Below are positions 1 to 64,000 of a stretch of DNA of 64,000 nucleotides, one piece after another. Origin of the DNA: Nitrospira sp. (GTDB lineage Bacteria; Nitrospirota; Nitrospiria; Nitrospirales; Nitrospiraceae). The notes under the pieces are model-generated. The model saw only the letters and a program-made list of their open reading frames with translations. It did no database searches and was not told where the DNA came from. Every line of letters begins with the position of its first letter. Position 1 is the stretch's first letter. The position numbers were made by a program, and so were the translations under genes. The DNA lies in the NCBI GenBank assembly GCA_005116835.1, contig SWDM01000019.1, positions 62,001 to 126,000 on the forward strand, written 5' to 3'.

Positions 1-19
1 CTATCGAAGGAGACGCCTT

Positions 20-685
20 ATGAGCACAGTCAGCGCAGCGACCTCGGCCACGCTCGCATCCGCGGCCGCGCCGTCGACGACGGTTCTGAAACAAAAAGAT
101 CTCGGGAAGGACGACTTTCTCAACTTGCTCGTGACACAGCTGAAGAACCAGGATCCATTGAAGCCGATGGACAGCTCGTCGTTCATCGCGGAACTGGCTC
201 AGTTCAGCCAATTGGAACAAAGCGCGAATCAAGTCTCGCTGCTCCAAAAGAGTCTCGATGCGCAGGGCGTGAGCCTGCAATATTCGTTGTTGCCGCTGGT
301 CGGGCGAGAAGTGCGCGTCGAAGGGTCGATGATTCAATTGGGCGCGACGCCTGCGACGCTCGATTTCAGTCTCACTCAGGATGCAGCGTCGGTCAGCCTC
401 TCCATTTTGAATGGGTCGAACCAGGTGATCCGCACCGCTAATCTTGGGCCACAGGGCGCCGGTGCGCAACAGGTAGCCTGGGATGGGAGAGACCGGAACG
501 GCACGATGATGCCTCCTGGAACCTATTCCTATGCCATTACGGCCCGGGATGCTCAGAATCAGGCAGTGCCTGTGACCGCGACATCGCGCCTGACGGTCAC
601 CGGTATCAGGTTGGAAGATGGGCAGCCCAAACTGGCAGTCGGCGATCTCACGATCGATCCCGGCTCCGTCATCGAATTTCGCTGA
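20..685 (+). CDS. flgD: Flagellar hook assembly scaffold FlgD
   Basis: A 221-residue hook-cap protein on which FlgE subunits assemble outside the cell; it is lost when the hook is complete. The diagnostic N-terminal block GKDDFLNLLVTQLKNQDPLK starts at residue 29 and runs on into MDSSSFIAELAQFSQLEQ. The C-terminal half contains the FlgD Ig-like core (WDGRDRNGTMMPPGTYSY). ATG follows a clear GAAGGAG ribosome site. It sits 58 bases ahead of flgE, as in most flagellar operons; upstream genes are outside the window. Length is normal for the family. Identification is secure. Confidence 0.96.
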   Translation: MSTVSAATSATLASAAAPSTTVLKQKDLGKDDFLNLLVTQLKNQDPLKPMDSSSFIAELAQFSQLEQSANQVSLLQKSLDAQGVSLQYSLLPLVGREVRVEGSMIQLGATPATLDFSLTQDAASVSLSILNGSNQVIRTANLGPQGAGAQQVAWDGRDRNGTMMPPGTYSYAITARDAQNQAVPVTATSRLTVTGIRLEDGQPKLAVGDLTIDPGSVIEFR

Positions 686-743
686 GACAGAGAGACACGA
701 CGACATCATATTATTCTTATAGGATTTAGCAAGGAGGCAGATC

Positions 744-2480
744 ATGGGAATTTTATCCGCGTTATTCGCCGGAGTGAGCGGTCTGAACGCCAACGGCACG
801 GCTTTGTCGGTGATCGGGAACAACATCGCCAATATGCAGACGGTGGGGTTCAAGTCCAGCAAAGCGACTTTTGCCGATTTGATCAGTTCCTCTATTTCAG
901 GCGGGTCCGGATCCGTGCAGACCGGCATCGGCGTGGCGCTGACTTCTGTGCAGGGCAACTTCTCACAGGGCTCCTTGGCCACCTCGGCGAACGTCCTCGA
1001 TCTGGCGATCGACGGCAACGGATTTTTCGTGGTGAAAGATGCCCAGGGGGGCACCTTCTACAGCCGAGCTGGAGCCTTCCGGCTGGACAAGAACAACAAC
1101 GTTGTCGATCCCAGCGGCTTTCAATTGCAAGGATTTCTCGCCGATACTACCGGGACGATTACCGGATCGATAGGCAATGTCTCCCTTCCCTCCTCCACCG
1201 CCGCGCCAAGGGCCACGGGTCTGGCGTTCCTTGCTGCGAACCTGAACTCGGCGACGGCGGTCACGGGGGTAAAAGGCAATGTGGTCGGCTCCGCGGCGTC
1301 CGCCACGACCTCCGCGGTCGGCAATCTCTCGTTGAACATCAATCTGAACGGCGACGGAGCTCAGACCATCACCGTGGCTGCTGGCTTAACCGGGTCGGCC
1401 CTTGCCACCGCGATTCAGAACGCCGTGCGGGCTCTGACACCTGCAGACCCCTTCCGTGCCGCTGCCTATACGGGCTTCACTGCCACGGTCAACGCCTCAG
1501 GGTTCTATACGTTCGCCTCCGGACTCGCAGGGGCGACAGCGAATAGTACTGCCAGTAACGGAACAGTCGCCGTTACAGCTAATGGCGCCGACACCCTGGC
1601 CGCGAATCTCAATATGCTGGCCGGCACTTCTACGACCGGTACCAACTTCACCCTCGCCGATCCGACTGGGAGCTCGAATTTCTCGACCTCCATGACCGTG
1701 TACGATTCACTTGGAAATAGCCACCTTCTGACGACCTACTTTACCAATGTCGGGAGCAATAGCTGGAACTATAATGTGACCGCCAACAGCAACGATATCG
1801 TGACCGCGAACTATCACGCAGCCAATATCGATGCCACGCTCGGGATCGTACGGGTCGGAGCCGGGACTCTGACGTTCGGCACGAACGGCACGTTGGACCG
1901 GGAGAGTGTGGCCCTTGGCTTCGATACAGGGACGGCTGCCGGCGCAGCCGGGACGGTGCCGGGACAGCTCCTGATCGATTTTAACGGCGCGACAGCCGAT
2001 CAGCTGGTCACCTATAACTTCGGCTCCAGCGTGACGACAGAAGGCGGCAATGGATTGGACGGTACGACTCAGTTCGGTTCCCAATCCGCGGTTGTTCAAT
2101 TGACGCAAGACGGCTACTCGGCCGGCTCTCTCCAGGCCTTCTCGGTGGATGGGAACGGCGTGATCAACGGACGGTTTTCCAACGGTCAGTTGAGAGCGTT
2201 AGCCCAAGTCGTGTTGGCGCGATTCCCCGACGCGCTGGGACTGACCAGAACCGGAAACAATACATTTGCCGAGTCCGGCGGTTCAGGGCAGCCGGTGACG
2301 GGAGTGCCGGAGAGCGCGGGACTGGGAAAACTGAAGTCCAATACGCTGGAACTGTCCAACGTCGACTTGGGCGAAAGCTTCATCGACATGATCGCGGCAC
2401 AGCGCGGCTTCCAAGCCAATTCACGCGTCATTACGACGTCCGACGAAATTCTCCAGGAACTCGTCAACCTCAAACGGTAG
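744..2480 (+). CDS. flgE: Flagellar hook protein FlgE
   Basis: 578 residues, longer than the enteric protein (about 400) because of an enlarged, Ala/Thr/Ser/Asn-rich central domain. The N-terminus (MGILSALFAGVSGLNANGTA, then IGNNIANMQTVGFKSSKATF) and the C-terminus (LSNVDLGESFIDMIAAQRGF, then QANSRVITTSDEILQELVNL) are the coiled D0 segments of rod/hook proteins. ATG has a strong AAGGAGG site eight bases upstream. FlgE polymerises into the hook; FlgD just upstream acts as its cap. The variable middle is surface exposed in homologues, so its size is not unusual. Confidence 0.96.
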   Translation: MGILSALFAGVSGLNANGTALSVIGNNIANMQTVGFKSSKATFADLISSSISGGSGSVQTGIGVALTSVQGNFSQGSLATSANVLDLAIDGNGFFVVKDAQGGTFYSRAGAFRLDKNNNVVDPSGFQLQGFLADTTGTITGSIGNVSLPSSTAAPRATGLAFLAANLNSATAVTGVKGNVVGSAASATTSAVGNLSLNINLNGDGAQTITVAAGLTGSALATAIQNAVRALTPADPFRAAAYTGFTATVNASGFYTFASGLAGATANSTASNGTVAVTANGADTLAANLNMLAGTSTTGTNFTLADPTGSSNFSTSMTVYDSLGNSHLLTTYFTNVGSNSWNYNVTANSNDIVTANYHAANIDATLGIVRVGAGTLTFGTNGTLDRESVALGFDTGTAAGAAGTVPGQLLIDFNGATADQLVTYNFGSSVTTEGGNGLDGTTQFGSQSAVVQLTQDGYSAGSLQAFSVDGNGVINGRFSNGQLRALAQVVLARFPDALGLTRTGNNTFAESGGSGQPVTGVPESAGLGKLKSNTLELSNVDLGESFIDMIAAQRGFQANSRVITTSDEILQELVNLKR

Positions 2481-2483
2481 ACC

Positions 2484-2535
2484 GTTCCCATGAACTGGGT
2501 CATGCGCCGTCGCGCGCGTGGCCCAGTTCACGGAA
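2484..2535 (+). terminator. Hairpin after flgE
   Basis: TGAACTGGG at 2491-2499 pairs with CCCAGTTCA at 2522-2530, and GTTCC/GGAAC extends the stem outward. It starts a few bases after the flgE stop. There is no U-run, so this is a terminator-like or RNA-stabilising hairpin rather than a classical intrinsic terminator. Confidence 0.45.
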
Positions 2536-2785
2536 CTGAGGCTTCCCACAAGACACCGCTGAAAACTCCAACCTGCTGTCCGGCGATCCCTGTCAGAATG
2601 TTGACATCGTCAATCGCCTGGCAGCCTCTCGTATCTTCCTGCCTCCTTCCTGTGCCCTGTCATGAGATGTTTCCGCATTTGGCGCGAGGTTTCTCGCGCG
2701 GAGTGCCATTTGCCGTGAAAAAATCTTGTGGCATACGCATTGCAAACTCCTTGTTCCTGTCACCGTTCGATTGGAGGAGGATCTT
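2536..2785 (+). other. Gap between flgE and fliL
   Basis: With the hairpin just upstream, the flgE-fliL gap is about 305 bases. Apart from the hairpin and the sigma-54-like site at 2729-2744 I see no gene. Overlapping short frames lack family resemblance and a ribosome site. Confidence 0.4.
2729..2744 (+). promoter_or_regulatory. Sigma-54 (-24/-12) promoter before fliL
   Basis: TGGCATACGCATTGCA matches the RpoN pattern: GG, ten bases, GC. It lies 42 bases before the fliL ATG, which leaves room for a short leader. Sigma-54 control of middle flagellar operons is common in polarly flagellated bacteria. The site would drive fliL-M-N-O-P-Q-R-flhB-A-F-G. No sigma-54 activator gene is in the window. 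Confidence 0.6.
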
Positions 2786-3361
2786 ATGGCAGATGCAGTA
2801 GCTACCCCTGGGGAAACTGAAAAATTACCGGCAGCAGTCTCGCCCGGTATTCCCATGAAAATGGTCATCATGATCGGAGTGACAGCACTGGTGCTTGGTC
2901 TTGGAGGGGCCTTTGCGCTGTTCAAGCTCATGGCAGGAGGGCATGGGGGAGAAGAGGCGAAAACGGAGACAGCTGCGGCGAAGGGGGATAGTCATGGCGA
3001 AGCTAACAGCAAGCCTGCCGCAGACGAAGCGAAACCCGGCGCAACGAAGGCCGGCGGGCCTGGCGTGATGTTTGATGTGGAACCCTTCATCGTCAATTTA
3101 GCCGACGTCCAGGAAATTCGGTATCTCAAAATAACTGTGAAGTTGGAACTGGAGACTCAGGAGGCGTCGGTCGAACTGACCAGTCGCATGCCGCAGATAC
3201 GCGACACAGTGCTCGTACTCTTGAGCAGCAAGGATTCCGTGTCGATACGAACTTCGCAGGGGAAGTTTCAGCTGCGGGATGAGATTACGCAACGGATCAA
3301 CAGTTTTCTTTCCAAGCCATCCGTCCGCACGGTGTATTTCATAGATTTCGTCGTGCAATAG
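2786..3361 (+). CDS. fliL: Flagellar basal body protein FliL
   Basis: 191 residues. A single membrane segment lies at about residues 26-48 (MVIMIGVTALVLGLGGAFAL), followed by a charged low-complexity linker and the periplasmic FliL domain (FDVEPFIVNLADVQEIRYLK, then LRDEITQRINSFL). FliL surrounds the stator units and supports torque. I chose the ATG at 2786 because GGAGGAGG stands directly upstream; an in-frame upstream start would add 20 unrelated residues. It opens the export/switch operon and is followed by fliM after 20 bases. Confidence 0.93.
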   Translation: MADAVATPGETEKLPAAVSPGIPMKMVIMIGVTALVLGLGGAFALFKLMAGGHGGEEAKTETAAAKGDSHGEANSKPAADEAKPGATKAGGPGVMFDVEPFIVNLADVQEIRYLKITVKLELETQEASVELTSRMPQIRDTVLVLLSSKDSVSIRTSQGKFQLRDEITQRINSFLSKPSVRTVYFIDFVVQ

Positions 3362-3381
3362 CCTCAGGGACGATTCGTGAT

Positions 3382-4356
3382 ATGGAAAAAATCCTTTCCC
3401 AAGACGAAATCGACGCGCTTCTCAGGGGGGTGAGCTCCGGAGAGGTTGAAGCCAAGCCGCAGGACGAAGCGGCCGCCGCAACGGGAGCGAAGCAGTTCGA
3501 TCTGTTCAATCAAGAGCGGATTATTCGCGGGCGCATGCCGACGCTCGAGCTCATCAACGATCGCTTCATTCGCCGCCAAGCGATTTCATGGGGCACGGCG
3601 CTTCATGACACCATCGATTTCGCTGTCGTCGGTACACAGATCACCAAATTTGGAGAATTCCTCAAGAAGGTTCCGATGCCGTCCTCGATGAACGTGTTTC
3701 ATATGGAGCCGCTTCGCAGTAACGGGCTCTTTGTGATGGATGCCTTTCTTGTCTACTTGATTGTGGATTACTTTTTTGGAGGCAAAGGGCAGACACACGT
3801 CAAGCCGGAAGGCCGGGACTTCACTCCCATCCAGTTGCGCGTCATTAAGAAACTGGTCAATCAAGTATTCCTCGATCTCGAGAAAGCTTGGGAAGCGCTG
3901 ATGCCGGTCAAGATCCAGCATGTGCGCTCGGAAAGTAATCCTCAGTTCGCCATGGTCGTCTCCGTATCCGAGATCGTCGCCGTCGTGACCCTGCAAGTTG
4001 TGATCGGCGAAACGGCGCGCGATCTGTTCGTCGTCTATCCCTACTCCATGCTCGAACCCATCAAAGAAAAACTCTATTCAGGATTGGTCTCGGACCATGT
4101 CGAGCAGGACGGAGGGTGGGCGGGCCGATTTCGCGACAGATTGCAAGACTGCCCGCTCAACCTCACCGTTCGACTCGGCACGGCCACCGTCACAGTGCGA
4201 GATGTGATGAGTTTTACGCCGGGTGACGTCGTTGTGCTGGATCAACGTCCGGGGGATCCCCTGGATTGTTATGTCGAGGGATACCTGAAGTTCCAAGGCA
4301 GCCCTGGCGTATTCAAGGGCAATCATGCTTGTCGAGTTTCAAAGGTCATTGCGTAA
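3382..4356 (+). CDS. fliM: Flagellar motor switch protein FliM
   Basis: 324 residues, normal length. The N-terminal segment ILSQDEIDALLRG is the CheY-P binding motif. The middle CheC-like domain includes DYFFGGKGQTHVKPEGRDFT, and the C-terminus is a SpoA domain that pairs with FliN. The protein forms the C-ring that sets rotation direction. It lies between fliL and fliN. Confidence 0.97.
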   Translation: MEKILSQDEIDALLRGVSSGEVEAKPQDEAAAATGAKQFDLFNQERIIRGRMPTLELINDRFIRRQAISWGTALHDTIDFAVVGTQITKFGEFLKKVPMPSSMNVFHMEPLRSNGLFVMDAFLVYLIVDYFFGGKGQTHVKPEGRDFTPIQLRVIKKLVNQVFLDLEKAWEALMPVKIQHVRSESNPQFAMVVSVSEIVAVVTLQVVIGETARDLFVVYPYSMLEPIKEKLYSGLVSDHVEQDGGWAGRFRDRLQDCPLNLTVRLGTATVTVRDVMSFTPGDVVVLDQRPGDPLDCYVEGYLKFQGSPGVFKGNHACRVSKVIA

Positions 4357-4385
4357 GCGATCTCTGTCGCTGAGGAGAATTGTCT

Positions 4386-4742
4386 ATGGCTGATAGTGGG
4401 ATGACGAAGTCCGAATCCAGCGCTCCATCCCTTCAGGCGGCGTCGTTCCCGCCGGTCGACAATGGGGGGGCAGTGCCGGCTCAAAAAAATCTGGATTTCA
4501 TTCTCGATATTCCCATGCAAGTGACCGTGCAGGTGGGGTCAACAAAGATGGCGATTCGCGAACTGCTGCAGCTCGGACAAGGGTCCGTGGTCGAGCTGGA
4601 AAAACTGGCGGGCGAAGCGATGGAAGTGCTGGTCAACAACAAGCTGATTGCGCGAGGCGAAGTGGTGGTGGTGAACGAAAAATACGGCATCCGTCTGACC
4701 GATGTCATCAGCACGGTCGAGCGGGTTCAGCAACTCGGATAG
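4386..4742 (+). CDS. fliN: Flagellar motor switch protein FliN
   Basis: 118 residues. A non-conserved Ser/Pro-rich N-terminus is followed by a SpoA domain (LDFILDIPMQVTVQVGSTKM, then LGQGSVVELEKLAGEAMEVL). It forms the lower C-ring with FliM and docks the export ATPase complex. ATG at 4386 is preferred over an in-frame TTG at 4380 because GAGGAG then has an eight-base spacing. It is followed closely by fliO. Confidence 0.96.
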   Translation: MADSGMTKSESSAPSLQAASFPPVDNGGAVPAQKNLDFILDIPMQVTVQVGSTKMAIRELLQLGQGSVVELEKLAGEAMEVLVNNKLIARGEVVVVNEKYGIRLTDVISTVERVQQLG

Positions 4743-4764
4743 GAAGAGGGGAGACGAAGACGGC

Positions 4765-5169
4765 ATGGTCGATTTTTGGGACAGTTTCCTGCGGATGGCG
4801 TCCGCCCTTGCCCTTGTTCTGGCTCTTATTGCCGGATTGGTGGTCCTGGTTCGCCGATTCTCCGGCACGCGTTGGTTTGCCGGCGCACGCTTATTCTCGC
4901 CTGTGGCCGCGCCGATCGTCCAGGTGCTCGGCAGCGGGTACATCGGTCCGCGTAAAACCATCTCGCTCGTGTCGGTGGCAGGAGAGTATCTGATTGTCGG
5001 CGCGACTCCGACGGACCTGGTGTCGTTCGGACGGATCACCGATCAGGAACAGGTCAGGCTCATGTTGTCGAGGCTGGCTTCCGGCAGCCCGGCGGTCTCT
5101 CCGGGGCTTTCATCTGGGCTTCCTGTTCAGGCTTCTATGGAGAGGAAAGGCGGTCATGGCACTGCGTAA
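4765..5169 (+). CDS. fliO: Flagellar biosynthesis protein FliO
   Basis: 134 residues. One N-terminal membrane segment ([20 protein letters not shown]) is followed by a small cytoplasmic domain with the family pattern [20 protein letters not shown] and [14 protein letters not shown]. FliO helps assemble the FliP ring of the export gate. The family is poorly conserved, so position between fliN and fliP is part of the evidence. Its 3' end overlaps the fliP start by 14 bases, suggesting coupled translation. Confidence 0.88.
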
Positions 5170-5962
5170 TTGCTGGCTGCCGGTTGGGACCATTGTTCTG
5201 CGTTGCCGGGACCTGTGCCGCCCGCGCGTGCTGTTCGCCGCACTGATGCTGTGTCTCTGTATCGGCCTTGGGCAAGATGCCTGGGCCGGGGCCAATCCCT
5301 CTGTCACCATCGATTTAGGACAGACCGGTCCGAAGCAAACGGCGGTCGTCTTTCAAATCCTCGCGCTCCTGACAGTGCTCTCGCTCGCGCCGGCGTTCTT
5401 TATTATGGTCACGTCGTTCACCAGAATCGTGATCGTGCTCTCGTTTCTCCGCCAGGCGCTGGGCACTCAGCAAGTGCCGCCGAATCAAGTCCTGATCAGT
5501 CTGGCCTTGTTCCTCACCGTTTTCGTCATGGCTCCGGTGGGGCAAACGGTTTATAGCCAGGCGGTGGAGCCGCTACTCGCCGAAAAGATCTCCTACGAGG
5601 AGGCTTGGGAAAATGGCATTCAGCCGATTCGCGCATTTATGCTGCGTCAGGTCCGCGAGAAGGATCTGGATCTCTTCATCGAACTGAGCAAACTTCCGAA
5701 ACCGGAAACCGTCGATCAGGTGCCCATTCACGTGGTGATTCCCGCCTTTATTTTGAGCGAATTGAGGGTCTCTTTTCAGATCGGATTTTTGATTTATATT
5801 CCCTTTCTGATTATCGACATGGTGGTAGCCAGTATTTTGATGGCCATGGGCATGATGATGTTGCCGCCGGTCATGATTTCCCTTCCGTTCAAGATCATTC
5901 TTTTTGTGCTGGCCGACGGGTGGTATCTGATCGTCGGATCACTGGTGAAGAGCTTTCAATGA
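5156..5962 (+). CDS. fliP: Flagellar export gate protein FliP
   Basis: 268 residues: a cleavable signal segment ([16 protein letters not shown]) followed by the FliP core. The signature [20 protein letters not shown] and the C-terminal hydrophobic segments are intact. FliP forms the pentamer at the centre of the flagellar export gate with FliQ and FliR. ATG 5156 has GAGAGGAAAGG upstream and overlaps the end of fliO; longer in-frame extensions lack a signal peptide at the N-terminus. Confidence 0.95.
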
Positions 5963-6115
5963 GCGAGGAAACTGCTCAGGTAGATAGGCTGAAGGGGTTC
6001 AGGCTGGGACTGTAGGCTAAAGGGGTACAGACTGAAGGTTGGAGGTCGGAAATCCGAACACTTCAGCCTGAACACCTGCGTAGTTACTGAGCGAGATCCG
6101 AGAGGGGCGAGCGAT
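5963..6115 (+). repeat. Wordy repeat tract between fliP and fliQ
   Basis: A 153-base gap made of near-repeats of one short word: GGCTGAAGG, AGGCTAAAGG and AGACTGAAGG, then the inverse CTTCAGCCTGAAC. The arms GTTCAGGCT and CTTCAGCCTGAAC can pair. It interrupts an otherwise tightly packed operon. Similar tracts lie at 12650-12780, 14730-14870 and 41380-41450. Confidence 0.5.
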
Positions 6116-6385
6116 ATGACTCCTGAGATGGTGACAGAGCTAGGCCGTCAGGCATTAGAGACGACGCTGCTCGTGTCCGCGCCTATCTTGCTCCTCAGTT
6201 TGGTCGTCGGACTGGCCGTCAGCGCCTTGCAGGCCATGACGCAGCTCAATGAAGCCACCTTAACGTTCGTCCCCAAGGTGCTGGCCGTGTTCGCCGCCAT
6301 CGTGATCTTCATGCCATGGATGCTGGGTGTGATGACGTCCTTCATGACACAGCTATTCAGCAATTTTCAACAGTTCGTGCATTGA
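6116..6385 (+). CDS. fliQ: Flagellar export gate protein FliQ
   Basis: 89 residues, the standard family size, with two membrane helices (TLLVSAPILLLSLVVGLAVS and VLAVFAAIVIFMPWMLGVMT) joined by the conserved LQAMTQLNEATLTFVPK loop. It packs around the FliP/FliR helical core of the export gate. ATG follows GAGAGGGGCGAG. It is 22 bases upstream of fliR. Confidence 0.95.
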   Translation: MTPEMVTELGRQALETTLLVSAPILLLSLVVGLAVSALQAMTQLNEATLTFVPKVLAVFAAIVIFMPWMLGVMTSFMTQLFSNFQQFVH

Positions 6386-6407
6386 CACAGGGGATCCGGA
6401 TCGCACT

Positions 6408-7196
6408 ATGAACGTAACAGCGCCGCTGAATATTATCCTCCCTGAGTTTCAGTCTTTCCTCATCGTGGCTTCCCGCGCGGGAGGGATTGTTGCGGCGCTT
6501 CCGATGTTAAGCGGACGCACCGTTCCCCCTCGGATTAAAGTGGCGCTCGTGCTCATGCTGGCCCTGGCGTTGGCGCCGGCGATTCACCTTCCGCCACTCC
6601 CGCCGGATGCAACCGCCATTACGGCTGGACTGGCGAGCGAATTGTTGATTGGGTTCGTGATCGGCATGGCCGTCCGCCTGCTCTTTTCAGCGTTCGAAGT
6701 GGCCGGTGAAATCGTCGGAGCCCAGATGGGCTTTAGTATCGCTCAATTATTGGATCCGATGACATCGGTTTCGACGCCGATGATCGGTCAATTGTTTACC
6801 ATCATCGCCTCCTTGGTCTTTCTCTCGCTGAATGTTCATATGATGGTCGTCTCCGCCATCGTCTCCAGCTTCGAGTCCATTCCGCCGTTCGGCGCGAGTC
6901 TTTCGCCGTCCGTCGGGGAAGAAGTGCTGCGCCTGTCCCAGCACATGTTTGTGGTTGCGGTGAAACTGGCGGGCCCGGTCCTCGTGGCCCTGGCCCTCAT
7001 CAACATTCTGATGGCCATGCTGGGGCGAGCAGTCGTGCAGATCAATGTTTTTGCGCTCAGTTTCCCTCTGACGATTGCAGCAGGATTGCTGGTCTTGAGC
7101 GCGGCCATGCCGTTTACCGTGTCGCTGTTCGAGCAGGAATTTATCGGATTACAGGAGACGATCGAGGGGCTGTTGAGGGTCTTAGGGCATGGCTGA
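6408..7196 (+). CDS. fliR: Flagellar export gate protein FliR
   Basis: 262 residues, integral membrane. The conserved block ELLIGFVIGMAVRLLFSAFE followed by GEIVGAQMGFSIAQLLDPMT is characteristic. FliR is the sixth core subunit of the export gate. It shares its last eight bases with the flhB start (ATGGCTGA), a typical translational coupling arrangement. Confidence 0.95.
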   Translation: MNVTAPLNIILPEFQSFLIVASRAGGIVAALPMLSGRTVPPRIKVALVLMLALALAPAIHLPPLPPDATAITAGLASELLIGFVIGMAVRLLFSAFEVAGEIVGAQMGFSIAQLLDPMTSVSTPMIGQLFTIIASLVFLSLNVHMMVVSAIVSSFESIPPFGASLSPSVGEEVLRLSQHMFVVAVKLAGPVLVALALINILMAMLGRAVVQINVFALSFPLTIAAGLLVLSAAMPFTVSLFEQEFIGLQETIEGLLRVLGHG

Positions 7197-8277
7197 AGAT
7201 AGAGACAACAAAACAGAACCGGGGAGCGAGAAACGGAAGGCGGATGCCCGCCTGAAGGGAAATATCGCGGTCAGTCGCGATGTGACCTCTGCAGCCATGC
7301 AGGTCACAGGGATCGCGCTCTTGTTTTTCCTTGCTCGCCCCGGAGTGCAACAGCTGAATGAGGTCTTCCGTATGGGACTGTCCCGGTCGTTCGACCGAAT
7401 CGCGCAGGCGAGTCTCACGGTCGATCAGATTCATTCCCTGGTTGTGCAGACCGGCATCACGATCATGCTCCTTGTGCTTCCATTCTTGGGAGGATTGGCG
7501 CTCGCAGGAGCCGGCGCATCGCTCGCGCAGACGGGGTTCTTGTGGAAGGAGACTTTTCCGTTCGACATCACGCGCTTGAATCCGATCAAGGGGTTTTCAC
7601 GGCTCGTGTCGCTTCGGTCTCTGTCCGAGTTCGTCAAAGCGATGCTCAAAATTTCGATCATCGGCGGCATCGGGGTATTGGTGTTTCGAGGGGAAATCGG
7701 ACGGTTCCCGGAACTCGTGCAATATGACGTGTGGGGGCTCATGACCGTTATGGGCTGGCTGACGTTCAAAGTTGCCGCCTGGGTCACCGGGGCGATCGTC
7801 GTCGTCGCAGGAGCCGATTATGTCTATCAACGGTTTGAATGGGAACGTTCGCTCCGCATGTCGCATGCCGATTTGAAGGAAGAGCATCGCAGTTCGGAAG
7901 GAGATCCGCAGCTGAAGAGCCGTGTGCGGAGCATGCAGCGGGAGATGATGAAGAAACGCATGATGGCCGCGGTGCCGACGGCGGATGTCGTCGTGACCAA
8001 CCCGACGCACCTTGCCGTCGCGCTTAAATACGATCCCGCGCGTCCTGGCGCGCCGATCGTCGTCGCCAAGGGTTCCGGCTATCTGGCCGAACGGATCCGT
8101 GAAGTAGCCAGACAGCATGGCGTGTCGGTGGTGGAGCATAAGTTTGTCGCCCGCACCTTGTATCGGCTTGTGGACATCGGTAAGGAGATTCCCGCCGATC
8201 TCTACCGGGCGGTGGCGGAAATTCTGGCATTCGTCTATCGCGCGCGGGGTTTCACGCCTGAGCAGGCGCCCCGCTAG
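7189..8277 (+). CDS. flhB: Flagellar export switch protein FlhB
   Basis: 362 residues. Four membrane segments in the first 220 residues are followed by the cytoplasmic domain with the self-cleaving motif N271-P-T-H274 (VVTNPTHLAVALKYD). Cleavage between N and P switches export from rod/hook to filament substrates. The N-terminus is polar and rich in charge (EPGSEKRKADARLKGNIAVS), as in the family. It overlaps fliR and is followed by flhA. Confidence 0.97.
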   Translation: MAEDRDNKTEPGSEKRKADARLKGNIAVSRDVTSAAMQVTGIALLFFLARPGVQQLNEVFRMGLSRSFDRIAQASLTVDQIHSLVVQTGITIMLLVLPFLGGLALAGAGASLAQTGFLWKETFPFDITRLNPIKGFSRLVSLRSLSEFVKAMLKISIIGGIGVLVFRGEIGRFPELVQYDVWGLMTVMGWLTFKVAAWVTGAIVVVAGADYVYQRFEWERSLRMSHADLKEEHRSSEGDPQLKSRVRSMQREMMKKRMMAAVPTADVVVTNPTHLAVALKYDPARPGAPIVVAKGSGYLAERIREVARQHGVSVVEHKFVARTLYRLVDIGKEIPADLYRAVAEILAFVYRARGFTPEQAPR

Positions 8278-8291
8278 AAAGCATCCCTATT

Positions 8292-10388
8292 ATGGCAAAC
8301 GAGATACAGGTTCTCTCCCCGCGGTCGATCATCAAACACCCGGATATTTTATTGTCGGTGGGCGTGGTGGCCGTCATCATGGTCATGCTGTTGCCGCTGC
8401 CCCGGTTTCTCTTGGACCTGCTTCTGGCCTTCAATATTACCGTGTCGGTCATCATCTTGCTCGTGGGGTTGCAAGTGCGGAGGCCCATCGAGTTCTCGGC
8501 TTTTCCGTCCATTCTGTTGATGGTCACGTTGCTTCGCTTGTCTCTCAACATTGCGTCGACCCGCCTCATCCTGCTGCACGGTAACGAAGGCGCCGGGGCT
8601 GCGGGCGAGGTGATTCGGGCATTTGGGAACTTCGTCGTCGGCGGAAATTATACGGTCGGGCTCGTGATCTTTGCGATTCTGGTCATCATCAACTTTGTCG
8701 TCGTGACGAAAGGCGCCGGCCGAGTGGCCGAAGTGGCGGCCCGGTTCACCTTGGATGCGATGCCGGGCAAGCAGATGAGCATCGATGCCGACTTGAATGC
8801 CGGGCTCATCAACGAGACGGAAGCGCGGCGGCGGCGGAAGGAGATCGCAGAAGAAGCCGATTTCTACGGCTCTATGGACGGCGCCAGCAAGTTCGTCCGT
8901 GGCGACGCCACGGCGGCAGTGATCATCGTCTTCGTGAATATCATCGGCGGATTGACGATCGGCATCTTACAGCAGGGCATGAGTCCCGGCCTGGCCGCGC
9001 AAACCTATACGCTCTTGACGGTGGGTGAAGGCCTCGTTGCGCAAATCCCCGCACTCATTGTCTCGACCGCAGCCGGTATCATTGTGACTCGCGCCGCGTC
9101 GGACGGCGATCTCGGATTCGATATCATGCGGCAAATTCTCGTATCGCCGAAGGCGGTTGGGACTGCTGCCGCGATTTTGTTGGCGCTAGGACTTATCCCC
9201 GGCCTGCCCCATATGGCCTTTCTCGGTCTGGGCGCCGGCGCCGCCTGGTTAGCCTATCGGTTGTCCCAACAAAACGCTCAGACTGCGGCGCCGTCGCCGG
9301 TCGCTGCGGCCGGCGCGAAAGCGGAAGAGACGGCGCCCCACGTCGAGCCGTTCGATTTGATGGAAGTTCAGGTCGGCTATGGCCTGATCGGTTTGGTGGA
9401 GGGCACGCATGGGACCGCGCTTTTGGAGCGCATCAAAAATCTTCGCAAGCAGTTTGCAGAGACGATGGGCTTTCTCCTTCCACCGATTCATATCCGCGAC
9501 AATCTGCAATTACGACCGAACGAATATGCCGTTATGCTCAAGGGAGTGGAACTCTCGAAGTCCGACGTGATGCCGTCCCACGTGATGGCGATCGATCCTG
9601 GAACGGCTCAGCGCGGCGCCCTTCAAGGTGTGGCGACGAAGGAACCGGCTTTTGGGCTACCAGCCTTATGGGTGCCGGAGTCGATGCGTGAGCAAGCGCA
9701 ACTGGCCGGTTATACCGTCGTCGATGCCACCTCGGCCATCGCCACACATTTGTCGGAAATCGTCAAGCGTCACGGGCATGAATTGTTAGGCCGTCAAGAG
9801 GTGCAGGCGTTGTTGGACGAGACGGCCAAGTCTCACCCCAGATTGGTCGAAGAATTGATTCCCACGATGCTGTCCTTGGGGACGGTAGTGCGCATTCTTG
9901 GAAACCTGCTGCGTGAAGGCATTCCCATCCGCGACCTTCGCACCATCCTCGAAGCGATCGCGGATCATGCCACATCGATAAAAGATTCTGAGCTGCTCAC
10001 GGAAATCGCAAGGCAAGCGTTGTCGCGCACAATTACGCGCCAGCATCAGGCTCCGGACGGCACGTTGGCCGTCATTACACTGGATCCTCGGCTCGATCGG
10101 TCGCTGAATGAGCAGGTCTCTGCGCTTCCGCAAGGGGGCCTACTGAATTTGGATCCCGGCACATCTCAGAAGTTGTTGATGGCCTTGAAACAGGCGGCGG
10201 AACGTGTCGCGGCGCGCGGCCAGCAGCCGATCGTGCTCTGTTCCCCGGCCTTGCGTCGGCATATCCGCCGCTTGACCGACCGAATTCTTCGTACGGTTCC
10301 GGTGTTGGGTCTCAATGAAATCGATGCGATGGTTCAGCTGCAATCGCTCGATACGATCAAATTGGATGTCGAACTCCCGCGGTTATGA
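8292..10388 (+). CDS. flhA: Flagellar export gate protein FlhA
   Basis: 698 residues, normal length. About eight N-terminal membrane helices include the FHIPEP family signature region (LLRLSLNIASTRLILLHG); the next cytoplasmic loop contains GRVAEVAARFTLDAMPGKQM and SIDADLNAGLI. The C-terminal half is the cytoplasmic nonamer that receives chaperone-substrate complexes. The ribosome site is weak, consistent with readthrough from flhB 14 bases upstream. Confidence 0.97.
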   Translation: MANEIQVLSPRSIIKHPDILLSVGVVAVIMVMLLPLPRFLLDLLLAFNITVSVIILLVGLQVRRPIEFSAFPSILLMVTLLRLSLNIASTRLILLHGNEGAGAAGEVIRAFGNFVVGGNYTVGLVIFAILVIINFVVVTKGAGRVAEVAARFTLDAMPGKQMSIDADLNAGLINETEARRRRKEIAEEADFYGSMDGASKFVRGDATAAVIIVFVNIIGGLTIGILQQGMSPGLAAQTYTLLTVGEGLVAQIPALIVSTAAGIIVTRAASDGDLGFDIMRQILVSPKAVGTAAAILLALGLIPGLPHMAFLGLGAGAAWLAYRLSQQNAQTAAPSPVAAAGAKAEETAPHVEPFDLMEVQVGYGLIGLVEGTHGTALLERIKNLRKQFAETMGFLLPPIHIRDNLQLRPNEYAVMLKGVELSKSDVMPSHVMAIDPGTAQRGALQGVATKEPAFGLPALWVPESMREQAQLAGYTVVDATSAIATHLSEIVKRHGHELLGRQEVQALLDETAKSHPRLVEELIPTMLSLGTVVRILGNLLREGIPIRDLRTILEAIADHATSIKDSELLTEIARQALSRTITRQHQAPDGTLAVITLDPRLDRSLNEQVSALPQGGLLNLDPGTSQKLLMALKQAAERVAARGQQPIVLCSPALRRHIRRLTDRILRTVPVLGLNEIDAMVQLQSLDTIKLDVELPRL

Positions 10389-10396
10389 GGTGAAAG

Positions 10397-11770
10397 ATGA
10401 ATATTAAATTATTTCATGCCGAAACCATGCACGACGCCATCCGTGCGATCAAAGCAGAGTTGGGGCCGGATGCCGTGATCCTGTCCAGTAAACGTGTGCG
10501 TCAAGGGAGCTTGCCGTTCGGTCTATTTGGACGTCCGCTGCTTGAAGTGACAGCGGCTGTCGATCGCGAGGCGAAGGAGTTTGTTCCCATTCCTCCGCCG
10601 AACAAGCCTGCGATCAGGCGCGACGAGGTGCAGGCTGCGACTGCTCCTATACAGGAATCTTCCGCTGCCTTTCAGGACACGCTGAACGCAGTGCTCAGTA
10701 CCTCAGGCGCGGCCAGGCCGCGCGCGAGTCACGCAGCCATGCCGGCGCCGGTCGCAGCGCCGCCACTGCGTTCCCTGGCGTCGGAACACCTGCATCGTTT
10801 GAAAAAGGAACTCCACGATCTCCGTCAGCGCCTAAACTCTTCCTTTCCTAACGACGCATCTACGCCGAGCGCCGGCTTTCCTGCTCCGATCGCACGGGCC
10901 TATCGTCAGTTGATTGCCCAAGGATTGCGTTCCTCCAGCGCCGACAGTCTCTGCAGAGCGCTCTGTCGCCAGTTCACGCCGGAGAGTGTCGTTGCAGATA
11001 GCGAGATTCAGGACATGTTGCACCGGCTCCTTGTGGAACCGATTCGGGTCAGTGGGCCTCTCCTGAATCCTGGAGACGACTACAACGTGGCAATGTTCGT
11101 CGGCCCGAGCGGGGCCGGAAAGACCACGGCGATTGTGAAGCTTGCGGCGTACTACAGCTTGGAGGAGCATAAATCGGTCGTGCTGATCACGTTGGATAGT
11201 TGTCGCATGGCTGCGGTCGAACACCTTCGCATGTATACGAATGTGTTGGGGGTTGGGCTCGAAACCGCGCAAACCACTGCCGATGTGATCGACTGCATAC
11301 GCCGTCATCGCGGGGCCAATCTCATTCTTATCGATACGCCTGGGTATGGCGCGGATGATGCGGCTCGGCTCGCCGATCTTGGCGAACTCAAAGACTCTTA
11401 CGGCCCTATCGAAACACATATGGTCTTACCCTCGAACACGCGCATGGAGGATCTCCTCCGTACGCTGGCGCGGTATGACGTGTGTGCGCCGTCCCGCCTG
11501 CTTTTTACCAGGCTTGACGAGACGCAGGAATATGGAAATCTCTTCGAACTGGCGTACCAGACGACCTTGCCTCTGTCCTATTGGGGGACCGGTCAGCGCG
11601 TGCCTGCAGATCTTGAACTGGCGCAACCTGAACGGTTGGCCGATCTATTACTCGATCGAGCATCTTCCCGTTTCACATCACCAGGCCTCTCGTTATCCAT
11701 GGGACGCAACTCTGTTGTGTCTTTGGCCGGAACGATGCCACAACTCGCGAAAGAAGGAGTCTCCGCATGA
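10397..11770 (+). CDS. flhF: Flagellar placement GTPase FlhF
   Basis: 457 residues. The N-terminal basic domain begins MNIKLFHAETMHDAIRAIKA, as in FlhF. It is followed by a variable Pro/Ala linker and an SRP54-type GTPase domain with P-loop GPSGAGKT at residues 236-243 and LILIDTPGYG as the next nucleotide-binding motif. FlhF marks the pole for flagellum assembly, so this gene suggests a polar flagellum. Overlaps flhG by four bases (ATGA). Confidence 0.95.
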   Translation: MNIKLFHAETMHDAIRAIKAELGPDAVILSSKRVRQGSLPFGLFGRPLLEVTAAVDREAKEFVPIPPPNKPAIRRDEVQAATAPIQESSAAFQDTLNAVLSTSGAARPRASHAAMPAPVAAPPLRSLASEHLHRLKKELHDLRQRLNSSFPNDASTPSAGFPAPIARAYRQLIAQGLRSSSADSLCRALCRQFTPESVVADSEIQDMLHRLLVEPIRVSGPLLNPGDDYNVAMFVGPSGAGKTTAIVKLAAYYSLEEHKSVVLITLDSCRMAAVEHLRMYTNVLGVGLETAQTTADVIDCIRRHRGANLILIDTPGYGADDAARLADLGELKDSYGPIETHMVLPSNTRMEDLLRTLARYDVCAPSRLLFTRLDETQEYGNLFELAYQTTLPLSYWGTGQRVPADLELAQPERLADLLLDRASSRFTSPGLSLSMGRNSVVSLAGTMPQLAKEGVSA

Positions 11771-12627
11771 AGAACAGGCTCAGTGAAGTGGAGGCAACGA
11801 TGCCGAGGGTCGCTCAAGGGAGCCTATGCACCCATGTCATTACTGTGACCAGCGGAAAGGGTGGGGTTGGAAAAACGAACGTGGTCGCCAATCTCGCTGT
11901 CGAGTTGGCGCGAGCCGGGAAACGAGTGCTGGTACTGGATGCAGACTTGGGCCTAGGCAACATCGATGTGTTATTGGGATTGGTGCCTGTATATACGTTG
12001 GAGCATGTGCTGCGCGGATCGCACCACCTATCCGACATCATCATCCCAGGTCCGGCCGGAATCCAGGTATTGCCTGCAGGCTCCGGCCTGCCGCAACTCA
12101 CGTCCTTGACCGATTCCCAGAAATTGATTCTTCAAAGTGAGTTGGAACATGTTGCCGACGCAGTGGACGTGTTGTTGATCGACACCGGCGCCGGTGTGTC
12201 CCCCACGGTCACCTACTTCGCCTCAGCCGCCCAGGAGACCATCGTCGTCGTTTCATCGGAACCGACGTCCCTGACCGACGCCTATGCGTTGATAAAAGTG
12301 CTCTGCCGGCTGCATCGCGAACGCCGGTTCAAAGTGCTGGTCAATATGGTGAAAAGTCAACGCGATGCCACCCTGACATTCCGCAAACTCGATGCGGCAG
12401 CGCATCGTTTCTTGAATATCAACCTGGAGTATCTGGGCTATATCCCGTTCGACGATTATCTGCCGATGGCGGTCCTCCAGCAGAAGGCTGTGACCGAGTG
12501 TTTCCCCGGATCGCCGGCCAGCCGGACATTTGTCCAGTTAGCGAAAGAGATTGCCGCATGGCCCGATCCGCAGTTGCCGAAGAGCACTGTGCAATTTCTC
12601 TGGAACCAATTGATCCATACGTCTTAG
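11767..12627 (+). CDS. flhG: Flagellar number regulator FlhG (FleN, MinD-like ATPase)
   Basis: 286 residues, MinD/ParA family. The deviant Walker A motif SGKGGVGKT lies at residues 29-37, followed by VLDADLGLGNIDVLLGL and VLLIDTGAGVSPTVTYF. FlhG stimulates FlhF GTPase activity and limits flagellar number. The start overlaps the flhF stop (ATGA). A generic ParA/MinD is unlikely given the context and the GNIDVLLG signature. Confidence 0.94.
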   Translation: MKNRLSEVEATMPRVAQGSLCTHVITVTSGKGGVGKTNVVANLAVELARAGKRVLVLDADLGLGNIDVLLGLVPVYTLEHVLRGSHHLSDIIIPGPAGIQVLPAGSGLPQLTSLTDSQKLILQSELEHVADAVDVLLIDTGAGVSPTVTYFASAAQETIVVVSSEPTSLTDAYALIKVLCRLHRERRFKVLVNMVKSQRDATLTFRKLDAAAHRFLNINLEYLGYIPFDDYLPMAVLQQKAVTECFPGSPASRTFVQLAKEIAAWPDPQLPKSTVQFLWNQLIHTS

Positions 12628-12788
12628 TTCGTATGGGTGACGTGTATCTCGCTCAGGCGTTTGAGGTTTCAGTCTCGAATTTCTAGTTTCATGCTTCTGA
12701 TTTCACGTTTCCGGAGGTTCTTTCCAGGCAATGTGAAACCTGACACGAGAAACAGGCAACTTTTAATAGGAATACAGAAAGCATACTG
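12628..12788 (+). repeat. Gap before fliA with gtttca/tgaaac words
   Basis: A 161-base gap whose middle repeats GTTTCA, TTTCAC and their inverses GTGAAAC and GAAACCTG. It is an imperfect palindromic tract rather than a gene. No convincing promoter motif stands out, and fliA may be read from the upstream operon. Confidence 0.35.
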
Positions 12789-13592
12789 ATGATGAATAAC
12801 ATGTCGACACAACCATTCCGGTCTACCGGCCCTGCGGTTGACGTGCAACGCGAACAAATTATCAAAGAGTTCGCGCACATTGTGAAGGCGATGGCCTATC
12901 GACTGGCCTTCCGCCTGCCGGCCTACATGGATGCGGAGGATCTTGTGTCTGTCGGCATCATTGGATTGATGGACGCGATGGATAAGTACGACCCCAGGCG
13001 GGAAGCCAAGTTCAAAACCTATGCGGAGTTTCGGATTCGGGGTGCCATGCTGGATGAAATTCGATCCATGGATTGGATCCCCCGGTCGGTCCACGAGCGC
13101 GTCTCGTTGTTGCAGCGCACGCATACCACATTGTTGAACAGGCTTGGCCGCCCTCCATCAGATGAGGAAGTCGCGGTAGAGATGAAGCTGACTCCAGCCG
13201 AATTGGACGATTTCCTTGTGCGGTCCAAGGGAGCCGTCCTGGTCAGCTTGGACGACTTCAACCTGCAGGAGACCGAGAAGCCGAAAATCCTGAACATGCT
13301 TGCCGATACAAGGCACCCGGACCCCCTCGCGCTGATACTCAACGACCGGGAACGCGAGCGGGTGGCAAACGCGATTCGGCAATTGCCGGAGAAGGAACGG
13401 CTCGTCCTCACACTGTATTACTATGAAGAATTGACCATGAAGGAAATCGGCGGAATCCTCAAAGTCACTGAGTCTCGTGTGTGTCAGATCCATACCAAGG
13501 CGATCCTTCAGCTCAAGGGGAAGCTGGATGTGCCGCAGTGTGCCGTGACGGTCGGTTCGTCGGCCGAAGGCGCGTCGCAGCAGCGTTCGTGA
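12789..13592 (+). CDS. fliA: Flagellar sigma factor FliA (sigma-28)
   Basis: 267 residues. Region 2 contains EDLVSVGIIGLMDAMDKYDP and FKTYAEFRIRGAMLDEIRSM, followed by DWIPRSV, which is diagnostic for sigma-28. Region 4 is LPEKERLVLTLYYYEELTMK followed by the helix-turn-helix EIGGILKVTESRVCQIH. It directs late flagellar genes (filament, chemotaxis), which are not in this window. The first residues are MMNNM, so the start could be 12789, 12792 or 12801. Confidence 0.95.
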   Translation: MMNNMSTQPFRSTGPAVDVQREQIIKEFAHIVKAMAYRLAFRLPAYMDAEDLVSVGIIGLMDAMDKYDPRREAKFKTYAEFRIRGAMLDEIRSMDWIPRSVHERVSLLQRTHTTLLNRLGRPPSDEEVAVEMKLTPAELDDFLVRSKGAVLVSLDDFNLQETEKPKILNMLADTRHPDPLALILNDRERERVANAIRQLPEKERLVLTLYYYEELTMKEIGGILKVTESRVCQIHTKAILQLKGKLDVPQCAVTVGSSAEGASQQRS

Positions 13593-13957
13593 ACCATGCG
13601 GGCTAGCGTGAAACTTGACCTCGGAATTCAGCAATCAGAAATGAGCAACATGCAACCTGATACTAAAAACCAGAAACCTCGCGTCCGAACAGCGACAACA
13701 AGTTCTGCCGCACCTGCCGATTCCGGCCGGCGATTTCTTTCCCAGTCCGGCAATCTTTTCCTAGCGATTCCTATCCATGCCGCAGGCGGTTTCAACGATC
13801 GCCGGATTTCCCTGAACGCGATGCGTGGTGTCGCACGGCATTTACTGCGCTCTGAAAGGCTGGTGGCCCGTTCGATTTGCAGAAACCTGTCCCGCGAACA
13901 GATGGCATGCATGTTGCTTTGTGGTTCAATGTCATTGTCACTCAAGGAGCAGCACAC
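13593..13957 (+). other. Gap between fliA and flgF
   Basis: 365 bases. The first 90 bases carry GTGAAACTT/CCAGAAACCT-type words like other gaps in this block; the rest shows an open frame without a ribosome site or family resemblance. The functional element I can support is the sigma-54-like site at 13903. The stretch upstream of it is where an enhancer-binding protein would be expected to bind. Confidence 0.4.
13903..13918 (+). promoter_or_regulatory. Sigma-54 (-24/-12) promoter before flgF
   Basis: TGGCATGCATGTTGCT has GG, ten bases, GC in exact RpoN spacing, 40 bases before the flgF ATG. The geometry is almost the same as at fliL (42 bases). It would drive flgF-G-A-H-I. Confidence 0.62.
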
Positions 13958-14728
13958 ATGAACCGAGCTGTTTATCCCATCCTTTCCGGCGCGCTGGCGC
14001 AAGAACGCCAGATGCAGGTTTTCGCCAACAATATGGCGAACGTCAATACGGCCGGCTTCAAACAGGATGACCAAGCGTTTACGTCTGTTTTGGCCCAGGC
14101 TCAGATGTCCGGGGCGGCACTTGCCCACCAGGCTGGGGTCGGTCAACAGATTGGTGTGCGGCCGGCTGGGTCTGCTGAGCGAGTGTTCGTGGCTCCCCAT
14201 GCCATGCATACCTCGTTTGAGGCAGGTCGGATCAGAATTACCGGTAACCCTTTGGACATGGCCATCACTGGACGTGGATTTTTCGAGGTCAAGACGCCTC
14301 AAGGGCTTCGCTATACCAGGAACGGGATGCTTTCGCTCGATGGCCAAGGACGGCTGGTGACCAATCTTGGTTATCCCGTGATGGGTATCAAGGGAGAGAT
14401 CAAGGTTCCTTCCGGCTCAGTGCAGGTTACGAAGGAGGGAGCGGTGCATGTCGACGGGAAACCGGTCGCGACGATCAAGGTCGTGGAGTTTCCTGACGAC
14501 CTCATGCCGAAGAAAAACATCGAAGGGTTTTTGGCAGCGGATAACGGGAAGATGATGAAGAACCCTGACATTCAAAGCGGGCATATCGAGGAGTCGAACG
14601 TCAATTCGATCGGCGAGATGGTCAAGATGATCCAGGGCATGCGGAACTATGAGTCGAGCCAGAAATTGATTCAAACTCTTGATCGTATGTCGGAAATTGC
14701 GATCCAAGACGTCGGGCGAGTGTTGTAA
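13958..14728 (+). CDS. flgF: Flagellar proximal rod protein FlgF
   Basis: 256 residues of the rod/hook family. The N-terminus MNRAVYPILSGALAQERQMQ continues into FANNMANVNTAGFKQDD, and the C-terminus has SGHIEESNVNSIGEMVKMIQ and RNYESSQKLIQTLDRM. FlgF is a distinct rod subunit below FlgG. ATG 13958 follows AAGGAGCAGCACAC; a longer in-frame start at 13877 would overlap the promoter. First gene of flgFGAHI. Confidence 0.95.
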   Translation: MNRAVYPILSGALAQERQMQVFANNMANVNTAGFKQDDQAFTSVLAQAQMSGAALAHQAGVGQQIGVRPAGSAERVFVAPHAMHTSFEAGRIRITGNPLDMAITGRGFFEVKTPQGLRYTRNGMLSLDGQGRLVTNLGYPVMGIKGEIKVPSGSVQVTKEGAVHVDGKPVATIKVVEFPDDLMPKKNIEGFLAADNGKMMKNPDIQSGHIEESNVNSIGEMVKMIQGMRNYESSQKLIQTLDRMSEIAIQDVGRVL

Positions 14729-14882
14729 GACGTGAAACGTGAAGCGTGAAGCGTGAAACGCAAGATGCGGGGATCGGCAGCGTGAAGCGCAGGACCGTAT
14801 ACGACTACTTCGCTTCACGCTTCACGAGATACGCTTCACGCAATGGACGCTTCACGAACCACGAGAGACGTAGGAGGTTTAT
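14729..14882 (+). repeat. CGTGAAGCG word-repeat tract between flgF and flgG
   Basis: At 14731-14868 the words GTGAAACG and GTGAAGCG recur, then the inverse words CGCTTCACG and ACGCTTCAC recur, giving a long imperfect hairpin. A copy of the same motif set lies at 41380-41450. The flgG ribosome site (TAGGAGG) follows immediately. Confidence 0.55.
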
Positions 14883-15674
14883 ATGATCAGAGCGATGTGG
14901 ACGGCGGCTACCGGTATGACCGCTCAGCAGCTCAACGTGGATACGATTGCCCACAACTTGGCAAACGTCAATACCAACGCGTTCAAGCGAAGCCGGGCAG
15001 AGTTTTCCGACTTGATGTACCAGGCGACCAGGCTTCCTGGAACGAATGCGTCAAACGTTGGAGTCTTTCCTGTCGGGATTCAGGTCGGCGGCGGGGTTCG
15101 TCCCGTCACGGTGGCCAAGGAGTGGATTCAGGGCAACATGCGCCAGACTGGCAATGAGCTGGACCTTGCGATCGATGGAGCAGGATTTTTTCAAGTCCAG
15201 CGCTCTGACGGCACGATCATGTATACCCGTAACGGATCGTTCAAGCGGGACAATGTCGGGAATATGGTGACGGGAGACGGAGATCTGATGAATCCCGTAA
15301 TCACCATTCCCTCCGGCGCACTGAAGCTCGATATCGGGCAGGACGGAACAGTGTCTGTTCAGTTGCCCGGCGTGACGCAGGCTTCGCAGATCGGCCAGAT
15401 TCAGCTGACCAAGTTCGATAACCCTTCGGGACTCGTGGCGATGGGGAACAATCTCTTTCTCGACAGTTTCGCGTCCGGCCCGCCGCTCCAAGGGACTGGT
15501 GGATTCTCAACGGGATTTGGAACTGTGCAGCAGGGATTTCTGGAGAGTTCGAACGTCAACCTGGCAGAAGAAATGGTCAACATGATCATCGCGCAACGGA
15601 GCTATGAGATTAACTCGAAAACCATTCAAGCGTCGGACGAAATGATGTCCATCGCGAACAACCTCAGACGGTAA
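14883..15674 (+). CDS. flgG: Flagellar distal rod protein FlgG
   Basis: 263 residues, typical size. N-terminus MIRAMWTAATGMTAQQLNVD then TIAHNLANVNTNAFKRSRAE; C-terminus LESSNVNLAEEMVNMIIAQR then SYEINSKTIQASDEMM. FlgG forms the distal rod through the P and L rings encoded just downstream (flgI, flgH). Strong GTAGGAGG site before the ATG. Confidence 0.97.
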   Translation: MIRAMWTAATGMTAQQLNVDTIAHNLANVNTNAFKRSRAEFSDLMYQATRLPGTNASNVGVFPVGIQVGGGVRPVTVAKEWIQGNMRQTGNELDLAIDGAGFFQVQRSDGTIMYTRNGSFKRDNVGNMVTGDGDLMNPVITIPSGALKLDIGQDGTVSVQLPGVTQASQIGQIQLTKFDNPSGLVAMGNNLFLDSFASGPPLQGTGGFSTGFGTVQQGFLESSNVNLAEEMVNMIIAQRSYEINSKTIQASDEMMSIANNLRR

Positions 15675-15709
15675 GAGCAATTGCCGATCTCGGGCAGAGG
15701 AGCTTTCCT

Positions 15710-16516
15710 ATGACGCCACGACATGTGTATGCACCAGCCGTCTTGTTGGCCCTTATCCTCGCTGGCCCCAGCCAGGCGAGCGCCGCATCCGCCGATCGTC
15801 TGCCTGTAACGGCGCGCGCGGCGCAGGGAGCAGAGCCCCGTTTCATGAAGCTGGACCACAGTCTTGTTCCGGCAGTCCACCAGTTGCACCCCGCGGATAT
15901 TCAACAAAGCATCATGCGTTTCCTTGAACGGGAGATGGCGGGGCAGGTGCGCGCAGTCCATGCCACGATGGTGGATCCGCAAGAATCGATTCAGGTGCCG
16001 GCCGGCAGTCTGGGACTGACGATCACTCCACACGGACTTGACGAGGGTCTCGGACGCCGGACCTTTCATGTTCAGATCAATGCGAACGGCAGGCCGTGGC
16101 AGACGATCGATGCCACCGCCGATATCGGCGCGTCCGTCGATGCCGTCGTGCCGATCAGGGTCATCAAGGTCGACGATCTGATCGAAGCGGAAGATCTCAC
16201 GGTTCAGCGCATCAAACTGAGAGAGTTGAACCATCAGTTGGCGACCAGCCTGAACGATGTCGTCGGGAAAAGTGCGGCGCGTCCGTTGCAGGCAAACATG
16301 CCGATTCGCCTGGCGATGATCAAGAAGCCTTATGCCGTCCACAAAGGCGATCGTGTCGCAATCGAGGCCAGGCACGGAGGTCTTTCGATTCAGGCGACCG
16401 GTGTGACCAAGGCGAGCGGAGAGCTCGGTCAGTCCATTACGGTGGCCAACGTCGATTCGGGCAAAGAGTTACGCGCCAAGATTATCGCGCCGGGAGTCGT
16501 GCGTGTTGAGTATTAG
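15710..16516 (+). CDS. flgA: P-ring assembly chaperone FlgA
   Basis: 268 residues with a signal peptide (YAPAVLLALILAGPSQASA). The C-terminal SAF-type region contains VDDLIEAEDLTVQRIKLREL and the end has QSITVANVDSGKELRAKIIA followed by PGVVRVEY, matching FlgA. It is a periplasmic chaperone for FlgI. Its last 14 bases overlap the flgH start. Confidence 0.92.
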   Translation: MTPRHVYAPAVLLALILAGPSQASAASADRLPVTARAAQGAEPRFMKLDHSLVPAVHQLHPADIQQSIMRFLEREMAGQVRAVHATMVDPQESIQVPAGSLGLTITPHGLDEGLGRRTFHVQINANGRPWQTIDATADIGASVDAVVPIRVIKVDDLIEAEDLTVQRIKLRELNHQLATSLNDVVGKSAARPLQANMPIRLAMIKKPYAVHKGDRVAIEARHGGLSIQATGVTKASGELGQSITVANVDSGKELRAKIIAPGVVRVEY

Positions 16517-17222
16517 CTTCTGTCACAGGTCTGTCCGGCTGGTTATCGCGCTGAGCGTGCTGAGCGCCGCGTTCGTCAACACCGGGTGCTACTTTCATAA
16601 CTCGCCCAATGTGGCGAATAAACTGACGGTGCCTCCCTTGCCGCCTCCCAAAACCCTCGGCTCCCTGTGGCAAGAAGAGAATGGGCGCGCCTACTTGTAT
16701 GAAGACCTGCGGGCCATGCGGGTCGGCGATATCCTGACGATCAAAATCGTAGAAAAGCATGCGGGCTCCAAGTCAGCCGATACGAAGGCAGAGCGAGAAT
16801 CGACCTTGAACAATTCGTTAAGCGGATCCGGTATCGGATACATCGGGATTCCCGGAGTGCGGCTCGGAGGCGAGACGATGCGAGGGTTGGGGGTCGATGC
16901 CAGTTCAAAGAACAAGTTCGGCGGCAAAGGCGCTACGAGTCGCGCCGATACACTGACCGGGACGATTTCCACGATTGTGACCGAAGTCTTGCCGAACGGG
17001 GATCTCAGAATAGAAGGCAAGCGGGAAGTCACCGTCAACAGTGAGACGCAGCTGATGTCGATCAGCGGCATCGTCCGCCGCGTAGACGTCGACACCAAGA
17101 ACACGGTGTTGTCGAGCGCCATCGCCGACGCGAAAATCGAGTATTCAGGCTTGGGTGTCGTGGATGACGTGCAACGGCCCGGATGGCTGGTTCGAGTGCT
17201 CGACTGGGTTTACCCGTTCTAG
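16503..17222 (+). CDS. flgH: Flagellar L-ring lipoprotein FlgH
   Basis: 239 residues. Signal peptide with lipobox VNTGC, then the FlgH core: GSLWQEENGRAYLYEDLRAM, RVGDILTIKIVE, LTGTISTIVTEVLPNGDLRI, GKREVTVNSETQLMSISGIV. It forms the outer-membrane L ring, so the cell has an outer membrane. Start is GTG at 16503, overlapping flgA. The C-terminus (VDDVQRPGWLVRVLDWVYPF) is echoed in the small ORF that follows. Confidence 0.95.
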   Translation: MLSISFCHRSVRLVIALSVLSAAFVNTGCYFHNSPNVANKLTVPPLPPPKTLGSLWQEENGRAYLYEDLRAMRVGDILTIKIVEKHAGSKSADTKAERESTLNNSLSGSGIGYIGIPGVRLGGETMRGLGVDASSKNKFGGKGATSRADTLTGTISTIVTEVLPNGDLRIEGKREVTVNSETQLMSISGIVRRVDVDTKNTVLSSAIADAKIEYSGLGVVDDVQRPGWLVRVLDWVYPF

Positions 17223-17239
17223 TCACGGAGGAGTGGATT

Positions 17240-17503
17240 GTGGGGCGCACCCTAAAGCGGACAGCGGGCATTTCGTGGAAACAGCGGCCTCGCCAGGCCG
17301 TGACGGGCGATCTCAAGATGATGGTCCTCAGCGGGGTCGTTCGCTGGGCCGATATCGATCCTCCGCTGCTTCGTCAGCATTCGGCCAAGATCGGCATCGA
17401 TCCCTATAAAGGGGCGCTGGACCTTGATGACGATATCCAGGAGCCAGGTTGGTTGGCGAGAATATTTTCGAGCTGGGAGTATCTGTTTCGGCGCTACCAT
17501 TGA
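17240..17503 (+). CDS. Small protein resembling the FlgH C-terminus
   Basis: 87 residues from a GTG start with GGAGGAG six bases upstream. GDLKMMVLSGVVRWADIDPP aligns by eye with the FlgH C-terminus around TQLMSISGIVRRVDVDTKNT. SAKIGIDPYKGALDLDDDIQ then EPGWLARIFSSWEYLF aligns with DAKIEYSGLGVVDDVQRPGW and LVRVLDWVYPF. It has no signal peptide or lipobox. It could be a decayed partial duplicate of flgH or an independently retained small protein; the good ribosome site and the flgH/flgI position favour expression. Similarity was judged by eye only. Confidence 0.6.
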   Translation: MGRTLKRTAGISWKQRPRQAVTGDLKMMVLSGVVRWADIDPPLLRQHSAKIGIDPYKGALDLDDDIQEPGWLARIFSSWEYLFRRYH

Positions 17504-17523
17504 CGGTGAACATCGTACAGGAC

Positions 17524-18711
17524 ATGACCATGATGATGACGAAACGCTCAATCTCTGCCTCATTGCTCGCCGCGTTGCTCGTGGCGACGCCTGCTTGGGC
17601 CGTCCGGATCAAGGACGTCGGTTCTTTCGAAGGTGTCCGGGAGAACCAGTTGATCGGCTACGGGCTCGTCGTGGGTCTGGACCGTACCGGTGACCAGGTC
17701 ATCGGTGGTCAGTTCACCATCCAAGCCATGATGTCGATGTTGAATAAGATGGGGGTGAATCTCGTCATCGACCCGATTCAGTTGCTGACGCGCAACATTG
17801 CCTCAGTCATGGTGACGGCAAAGTTGCCGCCATTTGCCAAGCCAGGGTTGACGGTCGATGTCCTCGTCTCATCGATGGCCAACGCAAAGAGTTTGCAAGG
17901 CGGCACGTTGTTGCTCACTCCGCTGAAGGCGGCGAATCAGCAAGTGTATGCCGTGGCGCAAGGGCCGGTTTCTATCGGAGGATTCTTGGGAGGAACCGGT
18001 GGCGCAGGCGGATCCACTGTGACGAAAAATCATCAGTCTGCCGGTACGGTGCCAGGCGGGGCCATCATCGAAAAAGAGGTGGCCATCGACGTTGAGTCGT
18101 GGGAAACCGTTTCGGTGCTCCTGCGCCAGCCGGATTTCACGACGGCGATCAGAACGACCGAAGCCATCGACGGCGTTTTCGGAAAGGGGAGTGCGACCGC
18201 CGTCAATGCAGGGCTGGTACGGGCTACTATTCCTCTAAGCTTTCGCGGTCGAGTGGTGGAGTACATTGCCACGATCGAAGGATTGGATGTTGCCGTGGAC
18301 GTGTCTGCGAGAGTGGTGGTGAATGAACGGACCGGTACCGTAGTCCTCGGAGAACATGTCCGTATCTCTACCTGTGCCATCTCTCATGGCAACCTCACAA
18401 TCTCGGTCAAGAACACGATAAACGTGTCGCAGCCTCCCGCTTCCTTGCTTGGTGGGCCTTCTGGTGGACAGACGACTGTGACTGAGGATGTACAGACTGA
18501 GGCGAAGGAGCAAGAGTCCAGACTGATGGTGGTGGATGAAACGGTGACGCTCGGAGAGGTGGTCCGGGCGCTCAATGCGGTCGGAGTGACCCCGAGGGAC
18601 TTGGTTGCAATTCTGTCGGCTCTCCGGTCGGCTGGAGCACTTCAGGCTAATCTTGATATTATATGGCATAGAAGGCAGTCTACGGGACGGTTCAAAAGCC
18701 TGTCAATCTAA
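17524..18711 (+). CDS. flgI: Flagellar P-ring protein FlgI
   Basis: 395 residues. Signal peptide (SLLAALLVATPAWA), then VRIKDVGSFEGVRENQLIGY and GLVVGLDRTGDQ, diagnostic of FlgI; LTVDVLVSSMANAKSLQGGT and VTPRDLVAILSALRSAGALQ follow. It forms the periplasmic P ring. Most homologues end soon after ALQA; here a basic tail of about 20 residues (WHRRQSTGRFKSLSI at the end) follows, perhaps after loss of the original stop. No flgJ, flgK or flgL follows. Confidence 0.94.
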   Translation: MTMMMTKRSISASLLAALLVATPAWAVRIKDVGSFEGVRENQLIGYGLVVGLDRTGDQVIGGQFTIQAMMSMLNKMGVNLVIDPIQLLTRNIASVMVTAKLPPFAKPGLTVDVLVSSMANAKSLQGGTLLLTPLKAANQQVYAVAQGPVSIGGFLGGTGGAGGSTVTKNHQSAGTVPGGAIIEKEVAIDVESWETVSVLLRQPDFTTAIRTTEAIDGVFGKGSATAVNAGLVRATIPLSFRGRVVEYIATIEGLDVAVDVSARVVVNERTGTVVLGEHVRISTCAISHGNLTISVKNTINVSQPPASLLGGPSGGQTTVTEDVQTEAKEQESRLMVVDETVTLGEVVRALNAVGVTPRDLVAILSALRSAGALQANLDIIWHRRQSTGRFKSLSI

Positions 18712-19129
18712 CGAGCTGAAGGGTATCGGGGAGGGCGTGCTTCTGGCTGCGCGCTCAAGGAGCATAGAATTCTCTTACTTCCCATTAGGGGATGGGTCAA
18801 ATCGTGGAACGTTTATCCGACGGAGCGGGGATCCACCGCATATTCTCACCTTCTCTACTCCCTTAGAGGGCGAGGAGGTTTGCTCCCTAACTGCGCGCAA
18901 CTTTCTCACCCGCCCACCCACTGGCACGCCAAGACGTGCCATCAGCCCAGGCGAGGGCCTTCTAATTCCTCCTACTTCCCCAGAGGGAGTAGGCAGATTG
19001 TTCTTCACTGCGCGCAGCTTTCTCACCCGCCCACCCACTGGCACGCCAAGACGTGCCATTACCCCGGGCGAGGGGCTTCCGCGGCTGCGCGTTGCGCGAG
19101 CACAGAAGATCATCAGCCTCCATCCCCTC
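18712..19129. repeat. Repeat-filled gap after flgI with a 117-base tandem pair
   Basis: A 418-base gap. A block starting CTGCGCGCAACTTTCTCACC at 18891 recurs at 19008 (period 117): each copy holds CTGGCACGCCAAGACGTGCC, itself a hairpin. The right part, around 19089-19125 (GCGTTGCGCGAGCACAGAAG continuing into ATCATCAG), recurs at about 35530-35565. No gene is visible on either strand. Confidence 0.6.
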
Positions 19130-19888
19130 CTATTGTTGGATCCCCGACAGCCGCCAGTCCCCATTTTGGATTCGCATGAAGGTCCAGGCTTCGCCTGATT
19201 CGGTCGGTATCTCTTCGCTTCCTTCGACGAGATATCCTGGTTCCCCGTGCTTCTTGGTCAGAGACAGGTTGTAGTCACGGGCACTCCAGCGAAGCCCCGC
19301 CGTCACGTATTGCCTCGCCTGTTCAGTCCAGGCTTCCAGGATCTCTGCACGGAGGAGAACCACATCCTCCACATGGTTTCGAAAGCCCTGGCTGTTGTTG
19401 TCAGCGAGGGCTGCACTGAAGTAATTCAGCATGTCCGGCGTGACGAACTGCCGGAGCTCGGTCATATCTTGTTTGCTCCAGGCCTTTTGAACATCGGTCA
19501 GGAGTTGTTGAAAGGCGGCTTTGTCGGCGGCGGTAATGCTATCGACCGATAGTTTCTGCCTGCTTGCGGTGGATCGCCTTGCCGGTAGACTGTCCTTGGA
19601 TGGGTCGCGGCCTGTGACCCCGGAAAAGTCAGGGAGAGAGTGCCGTTGTATTTTCAGAAAATAAAAGATTGTCGCGGCTGCCAGGAGCAAGAGAATCAGT
19701 AGAATTCCGGCGGAGTCAAAATCCTCGGTCGGTTTGTTGGTTTCTGGAGCAGGCGCATCCGCTTCGGTGGTCTGCGCGCGACTGTTCGTCGCTCCCAAGA
19801 GCATCTCGCCGATCGACGATCCGGCGAGTCCGACTGCGAGCCCAGCCGGCAGGGGGGAACGGTGAGGACTGAGGATGGTGATGTTCAA
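19130..19888 (-). CDS. Tim44-like domain membrane protein
   Basis: About 252 residues from a TTG start. A Gly/Ala-rich stretch (AGLAVGLAGSSIGEMLLGA), a membrane helix (GILLILLLLAAATIFYFL) and a C-terminal Tim44-like domain (FQQLLTDVQKAWSKQDMTEL, RQFVTPDMLNYFSAAL, SEEIPTESGEAWTFMRIQNG) are in family order. Bacterial members are membrane-anchored proteins of unclear function. Homologues usually carry a signal peptide before the Gly-rich part; here an in-frame stop blocks any such extension, so the 5' end may be truncated or frameshifted. Confidence 0.75.
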   Translation of the reverse strand: MNITILSPHRSPLPAGLAVGLAGSSIGEMLLGATNSRAQTTEADAPAPETNKPTEDFDSAGILLILLLLAAATIFYFLKIQRHSLPDFSGVTGRDPSKDSLPARRSTASRQKLSVDSITAADKAAFQQLLTDVQKAWSKQDMTELRQFVTPDMLNYFSAALADNNSQGFRNHVEDVVLLRAEILEAWTEQARQYVTAGLRWSARDYNLSLTKKHGEPGYLVEGSEEIPTESGEAWTFMRIQNGDWRLSGIQQ

Positions 19889-20057
19889 GACAAGCTTCCC
19901 ACTATCGGTCTCGTTGGTGAACTATGCGCTCGGAACCATATCCTAACAGCAATGGCCGTTGAAGAGGCAACAAGATTGTGGAGCTATGACGTGATTAGGA
20001 TCGGCGAGAATGTTCCCAAGATGTTGGAGGTTGGTCGAGCGGCGAGATAGGTATTGG

Positions 20058-21050
20058 TCAGAGTTTCTGCTGTTCTGTAGGTTCAACTCGTTCACTGGAA
20101 GCATCGATTGCTTGGTCGCGTTGGTCCGTAACGTAGACGCTGCCTTTCATGGCCTTCGCGCGCTTTTTCAACTCCGAGGCAATTTTACTCACGTCTCCAG
20201 GATGTGCGATGGGTGAGCGTTCGTTCGTCACGACTGCGATCGACAGGCTCATCATCGGAAACTGTTCTTTGTTTCCTCGACGATCGACGGAATCGATATA
20301 TCCCTTGAGGCGATCGTCGCGGTCGTAAAAATCTGGAATGACGAGGTCGAATCGCTTAATGACAGTTTGGCAAATGGTGTCGATCTTGTCAGGCCGGCTC
20401 ATGAATACGAAGTCATCTCCCCCGACATGGCCGACGAAGCCTTCTGTGCCGGCGAGTTCTCCTACCACGGTGGTGAGTATGCGGCAGGCGACGACGAGGA
20501 CTTCGTCTCCACGGCCATAGCCGTAGCGGTCGTTGAACGATTTGAAATTGTCGATATCGACATAGGCTAGGGCGAAGGGCTGCTTACTTTCAATCCTGGC
20601 GGTGGTTTCGAACAAGATGGTGGTGTTGCCTGGCAGGCGGGTAAGGGGATTCGCGTCGAGCGAACGGGTTAGGCGACTCAGGCAGAGACGTACGCGATGT
20701 ACCACATCTTCCGCACGGTAGGGGATGGTGATGAAATCGTCGACCCCCAGGGCTCCCCAGTCGATGTCGTTCAGCCTGCTGTCCCGGACGAAGACGATTA
20801 ACGGCAGTCGTCCCAAGAAGGCATCGTGTTTGAGGTTTCGCGCAAGTGTTTCCACTGAGTGGCCTCCGGCGCCTTCGGTTGCCAGGATGAGGCAGGGGGG
20901 ATCGTGAATGAGCTCATGCAGTGCGAGGTCCGGGAGGTTGCCTTCCGCGATCTGGTAGCCGGCTTTATCAAGTGCTGCCGTCAAGGTTACGTTTGGAGCG
21001 AGCTCGTTGTGTAAGAGAAGAATTCGCCGTCCTGGTTGGGAGGAGCTCAT
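20058..21050 (-). CDS. GGDEF diguanylate cyclase with receiver-like N-terminus
   Basis: 330 residues. Residues 1-120 resemble a receiver domain (RILLLHNELAPNVTLTAALD; GVDDFITIPYRAEDVVHRVR), but the expected phospho-acceptor Asp region reads LILATEGAGG, so phosphorylation is doubtful. The C-terminal GGDEF domain has the active-site variant GGDDF (HVGGDDFVFMSR) and no RxxD inhibitory site just before it. It should make cyclic di-GMP. The start (ATGA) overlaps the HDOD stop, so it is translated with the upstream gene. Confidence 0.85.
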   Translation of the reverse strand: MSSSQPGRRILLLHNELAPNVTLTAALDKAGYQIAEGNLPDLALHELIHDPPCLILATEGAGGHSVETLARNLKHDAFLGRLPLIVFVRDSRLNDIDWGALGVDDFITIPYRAEDVVHRVRLCLSRLTRSLDANPLTRLPGNTTILFETTARIESKQPFALAYVDIDNFKSFNDRYGYGRGDEVLVVACRILTTVVGELAGTEGFVGHVGGDDFVFMSRPDKIDTICQTVIKRFDLVIPDFYDRDDRLKGYIDSVDRRGNKEQFPMMSLSIAVVTNERSPIAHPGDVSKIASELKKRAKAMKGSVYVTDQRDQAIDASSERVEPTEQQKL

Positions 21051-21886
21051 AGGTAATCGTCGATGGTAGAAAACTCGGTGGATGCCTTGGCAATACATTC
21101 CGCCAGTGCTGCCTCGTCGAGGCCGAGCAGGTCCCAGGCTTGCCGCGAAAGCGGCGGAATAAGGTCGTCACCAGGGTTCCCACAGGCCAGGCCCTTGACC
21201 AGGATATCGGCAACATGGACGATGGCCGTTTGAAGAGCGGCTTCCGTAGCAAGCGTGGGTGCATGGTGATGCAGGATCGGTTCGCGGAGTGTAACCGGCA
21301 AATTCCAAGCATTGGCAAGGCACCCGCCGATGTCTGCATGCGAGAGGCCCATCAGTTCCTGCTCCACCTCGAAGAGTGAGCGGTCGCCTCCCGCTTGGGC
21401 GGCAGTTTTGATGCTCCCTGCCACATCGGGCCATTTGACGTACAGCACGACTTTCCCTATGTCGTGCAGCAGGCCTGCGACGAAGAGTTCTTCAGGATTC
21501 TTGATCTCCAGCTTGCTGGCCAGGAGATGAGCGGTGATTGCCACGCCCAGGGAGTGACGCCACAACTGATCCATGCCGGCGTCTTTCATGATGCCGAACG
21601 CTGAAGCGCAAAGGGTGAGGCCTTTCACAACATTGAATCCCAGTACGATCACCGCATGGGCGACGGAGCTGATACGGGAGGGAAACCCGTAATAGGGCGA
21701 ATTGGCGAGACGGAGAACTTTGGCGGATAAGACCTGATCTTTTTCGATGAGCGCCCCGATCTCTTCAGTCGATACGGTTGGACGGCCGATCATGGAGGCA
21801 AGCCTCTGCACCACATGGGGGAGAGTCGGGAGGTCTCCGAGCTTCTCGATCCGGTTACGGAGGTCTGTCGGATTGAAAGTGGTCAT
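21047..21886 (-). CDS. HDOD domain signalling protein
   Basis: 279 residues: RIEKLGDLPTLPHVVQRLAS, then ALIEKDQVLSAKVLRLANSP and YYGFPSRISSVAHAVIVLGF are the HDOD signature; LFVAGLLHDIGKVVLYVKWP is the HD-like motif. HDOD proteins are regulators often linked to cyclic di-GMP and chemotaxis circuits. Overlaps by four bases both upstream (21886) and downstream (21050), making a coupled three-gene operon. Confidence 0.9.
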   Translation of the reverse strand: MTTFNPTDLRNRIEKLGDLPTLPHVVQRLASMIGRPTVSTEEIGALIEKDQVLSAKVLRLANSPYYGFPSRISSVAHAVIVLGFNVVKGLTLCASAFGIMKDAGMDQLWRHSLGVAITAHLLASKLEIKNPEELFVAGLLHDIGKVVLYVKWPDVAGSIKTAAQAGGDRSLFEVEQELMGLSHADIGGCLANAWNLPVTLREPILHHHAPTLATEAALQTAIVHVADILVKGLACGNPGDDLIPPLSRQAWDLLGLDEAALAECIAKASTEFSTIDDYL

Positions 21887-22218
21887 TCTGGCGCCGGTGT
21901 CTCTGGCAAGTGTATGGTGCTATGGGTTGCGTGCAAGTGATTGCGAAGCGTCCGGAGAATCATCTGTTGAATAGGATCGTGGGCAACCAGCCGAAAACGT
22001 GAATCGAGTTCGGCCTCCAGCTCAGTCAATGTCTTTCCGCCACTGTCTTCTGGATCCCCTTCCACATACACCGATGCCAGCTCCAGCCGTTGGAGCCGTT
22101 TGATCATGGAATCGTCGAGCATGGTCCCGGCAGCCACGATGGGAAGACCGGTTGCGTTTGTTACGGACTTCGCCAGAGTCATGCCTGGCAAGAGTTCTTC
22201 GATCACCACTCGTTTCAT
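21883..22218 (-). CDS. Small protein of the HD-GYP/HDOD-associated type
   Basis: 111 residues from ATG 22218. The opening (MKRVVIEELLPGMTLAKSVT, then GLPIVAAGTMLDDSMIKRLQ and LELASVYVEGD) resembles the short module that precedes HD-GYP domains in other bacteria. No catalytic motif is present. First gene of the operon with the HDOD and GGDEF genes (ATGA overlap), so probably an accessory or input module for that pair. Confidence 0.65.
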   Translation of the reverse strand: MKRVVIEELLPGMTLAKSVTNATGLPIVAAGTMLDDSMIKRLQRLELASVYVEGDPEDSGGKTLTELEAELDSRFRLVAHDPIQQMILRTLRNHLHATHSTIHLPETPAPE

Positions 22219-22532
22219 CAAACTGCGTTCCTGGATGGTCTCTATGCGAGCCAAGTCGTTGCCGAATTTTTTCAACAATGAACCAGGCCGTGAGGCTGTC
22301 TTCTGCAATTACCTTATCGGAGAATCGGCATCATTCCTAAAGGTTCGTTCTCTTTCATCTCCGTTGATACGGTAAGCATGCGCTAGCGCCAGCAGCAGGG
22401 CACAAGGGGCACCAAATGAAACCGAATAGGTATGTGGCTTGGCTTGTTGGAGCGCGCTATTCAGCGGTGGGCATTGAGCTCTGCGGGAGGTTCGGCGCTA
22501 CAGTTGCAAGGGCAATTTGTCTGTCTTACAAG
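22219..22532. other. Gap upstream of the HDOD operon
   Basis: No gene recognised. Short open frames here overlap one another and lack ribosome sites. The operon promoter should lie at its left end, but I cannot point to a convincing -10/-35 pair. Confidence 0.35.
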
Positions 22533-22654
22533 CAGGATGCTGAAAAAGGCCCCCAGCATCGTTCTCGCATCGCTCAGAGGCTCAACGTACTGAAGCGTAC
22601 GCCTCGCCTCTTCGCTCGCTGCGGCCTTGCTGGATGGCCTTTTTGAGCATCCTG
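22533..22654. mobile_element. Family 2 inverted-repeat element (CAGGATGCT), copy 1
   Basis: 122 bases. Ends CAGGATGCTGAAAAAGGC and GGCCTTTTTGAGCATCCTG are inverted repeats. The centre holds GCTCAACGTACTGAAGCGTA, a small hairpin. A copy in opposite orientation is at 31055-31178 and a diverged one at 57295-57411. No transposase; MITE- or REP-like. Confidence 0.7.
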
Positions 22655-22764
22655 CGATTATTGTGGCAGCAGTGCCATACATAATATTTCACTTGCGGTT
22701 TATGTACAAACCAAGTTTTTCCGCAGACTGTTAGTAGGTTCAAGAGGGATTGAGGGCATCTTTA

Positions 22765-22949
22765 AGCCCGCATTATTCATGACGGTTCGTCGCGAAATCG
22801 CTGAGCCGCGTCGTGAGAGCGGAGCCCTGAGGACCTGCAGAGCACTCGTGCAGTACGTTGAGGGTCTGATGGGCGAGCCTGCCGACCGAAGGTTTGTCGT
22901 AGCAGCGGATCGGCGATTGCAACAGAAGTGTCCATGAATCATGCGGGCT
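22765..22949. mobile_element. Family 1 inverted-repeat element (AGCCCGCATTATTCATGA), copy A
   Basis: 185 bases. The left end AGCCCGCATTATTCATGA and the right end read in reverse (AGCCCGCATGATTCATGGA) are near-perfect terminal inverted repeats. The interior, read in reverse, matches copies B-D (CTCAACGTACTGC core). It carries no coding potential of its own. Confidence 0.75.
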
Positions 22950-22954
22950 AGGAC

Positions 22955-22991
22955 GGCTCCCCACCTTTGCCCGCTCGTGGGGTGGGGAGCC
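22955..22991 (-). terminator. Strong hairpin downstream of the small lipoprotein gene
   Basis: GGCTCCCCACC and GGTGGGGAGCC form a perfect 11-bp stem with a 15-base loop, 16 bases after the lipoprotein stop. There is no clear U-run on the minus strand. Confidence 0.6.
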
Positions 22992-23006
22992 TTGATGATA
23001 GATGGA

Positions 23007-23345
23007 CTACTTGGGAGCTACTGCGACCCCGTAGACTTGCGTGCAAGCGCGCGCGATGAGGATAAAGTGCTGGGTATAGGTGTCGGATGACACCTTCACG
23101 AGGGCAGTTGCCCCAGGGGCTTTCGTCAATGCGTCAGCGACAGCGTCCTTGGTCTCATTTCCGTCGCTCAGCGGAATGACGCCCAGAAGATAATATACGC
23201 AATCTTGTCCCTTGACCTGTCCAATTTCCCTATACGAACCAGGAGCCAAAGGTTCCGTCGAAGGAGCGACGCCACCTGTTATGTGTCCGCAACTACTAAC
23301 AAGAAGACATATCGCTGGTAGCACAAAAAGAAGTGACTTCCGCAT
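23007..23345 (-). CDS. Small lipoprotein, TRL-like
   Basis: 112 residues. Signal peptide with lipobox LVSSC (MRKSLLFVLPAICLLVSSCG), so probably lipid-anchored. The mature part (QVKGQDCVYYLLGVIPLSDG, DAVADALTKAPGATALVKVS) resembles TRL-like small lipoproteins whose function is unknown. It stands alone between repeats, with a strong hairpin after its stop. Confidence 0.75.
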   Translation of the reverse strand: MRKSLLFVLPAICLLVSSCGHITGGVAPSTEPLAPGSYREIGQVKGQDCVYYLLGVIPLSDGNETKDAVADALTKAPGATALVKVSSDTYTQHFILIARACTQVYGVAVAPK

Positions 23346-23962
23346 GGCATTTCCCTTTCCTTGATGAAGGCTATAGTGCCTCCATATGAAGCCGGTCTTT
23401 CCCGCCTATCAGGAATTCCCGGCATGTTGATGGGCTTGGTAGCCCCTCTGCGCAGCAAAGTTCAGTCAGTTCCCTACGTACTGATGCGATCCTCAAAGTG
23501 TGCGTATATGACTGTTCTCACCAGGGAGTTCTTCTGGAAAGTCAGGCGATTACCGCGAGTACGGTTGGCACTATTTGGTGATTGGCTCAGCAGGCTGCTC
23601 CTTGTTTTGGAATACTTGAATTGCCCATGCGACAGCCTATCTGTATCGTGGCCTAAGTCAAATGATTTCCAGGAAGCCTTTTCTGATAGGAGCCGGATGA
23701 ATCGAGAGGTTCAGGTCCGGTTCTTGGAGGGCTTGGCGGTGAGATTCCGCCTGGCCACTCAACTTGCGTGATATGTGATTCAGGCCTCTCCACTATTCTG
23801 GGAGCAAGAAGGGCACCTGGTCGCTCATTGGCCTCTCTTGATTCGAGTTCATGTAGCGGTTAAGGGATAAAAGCGATTGAGGTCACCTGTGTGATCTCAA
23901 ACAGGTTGGAGTAGGGGATGCGGGGTTTATTGTGAGGTGAAAGGTAGTAATGGCCAGAGGGA
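23346..23962. other. 617-base gap with a group II intron relic
   Basis: No convincing gene. The open frame at 23361-23771 has no ribosome site and its composition does not look like a protein gene. The notable element is a domain V-like hairpin at 23690-23723. The last 190 bases show nothing I can name. Confidence 0.4.
23690..23723 (+). ncRNA. Group II intron domain V-like hairpin (relic)
   Basis: Exactly 34 bases. GAGCCGGA pairs with TCCGGTTC, and TGAATC pairs with GGTTCA around a GAGA tetraloop, with a two-base bulge on the 3' side. This is the geometry of catalytic domain V. About 16 bases later GGCGG/CCGCC can form a domain VI-like stem. No intron-encoded protein is nearby, so it is a fragment. 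Confidence 0.5.
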
Positions 23963-24700
23963 TTACGACTTATTGGCAGCTTGGATCGCAAGTTCTTCAG
24001 GGATAAGATAGCGCCTTGGTCCGAGAATCGCCGTTCCAATACGCACGGTGGTTGCGCCTTCGGCGATGGCATTCTCCATATCTTCTGACATGCCCATGGA
24101 GAGTGTGTCGAGTTCGTAGCCATCTTTCTTGAGCTGGTCGTAGAGTTCCCAGAGCATATGGAACTGGCTGCGTTGCAAAGCCGTGGCAGTGGTGAGTTCA
24201 GGGACTGCCATCAATCCGCGCAATTTCAGACGGGGCAGGCGGACGACATGGGCTGCCAGCTGGGCCAGATCCTTTGGCTCTACGCCACTTTTACTCGCTT
24301 CTCCGCTCACATTCACTTGGAGACAGATTTGCAACGGGGGAAGCGAGGCGGGCCGATCTTTCGCCAATCGGTCGGCAATTTTTATCCGGTCCACACCATG
24401 AACCCAGACGAAGTTCTCCGTAATGCGTTTGGTCTTATTGCTCTGAATCGGGCCAATGAAATGCCACTCGATCGCCAAATCGGTCAGGGCCGGCATTTTA
24501 GCCAGGGCTTCCTGTAGGTAGTTCTCGCCGAAAATCTTTTGCCCCGCATGCCAAGCTTCCCTCACTCGCTCTGGTGGCTGGGTCTTACTGGCGACCAGCA
24601 ATGTGATCTCGTCCCGCGATCGTCCGGCTAATTGAGCCGCTTTGGCAATGCGATCTTGGACGGCTTGCAAGCGTGAGGCGACTGTTGTGGTCGGTTCCAT
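23963..24700 (-). CDS. PLP homeostasis protein, YggS/PROSC family
   Basis: 245 residues. Family motifs: ITLLVASKTQPPERVREAWH (the Lys binds PLP), FGENYLQEA, IEWHFIGPIQSNKTKRITEN, LQVNVSGEASKSGV, LRGLMAVPE, LSMGMSEDMENAIAEGATTV and RIGTAILGPR. It binds pyridoxal phosphate without a known enzymatic reaction and buffers the cofactor. The start codon overlaps the cfa stop by one base (TAATG), so the two genes are co-translated. Confidence 0.95.
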   Translation of the reverse strand: MEPTTTVASRLQAVQDRIAKAAQLAGRSRDEITLLVASKTQPPERVREAWHAGQKIFGENYLQEALAKMPALTDLAIEWHFIGPIQSNKTKRITENFVWVHGVDRIKIADRLAKDRPASLPPLQICLQVNVSGEASKSGVEPKDLAQLAAHVVRLPRLKLRGLMAVPELTTATALQRSQFHMLWELYDQLKKDGYELDTLSMGMSEDMENAIAEGATTVRIGTAILGPRRYLIPEELAIQAANKS

Positions 24701-25887
24701 TAGCGGTACAGGTGCTCCCGTGTGTAGGGCATGGTATTGTTCAATCCATTCGTGAAGAGGACTTGATACAGCCTCATGTCACCATAGCGAAAGTTGGCAA
24801 TACAACCGTTGAGAAACATCCGCCACATGCGCACGAAGGAGGCATCGTACATAGCCTCGACCTTTTTGGTATGGACCTCGAATCGCGCGCTCCACTCCTC
24901 GACCGTTCTGGCATAGTGCAGGCGGAGGTTTTCGATGTCAGTCGGAACGAGTTTGGCTTCGCACATGCTTCGCACGATTTCGTCGAGCGTGGGAATGTAT
25001 CCACCGGGGAAGATGTATTTCAATGTCCAGGGGTCGCCAGGCACCGGACGCTCTTGTCCGATGGTGTGGAGCAGCCCTATGCCGCCAGGATTCAGGATAG
25101 ACCGCAACTTTTCCATAAATGTCGGAATGAATTGCTTCCCCACATGTTCAAACATGCCGACGGACACGAATTTATCGAATTTGCCCTCAAGCTTTCGATA
25201 ATCCTCCAGCACGATCGAAATCTCTTTTGCTAGACCTTGACGCTTGACGAGATCGACCGCGTATTCGAGTTGCTGCTTGGACAAGGTGCAACCGACGCCG
25301 CGTACGCCATAATGCTTCGCGGCATAGATCAGCATGCCGCCCCAGCCGCAGCCGATGTCAATCAGTGTTTCTCCTGCCTTCAACTGAAGTTTCCGGCAAA
25401 TGTGCTCGTACTTCTGCTGCTGTGCCTGCTCAAGCGAGTCATTTTCGTAACGGAAGTAGGCGCAGGAGTAGGCCATGCTCTCGTCGAGCCATAGTTTGTA
25501 GAAGTCGTTTCCGCGATCGTAATGGTGGGCGACGTGTTTCGTCGAACGCGAGAGCGTGTTGAGCGACGTTTGGCGCAGGTGCTTAAAGGCGAGTTTGGCT
25601 TTCAACCCGATAGGCAGATTGATGATTGCATCGTCCGCTCCAAAGCGGAGTAATTGTGTCAAATCACCCTCGACCTGAATATCTCCTGCCATATATTCTT
25701 CGCCGAAGCCCAACGAGCCGCTTTCGATCGCATGCTTTGCCGCGCGCTCTGTGGCGATGGTGAGAATGAACTGTGGCTCTCCCACGCCGTAGGATTTTTT
25801 GACTCCATCCCAAAACTGGATTTGAAATGACACCTCTTTCGCATGATTACTCAGCGCTTCGAAGAGTTGCTCGAATGTTTTTCGCAT
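24700..25887 (-). CDS. cfa: Cyclopropane-fatty-acyl-phospholipid synthase
   Basis: 395 residues, usual length. Transfers a methylene group from S-adenosylmethionine to unsaturated acyl chains of membrane lipids. AdoMet motif I is ETLIDIGCGWGGMLIYAAKH; VGCTLSKQQLEYAVDLVKRQ, SVGMFEHVGKQFIPTFMEKL and the conserved HYDRGNDFYKLWLDESMAYS are present. Followed directly by yggS. Confidence 0.95.
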   Translation of the reverse strand: MRKTFEQLFEALSNHAKEVSFQIQFWDGVKKSYGVGEPQFILTIATERAAKHAIESGSLGFGEEYMAGDIQVEGDLTQLLRFGADDAIINLPIGLKAKLAFKHLRQTSLNTLSRSTKHVAHHYDRGNDFYKLWLDESMAYSCAYFRYENDSLEQAQQQKYEHICRKLQLKAGETLIDIGCGWGGMLIYAAKHYGVRGVGCTLSKQQLEYAVDLVKRQGLAKEISIVLEDYRKLEGKFDKFVSVGMFEHVGKQFIPTFMEKLRSILNPGGIGLLHTIGQERPVPGDPWTLKYIFPGGYIPTLDEIVRSMCEAKLVPTDIENLRLHYARTVEEWSARFEVHTKKVEAMYDASFVRMWRMFLNGCIANFRYGDMRLYQVLFTNGLNNTMPYTREHLYR

Positions 25888-26372
25888 GGTCTTCCTCTAT
25901 CTGGGTGAGAGGACCGGTGTGTGAGGGGAGTCGAATAACCTCAAACAGAGGCCCTGCCAGGTGCCTGTGATAATCTCTTTTCCCGGTCCTTGTCAAGATG
26001 CTCATCGAGCCTTGTAAGCTGAGAACAGCTAGTTGGGGATTGGGATATCGCGTGGCCACATGGCTTGGTCGTAGCGAAGGGATCTCTCCAATGATTATAG
26101 GGTGGGACCGTCGCAGGTTGTCGGTTCGAGAAGGTCTAAGCAGATAAGCTGGGTCGAAAGAAATAGACATCCGCAGGGGCGATAGTCTGCCAGGATCATT
26201 GCTGCCTTCTGTTAGGGGTATTGTGTAATCGGTGGGACGTATCGAATCGATGATCTCTATCAAAAGGGGGTTGTTTTTTATCGAAAAATAGCTGACAATG
26301 TGGCCCGTTCATCAGTCAGGAGTAAACCGGTCGGCTGACTCAATAACAACAATAATAATAAGAGGTTTAGCG
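25888..26372. other. Gap between divergent cfa and the small secreted protein gene
   Basis: 485 bases. No gene recognised. Both flanking genes read outward, so both promoters should lie here. The last 30 bases before the + strand gene are A-rich (AATAACAACAATAATAATAA) and lead into AGAGG, its ribosome site. Confidence 0.4.
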
Positions 26373-26753
26373 ATGAAATTGAAAAACATGTTTTGGGTCG
26401 CACTTGTATTGGCTGTCCCTGCCAACGCGTTTGCTTATGGTGATAGCGGATCCGGTACAGGGATGTGCCAAAAGTTAAACTTTTCTGAATTCCTACCCTC
26501 CAACAATTCAGAAGTACCCCAGCAGTCACCATTTTCATTTTTTGCCACCGGAGCGGCCTATCCAAACGGCATTAAGGTGACCGTGCGAGGCCAAGCCGTA
26601 CCAGTGACCGTGACGGCTCATAAAGACGGATATAAGGTGACCGGCAAGCTTCCTGAGATTCCATCGGGAGGGTATGCGAAGGTTAATATCGAAGCTCGCG
26701 GCGTCAATCAATGTGAAGTCGTCGGTGGATGGCTTTTGAAAGTGAATCAGTAA
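26373..26753 (+). CDS. Small secreted protein, unknown function
   Basis: 126 residues. Signal peptide MKLKNMFWVALVLAVPANAF with likely cleavage after AFA. The mature chain is about 105 residues with two Cys that could pair (MCQKLNF, NQCEVVG). Its central part (ATGAAYPNGIKVTVRGQAVP, VTVTAHKDGYKVTGKLPEIP) reads like a small beta-sandwich. No catalytic motif. Probably periplasmic. ATG 26373 follows AGAGG; a longer frame has no signal peptide at its start. Confidence 0.7.
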   Translation: MKLKNMFWVALVLAVPANAFAYGDSGSGTGMCQKLNFSEFLPSNNSEVPQQSPFSFFATGAAYPNGIKVTVRGQAVPVTVTAHKDGYKVTGKLPEIPSGGYAKVNIEARGVNQCEVVGGWLLKVNQ

Positions 26754-26830
26754 TCCCGCAAGCGATATCGGTGACGATTGGGCTCTGTGGGAATCGTCTA
26801 CCGATGACGGAAAGTTATTCTGTTGTATGT

Positions 26831-26858
26831 CAGGGGGTCAGCGTAAGCTGACCCCCTG
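26831..26858 (+). terminator. Hairpin after the small secreted protein gene
   Basis: CAGGGGGTCAGC and GCTGACCCCCTG form a perfect 12-bp stem with a GTAA tetraloop. TTTT appears only nine bases later, so termination is likely but not classical. Confidence 0.65.
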
Positions 26859-27028
26859 ATAGTTTTCGGTAGACCGGTAGCCCCGTTTCAGGAATAGGTT
26901 TGAGCCAGCTATTTTCCTGCCAGTATTTTCTACTCCCGATATCCTTGATGAATTGTTTGTCCAGCGGTGATTCAAGGCTGTTGCGCGTGCCTTGCCGTTA
27001 GATAATTAGTAGGCTGGGTCGAATGCAG

Positions 27029-27069
27029 CCGGGGCCGGCCCAGACCATCATGGTCTGAACCGGCCCCGG
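27029..27069 (-). terminator. Hairpin after the cytochrome c peroxidase gene
   Basis: CCGGGGCCGG and CCGGCCCCGG form the outer stem and CAGACC/GGTCTG an inner one; the whole is a long GC-rich hairpin 23 bases after the stop. Confidence 0.65.
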
Positions 27070-27091
27070 TGATGTCCCGTATGTACTTATC

Positions 27092-28198
27092 CTATTGAGG
27101 GAAAGAAGTTGGCGCTATGGCATGCTGCCATCCTTCGCCATTCAACGTGCGCAGAAACTCCACAAGATCCCGCTTCTCATCGTTCGTCAGCTCGAGCGGA
27201 AGGATCAAGGGATCCTGGTGGGGATTCTTGTTTCCCCCCTGATTGTAGAAGTTTACAACTTCGTTGAGATTCTTAAAGCGGCCATCATGCATGTAGGGTG
27301 CGGTTCGTGAGATTTCCCGCAAGCTTGGGGTTTTAAAGGAGCCGATATCCTCGGCATTCTTGGTCACCATGTAACGACCGAGATCCACCTTGTTGTCGTC
27401 CCAGCCGATTCCGAGGTTGTGAAACTTTTCGTCGGTGAAATTGAATCCGGAATGGCACTTTGTGCAGCGAGCCTTGTCCCGGAACAGGAGGAGGCCACGT
27501 TGTGCCTCTGGTGAAATAGCGTTAGCTTCCCCGCCCTGATCGAATTTGTCTGCGGGACTGTTGCCTGAAAGGACTGTGCGCTGGAAGCTGGCGATAGCCT
27601 TGCCCACATTGGCGATCGTGATGTCTTCGCCGAAGGCTTGCAGGAAGAGGGTATTATATCCCGGGATCTTTTTCATCTTCGCAATCATCACATCGTAGTT
27701 CACAAAACCATGTTCGATCGGATTCGTGAAGGGGCCGATGGATTGATCTTCCAATGTGGCGGCCCTGCCGTCCCAAAACTGAACGCTGCTGAACACACGG
27801 TTAAAGGATGCCGGCGCGCTACGGCCGCCCTTTTGGCCCTTGATGCCGGTGGAGACCGGTTGGCCGTCGGTAAAGCCTTTTTGCGCCAGGTGGCAACTCG
27901 CACAGGCGATTGTGTTGTCAGCAGATAACCGCCTGTCGAAGAACAGGGCCCGGCCTAACTCGACTTTCTGGGTTGTCATGGGATTATCGGGAGGAATGAC
28001 CATGGAACTTTGTTCCAAGCCCAAAGGAAGCTTGAACTTGTATTCGGTTGACAGCACGGCATTCGCGCTGGGCGCGGCGATCCAGGACGAGAGCATCGCC
28101 ACTGAGCCGATGGCCAAGGCTCCGAGGAGGCTCTTGCGCCACAGAGAAGAACTTCCGACTGCCCGTCGGATTTCTGTTTTCGGTACGGCTTGCTTCAT
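27092..28198 (-). CDS. Di-heme cytochrome c peroxidase (CcpA/MauG family)
   Basis: About 368 residues from MKQAVPKTEIRRAV. A twin-Arg-poor N-terminal membrane/signal segment (LLGALAIGSVAMLSSWIAAP, SANA) leads to a periplasmic enzyme with two heme c motifs, CASCH and CTKCH. LGRALFFDRRLSADNTIACA and TPSLREISRTAPYMHDGRFK are family signatures. It reduces hydrogen peroxide with electrons from small c-type carriers. An in-frame ATG at 28294 would add 32 non-conserved residues; GGAG before 28198 supports the shorter start. Confidence 0.93.
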   Translation of the reverse strand: MKQAVPKTEIRRAVGSSSLWRKSLLGALAIGSVAMLSSWIAAPSANAVLSTEYKFKLPLGLEQSSMVIPPDNPMTTQKVELGRALFFDRRLSADNTIACASCHLAQKGFTDGQPVSTGIKGQKGGRSAPASFNRVFSSVQFWDGRAATLEDQSIGPFTNPIEHGFVNYDVMIAKMKKIPGYNTLFLQAFGEDITIANVGKAIASFQRTVLSGNSPADKFDQGGEANAISPEAQRGLLLFRDKARCTKCHSGFNFTDEKFHNLGIGWDDNKVDLGRYMVTKNAEDIGSFKTPSLREISRTAPYMHDGRFKNLNEVVNFYNQGGNKNPHQDPLILPLELTNDEKRDLVEFLRTLNGEGWQHAIAPTSFPQ

Positions 28199-28491
28199 TG
28201 GGGCTCCTTTCGTTGGGGTTGTCATGACTTGTGGGCGTTGCCCACGATTGGTGTTGTGTCGTTTTCGTTCATCATCTGCGAAGGATCGAAGCATCGGAGA
28301 CTCGGAGCGGAAGGGTGGATTTTCATGGTGCGAATCGTAGCGAGCATGCTCATTCTTTGCAAGTTATTTTTTCACCCCTCCATCCATCCATGCTTGGCTT
28401 ATAGATCTGCCACCGGCTGGTCGAGTGATAGCTATTGATTGTTGAAGAAGGGTAGTCCGGTGGAAGGGTTGACTCGTATTGATGTATGCCC
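28199..28491. other. Upstream region of the peroxidase gene
   Basis: About 290 bases with no gene recognised. Left boundary of the repeat-rich island that follows. Confidence 0.35.
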
Positions 28492-28785
28492 AGCTCGCAT
28501 TATTCATGAACGCTTCTGCTGCAATCGCGGATTCGCCGCTGCGACAAGCCTGGACGCGGTGGCCCGGCGTCCAGGCAGGCGGGCTCGCCGTTCGGTCGGT
28601 CAACATACCGGATTCGCCGCTGCGACAAGCCTGGACGCGGTGGCCCGGCGTCCAGGCAGGCGGGCTCGCCGTTCGGTCGGTCAACATACTGTTTCAAGTA
28701 TGCCTCCCTCCCTCGCGGCTCCGCGCGCCTGTCTCGCTTGGCGCCTGCGCGATTTCGCGACGAACTGTCATGAATAATGCGAGCT
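28492..28785. mobile_element. Family 1 inverted-repeat element, copy B, with internal duplication
   Basis: 294 bases. Ends AGCTCGCATTATTCATGA and TCATGAATAATGCGAGCT are perfect 18-bp inverted repeats. An internal block from GGATTCGCCGCTGCGACAAG recurs exactly 81 bases later (28528 and 28609) with essentially no differences, which makes this copy longer than the others. Confidence 0.75.
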
Positions 28786-28818
28786 TGAAGTTGACAGGAT
28801 CGGCAGACTGCTCGGAGA

Positions 28819-29187
28819 TCATTTCCCTGAAGTACGAGCTTTTTCTATCAATGCGGCAAGGTCCGGCGGGATCGGCATGGACTGAAAAGGTTTGACGTTG
28901 GTACCGCCTGTGTTTCCCTGCGGGACCAGACCGATAGCAGTGCCTATCGCAGCCCCGACGATTCGGATCAACTGACCCAGACATTCACCGAGGTTGCGGT
29001 GGCGAATTCCCCAGAGGAACATGTGCCAATGTACGCGGACATGCTCAACCGTCGATGTTTGCCCAAGTATGTGGGCGCGCTCCAGGTGAGAGAAGGCCAT
29101 GCCCGGTTGCCCTTGCTCCTCGGCTTGATATGCAGCAAGAATTTCCCTCTCCACGGATGGACGGATTCGGCGACCAAATTCGCTCAC
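28819..29187 (-). CDS. DUF3703 family protein
   Basis: 122 residues. MSEFGRRIRPSVEREILAAY, FSHLERAHILGQTSTVEHVR, LIRIVGAAIGTAIGLVPQGN and NTGGTNVKPFQSMPIPPDLA match the DUF3703 family as I remember it; function unknown. Members often sit in accessory regions. The gene ends 33 bases from copy B of the family 1 element. A stretch of small hydrophobic residues near position 80 could be a membrane-associated helix. Confidence 0.75.
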   Translation of the reverse strand: MSEFGRRIRPSVEREILAAYQAEEQGQPGMAFSHLERAHILGQTSTVEHVRVHWHMFLWGIRHRNLGECLGQLIRIVGAAIGTAIGLVPQGNTGGTNVKPFQSMPIPPDLAALIEKARTSGK

Positions 29188-29241
29188 TCACCGCTCCTTG
29201 CCGTCAAGCTCATGAGAAAAGACGGGCTACTGGGTCGATGA

Positions 29242-29661
29242 TTAGGCAGCGACAAATTTCAGTGCCACGCCATTGATACAATACCGTAGGCCAGTCGGTT
29301 TGGGGCCATCCTTAAAGATGTGTCCTTGATGGCCTTCGCATCGGGCGCAGTGAACTTCGGTTCTGGGGAAGATCAATTTATAATCGGTCGTGGATTCGAC
29401 CACTTTGGGGTCGATCGGTTGCCAAAAGCTGGGCCAGCCGGTATGGCTTTCGAACTTGTGTTCCGATGAATAGGCCGGGAGGTCGCACCCAGCGCAGTAG
29501 TAGATGCCGGCTTTCTTATTGTCATGCATGTTGTCGGTAAAGGGACGCTCGGTGTTTTCGTGTCGTAGGACGCTATAGGCCAACGGTGCAAGGAGTTTTT
29601 TCCATTCCTCGTCGGTCTTCACGACTTTGACAATCTGGCCGATCTCAACTTTCGGTGGCAT
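29242..29661 (-). CDS. msrB: Peptide-methionine (R)-S-oxide reductase MsrB
   Basis: 139 residues. Repairs oxidised methionine (R-sulfoxide) in proteins. Zinc-binding pairs C56-AG-C59 and C105-AR-C108, substrate motif HTGWPSFW, and catalytic C128 in RYCINGVALKF are all present. No signal peptide, so cytoplasmic. ATG 29661 chosen because the longer frame adds 45 residues with no family match. Confidence 0.95.
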   Translation of the reverse strand: MPPKVEIGQIVKVVKTDEEWKKLLAPLAYSVLRHENTERPFTDNMHDNKKAGIYYCAGCDLPAYSSEHKFESHTGWPSFWQPIDPKVVESTTDYKLIFPRTEVHCARCEGHQGHIFKDGPKPTGLRYCINGVALKFVAA

Positions 29662-29760
29662 AGGCGATCTCCCTCGGTTGCAGAGGTGGATGATGCTGGT
29701 CAGTCGAATCGTGCAGGTAATCCTTACATAGGGCGTGAGGGAAGGGCAAGACAAGGGTGC

Positions 29761-29978
29761 GTGCGGCGGAGACGGTTGCCCCATCTGCTCCAGCACTTCG
29801 GCACGACCACGCTACGTTGCTCATCTGCTCGATGCCGAAACTTGTTCCGTTCCTTGCTTCGCCTGAACGGAACTTCGAACATCGGCATCGCCAGCTGGAA
29901 GCTGGTCGCATCTGATCAACAAGTGTGGTGCCCGCGCCTTCGTGCAAGTCGCAGGTGGAGCAACCGTCTCCGCCGCAC
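29761..29978. mobile_element. Family 3 inverted-repeat element, copy 1 (left of toxin-antitoxin pair)
   Basis: 218 bases with ends GTGCGGCGGAGACGGTTGC and GCAACCGTCTCCGCCGCAC (perfect over 19 bases). The 202-base core 29769-29970 recurs at 30743-30944 in the same orientation with about ten differences counted by eye. Confidence 0.8.
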
Positions 29979-30075
29979 TTGGGAAAGGGGGGACGAAAGA
30001 GCTGTTCTGAGGGGCTTGGCTCATAGATCGTGATCGGCTCTTGCATGGTAGTGCGCCATTGGCGTAGCATGCGCC

Positions 30076-30393
30076 ATGCGGTTTGTCGAGACCCCGGCGT
30101 TTACTGCCGCGCTTCGGCGGCATCTTGACGATGAGACCTATCGCGCGCTCCAGCTTGCGCTTCTGCTCCGGCCTGCACAAGGCCCCATCATTCAGGGTGG
30201 CGCGGGGCTACGGAAACTCCGTTGGGCTGTGCCGGGTCGAGGCAAACGAGGCGGAGTCCGTCTCATCTACTATTGGGAGCCGGCAAGCCAGACGTTCAAT
30301 ATGATGTATCTCTATGCGAAGAACGAGCAGGGCGACTTGACGGCAGCGCAACTCAAGGTGCTTGCCAGGATCGTTCGGGAGGAACTCACATGA
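30076..30393 (+). CDS. RelE/HigB-like toxin
   Basis: 105 residues. The fold signature KLRWAVPGRGKRGGVRLIYY followed by NMMYLYAKNEQGDLTAAQLK is typical of RelE-superfamily mRNA interferases in the HigB-like branch. The stop overlaps the antitoxin start (ATGA). The region just upstream (TGCGCCATTGGCG and neighbouring GCGCC/GGCG words near 30050-30075) is palindromic and could be the autoregulatory operator. Encoded within a cassette flanked by two family 3 elements. Confidence 0.88.
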   Translation: MRFVETPAFTAALRRHLDDETYRALQLALLLRPAQGPIIQGGAGLRKLRWAVPGRGKRGGVRLIYYWEPASQTFNMMYLYAKNEQGDLTAAQLKVLARIVREELT

Positions 30394-30701
30394 AGGAACC
30401 GGCATTTCAAGAGCTACTGACGAGTATTCGGCAGGCGGGAAAGATACGTCGAGGCGCCATGAAGCCTGCCCGCGTCACCACGTTTCGACCAGCTGACGTA
30501 AAGAGCGTTCGTGAAAAACTCAAGGCGTCGCAAACCGAGTTCGCTCTGATGATCGGCGTCAGTGTCGCCACGCTCCGCAATTGGGAGCAGGGGAGGCGGA
30601 CACCGGACGGCCCGGCACTCGCGCTCCTTCGTGTTGCGGCGTGTAATCCCCGCGCGGTGGCAGAGGCCCTGCACCGCGAACCGCGCAAAGGCGCAGCGTA
30701 G
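30390..30701 (+). CDS. XRE-family antitoxin (HigA/NadS-like)
   Basis: 103 residues. The C-terminal helix-turn-helix is VREKLKASQTEFALMIGVSV then ATLRNWEQGRRTPDGPALAL. The N-terminal 35 residues should wrap the toxin. ATG at 30390 overlaps the toxin stop. Likely represses its own operon through the upstream palindrome. Toxin-first order is the usual higBA arrangement. Confidence 0.88.
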   Translation: MKEPAFQELLTSIRQAGKIRRGAMKPARVTTFRPADVKSVREKLKASQTEFALMIGVSVATLRNWEQGRRTPDGPALALLRVAACNPRAVAEALHREPRKGAA

Positions 30702-30742
30702 ACCCATCTGGTCTGTTGATATACATGCGTGGGGCGCGGAGA

Positions 30743-30944
30743 GAGACGGTTGCCCCATCTGCTCCGGCACTTCGGCGCGACCGCGCTACGTTGCTCATCT
30801 GCTCGATGCCGAAACTTGTTCCGTTCCTTGCTTCGCCTGAACGGAACTTCGAACATCGGCATCGCCAGCAAGAAGCTGGTCGCAACTGAGCAACAAGTGT
30901 GGTCCCCGCGCCTTCATGCAAGTCGCAGATGGAGCAACCGTCTC
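30743..30944. mobile_element. Family 3 inverted-repeat element, copy 2 (right of toxin-antitoxin pair)
   Basis: 202-base core from GAGACGGTTGCCCCATCTGC to GGAGCAACCGTCTC, about 95% identical by eye to copy 1. Its outer flanks (GCGCGG / CCGCGC) are less perfect than in copy 1 and have a four-base GAGA insertion. Starts about 40 bases after the antitoxin stop. Confidence 0.8.
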
Positions 30945-31054
30945 CGCGCTCGCCTGGAAAAGGCGGACTAAAACTAGCAGGGTGTTGAGAAACGATTTGG
31001 GACTCAAGGAAACGTTAGGTTCAAGTGGTCGCGAACGGTCACTCCACCGCTCCG

Positions 31055-31178
31055 CAGGCTGTTCAAAAGGGCTGTCCAGCAAGGCCGCAGCGAGCGAAGA
31101 GGCGAAGCGTACTCTCCGCTGTACGTTGAGCTTCTGAGCGACGCGAGAACGACGCTGGCGGATTTTTTCAACAGCCTG
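31055..31178. mobile_element. Family 2 inverted-repeat element, copy 2
   Basis: 124 bases, CAGGCTGTTCAAAAGGGC at the left and TTTTTTCAACAGCCTG at the right. The interior is the reverse complement of 22533-22654. It ends one base before the stop codon of the DUF1810 3' half. Confidence 0.65.
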
Positions 31179-31819
31179 CTAGTGATGTGCCAGGATATCG
31201 AACGTCACTGTGTCGGGCTTGCCGTCAAAATACTTGAGCAGGGCATCTTTGAAAACCTTGTTGTCGGTGGTCGCAGTCATGAACAGGGTCAGGCATGAGC
31301 GGAATTTCAGATTGTCCGGATAGCCGAAGATCTCTTCAGCGCTGCGCCCGTCCACGTTGAGGATAATCTGCGTACATTCTCTGAGCCTCTGACCTAAGAT
31401 GGGGTGTTGCAGATAGGCCTTAGCCTGCATTATTCATGAGCGTTTCTACTGCAACCGCCGATACGCCGCTGCGACAAGCGTGGCCGCATGCTTTGCGCGT
31501 CCAGCGGGCGGGCTCGCCCCTCGTAACCTCAACATACTGCTTCAAGTATGCCTCGGCTTCTCGGTGCTCCGCACGCCCGTCTCGCCTGGCGTCTTGGCGG
31601 TTTCGTTACGGACCGTCATGAATAATGCAGGCTGGTCTCGTCGAGGGAGGCAATGGCGAATGTCTGTGCCATTCCACTGTGACCAAGACCTTTGATCTGG
31701 GGAAAGATGTACCACATCCAGTGACTGAACTTTCTTCCGGCTCGTAGCTCATCAAGAACGGTGTCATAGACGCGCTCTCGCACGTCGAGAAAGCGGTGGA
31801 GATTGTACTCATCGGTCAT
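31179..31819 (-). pseudogene. DUF1810 protein gene split by a family 1 element
   Basis: The 5' part (31634-31819) encodes MTDEYNLHRFLDVRERVYDT through FAIASLDET; the 3' part (31179-31421) encodes KAYLQHPILGQRLRECTQII through TVTFDILAHH. Both are recognisable halves of a DUF1810 protein. Between them lies the 212-base element at 31422-31633. Removing exactly those bases joins codon ACC to codon AAG in frame and gives about 142 residues, the usual family size. The element brings an early stop, so the gene as it stands is broken. Confidence 0.85.
31422..31633. mobile_element. Family 1 inverted-repeat element, copy C, inside DUF1810
   Basis: 212 bases with perfect 18-bp ends AGCCTGCATTATTCATGA / TCATGAATAATGCAGGCT. 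The interior matches copy B (ACGCCGCTGCGACAAGCGTG; GCGGGCTCGCC; CAACATACTGCTTCAAGTAT). No obvious target duplication flanks it. Confidence 0.85.
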
Positions 31820-31977
31820 TGGCTGTGTCCATGACGCGATGTGGCTTCAGGCTTCGCCGCACTTTCCAAAATCCAGAATGTCCCGCTTTTCTTTCCCGTA
31901 GCGTCCTTCTAAGAATTCAGAATGTCCCAGTTTCCCCGGACAGTTTTAATTGCCTATTCGTTTGTTGCAGTTTTCGG

Positions 31978-32922
31978 TTAACTACGTGGTCTCCGTCCAA
32001 GGCGAATCCTCTTCTCAATCTCTACGGGGTCGAAATTCGGTGGTGTCGGTTTGTATTTCTTCGAGTCCTTTTGAAGGCCGTACCCCTTGAGTTGGTGGGT
32101 GCGCAACTGTTGGAGAGGAAGTCGCATAGTCAGAAATGTCTGGTTGTCGCCGCCCTTGATGCGAAGGGGGTTCAGCTTTTCAGTCTTTGAAGGACTGACT
32201 ACACGAGAGTCTCCGAACTGAGCGCTATTGACCTGAACCACGTAGCAGTGGAGGTCACGGGCGGCGGACTCTAGGATGTTGGAGAAGTAATTGACGTCCT
32301 TGTTGAACTCCGAGCAGACGATGAAATCTACCATGCCTTTGAAGAGACACCGGTCTTCCAGACTTGCCAACTCATAGCAGTTGTAGACGGCGAAGCTTGC
32401 ACCACGCCATTGAAAGAGCTGGTAGTCGCCCCTCGCCCTCAGGGGTGGGACTGAGAGGCGATTGTTGGTTAGCTGGAATTCCTCTTCAGGGGAGTAGTGT
32501 TTTTTTAGACGGCGCATTGGTGCACATTCCTTCAAGCCGTTCTTTCCACGAAAAGGCAGCGCCGCCAGCAGTTCGTTCAAGGCTCTGTTTCGAGCGTCTA
32601 TACGGTGCTCAAGCCCGCAGATGACTCCCACTTGATGGTCTTTCGCCCACTGAGTGATAAACGTGGCCCATCTATGCGGCACCGAAACTTCTGGGAGAAC
32701 CAGCAAGTCTACTCGTTGATCTGGGTGCCTGACGCCATGCTTCACCACATCGTTGAGCAATTCTGAAAGCACCTTCTTCCGCTGTCGCGAAACATTCGGT
32801 GTCCCCATGAAGCTGCCTTCGATGTTCTTTTCATCGACCATCAGATGCCCGACTGCGATCCGCAAGCCGCTATGTAGATCCGGGGTATGAGCACCAATCG
32901 AAATCTTGAGGAACGCCTTCAT
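31978..32922 (-). CDS. Nitrilase-superfamily protein paired with the reverse transcriptase
   Basis: 314 residues from ATG 32922 (ATG 32928 is possible; GAGGAGG spacing and the ATGA overlap with the RT stop favour 32922). Carbon-nitrogen hydrolase features: DLLVLPEVSVPHRW (likely catalytic Glu), a Lys in RRLKKHYSPEEE, and FAVYNCYELASLEDR (likely catalytic Cys). C-N hydrolase domains are fused or linked to reverse transcriptases of the UG/DRT defence group; here it is a separate, coupled gene. The true substrate is unknown, and in defence systems the domain may act on a nucleotide or small metabolite. Confidence 0.8.
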   Translation of the reverse strand: MKAFLKISIGAHTPDLHSGLRIAVGHLMVDEKNIEGSFMGTPNVSRQRKKVLSELLNDVVKHGVRHPDQRVDLLVLPEVSVPHRWATFITQWAKDHQVGVICGLEHRIDARNRALNELLAALPFRGKNGLKECAPMRRLKKHYSPEEEFQLTNNRLSVPPLRARGDYQLFQWRGASFAVYNCYELASLEDRCLFKGMVDFIVCSEFNKDVNYFSNILESAARDLHCYVVQVNSAQFGDSRVVSPSKTEKLNPLRIKGGDNQTFLTMRLPLQQLRTHQLKGYGLQKDSKKYKPTPPNFDPVEIEKRIRLGRRPRS

Positions 32923-34889
32923 TTCCATTCCTCCTCGCCGACGAGTTCACTGGTGACGCCGCCATGTTCCGTGCCATGGAACTGCCGATAGACGTCGTTC
33001 GCCCTGGTTACCGAATCCCTCTTGTTGGCCTTGGCGCAGCCTGAATTGACGAACCCAAGGCACTCGTCAAAATGCACGAAGCGAGGAGCGTTGACCGCCT
33101 TTTGAGGGTCGATAACTAGACCTAAAGCGCTCAATGGTGATGCAAGGTTCCCGTCGAAGCTGGTGTAGTTCAGCAGCGGTATTGCGACCAGGTGGTGTCG
33201 GATGAGATTCGACTGCCTCCAGAGTCGCGTCGACGAATCGTCGCGATCTCTAGTGGTTTCTGTCACTGCCAAGCTGAGTTCCATGCACAGATCAAGGTGG
33301 GCCGACAAAGTTCGCCGAAGGTGGCTGGAGACATTTGACCGAGTGCCCGCGGAGGTTTCATTCGGGGATGAGTATTTTATCTTCATACTCTCGCTGCGCA
33401 TCGCTTTGCTGAATCTTTCAGCGCCCTTCAGGTCTCCCGCTATCACTAAGAAGCTGATAACGCGTTCCCACATGTCCCAGTAGTCAATCGCGTTGCGGCC
33501 TTTGAAGAATCGGAACAGCTCATCTTTTAACACCCGATCGATGGAGCCTTCAGTCATCAAGTGAAGCTGAGTTTGCTTCCCAAGATGTATCGCAAGTTCC
33601 AAGCGATTTTCTGCGACGGCCTTCACGCTGCGGAACTTATTTGCCGAGCCGGCATACAGCAGGTCATAGGCAACCTGCGCCACGGGATTCTCATCACTAT
33701 CCACCGGTAAGAGCGCAAAGTTACTCGCGTTTTCCTCGATTTGTTTTTGAAACTTTTCGAGACCAGCGGTTGAATGCTCTGCGTCGAAGAACTGCAAAAT
33801 GCACTTCTTCTTCTGTAAGAAAAGACCCGGCTTGGAACGAAGTTCGAACCGCGCACTCTCCATGTCCCATTTGAGAATGTCTGCGCGTACGAGAACTCGC
33901 TCCATGAAGCTCATGATGGGGTCTGCTTCTTCCGGCGGTTCGGACATCGCTACGACTATGAGAATGTCATCAACATAGCGGCCGTAGTAAGCGGGCCTGA
34001 TAATGTTGAGGATGGCGTCGTCAAATTCCTTCAGATACCAGTTCGCGATTACCGGGGATGCGCTGAGCCCAATTGGCAGACACGTTGCCGTATCCGGTAA
34101 GTCAGGGTGCGTTATTGCGAGCATTGGGTTGAGTTTCTCACGGTAACTCTTGCAGATTTCTTCGATGCATCTGAAGAGGTTGCCGCCTCTAAGCTGACGC
34201 TCCATGAGAAAATCCTGAAGCGGCCCTGACGGCACAGGGCGCTTAATCTGCGTACGGAATACTTCCCAGTCGAGTTGGATGCGGTAATAATATTCCTGCA
34301 CGTCGAGCCCAACCACACAGACGCTTTGCCGATCATAGGAGAGGAGATCACGGGCTTTTTGAATGCCTGAGTCTCGCCACTTCGCATACAGCTCGTGATA
34401 CTTTTTGAAGAGATAGGCGGAGCGATCTTCGTCATTACCGACGAACTGGTGTAGGCGAGAGCCCGAGCAATGCTCGGAGAGCGTGTGGTCATACTCCGGT
34501 CCCTCAATCATCAGCCATAACACCGACAGCAGGTGCAACTCAATCGGACCGTCGAACACGTAGTTCACCTTTGTCACGCGATGCAAGGGCGCACTCGTGA
34601 CATTGGACACGAACGAACCCTGTCCCTCCTCCGGCTTCTTAGGTCCTTCTACACCTTTTGGAATGACATCGAAGCGAATGTCCTCAAGCCACATTTTGAA
34701 CTGGGCAGTTTCGTGAGGAGTTTTCGATTTTGAGACCTTTCCGACAGCCTGGAGTCGTTCTTCGAAGTTTTCTTCGCACTCAAACTCAGCCAAGCGCCGT
34801 CGCAGCGTGAGTGGATGCTTCTCGAAGTAAACCATCTGTTTCAGTTTTTTGTAGGCAACTTTGACGAGGTCATTGAGGTCGAGAATCAT
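32919..34889 (-). CDS. Reverse transcriptase of the UG/DRT (defence-associated) type
   Basis: 656 residues from ATG 34889 (AAGGG upstream). RT motifs in order: VVGLDVQEYYYRI (motif A, Asp196), LPIGLSASPVIANWYL (motif B, about 271-286), YGRYVDDILIVV (motif C, YVDD 305-308). The palm begins only after about 170 residues and is followed by about 340 residues with no recognisable maturase, thumb-X or endonuclease domain, unlike group II intron or retron enzymes. This architecture and the coupled nitrilase gene fit the 'unknown group' RTs that act in phage defence (DRT). Base composition looks more AT-rich than its neighbours. Confidence 0.85.
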   Translation of the reverse strand: MILDLNDLVKVAYKKLKQMVYFEKHPLTLRRRLAEFECEENFEERLQAVGKVSKSKTPHETAQFKMWLEDIRFDVIPKGVEGPKKPEEGQGSFVSNVTSAPLHRVTKVNYVFDGPIELHLLSVLWLMIEGPEYDHTLSEHCSGSRLHQFVGNDEDRSAYLFKKYHELYAKWRDSGIQKARDLLSYDRQSVCVVGLDVQEYYYRIQLDWEVFRTQIKRPVPSGPLQDFLMERQLRGGNLFRCIEEICKSYREKLNPMLAITHPDLPDTATCLPIGLSASPVIANWYLKEFDDAILNIIRPAYYGRYVDDILIVVAMSEPPEEADPIMSFMERVLVRADILKWDMESARFELRSKPGLFLQKKKCILQFFDAEHSTAGLEKFQKQIEENASNFALLPVDSDENPVAQVAYDLLYAGSANKFRSVKAVAENRLELAIHLGKQTQLHLMTEGSIDRVLKDELFRFFKGRNAIDYWDMWERVISFLVIAGDLKGAERFSKAMRSESMKIKYSSPNETSAGTRSNVSSHLRRTLSAHLDLCMELSLAVTETTRDRDDSSTRLWRQSNLIRHHLVAIPLLNYTSFDGNLASPLSALGLVIDPQKAVNAPRFVHFDECLGFVNSGCAKANKRDSVTRANDVYRQFHGTEHGGVTSELVGEEEWK

Positions 34890-34917
34890 GGTTCGAATTC
34901 CCTTGTTTCGATTTCTT

Positions 34918-35199
34918 TTAGCGGATCGTCGACGACGTGATGGTTGGTGGCACTGGAATGTTCCCAACAAAACCGATGTAGATTTCAGGTTGCGCAGAGA
35001 ACGCGACCGACTTCCACAGATGCTGCTGCAATCGCGGACTTCGAAGGAACATTACCAAGAACTCAGATGACATCAGTTCCGGGCGTGGCCTAAGAATTGA
35101 CACGCTTCGATGAATTTGAATTGGGGCAGACATCCCGTTCACTGAGCCCCTTCTTATAGAGTTCCGGCATTTACAAAAATAACAGTCAACTAAAGCCAT
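34918..35199 (-). pseudogene. Fragment resembling a type I restriction specificity subunit (HsdS)
   Basis: A 93-codon frame. SVSILRPRPELMSSEFLVMF followed by LRSPRLQQHLWKSVAFSAQP and EIYIGFVGNIPVPPT matches the end of an HsdS target-recognition domain (a 'LxSP...GSAQP.I....I...PVPPL' pattern). A full HsdS is about 400 residues and has two such domains; hsdR and hsdM are absent. It lies 28 bases upstream of the RT start on the same strand, a remnant of an earlier defence locus. Recognition is by pattern only. Confidence 0.5.
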
Positions 35200-35663
35200 G
35201 GGAGAGCAGAATACGCTTTCCTCATCAATAAATCATGCCCCCCCATAAGGATGCCTCATCGGAAGTGCTGAGTTCTGAGTCCTGAGCGAGTAGGGCGGGA
35301 CGTGACACGCTGAGCAGGTCTTCCGATTCTCTATGCCTCGCTTTATGGATGGGGGCTGATTGATCTTCCACTGCGCGCGTCCAACGATATCGTGCCCCCT
35401 CCAAGCTCACTTGTTTCGCTCTTCAAAGGGCGGGCTGGTCGATCCTCGATTGCGCGCGTCGAACGAGCACATTCTGATCGTGGGCGTTCCGCGAGCAGGA
35501 GGACGCCCAGGCTACCCTTCTCCTCCCACGCGTTGCGCGAGCACAGAAGATCATCAGGCTCCATCCAGCCCTCTGTTCTGCGAGCAAGGAGGCACCTGGC
35601 CGCTCCCCACCTGGCGGGGAATACCGAAGGAAAGTTGAGGGGGAGCACATAAGCCAATGGATG
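35200..35663. repeat. Repeat-derived gap between the RT locus and the lon duplicate
   Basis: 464 bases without a gene. TTGCGCGCGTC and TGCGCGCGTCC words recur at about 100-base spacing (near 35370 and 35450). GCGTTGCGCGAGCACAGAAG continuing into ATCATCAG (about 35530-35557) also occurs at 19088-19115. This is the same dispersed repeat seen after flgI. Confidence 0.5.
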
Positions 35664-35872
35664 AGGCCCCGGCTTTCAGCCGGGCCCTCTTGAGTTTACG
35701 AAGCGGTGGAAGTCGCGAGTGGTTCGTCCCGCTCTGCTCTCATCTGTGCCGGTGCATCCTGATTGAATGCCGCCGGGAGCACTTCTTCGATCCGTTCGGC
35801 GAGGATGAAGGTCAGCTCGTTCCGTACTTCCTGCGGCACCTCTTTCAGGTCCTTCTCGTTCGCTTTCGGCAG
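35664..35872 (-). pseudogene. Duplicated 3' end of lon (58 codons, stop and terminator)
   Basis: The minus strand reads [20 protein letters not shown] through PLATSTAS and a TAA stop (35872-35696), then the same GGCCCCGG hairpin found after lon. It repeats lon 36599-36806 with a few changes (DAPAQMRAERDEP against DTPAPARAERDEP). The frame is intact but has no start. It begins one base after the stop of the adjacent antitoxin gene. Confidence 0.88.
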
Positions 35873-35873
35873 A

Positions 35874-36185
35874 TTAGGCTGCCGCTCTCTTCACTCGTAT
35901 CTCGGCGCGATGACCGGTCGCGGCGAGCACTCGAATGAGCACATCCGTTGAGACGCCGTGCGTATTTCCATTCGCGATCGCGGTCACCCTGGTTCTCGAC
36001 GTGCCGGCCTTTTTCGCAATCTCAGCATGGGTGAACTGTCCTGCTTGAATAATTTTCGCCAGTGCGACGGTGAGCTCTGAACGAAATTCCATCTCCGCCG
36101 TGTCGGCCACCGACAACCCCAGGGCCCGCCCAAGATCTTCAGCTGTCCGAACCGTGACGGGTTTACGGGTTTTAGATGTAGTCAT
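35874..36185 (-). CDS. XRE-family antitoxin
   Basis: 103 residues. Helix-turn-helix FTHAEIAKKAGTSRTRVTAI then ANGNTHGVSTDVLIRVLAAT, in the HigA-like group; N-terminal half carries the toxin-binding part (EDLGRALGLSVADTAEMEFR). The start overlaps the toxin end by 14 bases. It ends at the junction with the duplicated lon end, so it gains that gene's terminator. Confidence 0.85.
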   Translation of the reverse strand: MTTSKTRKPVTVRTAEDLGRALGLSVADTAEMEFRSELTVALAKIIQAGQFTHAEIAKKAGTSRTRVTAIANGNTHGVSTDVLIRVLAATGHRAEIRVKRAAA

Positions 36186-36505
36186 GCGTGATCTCCTTCA
36201 GTCTTTGTTGAGCCACAGTGATTTCATGCGCGGGAGTTTTCTGCGTCTTTTTTTGAGAGCCGTGAAACACCACGATTGTGTCAGCTAGTTTGACAAAGTA
36301 GAACACTCGGACAGTTGTCGTTGTGCTCCGTACTCTGAGTTCGTGCACTCCTGATGTCACCGAGGGCATGGGCCTGCTGAGCGGGAGGCCCAAGGGGATA
36401 CCTTTCTGAATATCACGGAGCGCTTCACCGATTTTCCGTTTGAGCGACGAAGACTGGTCACGAAAGAACGCCAGGGCCTTGGGGATAAAACGTGATCGAC
36501 CTCAC
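36172..36505 (-). pseudogene. RelE-like toxin (Gp49/HigB family), apparently frameshifted
   Basis: From codon ATC near 36486 the frame reads IPKALAFFRDQSSSLKRKIG, GLPLSRPMPSVTSGVHELRV, TTTTVRVFYFVKLADTIVVF and HGSQKKTQKTPAHEITVAQQ: a clear HigB/Gp49-type toxin with the FxKKTQKTP tail. No start codon exists in this frame before it. The missing N-terminus (VRSITF from GTG 36505) is in another frame, joined by a run of four T (36487-36490 on the + strand as A). Deleting one base makes a complete gene of about 110 residues. Either a null mutation or a sequencing error. Confidence 0.65.
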
Positions 36506-36598
36506 GGGGTCAGTGTGTCTCAAAATTAGGACATACGCAAGAGGCTGCAATGGTCTGGGAGATGGGTATTCTCTAACGGAAGGATTGAGGAAATAGGC

Positions 36599-36626
36599 AG
36601 GCCCCGGCGGTGAGCCGGGGCCTCTT
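36599..36626 (-). terminator. Terminator of lon
   Basis: GGCCCCGGC and GCCGGGGCC form a perfect 9-bp stem around a five-base loop just after the lon stop. A diverged copy with the same position relative to a lon tail lies at 35664-35690. Confidence 0.7.
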
Positions 36627-36630
36627 GAGT

Positions 36631-39027
<2,397 letters not shown>

Positions 39028-39172
39028 GTGACATGATCCCTTCGCTCGGCCGGTGAAAGGAAATGAATGTATGAGGCGTAGATAGCTTCGGTCGAGATGA
39101 AGTCAAGAGTAGGGATGAGGAAGTCGCGGCAACTCGTCGAAATCTTGGAGGGAGATTATGGTTAGTTTATCT

Positions 39173-39484
39173 TCAGCGATCGACGAAGACGCCTCCCTCT
39201 GGATAGAAAAACAGTTTTCCATCGCCGGGACGAGTCTTGGCCGATATCGAAGGATCGGAGAGCCTGTAGCTGTCGTGGCCCTCAAGGTCAAAGAATCCTG
39301 CCGCACTCTTCTCCGAGGAATCTCCAAACCCGGATTTGGCCTGGTACTGGTCGACGCCTCCCTCGTCGATGAAGAGCCTTCTTTGATCCGAGCGCCTGTC
39401 TGCTCCGACAGACTCGAAATTTTCGGGATATAGTGTTTCGCCATCGATGCGGCATGCAGAAAGAGAAGTGGAGGTGCGATCCAT
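39173..39484 (-). CDS. Possible small protein, unrecognised
   Basis: 103 codons. LFIDEGGVDQYQAKSGFGDS, GFFDLEGHDSYRLSDPSISA and RPGDGKLFFYPEGGVFVDR have a natural-looking acidic composition, better than the competing frame on the + strand over the same bases. Ribosome site is weak and no family is recognised. It could be a remnant. Placed between lon and the methyltransferase gene. Confidence 0.35.
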   Translation of the reverse strand: MDRTSTSLSACRIDGETLYPENFESVGADRRSDQRRLFIDEGGVDQYQAKSGFGDSSEKSAAGFFDLEGHDSYRLSDPSISAKTRPGDGKLFFYPEGGVFVDR

Positions 39485-39541
39485 GCCGGCTTCTAATATG
39501 TCGAAGAGCCCTTGTTTCTGTCTCCTGCAAGGAAAGAGGGA

Positions 39542-40720
39542 TCACGCGTGATGATCGGGTAATGGACTCGTTTTGCGCATCGATCCCGACACAATCTGAA
39601 ACTCATAGAGACGGCATTCCAGCGGACCGTTGAAGAGCGGAATGCGTTTCGATGGTGCGAGGCCGATTAACTTCGGGACTCGCAAATCGCCGGTAAAGAT
39701 ATAGGCGCGCCACCCATTGAAGCGTTGCTTCAGCCAGTCGCCCAGCTTGGGATAGAACGCATCAAGTTCTTCTGGCCGGCTGAGCCGGACTCCATAGGGG
39801 GGATTGATCAGGATCACGCCCTGTTCAGCCGGCGCCTCGAGGGCGAGGACGTCGCTTTGTCGCAGGCGGATATCGAACGCGACCCCCGCACCCTGAAAGG
39901 TTCGCTGGGCGATCTTCACCGCAGCGGGGTCCTGGTCGGACGCATAGATGGCCGCCGGTACCTCTGCCAGTTGTTTCACCCGTGAGGCTTCGCGCAGATG
40001 GCCCCACCGTTTGGGGTCGTGGACGATCAAGCGCTCAAACGCGAATGTCCGTGACTGCCCCGGCGCGATTCGGCGTGCCATCATCGCCGCTTCGAGCGGA
40101 ATCGTTCCGCCGCCGCACATGGGGTCGAACAACACCTCCTTGGGCGTCCACCCAGCGAGCCGCAGCAAGCCCGCCGCCAGGTTCTCTCGCAACGGGGCCT
40201 CGACGGACACCACACGATGGCCTCGTTTAAAGAGCGGGTCGCCGGAGGTGTCCAGATAGAAGGTCACCGTGGACTCATCGAGAAACGCGTCGATCCGGAG
40301 GTTCGGGTTATGGGTGTCGACATTCGGTCGCTTGTGCCGCACCGCCATGAACTTATCGCAAACGGCGTCTTTGATGCGCAGTGTGATGAAGTCCAGACTG
40401 GTGAGGGGGCAACGGCGCGCACTTACTTTCACCTTGATGGTTTGTGAGGAGGTGAACCAGTCCGGCCAGGCAAGACTATAGGCGGCGTGGTAGACATCGT
40501 CTTCCGAGAGATAGGGGGCCTGTCCGACTTCCCAGAGCACGCGGCTGGCTATGTGACTCTTGAGATTGACCCAATACATCGTGGCCCAGGGAGCCAGGAA
40601 GGCGACTCCGCCGTCTGTCTTCGTGGTCATCGGCACGCCAAGATCGTGGAGTTCCTGTTCGAGAACGCCCTCCAGACCACTCGGGCAGGGTGCAAAGAAC
40701 CGTAGTTTTGTGCTATCCAT
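39542..40720 (-). CDS. THUMP-domain RNA methyltransferase (RlmL/YpsC-like)
   Basis: 392 residues. The N-terminal THUMP domain (about 45-155) binds RNA; the C-terminal class I methyltransferase has FDPMCGGGTIPLEAAMMARR (AdoMet site) and ILINPPYGVRLS, the NPPY motif of N-methylating enzymes. Closest known roles are N2-guanine methylation of 23S rRNA. Diverges from the Nudix gene at 40800. Confidence 0.9.
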   Translation of the reverse strand: MDSTKLRFFAPCPSGLEGVLEQELHDLGVPMTTKTDGGVAFLAPWATMYWVNLKSHIASRVLWEVGQAPYLSEDDVYHAAYSLAWPDWFTSSQTIKVKVSARRCPLTSLDFITLRIKDAVCDKFMAVRHKRPNVDTHNPNLRIDAFLDESTVTFYLDTSGDPLFKRGHRVVSVEAPLRENLAAGLLRLAGWTPKEVLFDPMCGGGTIPLEAAMMARRIAPGQSRTFAFERLIVHDPKRWGHLREASRVKQLAEVPAAIYASDQDPAAVKIAQRTFQGAGVAFDIRLRQSDVLALEAPAEQGVILINPPYGVRLSRPEELDAFYPKLGDWLKQRFNGWRAYIFTGDLRVPKLIGLAPSKRIPLFNGPLECRLYEFQIVSGSMRKTSPLPDHHA

Positions 40721-40799
40721 GGCGATATCGCATGATCGCTCGTGAGGTGTCGCTCATATCTCTCTTCATGAAATACGCTTTAAGAGGTACAATTTCGTC

Positions 40800-41342
40800 A
40801 TGAACTTTTGCAGTGGCTGCGGTAGCCCGGTTACGAAGAAAATACCCACAGGCGACAACTTGCCCCGGTTCGTGTGCGACAGTTGCCTGGCTATTCATTA
40901 CCATAACCCAAAAATCGTTGCAGGCTGTATTCCGGAGTGGGACGGCCATATTCTCCTTTGCCGGCGGGCGATCGAGCCCAAGTCCGGTCTCTGGACCTTT
41001 CCTGCCGGTTTCATGGAAATCGGCGAGAGTATCGAGCAGGCTGCCGTTCGCGAAACACGGGAAGAAGCGCAGGCCGAGGTTGAAGGTATCTGCCTCTTTG
41101 CGGTACTGAGTATCCCGCACATCGGCCAGGCTTACCTGGTGTTCCGCGGGCCGATGAGTTCGCCGGATTTCGGAGCGGGCGAGGAAAGCCTCGAGGTGCA
41201 GCTGTTTTCACCCTCCGCGATTCCATGGGACAAGATCGCATTTCCCGTGGTTGAGGAAGCCCTGCGCCGCTATGTCGACGATAACGCGCGTGGTGCGTTC
41301 CAGGTGCATGTGGCTACCCTGCCGGATCATCGACTCACCTAA
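40800..41342 (+). CDS. Zinc-ribbon Nudix hydrolase
   Basis: 180 residues. A four-Cys zinc ribbon (C4, C7, C26, C29) is followed by YHNPKIVAGCIPEWDGHILL and an intact Nudix box (GFMEIGESIEQAAVRETREE). Similar proteins are related to NADH pyrophosphatase but shorter. Removes a nucleotide pyrophosphate; exact substrate unknown. Divergent from the methyltransferase gene with an 80-base gap. Confidence 0.9.
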   Translation: MNFCSGCGSPVTKKIPTGDNLPRFVCDSCLAIHYHNPKIVAGCIPEWDGHILLCRRAIEPKSGLWTFPAGFMEIGESIEQAAVRETREEAQAEVEGICLFAVLSIPHIGQAYLVFRGPMSSPDFGAGEESLEVQLFSPSAIPWDKIAFPVVEEALRRYVDDNARGAFQVHVATLPDHRLT

Positions 41343-41347
41343 CCCCT

Positions 41348-41455
41348 AGGATGCTCAAAAAGACCAGCCACGTTGTTCGTGAAACGTGAAGCGTGAAACG
41401 TCCGAGTCCGGAAACGAACGACGCTTCACGAGATACGCTTCACGGGTTTGGTGCT
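41348..41455. repeat. Half of a family 2 element plus CGTGAAGCG word repeats
   Basis: AGGATGCTCAAAAAGACCAG at 41348 is the left end of a family 2 element; the right end is missing. It runs into GTGAAACGTGAAGCGTGAAA and the inverse words CGCTTCACGAGATACGCTTC, as in the flgF-flgG gap. Confidence 0.5.
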
Positions 41456-41463
41456 GCTGTCCT

Positions 41464-41781
41464 TCAATTAAGCGTGGGAATCGTCAGGAGCGGCAAGCTG
41501 CGTCCATGGTCATCGTGTAGGAAACGGAAGCCTGTTGCCTCAGTGTAGTCCACGGTCACACCCTCCATTCGCGGGGCACTCCGTCGATCCATCGCTATCA
41601 TAAGGCCATCGACCTGTTGGATATGGTCGTCGGACTGGGAAGTGGCTTCCAATGTGATACTGAAGCTTAAACGTGACTCGTCCAGATCGCGCACGGAGAT
41701 CCGGACAACCGGATCGGCTGGGTGAAGAAATTGAATCGCTTTCAGTTGTGCGATGGCGGCAACAGTGATCTTGATCGTCAT
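41464..41781 (-). CDS. HesB/IscA-fold protein lacking cysteines
   Basis: 105 residues. ITVAAIAQLKAIQFLHPADP, VRISVRDLDESRLSFSITLE and DHIQQVDGLMIAMDRRSAPR followed by MEGVTVDYTEATGFRF follow the A-type iron-sulfur carrier fold, but all the Cys ligands are absent. So it should not carry a cluster; similar 'degenerate IscA' proteins exist with unknown role. The start (ATGA) overlaps the toxin stop, so it is the third gene of the 42252-41464 operon. Confidence 0.55.
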   Translation of the reverse strand: MTIKITVAAIAQLKAIQFLHPADPVVRISVRDLDESRLSFSITLEATSQSDDHIQQVDGLMIAMDRRSAPRMEGVTVDYTEATGFRFLHDDHGRSLPLLTIPTLN

Positions 41782-42041
41782 GAACGCAACTCCTTGCGGT
41801 GAACGAGCCCATGAATCTCCACGAGGTGATCGTTTCTGTCGATGGAGTAGAATACCCGCCAGTCCTCGACGGCATATTTCGAAAGCCCTGGCAGGTCCGG
41901 CGCGATGGGCTCGTGACGCAAGTTGTCTACGTTAGACGCAATCCATTTAGTTTTATCGAGTAGCCGCTGTGCCATGGATGGATCAAGGCTTGTCAGATCT
42001 TTAAGAACGTCTGAGCTGTAGGTAAGACGATACCAGGCCAT
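41778..42041 (-). CDS. RelE/ParE-family toxin
   Basis: 87 residues. MAWYRLTYSSDVLKDLTSLD, LSKYAVEDWRVFYSIDRNDH and LVEIHGLVHRKEL match the RelE/ParE fold (kinase-like 'WRVxYxID' strand and the terminal HRxxxY/L strand). Starts eight bases after the presumed antitoxin, which is the relBE order. Confidence 0.82.
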   Translation of the reverse strand: MAWYRLTYSSDVLKDLTSLDPSMAQRLLDKTKWIASNVDNLRHEPIAPDLPGLSKYAVEDWRVFYSIDRNDHLVEIHGLVHRKELRS

Positions 42042-42048
42042 CTTATCC

Positions 42049-42252
42049 TTACCAACGGAGACCGAGTCGGTCTGCGATGTCTTCTCCGGACAGGAATTCC
42101 CTCCTGGCCAAAGACTCTTTCAGGCGAACGCGTAGCCCATCGCCGAGCTGGAGCCCGAGCTCTGGATCGCCGAGTAGTTCCCGCAGCCGATCGTCCACAA
42201 TTCCACGGAGAAGTTCTTTGAATTGATCTTGGGAAAGCTGGGATAGGTCCAT
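42049..42252 (-). CDS. Probable antitoxin of the RelE/ParE pair
   Basis: 67 residues from ATG 42252: MDLSQLSQDQFKELLRGIVD, RLRELLGDPELGLQLGDGLR and RREFLSGEDIADRLGLRW. Small, charged and helical, as expected for an antitoxin; the family itself is not one I can name. Assignment rests on the position before the toxin. The right end of a family 1 element lies about 50-180 bases upstream, where the promoter should be. Confidence 0.6.
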   Translation of the reverse strand: MDLSQLSQDQFKELLRGIVDDRLRELLGDPELGLQLGDGLRVRLKESLARREFLSGEDIADRLGLRW

Positions 42253-42304
42253 ACATGCGGAGGATACGAAGGAGCCTGCCCAAAATGCAACTGGACTTTT
42301 CGTC

Positions 42305-42434
42305 GTGCGGCGGGCTCGCCCCTCGGACCCTCCACGTACTGCGCGAGTACGCTTTGGGTCCTCACGGCTCTGCGCGCAGGTCTCACAACGCGACTCAGCG
42401 ATTTCGCGACGAACCATCATGAATAATGCGGGCT
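42305..42434. mobile_element. Family 1 inverted-repeat element, copy D (left end missing)
   Basis: The right end GCGATTTCGCGACGAACCAT then CATGAATAATGCGGGCT is intact, and the interior GCGGGCTCGCCCCTCGGACC and CACGTACTGCGCGAGTACG match copies A-C. Homology stops at about 42305; the left terminal repeat is gone. Confidence 0.7.
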
Positions 42435-42448
42435 AGGGAAGCGTTTGC

Positions 42449-42775
42449 CTATTGGGGGCTAGACTTGGGTTGGAGCTGCTCGAGCACGCGGTTCAGTCGG
42501 TCCTGATGTGGAGGGGAAATCGTCAGAAACTCTATGCCGATGCCGGCGGACCCGGACCAGCGGACTGCGGCATTGTCGATCAAGATGGGCTGTGATTCAC
42601 CTGGCATATCCAGGTGAACGGTAAGTTGCATGCCGGTAAATGGCTTGATCAAACTTTCGACGCAGCATCCTTTGGCAGAAATGTTTTGGATTGACCCTGA
42701 ATGGCGGAATTGGTTCCTATGCACCAGGGTGCTGGGGAGGGACACGCTAAATCTTGGATGTTTTCTAGTGACCAT
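42449..42775 (-). CDS. PilZ domain protein
   Basis: 108 residues. KHPRFSVSLPSTL (the R-x3-R-like c-di-GMP site is partial), then GSIQNISAKGCCVESL (the D/NxSxxG motif) and IGIEFLTISP. Single-domain PilZ; the cyclic di-GMP pocket has one canonical element and one weak one. Lies 20 bases downstream of a second PilZ gene. Confidence 0.82.
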   Translation of the reverse strand: MVTRKHPRFSVSLPSTLVHRNQFRHSGSIQNISAKGCCVESLIKPFTGMQLTVHLDMPGESQPILIDNAAVRWSGSAGIGIEFLTISPPHQDRLNRVLEQLQPKSSPQ

Positions 42776-42795
42776 AGCTGTCCTTTAAGCGATCC

Positions 42796-43113
42796 CTATG
42801 CAGCGATGCTCACCTGTGTTGCTAGGAACTGTTCCAAACGGACTCGTTCCTGTCCATGCATCTCGTGAAACTCTACGCCGAACTCGAGGTTCATTGTCCA
42901 CTGGACTCTGGCTGTCTGAATGACGATGGCGCTGCTCTGATCCGAAACCTTGAGATGTATCGTGAGAAGGGCGCCGGTCCTCACCTCAAGGTCGCTGACG
43001 ACCTTGCAGCCCCCCATGCCGAGGTTGTACACGATTCCCATCCCGGCACAATCTCCGGCTACGATGACGGGGAATTCTACCTGATAGCGAACGTGCTGCC
43101 TCTGTTCCGTCAT
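42796..43113 (-). CDS. PilZ domain protein
   Basis: 105 residues. RQHVRYQVEFPVIVAG and YNLGMGGCKVVSDLEVRTGA, with LEFGVEFHEMHGQERVRLEQ at the end. The 'NLGMGG' replaces the usual D/NxSxxG, so cyclic di-GMP binding may be altered. Same operon as the PilZ gene downstream; both could act on motility, matching the flagellar content of the window. Confidence 0.82.
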   Translation of the reverse strand: MTEQRQHVRYQVEFPVIVAGDCAGMGIVYNLGMGGCKVVSDLEVRTGALLTIHLKVSDQSSAIVIQTARVQWTMNLEFGVEFHEMHGQERVRLEQFLATQVSIAA

Positions 43114-43425
43114 GGTTGCGGCCTCAGGGGAACTGTTTTACAAGTAGACTCTCCGATGCAACCTCACTGTTGAAGCCTTCGCTTCTGCAACGCTAGCTGG
43201 TGAGAGAAGAGTTGTCAAAGAAATTGAGATCCTTGGAAGTTATTGAGGCTCAATAGCAGGCGAGGAAAATGGCAGGTTCATGCAGATGACGTGGTAGGGC
43301 CAAACCATAGAGGGCATCGAGCGGCGGGGTAAAGAGGGTAGGCGGCCCAGCGCCCATTTCTTCCGGTCGCATTTGATTTTTGGCAGATCCGCTTCTAGAA
43401 TGCCCCCTTTGGATTGACTTTAGTG

Positions 43426-44175
43426 ATGCCCACCACCTCTGGTTCTCGAACGCCTTCTCAGCGCAAGAAAAGCACAAAGAAGTTTCCTGGCCCTGACGTC
43501 TCGCTGAAGCGCCGGTTTCAGTCCCGGTTGCTGAAATGGTATGGGAAGCACGGCCGCGATTTGCCCTGGCGAAAGACCTCTGACCCCTATCATATTCTGG
43601 TCTCGGAAGTGATGTTGCAACAGACGCAAGTTGATCGGGTGATTCCAAAGTACCACGAGTTTCTGGGCCGCTATCCAAGTTTCGAGGAATTGGCCGATGC
43701 CCCGGTCTCTGACGTGAAGAAGACGTGGTACCCGCTCGGTTACAATATTCGGCCCGAGCGGTTACACAGCATAGCTTGCGAGACAGTGGAGCGGTATGGG
43801 GGCCAACTGCCGAGCGATGAGGACGAATTGCTGTCGTTCAAGGGAATCGGTCGTTACACGGCTGGGGCAATTCGGTCGTTTGCATTCAACGAAGATGCGC
43901 CGATCCTGGATACTAACGTCATTCGGGTTCTTCATCGGGTGTTCATAGCCAAGGGAGATTCCAAGACTCAGAAGGCAAGGCTCTGGCATTTGTCGGAAGC
44001 CTTGATTCCGACCGGGAAGGGGTATGACTTCAACCAGGCGATCATGGATTTTGGAGCGACCTGCTGCACAGCTAGAAATCCCTCCTGTCAGCAATGTCCG
44101 ATGAAATCCTTTTGCAAGACATACCCATTTGACCGGAAATTGCGAAATACGGCGGTACGGCATGAAGGTCGTTGA
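43426..44175 (+). CDS. mutY: A/G-specific adenine glycosylase MutY, short form
   Basis: 249 residues. Removes adenine opposite 8-oxoguanine. SEVMLQQTQVDRVIPKY holds catalytic E61; helix-hairpin-helix FKGIGRYTAGAIRSFAF; LDTNVIRVLHRVF holds D162; iron-sulfur motif C-x6-C-x2-C-x5-C (CCTARNPSCQQCPMKSFC). The usual C-terminal Nudix-like domain (about 100 residues) is absent; instead a separate Nudix gene overlaps the end by 14 bases. ATG 43426 is preferred to the upstream TTG. Confidence 0.88.
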   Translation: MPTTSGSRTPSQRKKSTKKFPGPDVSLKRRFQSRLLKWYGKHGRDLPWRKTSDPYHILVSEVMLQQTQVDRVIPKYHEFLGRYPSFEELADAPVSDVKKTWYPLGYNIRPERLHSIACETVERYGGQLPSDEDELLSFKGIGRYTAGAIRSFAFNEDAPILDTNVIRVLHRVFIAKGDSKTQKARLWHLSEALIPTGKGYDFNQAIMDFGATCCTARNPSCQQCPMKSFCKTYPFDRKLRNTAVRHEGR

Positions 44176-44557
44176 GGTTGCGGCCGGTCTTGTCTATCGC
44201 GAGGGCCGCTACCTGATTGCCCGAAGGAATCCCGGTGTGCATTTGGCTGGCTTCTGGGAGTTTCCAGGAGGAAAGCGCGAGTCCGGTGAAACATTGGAAG
44301 AATGTTTGCAGCGCGAGTTGTTCGAGGAATTGGGCATTCGTATCGACGAGCCGACACCGTTTCAGAGTATTCGGCACGAGTATGCGGAGAAGACGGTGGA
44401 GCTGCATTTTTTCCATTGTAGGATCCAATCTGGGCAGGCTACCGCTATCGACTGTGCTGAAATTCGATGGGTATTACCTCAGGAATTAAGCAACTTTGAA
44501 TTTCCTCCGGCGGATCGTCCCATTATCGAAGCTTTGCTGCGACAGAGCATGGAGTAG
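44162..44557 (+). CDS. MutT-like Nudix hydrolase
   Basis: 131 residues. MKVVEVAAGLVYREGRYLIA, complete Nudix box (GGKRESGETLEECLQRELFE followed by ELG), then EKTVELHFFHCRI. Likely hydrolyses oxidised purine nucleotides such as 8-oxo-dGTP. Overlaps mutY by 14 bases; together they form a damage-avoidance pair (MutY removes mispaired A, MutT cleans the pool). The Nudix box is intact, so this is an enzyme and not just MutY's recognition domain. Confidence 0.9.
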   Translation: MKVVEVAAGLVYREGRYLIARRNPGVHLAGFWEFPGGKRESGETLEECLQRELFEELGIRIDEPTPFQSIRHEYAEKTVELHFFHCRIQSGQATAIDCAEIRWVLPQELSNFEFPPADRPIIEALLRQSME

Positions 44558-44562
44558 ACGTT

Positions 44563-45279
44563 ATGAAGGTTGTCCTGGATATTGAGACCATTCAAACGCC
44601 CAGGGGGGAGTGGGAGCGGTTGAGTGGGAAGCTCCCGCCTTCTGCCGAACTCGAGACGGCAGGCGAGGCCTATGATTTATTTACGGCAGGGGCTGCAGAA
44701 GTTCAACGACGCGCCGAGGATGAACAATATGCGAAGTCTGCCTTCGACGCTACATATAGCCAGATCGTCTGTATCGGTCTATTGGAGTTTTCCGATCAGC
44801 TTGAGCCTCGTGGATCGGTGGCCTGGTATGGCGGCAATGAGAAGGAACTCCTGAAACAATTCTGGAGCCGTCTGGCTCAGAATCGCCCGGCGCTCTTCAT
44901 TACCCATAACGGGTTGGGCTTTGATCTCCCTTTCCTTAAGAAGCGATCGATTGTGCATCAAGTGAAGCCGAGCCTGGACATCAACCTTGCCAAGTTTCGC
45001 ACGGAACCTGTTTATGACACGATGGCGATCTGGAGTAATTGGGATACGCGCGGGTGGGTCAAGCTCGATGTGCTGGCACGGGCTCTCAACGTTGAAACGA
45101 AATCGGGGAGTGGAGCCCAGGTCGCTGAGATGTGGGGAAAGGGACAGGGGCTTGAGTTGGCCCGGTACTGCTTACAAGATACCTATGTGACGTATGCCTG
45201 TTATTGCCGGATGAATTTTCGTCAACCCCTGTCCAGCGAAGTGGTCTTGCTCCAGCCTGAGCTACTGGCCGTCGAATAA
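44563..45279 (+). CDS. PolB-like 3'-5' exonuclease
   Basis: 238 residues. MKVVLDIETIQTP carries the DxE motif (D6, E8), ALFITHNGLGFDLPFLKKRS the second, and LARYCLQDTYVTYACYCRM the third (the D-x3-Y type). This is the RNase H-like DnaQ superfamily, in the group related to the DNA polymerase B exonuclease domain. Adjacent to the mutY/Nudix pair, suggesting a DNA repair cluster. Confidence 0.85.
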   Translation: MKVVLDIETIQTPRGEWERLSGKLPPSAELETAGEAYDLFTAGAAEVQRRAEDEQYAKSAFDATYSQIVCIGLLEFSDQLEPRGSVAWYGGNEKELLKQFWSRLAQNRPALFITHNGLGFDLPFLKKRSIVHQVKPSLDINLAKFRTEPVYDTMAIWSNWDTRGWVKLDVLARALNVETKSGSGAQVAEMWGKGQGLELARYCLQDTYVTYACYCRMNFRQPLSSEVVLLQPELLAVE

Positions 45280-45285
45280 GACTGC

Positions 45286-46215
45286 TCAGCGGCTGTGTGC
45301 AGCCTGCGCTTGCTTCTTCTTCGCTGTCGGTTTTGCAGATACTTTGGTCAACCGGAGCGCTTCCATTTCCTCGGCACGGTTCCGGAGTTCTCGTTTCATC
45401 CAGTCTGCTTCCTTGCGCAGCATACTAATTTCAATTTCTTTTTTGGCTAGTATGTCTTTCGCTATCTTCAATTCGCTCAGTTGTTGGGCTGTTAACGTGC
45501 CCTCTCCCGACTCCTGAAGCATGTTGTCGGAGATTTCAGGTGTCCTTGGTGGCGCTGCCATTGTCATCGTGGCAGTTGAAGTGGGCGGTGTAGTTTTTAC
45601 TATTGCGAGGGGTGCGGGCATCGAGGCTTTGGCCACTTGATTGTGGTCGATGACCATTGTCACGGCATCGTGCGCGCCACCGGCTGCATAGGCCGGGGTC
45701 GGCTCCGTATGCGCCGCCGACTCAGGCATGAAAACAGTCGGTTTGGCGCCTTTACCAATGGTCAAGTAGACGGAGCCGTTCATGACATAAATACTGCCCG
45801 TGGTGGGTTCAGAGCCTGACCCTGCCGATGAGGACAGGCGAAACCCAACAAGTTCTTCGGGTTTCGCTGCTGATAAACCTTGGGTGAGCAGGGGAGAAAG
45901 AAACTCTACATCCTCATCGCTGAAAATTCTCATCGGCTTGCTGCCACCAGCGGACATTCTCGAAGATCCGCTCGCACCGTCATTGCCGTATAACCCTTTG
46001 ATGATCTTTGCGATTGTCATTTGATCGATCACCGCCGGATGGCTGGCTTCATATGACCAATCGGTTACTTCCTCCAAGAAGACGTTGTTTTTTGTATTGT
46101 GAGTAATCTTTGTTCCGCTTGCGCAGCCTGCGGTGACGAAGGCAATTATCGTAATCCCGACTAGGCTCTGTACGACCGGACTCAGCAAGCAGGTTCGCAA
46201 TCGGTGGATATTCAT
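45286..46215 (-). CDS. Coiled-coil lipoprotein of unknown function
   Basis: 309 residues. Signal peptide and lipobox ITIIAFVTAGCASG; a middle region without known domain (SVYLTIGKGAKPTVFMPESA); a C-terminal coiled coil (ELKIAKDILAKKEIEISMLR, EADWMKRELRNRAEEMEALR) ending basic. Probably anchored in the outer membrane. ATG 46215 is preferred because a lipobox must be near the start; the longer open frame is unlikely. Confidence 0.65.
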   Translation of the reverse strand: MNIHRLRTCLLSPVVQSLVGITIIAFVTAGCASGTKITHNTKNNVFLEEVTDWSYEASHPAVIDQMTIAKIIKGLYGNDGASGSSRMSAGGSKPMRIFSDEDVEFLSPLLTQGLSAAKPEELVGFRLSSSAGSGSEPTTGSIYVMNGSVYLTIGKGAKPTVFMPESAAHTEPTPAYAAGGAHDAVTMVIDHNQVAKASMPAPLAIVKTTPPTSTATMTMAAPPRTPEISDNMLQESGEGTLTAQQLSELKIAKDILAKKEIEISMLRKEADWMKRELRNRAEEMEALRLTKVSAKPTAKKKQAQAAHSR

Positions 46216-46289
46216 TGTGACTCTCCTTCGTTCAGGGCTGGAATGGCCCTGATGCCTCGTGGCAAAACGCCATTTCGCAGTGCCCAGGA

Positions 46290-46421
46290 TTACCAAATAC
46301 CTAACCCCATTAGTGCCATGCTTAACGCAATCCATCCGAAGAGTCCCAGCGCAATGATGGTCTCCAAGCTCAGGGATATCCCCTTCTTTTCTTTTTGTGC
46401 CTGGTCTTGATTCTCGATCAT
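46290..46421 (-). CDS. 43-residue single-span membrane peptide
   Basis: Sequence starts MIENQDQAQKEKKGISLSLE and then TIIALGLFGWIALSMALMGL-GIW before a stop. Strong ribosome site GGAGACGAGAC six bases before the ATG. Charged cytoplasmic end, one membrane helix. Located 75 bases before the coiled-coil lipoprotein gene, same strand, so likely co-transcribed. Unrecognised. Confidence 0.6.
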   Translation of the reverse strand: MIENQDQAQKEKKGISLSLETIIALGLFGWIALSMALMGLGIW

Positions 46422-46803
46422 GTCTCGTCTCCAGGAGTGAGTGGTGTAACCAGGCGTTAATGCACAGCAAGGACTATGCCCATCGCAGAGACAAGAGAAT
46501 CTCCGTTATGTCTCACCAATACCTTGATAAGTTTGACTTATTAGAGAATGGCTATATCGGCGGGAGAAATGATAATGCTAACAGTGAATAATAGATAATA
46601 ATTTAACTTCATAAATGTCGCATATAGAGATTTTTGAAATCAGAACGGAAGCCCTTGTTATGTAGATATCAGGGCCACTTCACTTCTTGATAGCCATATT
46701 GAACGCCTGAATCCCTATCAGGGCATTGTTCAGAAGTGACCGCTTTTATGGTCATATTATACAGAATAGGAGTCTTGGGTACGTCGGCGGGGCTACGAAC
46801 GAT
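46422..46803. other. AT-rich gap before miaB and the membrane peptide
   Basis: 382 bases with no gene recognised. The stretch 46500-46700 is AT-rich relative to the window (AATAATAGATAATAATTTAA at about 46585) and could hold the promoter of the 46421 gene. Confidence 0.4.
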
Positions 46804-48153
46804 TCAGCTTAATTGAGGACTTTCTCCGTATAGCGTGGTGGATGACGTGTCGTAGATGGCAAGAGAGACCATGTCTCCCGGTTTAGAGGATACGGCACTC
46901 TTGTCCCAGATCACAGTAATGTTGCCGTCCGACTTTCCCATTCCTTGTGCAGCGGATCGTTTGGCATCCCCTTCGACTAGAACGGGAACTGTTGTCTTGA
47001 GATATTCTCGATTGCGCTCGCAGGAAATATTTCGCTGGAGGTCGAAGAGCCGAGTGACCCGTTCGGTTTTGACCGTCGCGGTAACATCGTCTGAGTATTT
47101 GCGCGCCGCGATGGTGTTCTTTCGCTCGGAGTACTTGAATATAAAGGCGGAGTGAAACCGTATTTCCTCGACGAGCCGGTACGTTTCCTCGAAGTCCGCA
47201 TCGCTTTCCCCGCAGAAACCGCAAATGATATCGGTGCTGAGAACAATGTCCGATCGCAGAGTGAGGATACGGTCGACCAAGGCTCGATATTCGCGATTGG
47301 TATAGGTTCGGTTCATCGAGCCGAGGATGCGGTCGCTGCCGGATTGGAGGGGTAAATGGATTTGCTTGCAGATAGTGGGGTGAGACGCGACAGCCTCCAG
47401 CAGTGGAAGGGGAAAGTCCTTGGGGTGTGGGGAGGTGAACCGTACACGTAGGATGCCTGGCACATCCGCGACCGCCGTGATGAGGCGCGCAAAATCCCAG
47501 TCATCGAACCGGTAGGAATTGACGTTTTGCCCAAGGAGCGTGATTTGCTTGAATCCTTGTGCTGCGATCCGGTGGGCCTCCTGAATGATTCCTTGCGGAT
47601 CGCGGGATCTCTCCCGCCCGCGAGTATAGGGGACAACACAGAAGCTGCAGAAGTTGTCACAGCCTCGCATAACGGCAATCCAGGCATTCACCCCGTCATT
47701 TCGATCCGGTTCCACATCGTGATAGGTTTCATATTCTGAAAGGTCGACCGCGAGCCCCTTCTGATCTAGCCCCTCCTCCTGAGAACGCATCGCGGTGCGG
47801 ATCAGCATCGGCAATTGGCGATAGGCATCGGGCCCGGCGAGGACATCGACCAGCGGTTGAATATCCGTTAGTTCTTCTTTCAGGTTTTGCGCCATGCAAC
47901 CCAAGACGCCTACGACCAATGGGCGCTGCCGTTTGAGTTTCTTCAGCTCTGATAAGTGCAGATAGACCTTATTGTGGGCATTCTCACGAATCGCGCAGGT
48001 GTTCATGAGAATCACGTCTGCCCGTTCGCGGTCCTCGGTAAAGACAAATCCATCCTGTTTCATCAAAGAGCGAACGAGTTCCGAGTCGTACTCGTTCATC
48101 TGACAGCCAAAGGTTTCCAAATGTACATGGGCTGGGGTGGATGTGGTTTTCAT
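46804..48153 (-). CDS. miaB: tRNA methylthiotransferase MiaB
   Basis: 449 residues. Adds 2-methylthio to i6A37 in tRNAs. N-terminal UPF0004 domain with FGCQMNEYDSE and VLGCMAQ; radical SAM motif CDNFCSFCVVPYTRGRERSR; C-terminal TRAM domain (VPVLVEGDAKRSA, NITVIWDKSA, DMVSLAIY). Start overlaps the mtaB stop (ATGA at 48150-48153), so both are translated together. Confidence 0.95.
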   Translation of the reverse strand: MKTTSTPAHVHLETFGCQMNEYDSELVRSLMKQDGFVFTEDRERADVILMNTCAIRENAHNKVYLHLSELKKLKRQRPLVVGVLGCMAQNLKEELTDIQPLVDVLAGPDAYRQLPMLIRTAMRSQEEGLDQKGLAVDLSEYETYHDVEPDRNDGVNAWIAVMRGCDNFCSFCVVPYTRGRERSRDPQGIIQEAHRIAAQGFKQITLLGQNVNSYRFDDWDFARLITAVADVPGILRVRFTSPHPKDFPLPLLEAVASHPTICKQIHLPLQSGSDRILGSMNRTYTNREYRALVDRILTLRSDIVLSTDIICGFCGESDADFEETYRLVEEIRFHSAFIFKYSERKNTIAARKYSDDVTATVKTERVTRLFDLQRNISCERNREYLKTTVPVLVEGDAKRSAAQGMGKSDGNITVIWDKSAVSSKPGDMVSLAIYDTSSTTLYGESPQLS

Positions 48154-49481
48154 AGGACTGGAACCCTTCTGGCAGGCTGATGCTCTGCGGCCAGCTGACC
48201 GACCGCCCAACTGTCGGATGCTCCGATGATACGTACCATTTTCAAGTGATTGGTCAGGTCTGTGGTTGAGGGGACACCGACTTTCAAGAAGTTTGCGGTC
48301 GTTCCGAACCTGAATCCATCTGTCGATCCTGACTCGAAGAGCACGGACATGGTGGATCCGATATATCGCTCCGCAAAGGCCAGGCGTTTAAGGCGCGATA
48401 GCTCGGCAAGTTTCTTTGCCCGTTGCCGAGCGACCGCAATCGGTGTCGGGTCGAGTAGCTTCATCGCGGCGGTGCCTGGCCGTGGCGAGTAGGTAAAGAC
48501 ATGGAAGTATGAGAAGGGAAGCTCGCGCGCAATGGCCAGAGTATGTTCGAATGCTTCCTCTGTTTCTCCTGGAAACCCGACCATCAGGTCCGTGCCCAGC
48601 CCAAGGTGAGGAATCGCCGCCACAGCTTTCTGGATCAGTCGGACATACTCTCCCACATGATAGGGCCGATTCATGGCCGATAAGATATTGGCGTCTCCGC
48701 TTTGTAAAGGAACGTGGAGATAGGGGCACAGCTTTGCCGAAGAAGCCATCAATTCCAATAGGGCGTTCGTAATCGTCGTCGGTTCAATAGATGAGATTCT
48801 GATCCGCAGGAGCCCTTCGATTCCCTCCAACTGTTCAATCAAACTGATTAAATCGATTCCGCCCTGGCTATATTGCCCGATGTTGACCCCAGTCAGCACA
48901 ATTTCCTTGTAGCCATTCGCGACTAGCGCTTCGGCTTCTCGGAGCACGTCATCTCGGAGGCGGCTCCGCTCATGTCCGCGAGCAAAGGGGATAAGACAGA
49001 AACTGCACATGACGTTGCAGCCATCCTGGATCTTGATCAGGGCTCTGGTGGAGTCTGGTTCTCCATATTCAGGCAGGGTGAAATCTTCTCTGCTGACGGC
49101 GCGAGTATGGAGAATTTCCGGGTCCGGCTGCTTCCTCAGGGCCTGTGGAGCTGGAAGAAACGAGGGTAAGTCCCATTTGAATTGATTACCGACAATTAGA
49201 TCGATTCCGGGAATGGTGCGAAGCTCCTGAACGCCGGTTTGAGCATAACAGCCGGTCACTGCTATGAAGGCGTCGGGGGAATGTTTCAAGGTCTTGCGGA
49301 TGACATATCGGCAAGTCCGTTCTGCTTCCTCAGTGACGGAGCAGGTGTTTAGGACCAGCAAGTCAGTCGGCTCTCCAAACTCGACCATGCGATAGCCGTC
49401 GCGTTGCAGACGTGCTGCAAGCACTGTTGTCTCTGCCTGATTGAGTCGGCAGCCGAGTGTATGGAGAGAAGCTCGTTTCAT
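48150..49481 (-). CDS. mtaB: tRNA t6A37 methylthiotransferase MtaB
   Basis: 443 residues. Converts t6A37 to ms2t6A37. LHTLGCRLNQAET and VTGCYAQTGVQEL in the N-terminal domain; radical SAM motif GCNVMCSFCLIPFARGHERS; TRAM domain at the end. LGCRLNQ and the CNVMCSFC spacing distinguish it from MiaB. First gene of the mtaB-miaB pair. Confidence 0.92.
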   Translation of the reverse strand: MKRASLHTLGCRLNQAETTVLAARLQRDGYRMVEFGEPTDLLVLNTCSVTEEAERTCRYVIRKTLKHSPDAFIAVTGCYAQTGVQELRTIPGIDLIVGNQFKWDLPSFLPAPQALRKQPDPEILHTRAVSREDFTLPEYGEPDSTRALIKIQDGCNVMCSFCLIPFARGHERSRLRDDVLREAEALVANGYKEIVLTGVNIGQYSQGGIDLISLIEQLEGIEGLLRIRISSIEPTTITNALLELMASSAKLCPYLHVPLQSGDANILSAMNRPYHVGEYVRLIQKAVAAIPHLGLGTDLMVGFPGETEEAFEHTLAIARELPFSYFHVFTYSPRPGTAAMKLLDPTPIAVARQRAKKLAELSRLKRLAFAERYIGSTMSVLFESGSTDGFRFGTTANFLKVGVPSTTDLTNHLKMVRIIGASDSWAVGQLAAEHQPARRVPVL

Positions 49482-49596
49482 GGCAGTCGGGCATTATAGG
49501 GAGATCCGATCAATGGGCGCAAGGATCTCCGGCTGGTTGGGCTGCATTCTGCTCTCGCTTGAAGGGCTTAGATACTCATGGTAAAGTCCGCCGGGC

Positions 49597-50034
49597 TTGC
49601 GCCCGCCTGATTATCGTGAGTCTCTTGTGATACGTTCACAGCTGTCAGCGGCTCTATTCACAGTATCTTTTCTCTTCCTTTCCGAGTCTGGAGGGTGGAC
49701 GAAGGATCTTCTCCCCCTTGAACCTGACCTAGAGACCAGAATCGAAGAACATTACGACCACGAAGCCCGACTCTTTTTAACACTCTACTCTCTGTACGGA
49801 AACGGCCAAATCGATTATGTGACCGGCCGTCTCGTTCAGGAATATTCCAGGAGCAGTTATGGCAACCCTGTCTACCGGACAGAGGCCTATCCCTTGTTCT
49901 ACTGGTGGAACCACACCATGTATAACGATCCGGAACAGGATGGCGTGAACGGAAACGAACGGGTCTATCAAGAGAACGTCGAGTTCGATATTTCTCGCTA
50001 CAAGCCCTGTACGTTCAACGGACAGCTCTGCTGA
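49597..50034 (+). CDS. Hypothetical exported protein
   Basis: Up to 145 residues (TTG 49597; GTG 49627 is a plausible alternative and gives a shorter, cleaner signal). Hydrophobic stretch LSAALFTVSFLFLSESGG then a mature part rich in aromatic residues (YVTGRLVQEYSRSSYGNPVY, EAYPLFYWWNHTMYNDPEQD). No domain recognised. Probably periplasmic. Confidence 0.55.
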   Translation: MRPPDYRESLVIRSQLSAALFTVSFLFLSESGGWTKDLLPLEPDLETRIEEHYDHEARLFLTLYSLYGNGQIDYVTGRLVQEYSRSSYGNPVYRTEAYPLFYWWNHTMYNDPEQDGVNGNERVYQENVEFDISRYKPCTFNGQLC

Positions 50035-50181
50035 GACTCGGTTCGCGGCTGTGCGAGGTGGTTCTTCGGTGCCGCTTCGACCTATTCCTCCTTCCTCTTG
50101 TTAGATTCGATTTCGAGAATGTCTGAGCCGCCTCTCCATTCCGATGATATGCTGCTCTCTCATGTGTGCTAAATCGGTTCG

Positions 50182-51450
50182 ATGAAAACACCATCGTTTG
50201 TACAGACTCTTGCGAATCGGCGGATCGCCGTCATGCTGCCCCTGGGTTTCGCCTCGGGGCTGCCATTGGCCCTTACATCTGGAACGCTGCAGGCTTGGCT
50301 GACGGTTGCAGGGCTCGACTTGAAGACCATCGGCATTTTTACGCTCGTCGGGCTTCCATACACGCTGAAATTCTTGTGGGCTCCATTGATGGATCGTCTG
50401 GTTCCTCCCTGGCTGGGGCGACGGCGCGGATGGATGTTGGTGATGCAGATCGGTGTTGCGCTCGGCTTGGTGGCGATGGCGGTGACTGGGCCGGGCCAGC
50501 GCCCGGAAATACTGGGGGCCTTGGCCCTGATGGTAGCATTCCTCGCCGCCTCGCTCGACATTGTCTTCGATGCCTATCGGACCGATGTGCTCTTGGGTCC
50601 GGAACGGGGCTTCGGTGTAGCCGTGTGGGTGAATGGCTATCGATGTGCGCTGTTGCTTGCGAGTGCCGGCGCCCTCCTATTGGCCGATCGAATTGGATGG
50701 CAAAACACTTACCTGCTGCTTGCCGCAGTGATGCTCGCTGGAGTCGCCACAATTCTCGCGAGCCCGGAACCGTCTGAGCCAAGTGCGGCCCCGGCCAGTA
50801 TGGCTGAAGCGATTGGCGGTCCCTTGAAAGAGTTCTTCGCTCGTCCTGGGGTGGCAGGGCTCCTTGCCTTGATTATTTTCTATAAGGTCGGAGACGCCGT
50901 CGCAGCCTCGCTTCAAACGGCATTTCTTATCGGAGGCATGGGTTTCTCCATCAGCGAGGTTGGGTATGTAAAGGGTTTCGGGATTGGCGCCACACTCATC
51001 GGCGCATTGGCCGGGGGTGTTGCAATGGCCAAGCTCGGGATGGTCCGGTCGTTATTGCTTTTTGGTCTGCTACAAGCGGTTTCAAACTTGGGATTCATGT
51101 GGCTTGCCTGGATGGGCAAGAGTTACGTGGCGCTCACGGCGTCGATTCTTATCGAGAATGTCACCGGCGGTATGGGCACCGTCGCGTTTGTCGCATTGAT
51201 TATGTCGCTCTGCGACCACCGTTATACCGCAACGCAGTTCGCGTTGCTCTCCTCGCTGGAAGCGCTCGGGCGAGTGTTTTCAGGCCGTCCGTCCGCTGAG
51301 CTGGTTGAAATGGTCGGCTGGGCGCAGTTTTTCTTCTGGTCGTTTCTGATCGCGTTACCAGGCATTTGGCTGGTGTGGGCTCTCCGAACACAGTTGCATC
51401 GAGAAACCGACCGCGATGGGCAAGCACGAGTCGGCTCAGCCGGTCTTTAA
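50182..51450 (+). CDS. AmpG-like MFS permease
   Basis: 422 residues, 12 predicted membrane spans. FASGLPLALTSGTLQAWLTV, GLPYTLKFLWAPLMDRLVPP and LGRRRGWMLVMQIG match AmpG, the importer of GlcNAc-anhydromuramyl peptides in cell-wall recycling. The C-terminus is basic and short. Ends 15 bases into the convergent small membrane protein gene. Confidence 0.85.
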   Translation: MKTPSFVQTLANRRIAVMLPLGFASGLPLALTSGTLQAWLTVAGLDLKTIGIFTLVGLPYTLKFLWAPLMDRLVPPWLGRRRGWMLVMQIGVALGLVAMAVTGPGQRPEILGALALMVAFLAASLDIVFDAYRTDVLLGPERGFGVAVWVNGYRCALLLASAGALLLADRIGWQNTYLLLAAVMLAGVATILASPEPSEPSAAPASMAEAIGGPLKEFFARPGVAGLLALIIFYKVGDAVAASLQTAFLIGGMGFSISEVGYVKGFGIGATLIGALAGGVAMAKLGMVRSLLLFGLLQAVSNLGFMWLAWMGKSYVALTASILIENVTGGMGTVAFVALIMSLCDHRYTATQFALLSSLEALGRVFSGRPSAELVEMVGWAQFFFWSFLIALPGIWLVWALRTQLHRETDRDGQARVGSAGL

Positions 51451-51741
51451 CGGACGTATGCGGCGTTGGAGGAACAAGACGAACAGCATCAAAGTGGGGA
51501 GGGGTACCAGGACGAAGGGGACCAGCCAAATCCAGACATTCTTCCCACGCATGCGGGCTTGATCGATCATCCAGACAAAGACCCAGACGATCAAGCCAAG
51601 GTAATTGATGGCCATCCAGCCCGTCATATACATCGTGAGGTCGCTCATGCTGCCCGGCGCGGTATTGAGGAGAAAGATCCCCAGCGTCAGTATAAATAGC
51701 CCTATCAAGGCTGCGACAAGGCGTTTGCTCCAGACAAACAT
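51436..51741 (-). CDS. Small membrane protein, unknown
   Basis: 101 residues from ATG 51741. Three hydrophobic segments (VAALIGLFILTLGIFLLNTA, MAINYLGLIVWVFVWMIDQA, VWIWLVPFVLVPLPTLMLFV), ending basic (LQRRIRPLKTG). No family recognised. Convergent with the permease gene, with a 15-base overlap of the 3' ends. Confidence 0.65.
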   Translation of the reverse strand: MFVWSKRLVAALIGLFILTLGIFLLNTAPGSMSDLTMYMTGWMAINYLGLIVWVFVWMIDQARMRGKNVWIWLVPFVLVPLPTLMLFVLFLQRRIRPLKTG

Positions 51742-51881
51742 GAGAATTCTCCTGATAGAAGCCATGAGAGCAGCATGACAGCTGCCACAAACCCAAGGGG
51801 TGTTAGGCTAATGATCCGGCTGTTGATTGTCAAAGGGGAGCAACAGGCTTCCGTTCGACAGCGATCGACTGGAGAACCGGT

Positions 51882-52253
51882 ATGAGCCTTCTCCGTTTGA
51901 GCCTTGTCGTGACTGTATTAGCCGCAAGTGTCGTGTTGGCACTGACGAACCCCACCATGGATCGATATCTGGACTTTATACAGGCTGAGCTCAGCAAAGC
52001 TATGGATAGAATGGATCAGTCCACACCTGGGCGGGAAGGGGCTGTGTTGAGAAACATTTTTCGCCGGCATAGCCAAGAGCTGCTTGATACCATGGTGCGT
52101 CCTCGTACGATACGCAACAACTGGGGAATTCTTAGTAGGTTTGAAACGACGGTGCTGGGCACACGGGTTGTGGTCATCGGTATCGGGAATCAGTTCATTC
52201 CCATCGAAGGAGTGGATGAGGCAGTTTTAACCCTCGGCCGCCAAGTATTTTAA
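51882..52253 (+). CDS. DUF4359-like small exported protein
   Basis: 123 residues. Signal/anchor LSLVVTVLAASVVLALTNPT followed by YLDFIQAELSKAMDRM and a C-terminal half (NNWGILSRFETTVLGTRVVV, FIPIEGVDEAVLTLGRQVF) similar to DUF4359 proteins. Function unknown. The TNPTMDRYLDF region is the family marker I used; moderate certainty. Confidence 0.6.
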   Translation: MSLLRLSLVVTVLAASVVLALTNPTMDRYLDFIQAELSKAMDRMDQSTPGREGAVLRNIFRRHSQELLDTMVRPRTIRNNWGILSRFETTVLGTRVVVIGIGNQFIPIEGVDEAVLTLGRQVF

Positions 52254-52592
52254 TTTTTTAGCTGTGGGGAGATCCCCAACTCACCAAAATTGGCTCGGTT
52301 TTCGACCCCTCCACTGTGGATAAGTCAGTCTAAATTCCTGGAAGTTGGTGTTTCCAAATCAGTTTCAGTCATCCACAGGTTTTCATCCGTTTCCCCAGCC
52401 TAACCACTACATTTGGTATTGACAATTATTCATGATCGCTATATGTAGATGGCTTACTGGTTGGGGCGTCGTGGAGCAGCGAGCGCTTAGGGGTTCGGAT
52501 TTGATCGCCGTCCCGATTTGAAGCCTGATTATTCCTGTATTGGGATCGTAAATAGTCCCGAGCCAATTACTCGGACTGGGGGAGGGGAAGTC
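52254..52592 (+). other. Leader region of nrdJ
   Basis: 339 bases with no gene recognised. A promoter-like pair lies at 52419-52447. I looked for a cobalamin riboswitch and for a class II RNR regulatory element and could not support either by eye. Confidence 0.35.
52419..52447 (+). promoter_or_regulatory. Possible sigma-70 promoter for nrdJ
   Basis: TTGACA at 52419-52424, a perfect -35, followed by TATATG (15-base spacer) or a slightly later TATGTA (17-base spacer) as a -10. Spacing or sequence is imperfect in each case. Confidence 0.35.
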
Positions 52593-55500
52593 GTGAGAAT
52601 AGAGCGTCGATTTACACATCGTGGACAAAGTCCCTATGAAGGTCTGACTTTCGTGAAACGTTCGTCGGAGATTCGCAATCCAGACGGATCGACCGTGTTC
52701 AAGCTGGACAATATCGACATTCCGGAGCCCTGGTCTCAGCTCGCGATCGATATTCTCGCTCAGAAATACTTTCGGAAGGCCGGAGTACCGCAACAAGACG
52801 AGGCCGGTGCTCCGATTATCGGGGCGGACGGCAAACCGAAGTTGGGAGGAGAGAATGATTCCCGGCAAGTATTTGGACGGCTCGCCGGTTGTTGGACCTC
52901 TTGGGGGAAGAATTTCGGTTATTTCAAGACGCCGGAGGATGCCGACGCCTTTCATGATGAACTCTGCTTTATGCTGGCACATCAGATGGCCGCGCCCAAC
53001 TCGCCCCAGTGGTTTAACACGGGGCTACATTATGCCTACGGGCTTTCAGGGCCTGCACAGGGGCATTACTACGTCGATCCCAAGACACGTGAAGTCGTCA
53101 AGGCAGTCAACGCATTTGAGCATCCACAACCGCATGCCTGCTTCATTCAATCCATTGAAGACGACTTGGTCGGCGAGGGCGGCATCATGGATCTCTGGGT
53201 GCGGGAAGCGCGGCTGTTCAAGTATGGATCTGGGACCGGGACTAATTTCTCCAGGCTTCGCGGGGATGGTGAACCGTTGTCCGGCGGCGGTCGCTCATCC
53301 GGTTTGATGTCCTTTCTTCGCATCGGCGATCGCGCAGCCGGCGCCATTAAGTCCGGTGGGACGACCAGACGGGCTGCCAAGATGGTCTGCCTCGATTTGG
53401 ACCACCCAGACATCGAGGAGTTTATCAACTGGAAGGTGGTGGAAGAGCAAAAAGTCGCCGCGATGGTGACCGGTTCAAAAATCTGCGCGCAGCGCCTCAA
53501 CGCCGTGCTCAAGGCCTGCCACCTCGTCGATGACACAGGTCAGATGAAAGTCGAGATCGACGCGAAGCAGAATCCGATCCTCATGGAAGCCTTGGCGGCT
53601 GCTCGGCGGGATGCGGTTCCAGAAGCCTATGTTCAGCGGATGTTTTCCTATGCGCAGCAAGGGTTCACTCATTTTGTGTTTCATGAGTACGACACGAATT
53701 GGGACGGCAAGGCCTACCAAACTGTGTCCGGTCAAAACTCAAACAACAGTGTGCGTATTCCCAACCATTTCTTTGAAACGTTGGAGGCGGACGGCGATTG
53801 GCAGCTCAAGCGGCGAATCGACGGCAGAGTCTCCAAGACCATCAAGGCACGGGATCTTTGGGACCAGATCGCTTGGGCCGCTTGGATTTGTGCGGATCCC
53901 GGCACGCAATACGACACCACCATCAACGAATGGCATACCTGCCCTGAAGATGGCCGAATCAATGCCTCCAATCCCTGTTCCGAATACATGTTCCTCGACG
54001 ATACGGCGTGCAATTTGGCTTCGCTCAACCTCGCTCAATTCTTCACCACAGACGGCCAATTCGAGCTGGAGAATTTCCGCCATGCCGTACGCCTTTGGAC
54101 GGTCGTACTGGAAATCAGTGTCCTCATGGCGTCGTTTCCCAGCCGTTCCATTGCCGAGAAGAGTTATCAGTTTCGAACGCTGGGGCTCGGCTATGCCAAT
54201 ATGGGCACTGTGTTGATGCGGCAAGGCATTCCCTACGATTCTCCTAAAGCATTGGCCATCTGCGGCGCCTTGACCGCCATCATGACGGGCGAGGCCTACG
54301 GCGCGTCGGCTGAAATGGCGGCAGAGCTATGGCCCTTCCCCGGCTATGCCAAAAACCGTGAAGCCATGTTGCGCGTCATCCGTAATCATCGGCGCGCCTC
54401 GTACAATGCTGCTCCGGAAGAATACGAAGGCTTGTCGATTGCACCGGTCGGCATCCAGCCGGAACATTGCCCTATTGAGCTGCTCGTGGCGGCACGTCGA
54501 GCCTGGGACCGTGCTCTGGAATTGGGAACAGCCTATGGGTATCGCAATGCGCAGGTCACGGTGATTGCTCCTACCGGGACGATCGGACTTGTCATGGATT
54601 GCGACACGACCGGCATCGAACCAGACTTTGCGCTAGTCAAATTCAAGAAATTGGCCGGTGGGGGCTATTTCAAGATCATCAATCAGAGTATCCCTGCTTC
54701 CCTCAGAACGTTGGGGTATAGCGAGTCTCAGATTCAGGACATCGTAAACTATTGTGTCGGACGGCATACCTTGCAGACCGCGCCATTCATCAACCATGAG
54801 ACCCTGAGACAGAAAGGGTTCGACGATGCCACCCTTGCGCGAATGGAGTCCGGGTTGGCCCAGGCATTCGAGATTCAATTTGCCTTTAATAAATATGCGC
54901 TGGGTGAGGATTTTTGCCGAGAAAAGCTGGGATTGACCGACGCGCAATTGAATGATTCCAACTTCAACATGCTAAAAACACTTGGGTTTACCCAGGAAGA
55001 AATTGCCGCTGCCAACGATTACTGCTGCGGCACCATGACGGTGGAAGGGGCGCCATTTCTCAAAGCCGAGCACCTTCCGATCTTCGATTGCGCCAACCGG
55101 TGCGGCAGGATAGGCCAGAGGTATATCGCTGTCGATGCGCATATCCGTATGATGGCTGCGGCGCAGCCATTCATCAGCGGCGCCATCAGCAAAACGATCA
55201 ATATGCCGGCCGATGCCACATTGGACGAAGTGAAGTCCGCCTATTTATTTGCCTGGAAGAGCATGGTCAAGGCCGTGGCTTTGTATCGCGATGGTTCGAA
55301 GTTGAGCCAGCCGCTATCGGCCTCGACCGACAGCGGTAAGACTGTCGAAGCTTCATCGGAAATACTGTCGATAGCGGAGAAGATCACAGAGCGGGTGTTG
55401 GTTCGGTATTTAGCCAAGCGCCGCCCACTCCCGGCCAGACGCAACGGGTACACACAGAAAGCCGTTGTCGGAGGACATAAGCTCTACCTGCGCACCGGTG

Positions 55501-56132
55501 AGTATGAGGATGGCACTTGCGGCGAAATATTCCTCGATATGCACAAAGAAGGAGCTGCATTCCGCAGCCTGATGAATTGCTTTGCCATTGCAATTTCACT
55601 GGGCCTCCAGCATGGAGTTCCACTGGAGGAGTTTGTCGAGGCGTTCGTGTTTACCCGTTTTGAGCCGAATGGTCCCGTCAAATTGAACGACCGTATCAAA
55701 ATGTCGACGTCGATCATCGATTATATCTTCCGAGAACTTGCCGTGACCTATCTTGATCGTTATGACTTGGCACAGGTTCAGGAAGAGGATCTTAGAATGG
55801 ATTCCGTCAAGATGGACGAGCAGGATCCTGAATGTGTCGAAGAGGAAGCCACTGCAGAAACGTTGGCTTCAGCCTCGATCAGCACAGACATGTTTCCTTC
55901 ACGACGAGGGGCGATACCGCGGCATAAGGGCAATGGTCAAGGCAATGGCAATGGTAATGTAGCCCATTCGATCGAACTGAAGCGTGAAACCACAACCTTG
56001 ACCGCCATCCAAGTGGCGCGCCAAAAGGGTTATGAGGGGGATCCCTGCTCCGAGTGCAAGCAGTTCACCATGGTTCGAAACGGAACCTGCCTTAAGTGTG
56101 AAACCTGCGGCACCACGAGTGGTTGTTCGTAG
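52593..56132 (+). CDS. nrdJ: Adenosylcobalamin-dependent (class II) ribonucleotide reductase
   Basis: 1179 residues from GTG 52593, which has GGGGGAGGGG upstream; the frame can be extended to 52518 but without a ribosome site. Makes deoxyribonucleotides aerobically or anaerobically with vitamin B12. ATP-cone-free N-terminus; [40 protein letters not shown] and [17 protein letters not shown]-like motifs ([20 protein letters not shown]) are present; the C-terminus ends in a zinc-ribbon tail [20 protein letters not shown] followed by CGTTSGCS with redox Cys. No class I genes are in this window. Confidence 0.95.
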
Positions 56133-56143
56133 GGGAGGACTCT

Positions 56144-56551
56144 ATGAGTACGGCACTTCGCGAGCAAGGAATAGTCACGGTCCACGATCAGGTCGTGAGC
56201 CTGGTCGCACAGCGTTGGGCAAAGGCCTTTCATTGCAAGGTGACGATCCTTACGGATCTTGAACAAAACCCTTGGGCTGATCCTCGGCAACAGTGCGATA
56301 TCGTCGGGTGGCAGGTGAGTTCATCCGGCAACAGGATGGAGTGGATGGCTGAGGTCGAAACCCATGATTCGATCGAGGATGTTGCTACCGCTTTAGAATG
56401 GAAAGAGGCTGTTGTGCCAGGAGTTCCCTTCTATCTGCTCGTGCCACGTGGACTCAAAGAGTCGGCAAAGAGCTTGGCAGGAACTGCTGCGGTCCCTGTT
56501 AACGGTATATACGAGTACACGTTTGTAAACGGTTTATGTCAGGTGCTCTAA
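56144..56551 (+). CDS. Hypothetical protein downstream of nrdJ
   Basis: 135 residues, ATG 56144 with GGGGAGG upstream, 11 bases after the nrdJ stop, so probably co-transcribed. QCDIVGWQVSSSGNRMEWMA then EVETHDSI resembles the D...ExE core of nuclease-like folds, but no catalytic Lys follows, so no function is claimed. The end is hydrophobic and Tyr-rich (YEYTFVNGLCQVL). Confidence 0.6.
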   Translation: MSTALREQGIVTVHDQVVSLVAQRWAKAFHCKVTILTDLEQNPWADPRQQCDIVGWQVSSSGNRMEWMAEVETHDSIEDVATALEWKEAVVPGVPFYLLVPRGLKESAKSLAGTAAVPVNGIYEYTFVNGLCQVL

Positions 56552-56828
56552 ACTGTATCTGCTTCATGACCCAGAATGTTTCTTTTCCCTGCTTTTCAAG
56601 TAAGGGATAAGGGGAGAGTGTCCTGCAGCTGCCCTCCCAATCAGCGGTTCCCTTATGCAATCCTATGGCTATGATCGGGAGTGTTGCGCAGTTTATAATC
56701 ACCCCGCTGTAGTCACTCAGGAATAAGCAAAGATTCGACGTACCCTGCTTACCAGGGGAATGTGAATTCTCAAAGCCAGGTAGGGTGGTTGTCATCGTCA
56801 TAGTTTCTCAAGCCACGGAGTAATTCCC

Positions 56829-57239
56829 ATGCCTACAACGACACAATTGGTGATCCGAGGTTTGAGCAAGCTTGGCGTCATGGCTCAAGTGGCCCAAGTT
56901 CTCGGTGAGGCGAAGGTCAATATCAAGGCTTTCTCAGCTCCGGAAGTTACTGGAAGCGGAAAACTGAGACTATTGGTTTCCGATTTAGAAGCCGCTCGCT
57001 CAGTCCTGAAAGCCGCAAAGATCAAGTTTACAGAGGAAACGGCCTTGTTGTTGAGCCTTGAAAATACGCCGGGCGCCTTGAAAGAAGTGGCAGATCTGTT
57101 GACCAAAGCTCGTATCAACATTAAATGCGGCTATTGCACCCCGTCCCGTGAAGGTAAGCGCGCAATCGTGGTCCTAACAGTCTCAAACACAGAGAAGGCG
57201 CTCAAAATCCTGCAGGATCGATCCCTCGATGAGTTCTAG
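56829..57239 (+). CDS. Tandem ACT-domain protein
   Basis: 136 residues made of two ACT modules: LVIRGLSKLGVMAQVAQVLG / VNIKAFSAPEV and LLLSLENTPGALKEVADLLT / INIKCGYCTPSREG. Free ACT proteins are small-molecule sensors, often for amino acids; the ligand is not predictable. Monocistronic, with a family 2 element downstream. Confidence 0.85.
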   Translation: MPTTTQLVIRGLSKLGVMAQVAQVLGEAKVNIKAFSAPEVTGSGKLRLLVSDLEAARSVLKAAKIKFTEETALLLSLENTPGALKEVADLLTKARINIKCGYCTPSREGKRAIVVLTVSNTEKALKILQDRSLDEF

Positions 57240-57294
57240 CAGGCTGCAGAGAAACTCGGTTTCTACATAAACTGCCGCTGCTAATTCAATAGCT

Positions 57295-57411
57295 CAGGAT
57301 GCTTAAATGGCCGCTCAGCAAGCCCGCAGTTCCGAGGCTGACCCTCGTTCACGTTTCAGGGTCCTTGGGAGCGATGCGAAAACGCAGCTGGCGGGCTTTT
57401 TCAGCATCCTG
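57295..57411. mobile_element. Family 2 inverted-repeat element, diverged copy 3
   Basis: 117 bases: CAGGATGCTTAAATGGCCGC at the left, GCGGGCTTTTTCAGCATCCTG at the right (read in reverse: CAGGATGCTGAAAAAGCC). The centre differs from copies 1 and 2 (GACCCTCGTTCACGTTTCAGGGTC hairpin), so the ends are conserved better than the core. Confidence 0.6.
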
Positions 57412-57467
57412 ATAGCAGAAGGCAGGTATTCGTGAAGAGTAATCGGTTCTGCTGATCGCTTTGTTCT

Positions 57468-58259
57468 TTGTCCTGGCTCGAAGCCATAGTCATCCAGACA
57501 CGAACTACGTTTCATGTTGTATCTTTCAGCGCCGTCGAGATTTATGCTGTGCTGAATTGGTTTTCCAGCAGCCTGCCAGGCAGGTCAAACAAATCGCAAT
57601 CGGATCAGCCACGCTGGCTGATCCTTCTTTTCTCGACGGTCCTAGCCGGTACCCTAACCACATGCAGCGGCATTCCCAAACCTACATATTTCCCTGGCTA
57701 CCCTATTGGATTTATTGAGCGAGGGGTCGCATCATGGTATGGGCCAGGGTTTCATGGAAACAAGACGGCAAACGGCGAGCGGTACGATATGCATCAACTC
57801 ACTGCTGCCCATCGGACCTTGCCCCTTGGGTCGATCGCGGTGGTTCGATCGATGAGTACCGGCCGAAAGGTGACTGTTCGCATTAACGATCGGGGTCCAT
57901 TTGCCAGAGGGAGGGTGCTCGATCTCTCGCTTGCCGGGGCCAACGCGCTGGGAATGACCGGATCTGGAACCGACGAGGTTGAATTACAGGTAGTTGGATA
58001 TCAAGGACGGGCTGCTGAAATAGGGTTTTTGCGAGTGCAAGTCGGGTCTTTTTCCGATCAGCAAAACGCGCTTAACCTCTTGGAGCGTGTGAAGCCTCTT
58101 TACCCCGGTGGAAGAATCCAGATTGTCGATCTTCCAGAAGGAAGGCGATACCGTGTTCAGGTTGGTCAGTTTTCAAAAGAGTCTCAAGCAGAAGCCGCCG
58201 CCGCTCACTTGGAATCGACTCTCGACCTCCAGGGAGTGGTATTTCGAGACGACTCATAG
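57468..58259 (+). CDS. RlpA-like lipoprotein (double-psi barrel plus SPOR)
   Basis: About 263 residues at most; the start is uncertain because the true lipobox (LAGTLTTCSG) lies about 65 residues in, so translation may begin nearer, for example a GTG near 57549. Then DPBB motif GVASWYGPGFHGNKTANGER with AAHRTLPLGS and VRINDRGPFARGRVLDLS, and a SPOR repeat (RVQVGSFSDQQNALNLLERV; YRVQVGQFSKESQAEAAAAH) that binds denuded peptidoglycan. Outer-membrane anchored, division septum role likely. Confidence 0.82.
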   Translation: MSWLEAIVIQTRTTFHVVSFSAVEIYAVLNWFSSSLPGRSNKSQSDQPRWLILLFSTVLAGTLTTCSGIPKPTYFPGYPIGFIERGVASWYGPGFHGNKTANGERYDMHQLTAAHRTLPLGSIAVVRSMSTGRKVTVRINDRGPFARGRVLDLSLAGANALGMTGSGTDEVELQVVGYQGRAAEIGFLRVQVGSFSDQQNALNLLERVKPLYPGGRIQIVDLPEGRRYRVQVGQFSKESQAEAAAAHLESTLDLQGVVFRDDS

Positions 58260-58545
58260 CATAGGGTTGGGTTATCTATCCGGTGTTTTTAATTCTTCAT
58301 GTTTTCCGCGGACATGCACCGCAACTGTTTGATATTGTGGTGTGTTTTCAGCATATGCTTGCCCGCTCCTCCATCCATATGGTACATGTACAGCTCAATG
58401 AAAACAGGTCCGATAGGTTCCTATCAAGCCATTCTGTTCCCTCAAACTTTGCAAAGTAGGCCGAAGGCCACAGGGGATAGTCACTGGATTCTCCAATATT
58501 CCAGACCGACCGATATAGTCGGTCGTCTCTAATACATTACAAACT

Positions 58546-59826
58546 ATGGATGTTCTGATTCTCTTAGGCCTTATTGTTCTTTCAGCTGTGATCTCCACGG
58601 CTGAAATCGGTTTCTTTGCTGTCAATTCAACGAAGCTGAAGGCGCTCGCCCAAACGGGAAACACTCGGGCCAAGTTAGCCCTCCATCTCCGTAGCGACCC
58701 GCAAAAGCTCCTTTCGACTATTTTGGTCGGCGACCGCCTGATCGGCGTGGCAACGCCGATGTATGCCACCTTTCTGACCCTGAGCATCTATGGGGGCCAA
58801 ACGTTTTTTGACGAGGCCATCGCCGTCATGGTCGGACTGCTGACATTTGTCCTCTTGGTAGCGGTCGACGTGATCCCTAAAACATTAGCGGCCAAGTTTG
58901 CGGTTCCGGTCACGCTGAACATGGCCTACCCTGTGTACGGGGTTCAGCTGCTTCTCAAACCATTATTGTTTCTGATCGTACCGATGATCTACAAGTTGAC
59001 AGGAGGAAAGGGTCTCACGCTTCCTCTCGTGACCGAGGAAGAGTTGAAGATCATGCTGGATGAGGGGGGGAAGACTGGGACGATTGAATTCGAAAAAGTA
59101 AAAATGATCAAGAACGTCTTCCAGCTTAAAGACATTACAGCTGAGGACGCGATGACACCTCGTCTCTACGTCTTCTCGTTGGATGGTAACCTCTGTCTGA
59201 AGGAGGCGCAGGAGCTCCTCTATAACTCGAAATACTCGCGAATCCCCGTGTATGACGGAACGCACGATAACATTACGGGCATTCTTTACAAGACGAGGGC
59301 CTTGACAGAACTTGCCAAGGGGCAGCATGAGTCGAAGCTCAAGGATATTGCTTATCCTCCGTTGTTCGTCCCCTCAGGCAAGACGGCGGACGATCTCATG
59401 AAGCAGTTTCAGCAGGAAAAACGGCATATGGCGGTCGTGGTCAACGAGTTCGGCGGTGTGATGGGGATCGTTACGCTCGAAGATCTTCTCGAAGAGGTGG
59501 TCGGAGAGATCATGGACGAAACCGACATTACCGAAGAATTGATCAAACGCTTGGGGAAAAACCATATTCTCGTTCATAGCAGAACCGAAGTGCGTAAGGT
59601 CAACGACTTCCTCAAAGTCGACCTTGGCGATGAAGCAGTGACGATCGGTGGCCTGATTCAACAGGAACTTGGAAGAATTCCTAAGGTTGGAGAGGAAGTA
59701 CGGATCGCCAACTGCCGAATCCTCATTCATGAAGCCGAGCCTCGCTCTATCCGCAGCGTTCAGATCTTTCGTGAAGAGAAGGCGCCGGCTCCCGTCGAAA
59801 CTCCAAACCTCGACCTCGTCAGCTAA
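58546..59826 (+). CDS. CNNM/CorC-type membrane protein (DUF21 + CBS + CorC_HlyC)
   Basis: 426 residues. DUF21 membrane domain (LIVLSAVISTAEIGFFAVNS; VLLVAVDVIPKTLAAKFAVP), two CBS repeats (DAMTPRLYVFSLDGNLCLKE; YPPLFVPSGKTADDLMKQFQ then HMAVVVNEFGGVMGIVTLED), and a C-terminal CorC_HlyC domain. Members handle Mg2+/Co2+ efflux; annotation as a haemolysin is historical. The stop overlaps the convergent ligA gene by eight bases. Confidence 0.9.
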   Translation: MDVLILLGLIVLSAVISTAEIGFFAVNSTKLKALAQTGNTRAKLALHLRSDPQKLLSTILVGDRLIGVATPMYATFLTLSIYGGQTFFDEAIAVMVGLLTFVLLVAVDVIPKTLAAKFAVPVTLNMAYPVYGVQLLLKPLLFLIVPMIYKLTGGKGLTLPLVTEEELKIMLDEGGKTGTIEFEKVKMIKNVFQLKDITAEDAMTPRLYVFSLDGNLCLKEAQELLYNSKYSRIPVYDGTHDNITGILYKTRALTELAKGQHESKLKDIAYPPLFVPSGKTADDLMKQFQQEKRHMAVVVNEFGGVMGIVTLEDLLEEVVGEIMDETDITEELIKRLGKNHILVHSRTEVRKVNDFLKVDLGDEAVTIGGLIQQELGRIPKVGEEVRIANCRILIHEAEPRSIRSVQIFREEKAPAPVETPNLDLVS

Positions 59827-61852
59827 CCACGTTCTGACCCGTTTCGATCAGGGATGCAAATTCCTGTTCCGTCAGTATCGTCACTCCCAGTGTACGGGCC
59901 TGCTCCAGTTTAGACCCAGGATCCCGCCCAACCACAAGATAGGATGTTTTTTTGCTTACGCTTGAGGATATACGAGCTCCTGCAGCTTCCACAGCCAGTT
60001 GTGCGCCATCTCGTGTGAAGTGATCCAGCCCGCCTGTGAACACGAAGGTTTTCCCTGCAAGTGAGGAAGTCGCTCGATCTCCCGTTGCCGTACCGGGCGC
60101 AACCTGTACTCCCAATTCCAGGAGTTGCGCAATAACTTCCCGATTGCGCGGCTCAGACCAATAGGCCACCAAACTCTCGGAAATTTCAGGGCCAATCTCA
60201 CGAATCTGTTGAAACCGATCGCGATCTGCCGACATGATTTGATCGAGGGATCCAAACTCACGGGCCAGCACTTTAGCAATATGCTGCCCAACTTGCCTGA
60301 TCCCAAGTCCCATGAGAAAGCGATCGAGAGGAACGGTCTTACTGCCTGCAATCGAGTCCAAGAGGAGTCTGGCCGATCGATCTGCAAACCCATCGAGTGT
60401 GACGAGATCGTCTATCTTCAGCCGATACAGATCTGCGAGCGATTGCGCCAATTTCTTGTCGACAAGCTGCGCGACGGTCTTCTTTCCCAAGCCGTCGATG
60501 TGGAGCGCGTGTTTGGAGGCAAAATGTTCGATAGCCCCCTTGAGTTGGGCGGCACAGGCTGACTGGCCGGTACAATAGAAATAGGCGCCTTCACGACCGA
60601 CGGTAGACCCGCAAACTGGACAACGGTCCGGCATGCAGAAGGGGTCGCGACGTTGCTCATCAGGGATTGGAACGCGCTCGGCAATCGCGGGAATGACATC
60701 GCCTGCCCGTTCTACCTTGACCGTATCGTTGATCCGAATGTCTTTCCGCGCCACTTCATCAGCGTTGTGCAAGGTGGCCCGGCTGATGGTGACACCGCCG
60801 ACCTCCACCGGCTTCAAAAGGGCGACGGGCGTGAGGGTTCCCGTTCTTCCGACGGAGACGACAATATCCTGTACGACGGTGATTTCCTTGCGAGGGGCAA
60901 ATTTATAGGCAATGGCCCATCGAGGACTGCGAGATTTCATGCCGAGGCGACTCTGCCAGTCCCGGCGGTTCACCTTTACCACCACCCCATCGATCTCATA
61001 AGGCAGTTGATCCCGGACCAGATCCGTTTCCCGGTGAAACGTCACCACGTCGTCGATTGAAGCACAGAGCCGTCGGCGCTCATGATCGGGTATCGGCAGA
61101 CCCCACTGGGCCATGGTTTCCAGCTCATTCCAGTGTGTCGATGGAGCAGACCCTGATAGAGCCATGATTTCGTAACAGGTCACGACCAATGGACGGGTTG
61201 CGGTAATGGCAGAATCCAATTGTCGGAGCGAGCCGGCGGCTGCATTGCGCGGATTGGCAAAGGCCTCGTCTCCTCGTTCCGTCATGCGGCGATTCAAGGA
61301 TTGGAAATCGTCGAGACGCATGTAAACTTCACCACGGACGACAAGGTGATCGGGAAGGCTGGAATGAGCCTGTAACTGGAGCGGTAGGGAACGAATCGTA
61401 CGAAGATTGACGGTCACATCTTCCCCGGTCGTTCCATCGCCTCTGGTCGCGCCACGGGTAAAGACCCCATGGTCGTACACGAGTTCAACCGATAAGCCAT
61501 CGAATTTTGGTTCCGCGCTGTACTCTACAGAGGTCGTTTCGAGTTCGCGTTTCATCCGCTGGTCGAAGGTCTGAACCTCACCCTGATCTACAATTGAGTC
61601 AAGGCTGAGCATCGGTTGTTCGTGGGGAACCTTGAGCAGTTCGTCGAGTGGCGGCGCGCCGACACGTTGGGTGGGGGAGTCCGGCGTGACCAACTCAGGG
61701 TGAGCCTGTTCCAGTTCAAGCAGCTCCCGAAACAGAAGATCGTACTGGGAGTCGGAAACTTCTGGACGATCCTTGACATAGTAGAGATAGTCGTGCCGTC
61801 TGATTTCGTCCCGGAGGGCTATCAGTTTGGCGAAAATGTCGGTGTGGGCCAT
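59819..61852 (-). CDS. ligA: NAD-dependent DNA ligase LigA
   Basis: 677 residues, full length. Adenylated Lys116 in EPKFDGLS (most ligases have KIDG or KVDG), N-terminal Ia domain with PEVSDSQYDLLFRELLELE, OB fold, zinc finger (CPVCGSTVGREGAYFYC with ACAAQLKG), helix-hairpin-helix repeats, and a C-terminal BRCT domain (GKTFVFTGGLDHFTRDGAQL). Start ATG 61852; a longer frame has no family match. Convergent with the CNNM gene. Confidence 0.97.
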   Translation of the reverse strand: MAHTDIFAKLIALRDEIRRHDYLYYVKDRPEVSDSQYDLLFRELLELEQAHPELVTPDSPTQRVGAPPLDELLKVPHEQPMLSLDSIVDQGEVQTFDQRMKRELETTSVEYSAEPKFDGLSVELVYDHGVFTRGATRGDGTTGEDVTVNLRTIRSLPLQLQAHSSLPDHLVVRGEVYMRLDDFQSLNRRMTERGDEAFANPRNAAAGSLRQLDSAITATRPLVVTCYEIMALSGSAPSTHWNELETMAQWGLPIPDHERRRLCASIDDVVTFHRETDLVRDQLPYEIDGVVVKVNRRDWQSRLGMKSRSPRWAIAYKFAPRKEITVVQDIVVSVGRTGTLTPVALLKPVEVGGVTISRATLHNADEVARKDIRINDTVKVERAGDVIPAIAERVPIPDEQRRDPFCMPDRCPVCGSTVGREGAYFYCTGQSACAAQLKGAIEHFASKHALHIDGLGKKTVAQLVDKKLAQSLADLYRLKIDDLVTLDGFADRSARLLLDSIAGSKTVPLDRFLMGLGIRQVGQHIAKVLAREFGSLDQIMSADRDRFQQIREIGPEISESLVAYWSEPRNREVIAQLLELGVQVAPGTATGDRATSSLAGKTFVFTGGLDHFTRDGAQLAVEAAGARISSSVSKKTSYLVVGRDPGSKLEQARTLGVTILTEQEFASLIETGQNVVS

Positions 61853-62070
61853 AGGACTGGATGGCGGCAAACAAGGCAAGCGATGATCCAGACCGTACCA
61901 TAGGGCCGGGGAGTGGGTCAAACATCGAATGCGCCATATTCGCTTTGACTTTCGCTGCGATAGACACTATTCTTAGAGTCCTATTCGGCACGATTTTGCA
62001 TTATTTTCAGCCAGCACCCACCTCTTGCTGCGAGAGGTGGAAATTCGTCATGACTGCCAGGGAGGTATCC

Positions 62071-62715
62071 ATGAAAGGGGAGTATTGCGTGAATAAATTG
62101 ATGCTCAGATCCAGCTATCGATTCGTCATCATCGTCTGTGGAGGGCTATTACTGAGCGGCTGTGTCATGGCAGAGAAATACGATGCAGAAAAGGCGCGCA
62201 GCCTAAACTTCCAACGCCTGCTTGCTCAGGAAGAGAAACGCACAGGAGAGCTCGATAGTGAAGTCAGGCGGGCGAAGAATGAATTGATGGAGTACGAATC
62301 CAGGAATCGTGAGCTCACGGCGCAAGTGCAAGCCACTCGGGACCAAATGGCCCGCGCGCAGGAGGAAGCCGAGGCTATGAAGGAGTCTGCGCTGCTAGAG
62401 CGTAAAGCCAAAGCGGATATGAAACGCGCGCTCAAACCGACCGGTAAGGCGCCGGCTGGTGAATCGATGACGGATGCGGTGGATTTGAGAGCCGCCGGTT
62501 CCAGGACCGCTCCGGAGGCATCTGCTGCACCGGTGGCGCCAGAAGGCTCATTGGGAGGTGCGCGATCCATGGTCCATGTCGTAAAGCCAGGCGAAACGCT
62601 TTACCGGATCAGTCGGCGTTATGGCGTTGCGGTGGACAAGGTCAGAAAGTGGAACAAACTGCCTGACGACATCATTGAGGTAGGACAGAGGCTTGTCGTG
62701 GGCCAAGAACAATAG
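62071..62715 (+). CDS. LysM lipoprotein with coiled coil
   Basis: 214 residues. Signal peptide and lipobox (VIIVCGGLLLSGCVMAEKYD), a coiled coil (EKARSLNFQRLLAQEEKRTG; ELMEYESRNRELTAQVQATR), an Ala/Pro linker and a C-terminal LysM repeat (VHVVKPGETLYRISRRYGVA; VRKWNKLPDDIIEVGQRLVV). Likely binds peptidoglycan. ATG 62071 has GGGAGG six bases upstream. Confidence 0.85.
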   Translation: MKGEYCVNKLMLRSSYRFVIIVCGGLLLSGCVMAEKYDAEKARSLNFQRLLAQEEKRTGELDSEVRRAKNELMEYESRNRELTAQVQATRDQMARAQEEAEAMKESALLERKAKADMKRALKPTGKAPAGESMTDAVDLRAAGSRTAPEASAAPVAPEGSLGGARSMVHVVKPGETLYRISRRYGVAVDKVRKWNKLPDDIIEVGQRLVVGQEQ

Positions 62716-62724
62716 GACGATCAC

Positions 62725-64000
62725 GTGGCCTCGCCGCAATACTCGCTCAGTCTCGACCAATTCCGTCAATATGCCGGAAAGGGAAATCTCGTTCCACTCT
62801 ATCGGGAGATTCTGGCCGACTACGATACACCAGTCTCAGCCTTTGCCAAAATCGATCATGGCCCATCAGCCTACCTTTTGGAGTCCATCGAGGGGGGTGA
62901 AAAATGGGCGCGCTATTCCTTCCTCGGCAGCGGATCCCCTGTCGTAGTCTACGAGGACCGGGGCGATCTGCTTGTCGTTCGCGGAACCGGTAAGAAACGC
63001 ATTCCCAGCCGTGGAAACCCTCTCGAACGCCTGCGAGAGATGATGGAAGGTTATCGACCGGTGACTGTGCCGGGCCTCCCCCCATTCGTCGGAGGCGCCG
63101 TCGGATATCTGAGCTACGACATGGTGCGTACGTTCGAGGACCTGGCTGCCAGGCAGAAGGATCCACTCAATATTCCAGACTTCGCTTTTCTGCTCACCGA
63201 TACGATGTTGATCTTCGACAATGTCGCACAGAAGATCAAAGTCGTGGCGACCGCCCATGTCACGGTAAAGGGGGAGCGAGGCATTAAGGCCGCCTACCGT
63301 TCGGCAACAGAACGGATCGAGCGCATGATCGCGAGGCTCAAACGGCCACTCCGCCGGATACGTCCGCGTCGCCGCCGCAAGCCGGTGACCTTTACGGCGA
63401 ATATGAGCAAAGCGGAATTTGAAAAGATGGTTGTGCGGACCAAGGAATATATAAGGGCCGGCGATATTGTGCAGACGGTGCTCTCGCAACGATGGGAGAC
63501 CAATATACAGGCGTCTCCATTGCAACTGTATCGCGCGCTGCGTGTGGTGAATCCCTCTCCCTACATGTATTACCTCCGTATCGCGGGGGTAGAATTGGTC
63601 GGTTCTTCTCCGGAAACCCTCGTCCGTTGCGAAAACGGCGTCATTTCCGTCCGTCCGATTGCCGGCACGCGCCGTCGCGGCGTGAGTCCAGACGAGGATC
63701 AACAGATGGAGCGGCGGCTATTGACGGATGAAAAAGAACGGGCCGAACATGTGATGCTCGTCGATCTTGGACGTAATGACGTGGGCCGTGTCGCAAAGCC
63801 AGGCTCGGTCGTTGTGGATTCCCTCATGCATGTCGAGCGGTATTCGCATGTCATGCACATCGTGTCGAATGTCACAGGAGAACTGGATGAGTCGAAGACA
63901 TCGTACGATGTCTTGCGGGCCTGTTTCCCTGCCGGTACGGTCTCCGGGGCGCCGAAGATCAGGGCCATGCAGATTATCGATGAACTGGAGTCAACGAGGC
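62725..64000 (+). CDS. trpE: Anthranilate synthase component I TrpE (runs off the window)
   Basis: GTG start at 62725, ten bases after the LysM gene; 425 codons and no stop before the edge. First step of tryptophan synthesis: chorismate to anthranilate. NLVPLYREILADYDTPVSAF and YLLESIEGGEKWARYSFLG are the N-terminal signatures; chorismate-binding motifs FEKMVVRTKEYIRAGDIVQT, SPSPYMYYLRIAGVELVGSS, RPIAGTRRRGVSPDEDQQME, LVDLGRNDVGRVAKPGSV and AGTVSGAPKIRAMQIIDELE are all intact. Confidence 0.95.
   Translation, partial: MASPQYSLSLDQFRQYAGKGNLVPLYREILADYDTPVSAFAKIDHGPSAYLLESIEGGEKWARYSFLGSGSPVVVYEDRGDLLVVRGTGKKRIPSRGNPLERLREMMEGYRPVTVPGLPPFVGGAVGYLSYDMVRTFEDLAARQKDPLNIPDFAFLLTDTMLIFDNVAQKIKVVATAHVTVKGERGIKAAYRSATERIERMIARLKRPLRRIRPRRRRKPVTFTANMSKAEFEKMVVRTKEYIRAGDIVQTVLSQRWETNIQASPLQLYRALRVVNPSPYMYYLRIAGVELVGSSPETLVRCENGVISVRPIAGTRRRGVSPDEDQQMERRLLTDEKERAEHVMLVDLGRNDVGRVAKPGSVVVDSLMHVERYSHVMHIVSNVTGELDESKTSYDVLRACFPAGTVSGAPKIRAMQIIDELESTR

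Follow-up and report, generated by a model that had tools for sequence, protein, structure and literature searches.

A candidate two-gene UG5-small reverse transcriptase–nitrilase defence system in Nitrospira and its relatives in restriction operons

Introduction

The class 3 systems DRT1, DRT5S and DRT5L carry out template-free, protein-primed DNA synthesis (PMC13275509). In DRT1, this synthesis sets up a dormant complex with the nitrilase at its centre, and abortive infection requires both active sites (PMC13275509). The trigger of class 3 DRTs and the target of the nitrilase were both left open by the 2026 DRT1 study. We take DRT5S and DRT5L to be UG5 small and UG5 large, respectively. The two-gene form of such a system is already listed in PADLOC, as UG5_small plus RTasNitrilase.

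A different kind of system is represented by prrC, which lies within a type IC restriction operon and becomes active when a phage inhibitor blocks restriction (PMC3874165, PMC12707154). Here, a reverse transcriptase (RT) gene and a nitrilase gene from Nitrospira sp. are compared with these systems. The pair lies in the window, the whole stretch of 64,000 nucleotides that was analysed. As the PADLOC entry shows, its two-gene form is less novel than the original prediction for this locus had implied.

The RT–nitrilase pair

The pair consists of two overlapping genes:

32919..34889, minus strand: UG5-small type RT, 656 aa, with YVDD (D307/D308); PDLC03781, 1072.8 bits
31978..32922, minus strand: nitrilase-superfamily gene associated with the RT, encoding 314 aa when read from the conserved ATG, with the catalytic tetrad and a C-terminal K291-x-x-P294-x-x-F297

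Both frames are intact at these coordinates and the RT is of the UG5-small class, which bears out the original prediction of a coupled two-gene module. The RT motifs that it had named, motif A (LDVQEYYY), motif B (LPIGLSASPVIANWYL) and motif C (YVDD), are all found in the intact RT frame. An alignment with up to 16 relatives shows full or almost full conservation of L271, P272, I273, G274, N283-W284-Y285 and D307-D308, with D307/D308 among the invariant residues. The PADLOC profile RT_UG5_small (PDLC03781) covers RT residues 4–652 of 656. Two RT_UG5-nitrilase models follow with 408 and 292 bits, and any other RT model scores at most 51 bits; a class check against the PADLOC profiles thus places UG5_small far above the non-UG5 models. 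NCBIfam and Pfam returned just weak, general RT and CN_hydrolase matches for the two proteins.

The structural model of the RT (pLDDT 83) has an RT fold plus a helical C-terminal half. Its fold matches group II, DGR, DRT2, DRT9 and AbiA enzymes with Z scores of about 16–18 (top 17.7). Foldseek and VIA-align, run on a structure library older than the DRT1 structure 9YFD, retrieved just the general RT fold.

The nitrilase start had been placed at ATG 32928, overlapping the RT stop. The overlap stands, but what relatives conserve as the start is the second ATG, at 32922, which forms an ATGA overlap with the RT stop, a junction common to most of them; ATG 32928 lies two codons upstream and abuts the ribosome-binding site. 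The catalytic residues once numbered E80, K and C184 are likewise retained and become E78, K140 and C182 when counted from ATG 32922. With E147 they form a tetrad that is invariant in 22 relatives, fused proteins included. The nitrilase model (pLDDT 90.6) has a nitrilase fold, matching amidases and nitrilases at E 1e-12.

The nitrilase scores 120 bits against the RTasNitrilase profile and 320 bits against the C-terminal part of RT_UG5-nitrilase (profile positions 636–896). As the RT match to the latter profile ends at position 615, the break between the two genes coincides exactly with the domain boundary of the fused protein. When solved structures were searched with a profile of UG5 nitrilases, the single match was DRT1 (9YFD; E 9.8e-15), and this match includes the DRT1 C-terminus. 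Residues K291 and P294 of the UG5 nitrilase, both invariant, and F297, which is conserved, align with DRT1 K1219, P1222 and F1225. In DRT1, the mutation K1219A weakens defence as much as deleting the C-terminus does (PMC13275509). By its sequence, the window pair is classed as a class 3 (nitrilase-linked) UG/DRT system of the UG5-small type in split form.

Relatives and origin of the split form

A scan of 84,980 species genomes yielded nine loci related to the pair, and the remaining loci were obtained from viral contigs and from broader sampling of genomes. Relatives with 77–80% identity in the RT and 84–89% in the nitrilase are found in Verrucomicrobia, Lentisphaerae, Sideroxydans and Pseudomonas. 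The pair is present in none of 24 congeners, and one other genome of 296 sampled in the phylum carries it. Such relatives in other taxa, together with this scarcity nearby, point to horizontal transfer. A search of phage records found no relatives of the pair, and a plasmid search gave two remote, partial matches only.

Pairwise dN/dS for the window pair is 0.10–0.14 for the RT and 0.06–0.10 for the nitrilase. Such strong purifying selection argues that the two-gene arrangement is not a chance observation. Furthermore, a nitrilase, separate or fused, accompanies the RT at every UG5 locus among those examined, and RT and nitrilase distances are correlated (Mantel r 0.97, 0/5000 permutations). 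The conserved co-occurrence on which the original prediction had been made to depend is therefore observed. Its second check, the RT tree, places the split pairs within the UG5-nitrilase proteins and not outside the UG/DRT groups.

A tree built from 25 loci unites all of its 12 split pairs in a single clade (support 100/99), which is nested among fused UG5-nitrilase proteins; a 13th split-pair locus was found outside this tree. The split form is likely, though not certain, to have arisen by fission rather than fusion, the outgroup branch being long. Two loci show irregular genes. The fused UG5 gene of L088 is open for 1012 codons apart from a lone in-frame TGA (4345–4347) close to where the RT and nitrilase parts meet. 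L084 (4665–5993) encodes a 442-aa protein in which a UG5 N-terminus is joined to a partial nitrilase, without the RT core or the region of the first nitrilase glutamate, through a deletion or an assembly artefact.

Restriction operons as a setting of UG5 genes

The setting of the relatives is the unexpected part of the analysis and lies beyond the original prediction. In six of the 13 split-pair loci (L002, L003, L005, L007, L008 and L081), the pair is part of a type I restriction-modification operon, where it is flanked by hsdS and hsdR in the order hsdM-hsdS-[RT-nitrilase]-hsdR. In all six, the end of hsdS and the start of the RT gene share 4 nt, and in L081 the hsdM, hsdS, RT, nitrilase and hsdR genes are joined by 4-nt overlaps throughout. 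At a seventh locus, L063, the pair comes after a type III methyltransferase (1438 bits). Fused UG5 genes are found near hsdS (L085, L087), near a type IIG-like gene (L082) and downstream of the N-terminal half of PglX (L083). In L086 (514–7225), the fused gene lies between the halves of a PglX-like methyltransferase, the N half stopping at profile position 619 and the C half beginning at 638 (of 1205). Outside restriction operons, the split pair of L096 is stand-alone, that of L015 has TIR-like neighbours, and no restriction genes are in view around the pair in L080 and L004. No description of a UG5 pair in a restriction operon was found in the accessible literature, which does not extend to the classification paper that defines UG5-small.

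Comparison of the operons indicates that the pair moves as a unit, since the histories of backbone and cassette disagree. L081 and L002 share 81–82% identity in HsdM/HsdR and just 53/67% in RT/nitrilase; between L003 and L002, the values are 68–71% and 83/91%. The position between hsdS and hsdR is a cargo slot, as it is empty in same-backbone operons L117 and L118, where hsdS is joined straight to hsdR, and is filled in L116 by DUF4433, macro-domain, AAA and DUF4276 genes. A third gene, for a predicted pPIWI-associating nuclease, lies between nitrilase and hsdR in L002 (7940–9208) and L007 (7237–8496), and L003 has a Schlafen/AlbA_2 protein in its place.

That the slot also takes unrelated cargo favours a stand-alone DRT with no functional tie to restriction, for which the operon would merely offer mobile defence cargo a convenient place to insert. 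The window pair, which persists under purifying selection with neither hsdM nor hsdR, fits the same explanation. Less easily accommodated is the fact that UG5 genes adjoin several kinds of DNA-modification gene, usually with translational coupling. Taken together, we consider this explanation to be nearly an even call.

Gene order is what suggests a further possibility, that the pair may act as a PrrC-like back-up guard within operons for restriction or BREX. It would be held silent by the restriction complex until phage inhibition of restriction released it to cause abortive infection, and the window copy would be a detached guard. The place of the pair in the six type I operons and behind the type III methyltransferase, the fused genes near hsdS or adjoining PglX and type IIG-like genes, the discordant histories of hsdM/hsdR and cassette, and the empty or differently filled slots all speak for such a role; prrC likewise sits inside a restriction operon and responds to a restriction inhibitor. 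Against it stand the stand-alone pair of L096 and the three loci with no restriction genes in view (L015, L080 and L004). DRT1 works without a restriction system, and a shared location could reflect mere clustering or shared mobility. We regard a guard role as possible but somewhat doubtful. It would add a trigger to a DRT1-like explanation and does not contradict it.

In its general form, which we put forward still more tentatively, UG5 modules would be guards plugged in behind the methyltransferase or specificity genes of type I, III, IIG and BREX systems. They would stay silent while the machine works and fire once a phage disables it, and the window would hold a detached guard with an operon scar. 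Were this so, non-templated DNA synthesis would be part of an anti-restriction sensor. The operon setting offers a concrete candidate, inhibition of restriction, for the trigger of class 3 DRTs.

A detached copy in the window

Upstream of the window pair lie two traces of hsdS:

34918..35199, minus strand: HsdS-like remnant (end of the target-recognition domain), 93-aa open frame
34886..34936, minus strand: hsdS 3'-end relic in another frame, VVDDPLKEIETREFEP and stop; its TGA overlaps the RT ATG, as does intact hsdS in relatives

The remnant, noticed in the original prediction, is confirmed by 13 PADLOC models (12 Specificity_I and one mad5; best E 3.5e-4), and a Pfam search of it gave no match. 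The relic tail comprises 16 codons, and its last 48 nt match the 3' end of hsdS at 71% of positions in L002 (p 5e-5) and at 69% in L007 (0/20000). Neither hsdM nor hsdR is present within the 64-kb window. A search of the same genome for the lost hsdM recovered just an unrelated one, 26% identical and on another contig.

These sequences identify the remnant as what is left of a restriction operon like those in which relatives carry the pair, and not as mere island debris. The window pair has, on this evidence, become detached from its operon, leaving an hsdS stub. The PrrC-type feature of a gene embedded in a restriction operon is accordingly seen in six relatives and is absent from the window copy, which has the hsdS relic only. 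In L006 (Pseudomonas aestuarii), a scar at 4930–5003 lies directly before the RT, where LEQAQLNWL, resembling the start of HsdM, runs into SEDTEA and a stop, resembling the end of HsdS; this suggests that restriction genes were deleted beside the pair.

The pair might then be a decaying remnant, no longer functional in this genome after loss of the operon. hsdM and hsdR have gone, the hsdS frame is broken, and no convincing promoter was found upstream of the pair. The copy may have lost the promoter and partners that it once had. Decay is nevertheless unlikely, as neither frame is disrupted, every catalytic residue and the ATGA coupling are preserved, and the pairwise dN/dS of the window pair resembles that of operon-borne copies.

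The island and the lon/DUF1810 site

The pair and the relic form a cargo unit between two conserved edges:

~31831..35340, no strand: cargo unit of pair and hsdS relic, with DUF1810 on one side of the insertion and the lon 3' flank on the other
36631..39027, minus strand: lon protease gene, which marks one conserved edge of the hotspot
31179..31819, minus strand: DUF1810 gene, the other edge, interrupted by a 212-bp inverted-repeat element

DUF1810 is intact in congeners L111 and L113. The lon/DUF1810 site holds complete Avs3a (3095 bits) and Avs3b genes in L113 (6374–13355) and other cargo in L111 and L112; in L114 and L115, lon adjoins msrB. The site is a defence hotspot of the genus.

The surrounding region is the repeat-rich island with toxin–antitoxin pairs that had been predicted, with RelE/HTH and Gp49/HTH_37 pairs identified by Pfam and many repeats. 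The element within DUF1810 (31422–31633) is MITE-like, with 46-nt inverted ends, and has related copies at 28490–28787 (with an 81-bp internal tandem duplication), 22764–22949 and 42309–42434. The RelE/HTH toxin–antitoxin-like pair is flanked by direct repeats of 205 nt (29769–29973 and 30743–30947; 95%). The Gp49/HTH_37 toxin–antitoxin-like pair (35874–36480) lies between two copies of the lon 3' end (35664–36807; ~89% identical over 209 bp), and looks as if it had been inserted with duplication of the lon end.

As had been claimed, the pair has no maturase or intron features: Rfam shows none in it, its only find being the tail of a group II intron at a distance of 8 kb. This domain V match (23688–23763, Rfam, 51.9 bits), near which there is no maturase-like gene of at least 200 aa, is probably an intron relic. 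A further reading, in which the RT is a group II intron, retron or DGR enzyme and its neighbour a metabolic nitrilase that has nothing to do with it, is so improbable that we count it as already refuted, because the group II and DGR fold matches (Z 16–18) show the common RT fold only, the UG5 profile scores more than ten times higher than the group II (23 bits) and retron (29.5 bits) models, which fall far under their cut-offs in a profile test that included no DGR model, and the RT is strictly co-inherited with the nitrilase.

Proposed mechanism

The reading that we prefer is that the window pair is a horizontally acquired UG5-small defence system, and that it probably works by a DRT1-like mechanism divided between two chains. 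This is suggested by the family, the tetrad, the C-terminal lid, a disordered loop with serines nearby, and the lack of room for an RNA gene in L081. In the RT model, residues 389–426, right behind the palm, are disordered; the DRT1 structure is unresolved at 382–478, around the priming serine S402 (PMC13275509). Residues S373 and S389 are unchanged across 16 UG5 RTs and lie near the place that would correspond to the DRT1 priming serine, a placement made without direct alignment. According to the DRT1 study, conservation of the priming serine does not extend to other class 3 DRTs (PMC13275509). A dedicated RNA gene between the parts was considered and rejected, given that Rfam has no match in the pair and the genes of L081 overlap. 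The conserved upstream sequence among close relatives is hsdS coding sequence. An RNA could still be encoded at a greater distance.

From its sequence, we infer that the window copy would defend against phage. By analogy with DRT1, we also infer the DNA synthesis, two-chain assembly, trigger and killing. The RT would make untemplated, protein-primed ssDNA that remains attached to the RT itself. The DNA-bearing RT and the separate nitrilase would then form a poised complex, similar to that of RT and nitrilase within the one chain of DRT1. Phage infection would release the nitrilase from this complex, and the freed enzyme would hydrolyse an essential metabolite, killing or arresting the infected cell.

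Comparison with known systems

PrrC/EcoprrI and RloC resemble the UG5 relatives in that a candidate suicide effector is located in a type I restriction operon; they differ in chemistry, being tRNA nucleases unrelated to the nitrilase. The listed UG5-small RT with RTasNitrilase (PDLC03781, PDLC03804) has the same full-length RT sub-family and a separate nitrilase gene, and the window copy differs from it by its hsdS relic. Fused UG5-nitrilase proteins (PDLC03780; L009, L010, L016 and L090) have the same two parts in the same order, but in one chain of 960–1190 aa instead of two genes; the nested position of the split clade is consistent with one fission.

DRT1/UG1 (9YFD) shares with the window pair the RT and nitrilase, the tetrad, the C-terminal K-x-x-P-x-x-F lid and the disordered loop after the palm. 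However, DRT1 is a single chain of 1229 aa, whereas the window has two genes, and sequence similarity between them is remote only. As a naturally divided version, the window pair allows RT and effector to be expressed, purified and mutated independently of each other.
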